Made by a program: the position numbers and the translations under genes | Notes under the pieces: model-generated | Told to the model about the DNA's origin: nothing | The model's input: the letters and a program-made list of their open reading frames with translations, nothing else | The model's database searches: none | Shown here: positions 1 through 7,809 of the stretch, in pieces | Layout of the letters: the number at the start of each line of letters is the position of its first letter | Numbering within the stretch: the stretch's first letter is position 1 | Source of the DNA: Nitrospinae bacterium RIFCSPLOWO2_12_FULL_45_22 | GTDB lineage: Bacteria > 2-12-FULL-45-22 | Direction of reading: 5' to 3' | NCBI GenBank assembly: GCA_001803565.1 | Contig: MHDQ01000232.1 | Location: forward strand, 1 to 7,809 | DNA length: 7,809 nucleotides

Positions 1-1
1 C

Positions 2-349
2 GCGGCCGCAAAGGAGTACCAGACCGCGGTGACCCGTGACCCGAAAGACTTTGCCGCTCAGCTTAACCTGGCCTGGAGTTATTATCAGCAGGGGCAATAT
101 CATCAGAGTGTCTCCTGGAACCAAAAGGCTATGACTATCCAGCCCGGTCATCCGGCTCCCCGGTACAATATGGCCCTGACTTATCTGCACAAAGGGGATT
201 ATGAAAAGGCCCTGGAAGAATACAAAAAAGCCTTGCAAACAGATAAGAATCTGGAGATAATAGAATATGCTATTGCCGCTTTAGGGAGCGAATTGAGTAA
301 GGAGCCGACGCTCAGGGGTGGTCATTTTGTCCTGGGTATCCTATTATGA
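2..349 (+). CDS. TPR-repeat protein, 5' partial, ends at a probable frameshift
   Basis: The frame is open from the left edge (codons from base 2), so the true start is outside the window; the GTG at 29 lies inside the domain and is unlikely to be the start. The translation reads as tetratricopeptide repeats. One helix pair has LAWSYYQQGQYHQSV, and the next has NMALTYLHKGDYEKALEEYKKAL, with Gly, Tyr and Ala at the usual TPR positions. A third repeat begins near 320 (HFVLGIL) but is cut by TGA at 347-349; its second half continues in another reading frame (see 342-467). TPR proteins are scaffolds for protein-protein contacts. Being just upstream of pilT, it may belong to the pilus operon, but TPR proteins are too general to assign a role. 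The family is clear; the exact function is unknown. No signal peptide can be judged because the N-terminus is missing. Confidence 0.8.
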   Translation, partial: AAAKEYQTAVTRDPKDFAAQLNLAWSYYQQGQYHQSVSWNQKAMTIQPGHPAPRYNMALTYLHKGDYEKALEEYKKALQTDKNLEIIEYAIAALGSELSKEPTLRGGHFVLGILL

Positions 350-467
350 GGGTAAAGGCAAAAAAGAAGAGGCCAGACAACAATTTGAAATGCATGTCCA
401 GAAAAACCCTGACGGGATATGGGAAAAAGAGGCCAGGGAACACCTTGCTGAATTGACCAAAAAATGA
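342..467 (+). pseudogene. Out-of-frame continuation of the TPR gene
   Basis: Read in the next frame from base 342, the DNA encodes YYEGKGKKEEARQQFEMHV and then a short charged tail ending in LAELTKK and TGA at 465-467. This is the missing second half of the TPR whose first half (HFVLGIL) ends the preceding frame. Joining the two needs either removal of one base or insertion of two near 338-342. The tail stops 17 nt before pilT, a normal operon distance. The gene is therefore either truly broken in this strain or carries a sequencing or assembly error. A GTG at 318 could in principle start this frame but has no convincing ribosome binding site. Confidence 0.75.
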
Positions 468-471
468 TAAA

Positions 472-481
472 AAGGAGGGGG
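472..481 (+). promoter_or_regulatory. Strong Shine-Dalgarno site of pilT
   Basis: AAGGAGGGGG lies directly upstream of the ATG at 485, with AGGAGG at 473-478 leaving a 6-nt spacer. It is the best ribosome binding site in the window and fixes the pilT start. Confidence 0.8.
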
Positions 482-484
482 TAG

Positions 485-1561
485 ATGGCCGAGATAGATG
501 CCTTTTTCAAGCTGATGCAGGATCAGGGTGCATCAGACTTGCACCTGATAGCGGGTTCGCAGCCGATATTACGAATCCGGGGTGATATGGAGCGGGTCAA
601 GTATAAAGAAATGGATAATGATGAGCTGAAGGCCATGCTCTATGAGATTACCCCACCTCATAAGGTCAAGCTCTTTGAAGAGACCGGGGATATAGATTTT
701 GCTTATGAGATACCAGGCTTGAGCCGCTACCGGGCTAATTTCTTTAACCAGAAAAATGGCATTGGGGCAGTATTTCGCTCGATACCCAGCGAGATCATGA
801 CGGCTGAGCAGTTGGGCTTACCCGCGGTGGTAAAGAGGTTTGCCATGTTAGAACGGGGTCTGATACTGGTTACCGGTCCGACTGGGAGCGGTAAGTCTAC
901 TACCCTGGCTGCTATGGTAGATCATGCCAACCGCAACCGGAAGCACCATATCCTGACCGTTGAAGACCCTATTGAATTCGTGCATAAGAGCATAGGTTGT
1001 ATCGTTAACCACCGCGAAGTCGGTACCCATACTAAATCCTTTGCCGCGGCATTACGGGGCGCTTTACGGGAAGACCCGGATATCATCCTGGTGGGTGAGA
1101 TGCGGGACCTGGAGACTATTGCCCTGGCCATAGAAGCAGCCACAACGGGACATCTGGTCTTTGGCACGTTGCATACCGCCAGTGCAGCCAAGACCGTTGA
1201 CCGGATCATAGATATTTTTCCGGCTGATCAGCAGGCCCAGATCCGTGCTACCTTAGCTGATGCCCTAAAAGCCGTAGTAGCACAGAATCTCTTTAAACGG
1301 ATAGATGTTAAGGGACGATGTGCAGCCCTGGAGGTTTTGGTAGGTACCCCGGCCGTGGCCAACCTTATCCGGGAAGGGAAGGCCTTCCAGATACCTTCTG
1401 CTATCCAGACCGGCGCTAAATTCGGTATGCAATCCCTGGATATAGCCATTATGAACCTCTTAGAGAAAAAATGGATCAGTCCTGAGGAGGCTTATGATAA
1501 GGCTATTGATAAGGCCAAATTCGTCTCCTTTCTGAAAAAGCCGCCAGATGATTTTGCCTAG
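485..1561 (+). CDS. pilT: PilT, type IV pilus retraction ATPase
   Basis: A 358-aa cytoplasmic hexameric ATPase of the secretion ATPase superfamily that powers pilus disassembly, giving twitching motility and DNA or surface retraction. The N-terminal PAS-like half (about 1-100) opens with the family pattern ending GASDLHL. The RecA-like half has Walker A GPTGSGKST at 131-139, the Asp box TVEDPIEFVH at 158-167, Walker B DPDIILVGEMRD at 197-208 with catalytic Glu205, and the His box GHLVFGTLHT at 222-231. The C-terminal retraction motif reads AVANLIRE at 290-297, where the family consensus is AIRNLIRE. Length is normal for PilT and the gene is intact. Overall wording, including the C-terminal KKPPDDF ending, resembles the Geobacter PilT4 type, consistent with a pilT-pilC-pilS-pilR locus. 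A strong ribosome site supports the ATG. It is followed 14 nt later by a paralogue. Confidence 0.96.
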   Translation: MAEIDAFFKLMQDQGASDLHLIAGSQPILRIRGDMERVKYKEMDNDELKAMLYEITPPHKVKLFEETGDIDFAYEIPGLSRYRANFFNQKNGIGAVFRSIPSEIMTAEQLGLPAVVKRFAMLERGLILVTGPTGSGKSTTLAAMVDHANRNRKHHILTVEDPIEFVHKSIGCIVNHREVGTHTKSFAAALRGALREDPDIILVGEMRDLETIALAIEAATTGHLVFGTLHTASAAKTVDRIIDIFPADQQAQIRATLADALKAVVAQNLFKRIDVKGRCAALEVLVGTPAVANLIREGKAFQIPSAIQTGAKFGMQSLDIAIMNLLEKKWISPEEAYDKAIDKAKFVSFLKKPPDDFA

Positions 1562-1567
1562 AAGGGG
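1562..1567 (+). promoter_or_regulatory. Shine-Dalgarno site of the second pilT-family gene
   Basis: AAGGGG immediately follows the pilT stop codon and sits 8 nt before the ATG at 1576. The same hexamer at the same spacing precedes pilC, which supports both starts. An ATG at 1568 is followed at once by a stop, so it is not the start. Confidence 0.65.
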
Positions 1568-1575
1568 ATGTTATT

Positions 1576-2757
1576 ATGAGGAAGACAGAGATAGATAATA
1601 TCCTGAGTACTATGCTGGAGACCCACGGTGGTGTTTCTGACCTCAACTTAACTGTGGGTAAGCCTTTACAAGTAGAGGCCTTTGGTCAGCTCACGCCGGT
1701 TCCGACCAATCCGCCGATAGAACAGCTCACCCCGTTCCAGACCGAGATATTTTCCCTTAACTTGATCGGCTCTGACCGAAGGAACACACAAAACCTTATC
1801 AATCAAGGCTCTTGCGACCTATCTTATTTCCTGCCGGATAAGGCCCGGTTCCGGGTAAATATCTTCTCCCAGCGCGGTTCTTATTCTATCGTATTAAGAA
1901 AGCTAGAGACCCGTATACCAACGCTAGAAGACCTTTTGTTACCCGAGGTACTGGCTAAGCTAGCAGAGGAAAAGAATGGCCTGATCCTGGTAACCGGCGC
2001 TACCGGGAGTGGAAAGTCCTCTACCCTGGCAGCCGTCCTCAACCTTATCAATGAGGCTAAAGCCGCCCATGTGGTAACCTTAGAAGACCCGGTAGAGTTT
2101 GTCCATTCCCATAAAAAGGCCACTTTTAATCAACGAGAGCTGGGGGGCGACTTTGATACCTTTGCTAATGGCTTACGGGCGGCCTTACGCCAGGCCCCTA
2201 AAGTCATCCTGGTGGGTGAGATACGGGATCGTGAGACAGTAGAGATCGGTATGAGCGCCGCAGAAACCGGCCACTTAGTCCTTAGCACCCTCCATACCGT
2301 AGATGCCGGTCAGAGTATAAATAGGTTGGTAGGTATGTTTGATTTAGAAGAAGAGAGATTAGCTCGCTCCCGCCTGGCCGATACTATCCGCTGGATCGTC
2401 TGCCAACGGCTATTACCTAAAGCGGGTGGTGGCCGGATAGCGGTCTTAGAGATAATGGGTACTAATCTGCGGGTGAAGGATTCTATTGTCCATGGCGAGT
2501 CAGAAGGGAAGACCTTCTATGAGATTATTGAGGCCAGTGTCCCTTATGGCTGGCGTACTTTTGACCAGTCTATTATTGAGCGCTACGAGGCAGGTCTGAT
2601 AACCGAAGAGACAGCCCTGGCCTATGCCTCCCGCAAGGATATCGTCGGTCGTGGAATTGACCGGCTCAAGGCCTCTAGAGGGGAAAAGACTACTACTATC
2701 GAGGGACTCGGTATGGATGCAGAGTATGGTAAAGAAGAAACCAGGAGAAAGAGATAA
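1576..2757 (+). CDS. PilT/PilU-family pilus ATPase, paralogue of PilT
   Basis: A 393-aa second retraction-type ATPase. Motifs: Walker A GATGSGKSS at 141-149, Asp box TLEDPVEFVH at 168-177, Walker B region APKVILVGEIRD at 207-218 with catalytic Glu215, and His box GHLVLSTLHT at 232-241. It differs from the preceding PilT throughout. The phrase IPTLEDLLLPEVL, the RQAP stretch before Walker B and the TFDQ segment near 328 recall PilU, whereas no AIRNLIRE box is visible; that region reads NLRVKDSIVHGESEGKTF. The Asp of the usual PDhhhhGE pattern is Lys209. A charged tail of about 25 residues (GEKTTT... to RRKR) extends past the conserved core. By analogy with PilU it probably assists or modulates PilT-driven retraction; that is inference. 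The next gene starts 5 nt downstream, so the two are surely co-transcribed. An exact orthologue name cannot be given from the sequence alone. Confidence 0.9.
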   Translation: MRKTEIDNILSTMLETHGGVSDLNLTVGKPLQVEAFGQLTPVPTNPPIEQLTPFQTEIFSLNLIGSDRRNTQNLINQGSCDLSYFLPDKARFRVNIFSQRGSYSIVLRKLETRIPTLEDLLLPEVLAKLAEEKNGLILVTGATGSGKSSTLAAVLNLINEAKAAHVVTLEDPVEFVHSHKKATFNQRELGGDFDTFANGLRAALRQAPKVILVGEIRDRETVEIGMSAAETGHLVLSTLHTVDAGQSINRLVGMFDLEEERLARSRLADTIRWIVCQRLLPKAGGGRIAVLEIMGTNLRVKDSIVHGESEGKTFYEIIEASVPYGWRTFDQSIIERYEAGLITEETALAYASRKDIVGRGIDRLKASRGEKTTTIEGLGMDAEYGKEETRRKR

Positions 2758-2762
2758 AGACT

Positions 2763-3404
2763 ATGGAGATTCAATGCACAGGTTGTAATAAACGGTTTAT
2801 TATCCCGGAAGAAAAAATCCCACAGAAAGATACCTTTCAGATACTCTGCCCCCAATGCCACAACCGTATCACGCTATCCCTCAAAGAAAGGGCAGCAGAG
2901 AGGGGCGAAGAAACCAAAGAGCAACCCCAGGAATTACCCATAGCGGCTGCATCAGCCGAGGAGATATATAGCGATGTGCCACTGGCTCTGGTCGGTGAAG
3001 ATAACCCCTCTCACCAGGCTATCATAAAAGAGGCTTTAGAATCTCTCGGCTATAAGGCTGTGCTGGTAAAAAACCCAGAAGAGGCCCTGGAGAGGATGAA
3101 ATTTGTCCAGTGTGAAGTAGTAGTCCTGAACGAGGAGCTTGGGGGAAGCTCTCCGTCTAACAATGCCTTCTTGACCCATCTGCAACATATGCCTATATCC
3201 AGCCGGAGAAACATATTCCTTACTTTGTGCGGTAAGAACTTTAAGACTATGGATAATTTCATGGCATTTGTGAATAGTGCAAACCTGGTGATAAATATAA
3301 ATGACCTGACGAGCCTAAAGAATATCCTGAAGAGGGCCATTGATGATGATAAGCAGTTCTACCGGGTCTTTAAAGATTGCCTGCGGGAGCTAGGCAAGCT
3401 ATAA
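2763..3404 (+). CDS. Zinc-ribbon plus degenerate receiver-domain protein
   Basis: A 213-aa protein with two recognisable parts. Residues 1-40 are an MJ0042-type zinc ribbon, with Cys5-x2-Cys8 and Cys29-x2-Cys32 as the four ligands. After an acidic, glutamine-rich linker (about 41-71), residues 72-200 follow the pattern of a response-regulator receiver: strand LALVGEDN at 74-81 with the acidic pair Glu79-Asp80, helix HQAIIKEALESLGY, and strand VVVLNEEL at 119-126. The phosphoacceptor Asp is replaced by Asn123. The conserved Lys near the fifth strand is also not seen (LVININDL). It is therefore probably a pseudo-receiver that is not phosphorylated in the usual way. No output domain or membrane segment follows. 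It sits 5 nt after the second ATPase gene and has no good Shine-Dalgarno site, suggesting translational coupling. A role in controlling pilus ATPases or assembly is suggested by context only. Confidence 0.82.
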   Translation: MEIQCTGCNKRFIIPEEKIPQKDTFQILCPQCHNRITLSLKERAAERGEETKEQPQELPIAAASAEEIYSDVPLALVGEDNPSHQAIIKEALESLGYKAVLVKNPEEALERMKFVQCEVVVLNEELGGSSPSNNAFLTHLQHMPISSRRNIFLTLCGKNFKTMDNFMAFVNSANLVININDLTSLKNILKRAIDDDKQFYRVFKDCLRELGKL

Positions 3405-3407
3405 CCG

Positions 3408-3580
3408 TAAGGAGTGAGCAGTAAGCAGTAAAGAGTGAGCAATGAGGCATCCTTCATTTTGCCCAAAAAGTAGTTAACACTTTTAGTCATAAAATTATTT
3501 TTCTTTTGTCAAATTGTTAACTACTTTTGAAGGATGCCAGCAAGGAAGAGTTTTTTTATCTGCTTGCTGCTCACTCCTCA
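3408..3580. repeat. Nested inverted repeat filling the gap before pilC
   Basis: Two stems share one centre. The outer arms are 3411-3428 and 3560-3577: 18 nt with 17 matches, the odd position (3422 against 3566) being a U·G wobble in RNA; the arms can be stretched to 3408 and 3580 with one more mismatch. The inner arms are 3446-3456 plus 3467-3479 on the left, split by a 10-nt bulge, against an unbroken 3515-3538 on the right, giving 24 perfect pairs. The apical loop (about 3480-3514) is AT-rich. A T-run lies at 3551-3557 between the right arms. The region has no open frame of note. It could be a non-autonomous mobile element, or an RNA hairpin that sets the pilC level relative to pilT; the sequence does not decide between these. 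Confidence 0.8.
3414..3448 (+). repeat. Degenerate 7-nt tandem repeat, left side
   Basis: Five units in perfect 7-nt register: GTGAGCA, GTAAGCA, GTAAAGA, GTGAGCA, ATGAGGC. The consensus is close to GTRAGCA. The array forms the left outer arm of the hairpin element before pilC. Confidence 0.75.
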
Positions 3581-3581
3581 C
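3561..3581 (-). repeat. Degenerate 7-nt tandem repeat, right side, inverted
   Basis: Read on the minus strand, three adjoining units are GTGAGGA, GTGAGCA and GCAAGCA, the same family as the left array but in the opposite orientation. Together the two arrays make up the outer stem. Confidence 0.75.
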
Positions 3582-3585
3582 TAAT

Positions 3586-3591
3586 AAGGGG
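3586..3591 (+). promoter_or_regulatory. Shine-Dalgarno site of pilC
   Basis: AAGGGG is placed 8 nt before the ATG at 3600, the same hexamer and spacing as at the second ATPase gene. A second GGGG run abuts the ATG. The site lies just outside the right arm of the inverted repeat, so the hairpin could affect its accessibility. Confidence 0.6.
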
Positions 3592-3599
3592 AAAAGGGG

Positions 3600-4805
3600 A
3601 TGCCGGCTTTTGTCTGGACGGGACGTCGTGGCACAACCGCAATGAATGGTGAGATAGAGGCCGTTAGCCTTGAGGCAGCCCGGGCCCGGTTACGTAGCCA
3701 ACGGGTCATTATCACTTCGCTCAAAAAAAAGCCCAAGCCGATCCAGATCAAGATACCGGGCATGGGTGGTAAGGTAGATCAGAAGGATGTAATAATCTTT
3801 ACCCGCCAATTCTCTACCATGATTGATGCTGGCTTGCCACTGGTGCAATGCCTGGATATCCTGGCTAAACAGGCTCAGAATAAGGTTTTTGCCGATGTGA
3901 TCTTTAAGGTAAAGACCGATGTTGAAGGTGGAGAAACCTTTGCCGATGCCTTACGCAAGCACCCAAAGATATTTGATCAGCTCTATGCCAATATGGTAGA
4001 GGCAGGGGAGGCCGGTGGTGTGCTGGACACTATCTTGCAGAGATTAGCGGCCTATATGGAAAAAGCTGCGGCTTTAAAAAAGCAGGTCAAGTCCGCTATG
4101 GTATATCCGGCATCTATCATGGGGGTAGCGATCTTGGTGGTAATATTTCTATTGATCTGGGTAATTCCCACTTTCGGGGGTATGTTTGCCGAATTTGGTG
4201 CTACCTTGCCTGCCCCTACCCGAATAGTGATGGCAGCCAGTGATTATGCCAAGGCCTATCTCTTATATGTAATAGTGGGTGTGGTTTTGATTGTTGTTGC
4301 ATTTAAGCGCTATTATGCTACCGGCAGGGGCCGCCGAAACGTAGATGCCTTCATGTTAAGAGCGCCAATCTTTGGCCCCTTGATCCAGAAGATAGCAGTA
4401 GCAAGATTCACCCGTACCTTAGGTACCCTGCTGAGTAGCGGTGTCTCGATTATCGATTCTCTGGGGATAACGTCCCGGGTGGCTGGGAACAAGATAGTAG
4501 AGCTGGCAGTACTGGCTATTATTAGCGCCGTAAAAGAAGGGAAGACTATTGCCGGCACCTTGACCAGGGAGAAGGTATTTCCCCCTATGGTAGTGCAGAT
4601 GATTGATGTAGGTGAGACCAGTGGTGCGCTGGACAAGATGCTGAATAAGATAGCAGATTTTTATGATGAAGAAGTAGATGCGGCAGTATCTGCCTTGACC
4701 TCCCTGCTGGAGCCTATGCTCATGGTCTTTTTAGGGGTGACCTTAGGTTTTGTAATAATAGCCATGTATATGCCGATCTTCACGTTAGCCGGAAGCATAG
4801 GCTAG
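3600..4805 (+). CDS. pilC: PilC, type IV pilus inner-membrane platform protein
   Basis: A 401-aa GspF/PilC-family polytopic protein that forms the inner-membrane platform on which PilB and PilT act. It shows the two tandem T2SSF domains. The first has the pattern FTRQFSTMIDAGLPL at 67-81 and the second its counterpart VARFTRTLGTLLSSGVSI at 267-284. Each is followed by an EAGE/VGETSG-type turn (134-140 and 337-342). Likely membrane segments are about 171-193, 219-236 and 371-393, the usual three. Residues 1-60 match the soluble N-terminal region, beginning F-x-W-x-G-R with a basic stretch KKKPK near 42-46. Length is typical and no defect is seen. The start is supported by AAGGGG 8 nt upstream. 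It is separated from the upstream genes by the hairpin region but almost abuts pilS. Confidence 0.95.
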   Translation: MPAFVWTGRRGTTAMNGEIEAVSLEAARARLRSQRVIITSLKKKPKPIQIKIPGMGGKVDQKDVIIFTRQFSTMIDAGLPLVQCLDILAKQAQNKVFADVIFKVKTDVEGGETFADALRKHPKIFDQLYANMVEAGEAGGVLDTILQRLAAYMEKAAALKKQVKSAMVYPASIMGVAILVVIFLLIWVIPTFGGMFAEFGATLPAPTRIVMAASDYAKAYLLYVIVGVVLIVVAFKRYYATGRGRRNVDAFMLRAPIFGPLIQKIAVARFTRTLGTLLSSGVSIIDSLGITSRVAGNKIVELAVLAIISAVKEGKTIAGTLTREKVFPPMVVQMIDVGETSGALDKMLNKIADFYDEEVDAAVSALTSLLEPMLMVFLGVTLGFVIIAMYMPIFTLAGSIG

Positions 4806-4809
4806 AAAA

Positions 4810-6174
4810 ATGGCCCAGACTATCTACCATCAGGACAAAGACCTCCTATTCAAGATCAAGGTACTGCTTGCCTTCCGCGTGATCATTATTACTGTCTTTA
4901 TGGGGGGGGCATTCCTTGCCTCGCCGCGTATAGAGTTACACAACCCATCATTCCAGGGTATCATATCCCTCATTATCCTGACCTACCTCAGCACTATTGC
5001 CTATTCCCTGGCCTTAAAAAAGATCAGGAATCTTTACCTTTTTTCCTATCTGCAGATCCTGGGCGATTTATTGATCGAGACGGGTATAATATATTTTACT
5101 GGTGGTATTGAGAGTCCTTTTTCCTTTCTTTATACCCTTTCTATCATTGCAGCCAGCATAATAATCTATCGGCCAGGGGGGTATTTTATTGCCTCTATGG
5201 CGACTATACTTTATGGTCTCATAGCTAATCTCGAATTTTACCAGATTATTACGCCACTAGCCATCTCGCAGAGGGTAACAGGGATAATTTCGGCCGAGTA
5301 TTTCCTCTTCAAGATATTTTTAAATATCTCTGCCTTCTTCCTGATCGCCTTTCTGAGCGGGTATCTAGCACAAAGCCTTAAGCGGACCGGGCGGGAGCTG
5401 GTAGAGAAGAAAATTGATCTGATAGAGATGGAAGAGCAGGTCAGGCGTGCCGATAGATTGGCTGCTATAGGTAGGATTGCTGCCGGGATGGCGCATGAGA
5501 TCAGGAATCCCCTGGCCTCTATTAGCGGTTCTATCCAATTGCTAAAAGAAGAGATGTCCCCGGATGGCCCTTACCAGAAATTGATGGATATTGTCCTGAC
5601 CGAGACAGACCGCTTAGACCGGATAATAACAGATTTCCTTACCTATGCCCGGCCCGCACCCCCCCATCTCCAGCCCTGCAACATCAATAACCTCCTTAAA
5701 GAGACCATTGCCTTGATAATGAATAGCCCATACTATTTACCCCAGATAGCTATAGAACTATCTCTGGATAAAAAAGAGACTGAAATATTGATAGACCCTA
5801 ACCAGATAAGACAGGTCTTCTGGAACCTCTCTATTAATGCCTTACAGGCCATGCCGTCCGGGGGCAGTTTGAGGCTATCTACCAGGTGGCTAGAAAAACC
5901 CTGGAAAGATACTGATAAAAAATGGCACAAAAACCTTAATCTTCCCCTGGCCGAGATTATCATTGCTGACACTGGCATAGGCATCCCTAGCCAGGATAAG
6001 CCCCGGATATTTGAGCCATTTTTTACTACCAAAGATAATGGCAGTGGCTTAGGGCTGGCTATTGTCTATCGTATAATAGAGGAACATAGGGGTTATATAG
6101 AGGTGGATAGTAAAGAAGGGGAAGGGACCAGTTTCCATATATGGCTCCCCACCTATCCAGATAATAGTAAATAA
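4810..6174 (+). CDS. pilS: PilS, membrane sensor histidine kinase
   Basis: A 454-aa sensor kinase. About six hydrophobic helices (near 15-37, 49-70, 75-97, 103-121, 124-147, 165-188) form the N-terminal sensor, with the TGGIESPF turn at 97-104 typical of PilS-like membrane sensors. A short linker leads straight to the HisKA H-box with His229 in HEIRNPL (229-235). The HATPase domain has the N-box around Asn343 (NLSINALQAM), G1 DTGIGIP at 387-393, F-box FEPFFTTK at 401-408 and G2 GSGLGLAI at 411-418. All catalytic boxes are intact. In Pseudomonas, PilS monitors inner-membrane pilin and phosphorylates PilR. A PAS domain between membrane and kinase parts, known in some PilS proteins, is not evident here. 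It starts 4 nt after pilC without a clear ribosome site, suggesting coupling. An 8-G run lies at codons 31-33. Confidence 0.93.
   Translation: MAQTIYHQDKDLLFKIKVLLAFRVIIITVFMGGAFLASPRIELHNPSFQGIISLIILTYLSTIAYSLALKKIRNLYLFSYLQILGDLLIETGIIYFTGGIESPFSFLYTLSIIAASIIIYRPGGYFIASMATILYGLIANLEFYQIITPLAISQRVTGIISAEYFLFKIFLNISAFFLIAFLSGYLAQSLKRTGRELVEKKIDLIEMEEQVRRADRLAAIGRIAAGMAHEIRNPLASISGSIQLLKEEMSPDGPYQKLMDIVLTETDRLDRIITDFLTYARPAPPHLQPCNINNLLKETIALIMNSPYYLPQIAIELSLDKKETEILIDPNQIRQVFWNLSINALQAMPSGGSLRLSTRWLEKPWKDTDKKWHKNLNLPLAEIIIADTGIGIPSQDKPRIFEPFFTTKDNGSGLGLAIVYRIIEEHRGYIEVDSKEGEGTSFHIWLPTYPDNSK
4902..4909 (+). repeat. Homopolymeric G8 tract inside pilS
   Basis: Eight consecutive G residues fall within codons 31-33 of pilS, in the first membrane helix. 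Such tracts are prone to slippage, either biologically or in sequencing. The reading frame is intact with 8 G. Confidence 0.9.
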
Positions 6175-6176
6175 GC

Positions 6177-6180
6177 GGAG
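6177..6180 (+). promoter_or_regulatory. Ribosome binding site of the GxxExxY gene
   Basis: GGAG lies 7 nt before the ATG at 6188 and 2 nt after the pilS stop codon. It lies outside the 26-nt repeat that starts at 6198, so initiation signals appear to come from sequence outside the repeat-bounded block. Confidence 0.55.
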
Positions 6181-6187
6181 AGTAATA

Positions 6188-6604
6188 ATGCAAATTAAAC
6201 CACAGAGGCACGGAGACACAGAGAAACCAATTTATTATGATGAAGGATTGACTAGCAAAATTATAGCATGTGCGATAGAGGTTCATAGACATCTCGGGCC
6301 AGGATTGTTAGAGTCTACTTATGAAGAGTGTTTCTGTCATGAACTCAATATAAATGGAATATCTTTTGAAAGACAAAAGCCTTTGCCATTAGAGTATAAA
6401 GGGATAAAACTGGACTGTGGATATCGGATGGACATGGTGGTGGATAATAAAGTCGTCATAGAGCTTAAATGCGTTGATAAAATTACATCTGTGCATGAGG
6501 CTCAACTGTTAACTTATTTAAAGCTATCGAATATTAGAGTTGGTCTAATTATCAATTTTTACACGAGTGTATTGAAGGATGGGATTAGGAGACTCGTATT
6601 ATAA
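6188..6604 (+). CDS. GxxExxY-family protein (PD-(D/E)XK nuclease-like)
   Basis: A 138-aa protein of the GxxExxY family. The name-giving motif GLLESTY is at 39-45, inside the typical HRHLGPGLLESTYEE context. Further family features are ERQKPLPLEYKG (61-72), Asp82 in RMDMVV, and Glu92-x-Lys94 in VIELK, a spacing like a PD-(D/E)XK nuclease core. AQLLTYLKL and GLIINF follow near 105-124. No defined function is established to my knowledge; nuclease activity is inference from the fold pattern. Residues 4-12 are encoded by the left 26-nt repeat, so the extreme N-terminus is probably not part of the family domain; no other in-frame ATG exists before residue 81. Hand counts of two 60-nt stretches give 32 and 37 % G+C, against 57-58 % in two stretches of pilT and pilS. 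It has nothing obvious to do with pili and looks like a foreign cassette. Confidence 0.9.
   Translation: MQIKPQRHGDTEKPIYYDEGLTSKIIACAIEVHRHLGPGLLESTYEECFCHELNINGISFERQKPLPLEYKGIKLDCGYRMDMVVDNKVVIELKCVDKITSVHEAQLLTYLKLSNIRVGLIINFYTSVLKDGIRRLVL
6198..6223 (+). repeat. Left 26-nt inverted repeat of the GxxExxY cassette
   Basis: It is built of degenerate 8-nt units (CACAGAGG, CACGGAGA, then CACAGAG) preceded by AAC. It pairs with 6606-6631 in inverted orientation, with 23 of 26 positions identical. It lies inside the coding frame and is translated as residues 4-12 of the GxxExxY protein. Confidence 0.88.
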
Positions 6605-6605
6605 A

Positions 6606-6631
6606 CTCAGTGTCTCAGTGTCTCTGTGGTT
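6606..6631 (-). repeat. Right 26-nt inverted repeat of the GxxExxY cassette
   Basis: Read on the minus strand, it begins AACCACAGAGACACTGAG, with 8-nt units CACAGAGA and CACTGAGA followed by CACTGAG. It starts 2 nt after the GxxExxY stop codon. The three differences from the left copy are single-base substitutions, with no gaps. Confidence 0.88.
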
Positions 6632-6701
6632 ATATTAGTCATAAATATGTCGGAAGAACTATTCTTTATGTCAGGTTATTTATTTCTTTTACTATAATCA
6701 T

Positions 6702-7809
6702 ATGGGTACGAGCTCAGCAAAGATATTGGTAATAGATGATGAGCGGAGTATGAGGAAGTTCCTGTCCATTCTCTTAACCAGGGAAGGGTATTTAGTGCGG
6801 GTAGCTGAGGGCGGCGAAAAGGCCCTGACTCTGTTAAGAAAAGAGAATTTTGACCTGGCTATTACCGATATAATTATGCCCGGGCTGGATGGACTTCAAC
6901 TCTTGAAAGAAATGACACAGCTAGACCCATCCCTCCCGGTAATCATGATTACTGCCTATGCTACTACCACCACGGCCTTAGAGGCCATGAAAATCGGGGC
7001 GTCAGATTATGTTACTAAACCCTTCAAGATAGAAGAAATCAAGGCTATTATAGCCCGGGCATTGGAGAAGAAAACCCTGGTAGAAGCCCCCTCTTCATTC
7101 GAGGCCACTTATCCTGCTTCTTCCTTCCCGGACTTTGAGATAGTGGGCCGCAGTGAGAATATATTAGAAGTATGCAAGCTTCTGGGTAAGGTAGCAGAGA
7201 AAGACGTCTCGGTATTGATAAGGGGAGAGAGTGGGACGGGGAAAGAGCTCATTGCCCGCCAGCTCCACTACAATTCCCTCCGGCGAAAGAACCCTTTTGT
7301 CCCGGTCAATTGTGCCGCCATTCCCAGGGAGCTATTAGAGAGCGAATTATTCGGCCATGAAAAAGGGGCCTTTACCGGGGCCCTAACTACTAAGATAGGT
7401 AAGTTTCAACTGGCCCATGGTGGGACTATATTTTTGGATGAGATAGGAGACCTAGACCTAACCCTCCAGGGAAAAATCCTGAGGGTGTTGCAGGAGAAGG
7501 AGATCGAGAGGGTTGGCGGCAACCAGACCATAAAAGTGGATGTCCGGGTTATTGCTGCTACAAATCAAGACCTGGAACAGGGTATCAAAGAAAAAAGGTT
7601 TCGCGAAGACCTCTTTTATCGGCTCAACGTGGTGCCTATATTTTTGCCACCCTTGCGGGAGAGGAAAGAAGACATACCCCTGCTGGTACAACACTTCTTA
7701 AAAAAATACCACGATAGCGCCAGAAAGGTTATTGGCATATCACCCGCAGCCCTCCAACTCTTGCAAGATTACAACTGGCCGGGTAATATCAGGGAATTAG
7801 AAAATGTCT
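6702..7809 (+). CDS. pilR: PilR, sigma-54-dependent response regulator, 3' partial
   Basis: The frame opens at ATG 6702 and stays open to the window end (369 codons). Receiver domain (about 6-122): acidic pocket Asp12-Asp13, phosphoacceptor Asp56 in ITDIIMPG, Thr84 and Lys106 in VTKPF. After a linker, the AAA+ sigma-54 interaction domain starts near 145 (FEIVGRS): Walker A GESGTGKE at 175-182, the sigma-54-contacting loop GAFTGA at 222-227, Walker B IFLDEIGD at 243-250, the [12 protein letters not shown] segment at 299-310, LPPLRER at 315-321, and WPGNIREL at 359-366. The C-terminal helix-turn-helix lies beyond the window. In pil loci PilR activates the sigma-54 promoter of pilA on phosphorylation by PilS. 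Naming rests on this NtrC-type architecture plus the adjacent pilS; other NtrC-family regulators look similar. No Shine-Dalgarno site is visible and the leader (6632-6701) is AT-rich. Confidence 0.93.

Follow-up and report, generated by a model that had tools for sequence, protein, structure and literature searches.

Among the described systems, REPINs and their RAYT transposases (PMC3116915) share several traits with the element analysed here, a small cassette that encloses a single gene of the GxxExxY family. In both, short inverted doublets that can form hairpins are found in many extragenic copies per genome, and one protein gene is flanked by matching repeats whose type tracks the protein. 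Nevertheless, RAYTs are Y1 HUH transposases, whereas GxxExxY proteins are of the PD-(D/E)XK type, with matches to PDDEXK_3 and TIGR04256 only; REPs are single short palindromic units, whereas the GxxExxY arms consist of tandem 7-nt cores 8-10 nt apart; and RAYTs are described as single-copy genes, whereas GxxExxY genes are present in several divergent copies per genome. Thus, the GxxExxY cassette works like a REPIN/RAYT system but is not one, as the protein family differs.

A second parallel is provided by the intervening sequences (IVS) of 23S rRNA, such as that of Coxiella, whose termini form a stem of 28 bp and which has tandem heptamers beside its gene for the four-helix-bundle protein S23 (PMC4990558). 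Both types of element measure ~0.4 kb and contain a single small ORF, a terminal inverted repeat and tandem short repeats, but the proteins are unrelated (TIGR04256 in our case, and not TIGR02436), the S23 units are of ~7 nt compared to units of 8-10 nt with a CRCNRAG core, and the GxxExxY cassette is not in rRNA. Beggiatoaceae likewise contain short tandem repeats (TAACTGA, PMC4679880) that are abundant between genes and have been suspected of mobility, although these are direct heptamers and do not form inverted arrays on either side of a nuclease gene. Finally, some array elements share GTAA ends and 8-bp duplications with IS66-type MITEs, but (A)ACC forms the ends of the copy studied here and of many hairpins, which have no GTAA ends.

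Regarding the protein, fold and catalytic motifs are common to the Cas4, RecB and lambda-exonuclease nucleases, but it is a stand-alone core of 118 aa without iron-sulphur cluster region or helicase partner, and its gene sits in a repeat-bounded cassette. In the literature searched, two papers alone mentioned GxxExxY proteins, both in passing, and no relevant paper on the array sequence was found; bioRxiv and subscription text were outside this search, so that priority elsewhere is possible.

The cassette between pilS and pilR

The window, i.e., the whole stretch of 7,809 nt that was analysed, contains the following features:

4810..6174, + strand: gene of a PilS-like sensor kinase (PF25323, HisKA, HATPase), ending 23 nt upstream of the left arm
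6177..6182, + strand: GGAGAG, candidate ribosome-binding site for ATG 6188 as judged from the sequence, outside the left arm
6188..6604, + strand: GxxExxY gene, ORF of 138 aa (TIGR04256, PF13366), with its stop immediately 5' of the right arm
6198..6223, + strand: left arm, inverted array with units CACAGAGG, CACGGAGA and CACAGAG (6201-6223), outer end AACC
6248..6601, + strand: PD-(D/E)XK nuclease domain of 118 aa that keeps the motifs G..E..Y, D, ExK and QxxxY (68-sequence alignment, AlphaFold2 model, fold matches)
6606..6631, - strand: right arm, inverted array with minus-strand units CACAGAG, CACTGAG and CACTGAG, outer end AACC
6702..7809, + strand: gene of a PilR-like sigma54 response regulator, starting 70 nt past the right arm and running off the contig

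The two arms were complementary at 23 of 26 positions and could be extended to 31 nt at 84%. Their units are of the type CACNGAGN, with the ACC end outermost in both arms, and three CACNGAG units with an 8-nt period were found in each of them (starting at 6201, 6209 and 6217 on the plus strand, and at 6628, 6620 and 6612 on the minus strand). The enclosed gene scored 155.9 bits against TIGR04256 (curated cut-off 35) and 151.1 bits against PF13366 PDDEXK_3 (cut-off 22), and profile matches identified a PilS-type kinase upstream and a receiver/sigma54-activator protein downstream. A first-pass annotation made from the sequence alone had described a GxxExxY gene between 26-nt inverted repeats of 8-nt units, 23/26 identical, that splits pilS from pilR, and it was right in coordinates, repeat, gene and neighbours. 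It had also stated that the repeats closely hug a single AT-rich gene; there is indeed one gene, and the GC content of its region is 35-39% compared to 42-54% in the rest of the window, but the left array lies within the ORF. As ATG 6188 is upstream of the left arm, the array is read in frame as the N-terminus of the protein (MQIKPQRHGDTEKP), with the arm coding for QRHGDTE, and therefore array and gene overlap.

In an alignment of 68 GxxExxY proteins, residues G17, G19, E22, Y25, D62, E72 and Q86 (domain numbering) were invariant and K74 and Y90 were conserved in at least 90%, a motif set of the RecB/Cas4-type PD-(D/E)XK nucleases. The AlphaFold2 model of the nuclease domain (pLDDT 96.7) had Cas4 SSO0001 as its closest solved fold (Z 10.2), and Foldseek matched it to Cas4 and lambda exonuclease, in both cases with weak E-values; a sequence search of the PDB returned no relative. 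The protein is likely a catalytically active nuclease.

Inverted arrays at GxxExxY genes in other genomes

The survey comprised 107 GxxExxY loci, 80 of them from named species-level contigs and 105 with both flanks. Each gene was scored by the best inverted match between its upstream and downstream flanks, with a threshold of at least 13, and swapped flanks and other ORFs were used as controls. The threshold was reached by 75/105 GxxExxY genes compared to 6.2% of the swapped flanks (median scores 17.5 vs. 8.0) and to 8/414 other ORFs of the same loci; among the seven of these ORFs listed, identified by eye from the start of each translation, there were three further GxxExxY genes, one Y1-type transposase and one four-helix-bundle gene. 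A recognisable array pair was absent at about 29% of the GxxExxY genes. The hosts included members of Planctomycetes, Verrucomicrobia, Proteobacteria, Chloroflexota, Bacteroidota, Acidobacteria, Spirochaetes, Omnitrophota and Dojkabacteria, together with two archaea, Methanothrix and a Methanosarcinales. The first-pass annotation had mentioned such repeats near GxxExxY genes of other environmental genomes, which these figures bear out strongly across many phyla, and we hold the existence of this type of cassette and the general association of gene and arrays to be practically certain.

Several loci showed peculiarities of their own. In L161, a segment of ~63 bp just 3' of the gene, from about position 756 and including the right arm, was tandemly duplicated. 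In two Bacteroides species (L212 and L224), the gene order was radA - GxxExxY - FAD-dependent protein, with identical right arms and different left arms. On the minus strand of L167, a Y1/RAYT-like transposase gene with its own flanking inverted repeat was found beside the GxxExxY cassette.

The core unit of the arrays was CRCNRAG, less often CRCNGAT or others, with unit spacings of 9, 8 and 10 nt in 105, 89 and 24 cases, respectively, and an outer end that was almost always (A/C)ACC. In the 40 loci whose arms each had three or more units, both arms shared one spacing pattern in 33 cases (for example, 8-9-10 in L195 and 8-8-10 in L196), compared to a mean of 8.4 and a maximum of 16 in 2000 shufflings, whereas the N positions of the units differed freely between arms. 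Therefore, the letters and the geometry of the units are constrained, as fits recognition of each unit. A scan for CGC-type arrays produced mostly unpaired matches, probably due to chance in GC-rich DNA.

In the window's own genome, the pattern CACNGAGNCACNGAG was matched 41 times compared to 12 for the reversed pattern, and three-unit arrays were found 168 times compared to none for the reversed control. The GxxExxY sequences of this genome comprise five long genes together with seven short fragments of the C-terminus, nearly all of them enclosed by inverted arrays and located, where related, at different loci with different flanks. The unit varied from copy to copy: CACNGAG in the window, CACNAAG in L012, L014 and L015, ACAGGAT in L010, CACRAGATT in L013, L016, L017 and L019, and ACGCAGAT in L018. 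Among the 100 arrays listed, neighbours less than 500 bp apart were convergent in 22 cases, divergent in none and tandem in two. The convergent pairs were mostly gene-less hairpins, with spans mainly of 59-266 bp, some of which keep only the 3' end of the gene, and the presence of such C-terminal fragments inside small elements indicates that these are internal deletion derivatives.

Mobility and empty sites

The first-pass annotation had proposed to look for an empty pilS-pilR site in relatives, and in distant relatives both genes were in fact adjacent, with gaps of 20-92 nt compared to the 528 nt of the window. In Prosthecobacter (L195), a cassette splits MetH, with the residues up to about 320 on one side and those from 323 on the other, so that only ~1-2 residues are unaccounted for, and in L166 a cassette separates two subunits of xanthine-dehydrogenase type that are adjacent in L162. 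For these gene cassettes the comparison is at the protein level or by gap length, whereas it is at the nucleotide level for a 91-bp hairpin of the viral contig L312, which was missing in two relatives (L327 and L256) and showed a possible 5-bp target duplication, TTCAT; another insertion had no clear duplication. In addition, sister GxxExxY proteins were found in different phyla (e.g., Chlorobi/Verrucomicrobia, Planctomycetes/Methanothrix and Methanosarcinales/Electryoneota). Flanks are thus general and empty sites exist, the reverse of the situation that the first-pass annotation had named as speaking against its idea of a minimal "mobile or homing-like system". Of this idea, mobility is supported by the multicopy hairpins, the empty sites and the relatives across phyla, and the cassette family is very probably mobile, whereas homing and autonomous mobility stand as proposals.

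Other collections were less informative. For G017, the genus comprised no second genome with which a gene cassette could be compared at the nucleotide level. None of the eight GxxExxY records of the plasmid collection had an empty site, the Phocaeicola radA locus, considered as an empty-site candidate, had a different gene in place, and the phage collection contained no GxxExxY gene. Viral contigs contained one such gene and many array hairpins; several hairpins each were present in many IMG/VR contigs (e.g., L312, L282, L308 and L661), whose comparison offers candidate filled and empty sites. L271/L345 and L298/L306 were rejected as filled/empty pairs, as they were without an array hairpin. 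Co-directional neighbours were weakly enriched, with 41/68 array-flanked loci compared to 33/66 control triples in this ORF-based count, a difference too small to carry weight here.

What may act on the arrays

The above results point to the cassette as a miniature inverted-repeat element with a partner gene, and we consider it probable that it is one copy of a miniature mobile element whose family is widespread and, it seems, undescribed. Full copies consist of two inverted arrays, usually of three CRCNRAG-type units 8-10 nt apart with ACC outward, enclosing one GxxExxY gene, and gene-less copies of the same two arrays with a short loop, in some cases with the last codons of the gene. The GxxExxY nuclease, a minimal Cas4/RecB-like enzyme, would recognise the units in each of the two arrays, probably in the form of DNA, although a hairpin, extruded or single-stranded, is conceivable, and would nick or cut at the array ends. 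In this way it could mobilise its own cassette, and hairpins in trans, as RAYT transposases are thought to do for REPINs. Copies would survive mostly at places where the damage is smallest, between the genes of operons, with their gene expressed from the transcript of the host. An action of the nuclease on the arrays that drives their mobility is the reading we prefer, with some reserve; we infer it from the conserved nuclease motifs, the co-occurrence of genes and arrays and the association of array type with protein clade.

As for the latter association, array type changed 30 times along the protein tree compared to 38.8 with shuffled labels (0/200 shufflings as low), and the CRCNGAT type changed 3 times compared to 6.8 (0/500 as low). 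Different array types accompany different GxxExxY proteins within a single genome (G000), so that the association cannot be put down to host identity in that case. The sister proteins (100/93) of L187 and L220, located at the same methylmalonyl-CoA mutase (mutA-mutB) junction, also speak for the preferred reading: their units differ throughout both arms, all being of the GAG type at one locus and of the AAG type at the other. Regarding co-occurrence, three-unit arrays were found in 11/12 genomes with GxxExxY compared to 4/19 without (Fisher p=1.7e-4), in a set of 31 genomes in which phylogeny was controlled by the choice of different families only. These associations are correlations, and genomes may accumulate every kind of mobile DNA at once.

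Alternatively, the arrays and hairpins could be moved by another enzyme (an IS66-type DDE, RAYT/Y1 or other transposase) with GxxExxY as cargo. Arrays were indeed present in genomes where a GxxExxY gene was not detected, such as G009, with 31 arrays and 19 four-helix-bundle matches, and G001, a 68% complete assembly with 9 arrays. Furthermore, some array elements of genome G000 (L016 in C64, L017 in C67 and L236 in C81) resemble IS66-type MITEs, with GTAAGTATTCAGT or GTAACCGTTCA at the outside together with direct repeats of 8 bp (CTGTTGAT, AGGATGCC and AATTAATT), and those of L016 and L017 hold a GxxExxY C-terminal fragment. These GTAA-type ends with 8-bp duplications, which we take to be like those of IS66 elements, imply that another transposase moved at least these copies, and in our reading a DDE transposase captured or mobilised these array elements. 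However, neither GTAA terminal repeats nor an 8-bp target duplication were found around the window copy, and both transposase types were weaker predictors of arrays than GxxExxY: that of IS66 was detected in 4/32 genomes and was absent from most array-bearing ones, whereas Y1 transposases were detected in 26/32, with or without arrays. A role as cargo would also leave unexplained that array type tracks protein clade and that one protein family recurs between arrays in many phyla. We regard this possibility as unlikely.

Less likely still is a homing process, in which gene-less hairpins would be empty targets that the nuclease cuts and into which recombination copies the cassette. The genome does contain many empty hairpins of matching type, and in G017 (L117:1240-2100, C32) the 3' end of tyrS was found on both sides of a GxxExxY cassette, the upstream copy being foreign-looking in codon usage, as co-conversion would leave it. 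Nevertheless, several small elements hold C-terminal fragments only, which makes them deletion products instead of virgin targets, no two relatives were found with a hairpin in one and a cassette in the other at the same site, and most pilS-pilR relatives have no room for a hairpin, as judged from gap lengths only.

The arms could also act in RNA, by forming a stem in the transcript that is cut out or protected in the manner of 23S rRNA intervening sequences, with the protein as an incidental feature. The transcript can fold a long terminal stem (z -4.0), and the Coxiella IVS has a terminal stem and tandem heptamers. However, arm mismatches showed no bias to wobble (83 of G:U type vs. 70 of A:C type, p=0.33) and so lend no support to an RNA stem as the feature under selection, and the variable positions of the units were not kept complementary, whereas letters and spacing were. 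Rfam gave no match for the window, nor for 20 related loci, which places these cassettes outside rRNA, and we give this explanation little credit. Lastly, it is hardly credible that the repeats are a static part of the host, with a REP-like role as regulators or terminators, and that the gene lies between them by chance, for although intergenic hairpins could, from their position, affect operon expression, the gene-repeat package is common to unrelated phyla, sites are found empty and copies lie at different loci with different flanks.

Returning to the nuclease as the agent that acts on its own arrays, there is a substantial chance that the cassette belongs to a new class of element. We propose tentatively that in this class, present in bacteria and archaea, a stand-alone Cas4/RecB-like nuclease, in place of a transposase of the DDE, HUH, tyrosine or serine type, would spread its own gene and gene-less hairpins through recognition of paired tandem-unit arrays, with the four-helix-bundle (S23/IVS) elements as a parallel lineage of the same architecture. 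The analysis gives a testable role to GxxExxY proteins, which are common in environmental genomes, and the DNA target of the nuclease would be readable straight from its own flanks. It also accounts for very common interspersed hairpins, with 168 three-unit arrays in one genome, and its architecture ties these cassettes to the long-unexplained S23 intervening sequences.

As for this parallel lineage, four-helix-bundle genes (TIGR02436, S23-like; L021-L029 and L369-L398) were also flanked by inverted arrays, of ~7-nt units, with 25/35 reaching a score of at least 13 compared to 1.4% of swapped flanks. Thus, the architecture alone does not need a nuclease. In genome G009 (e.g., L383 and L393), many of the 19 four-helix-bundle matches formed divergent pairs separated by a few hundred bases.
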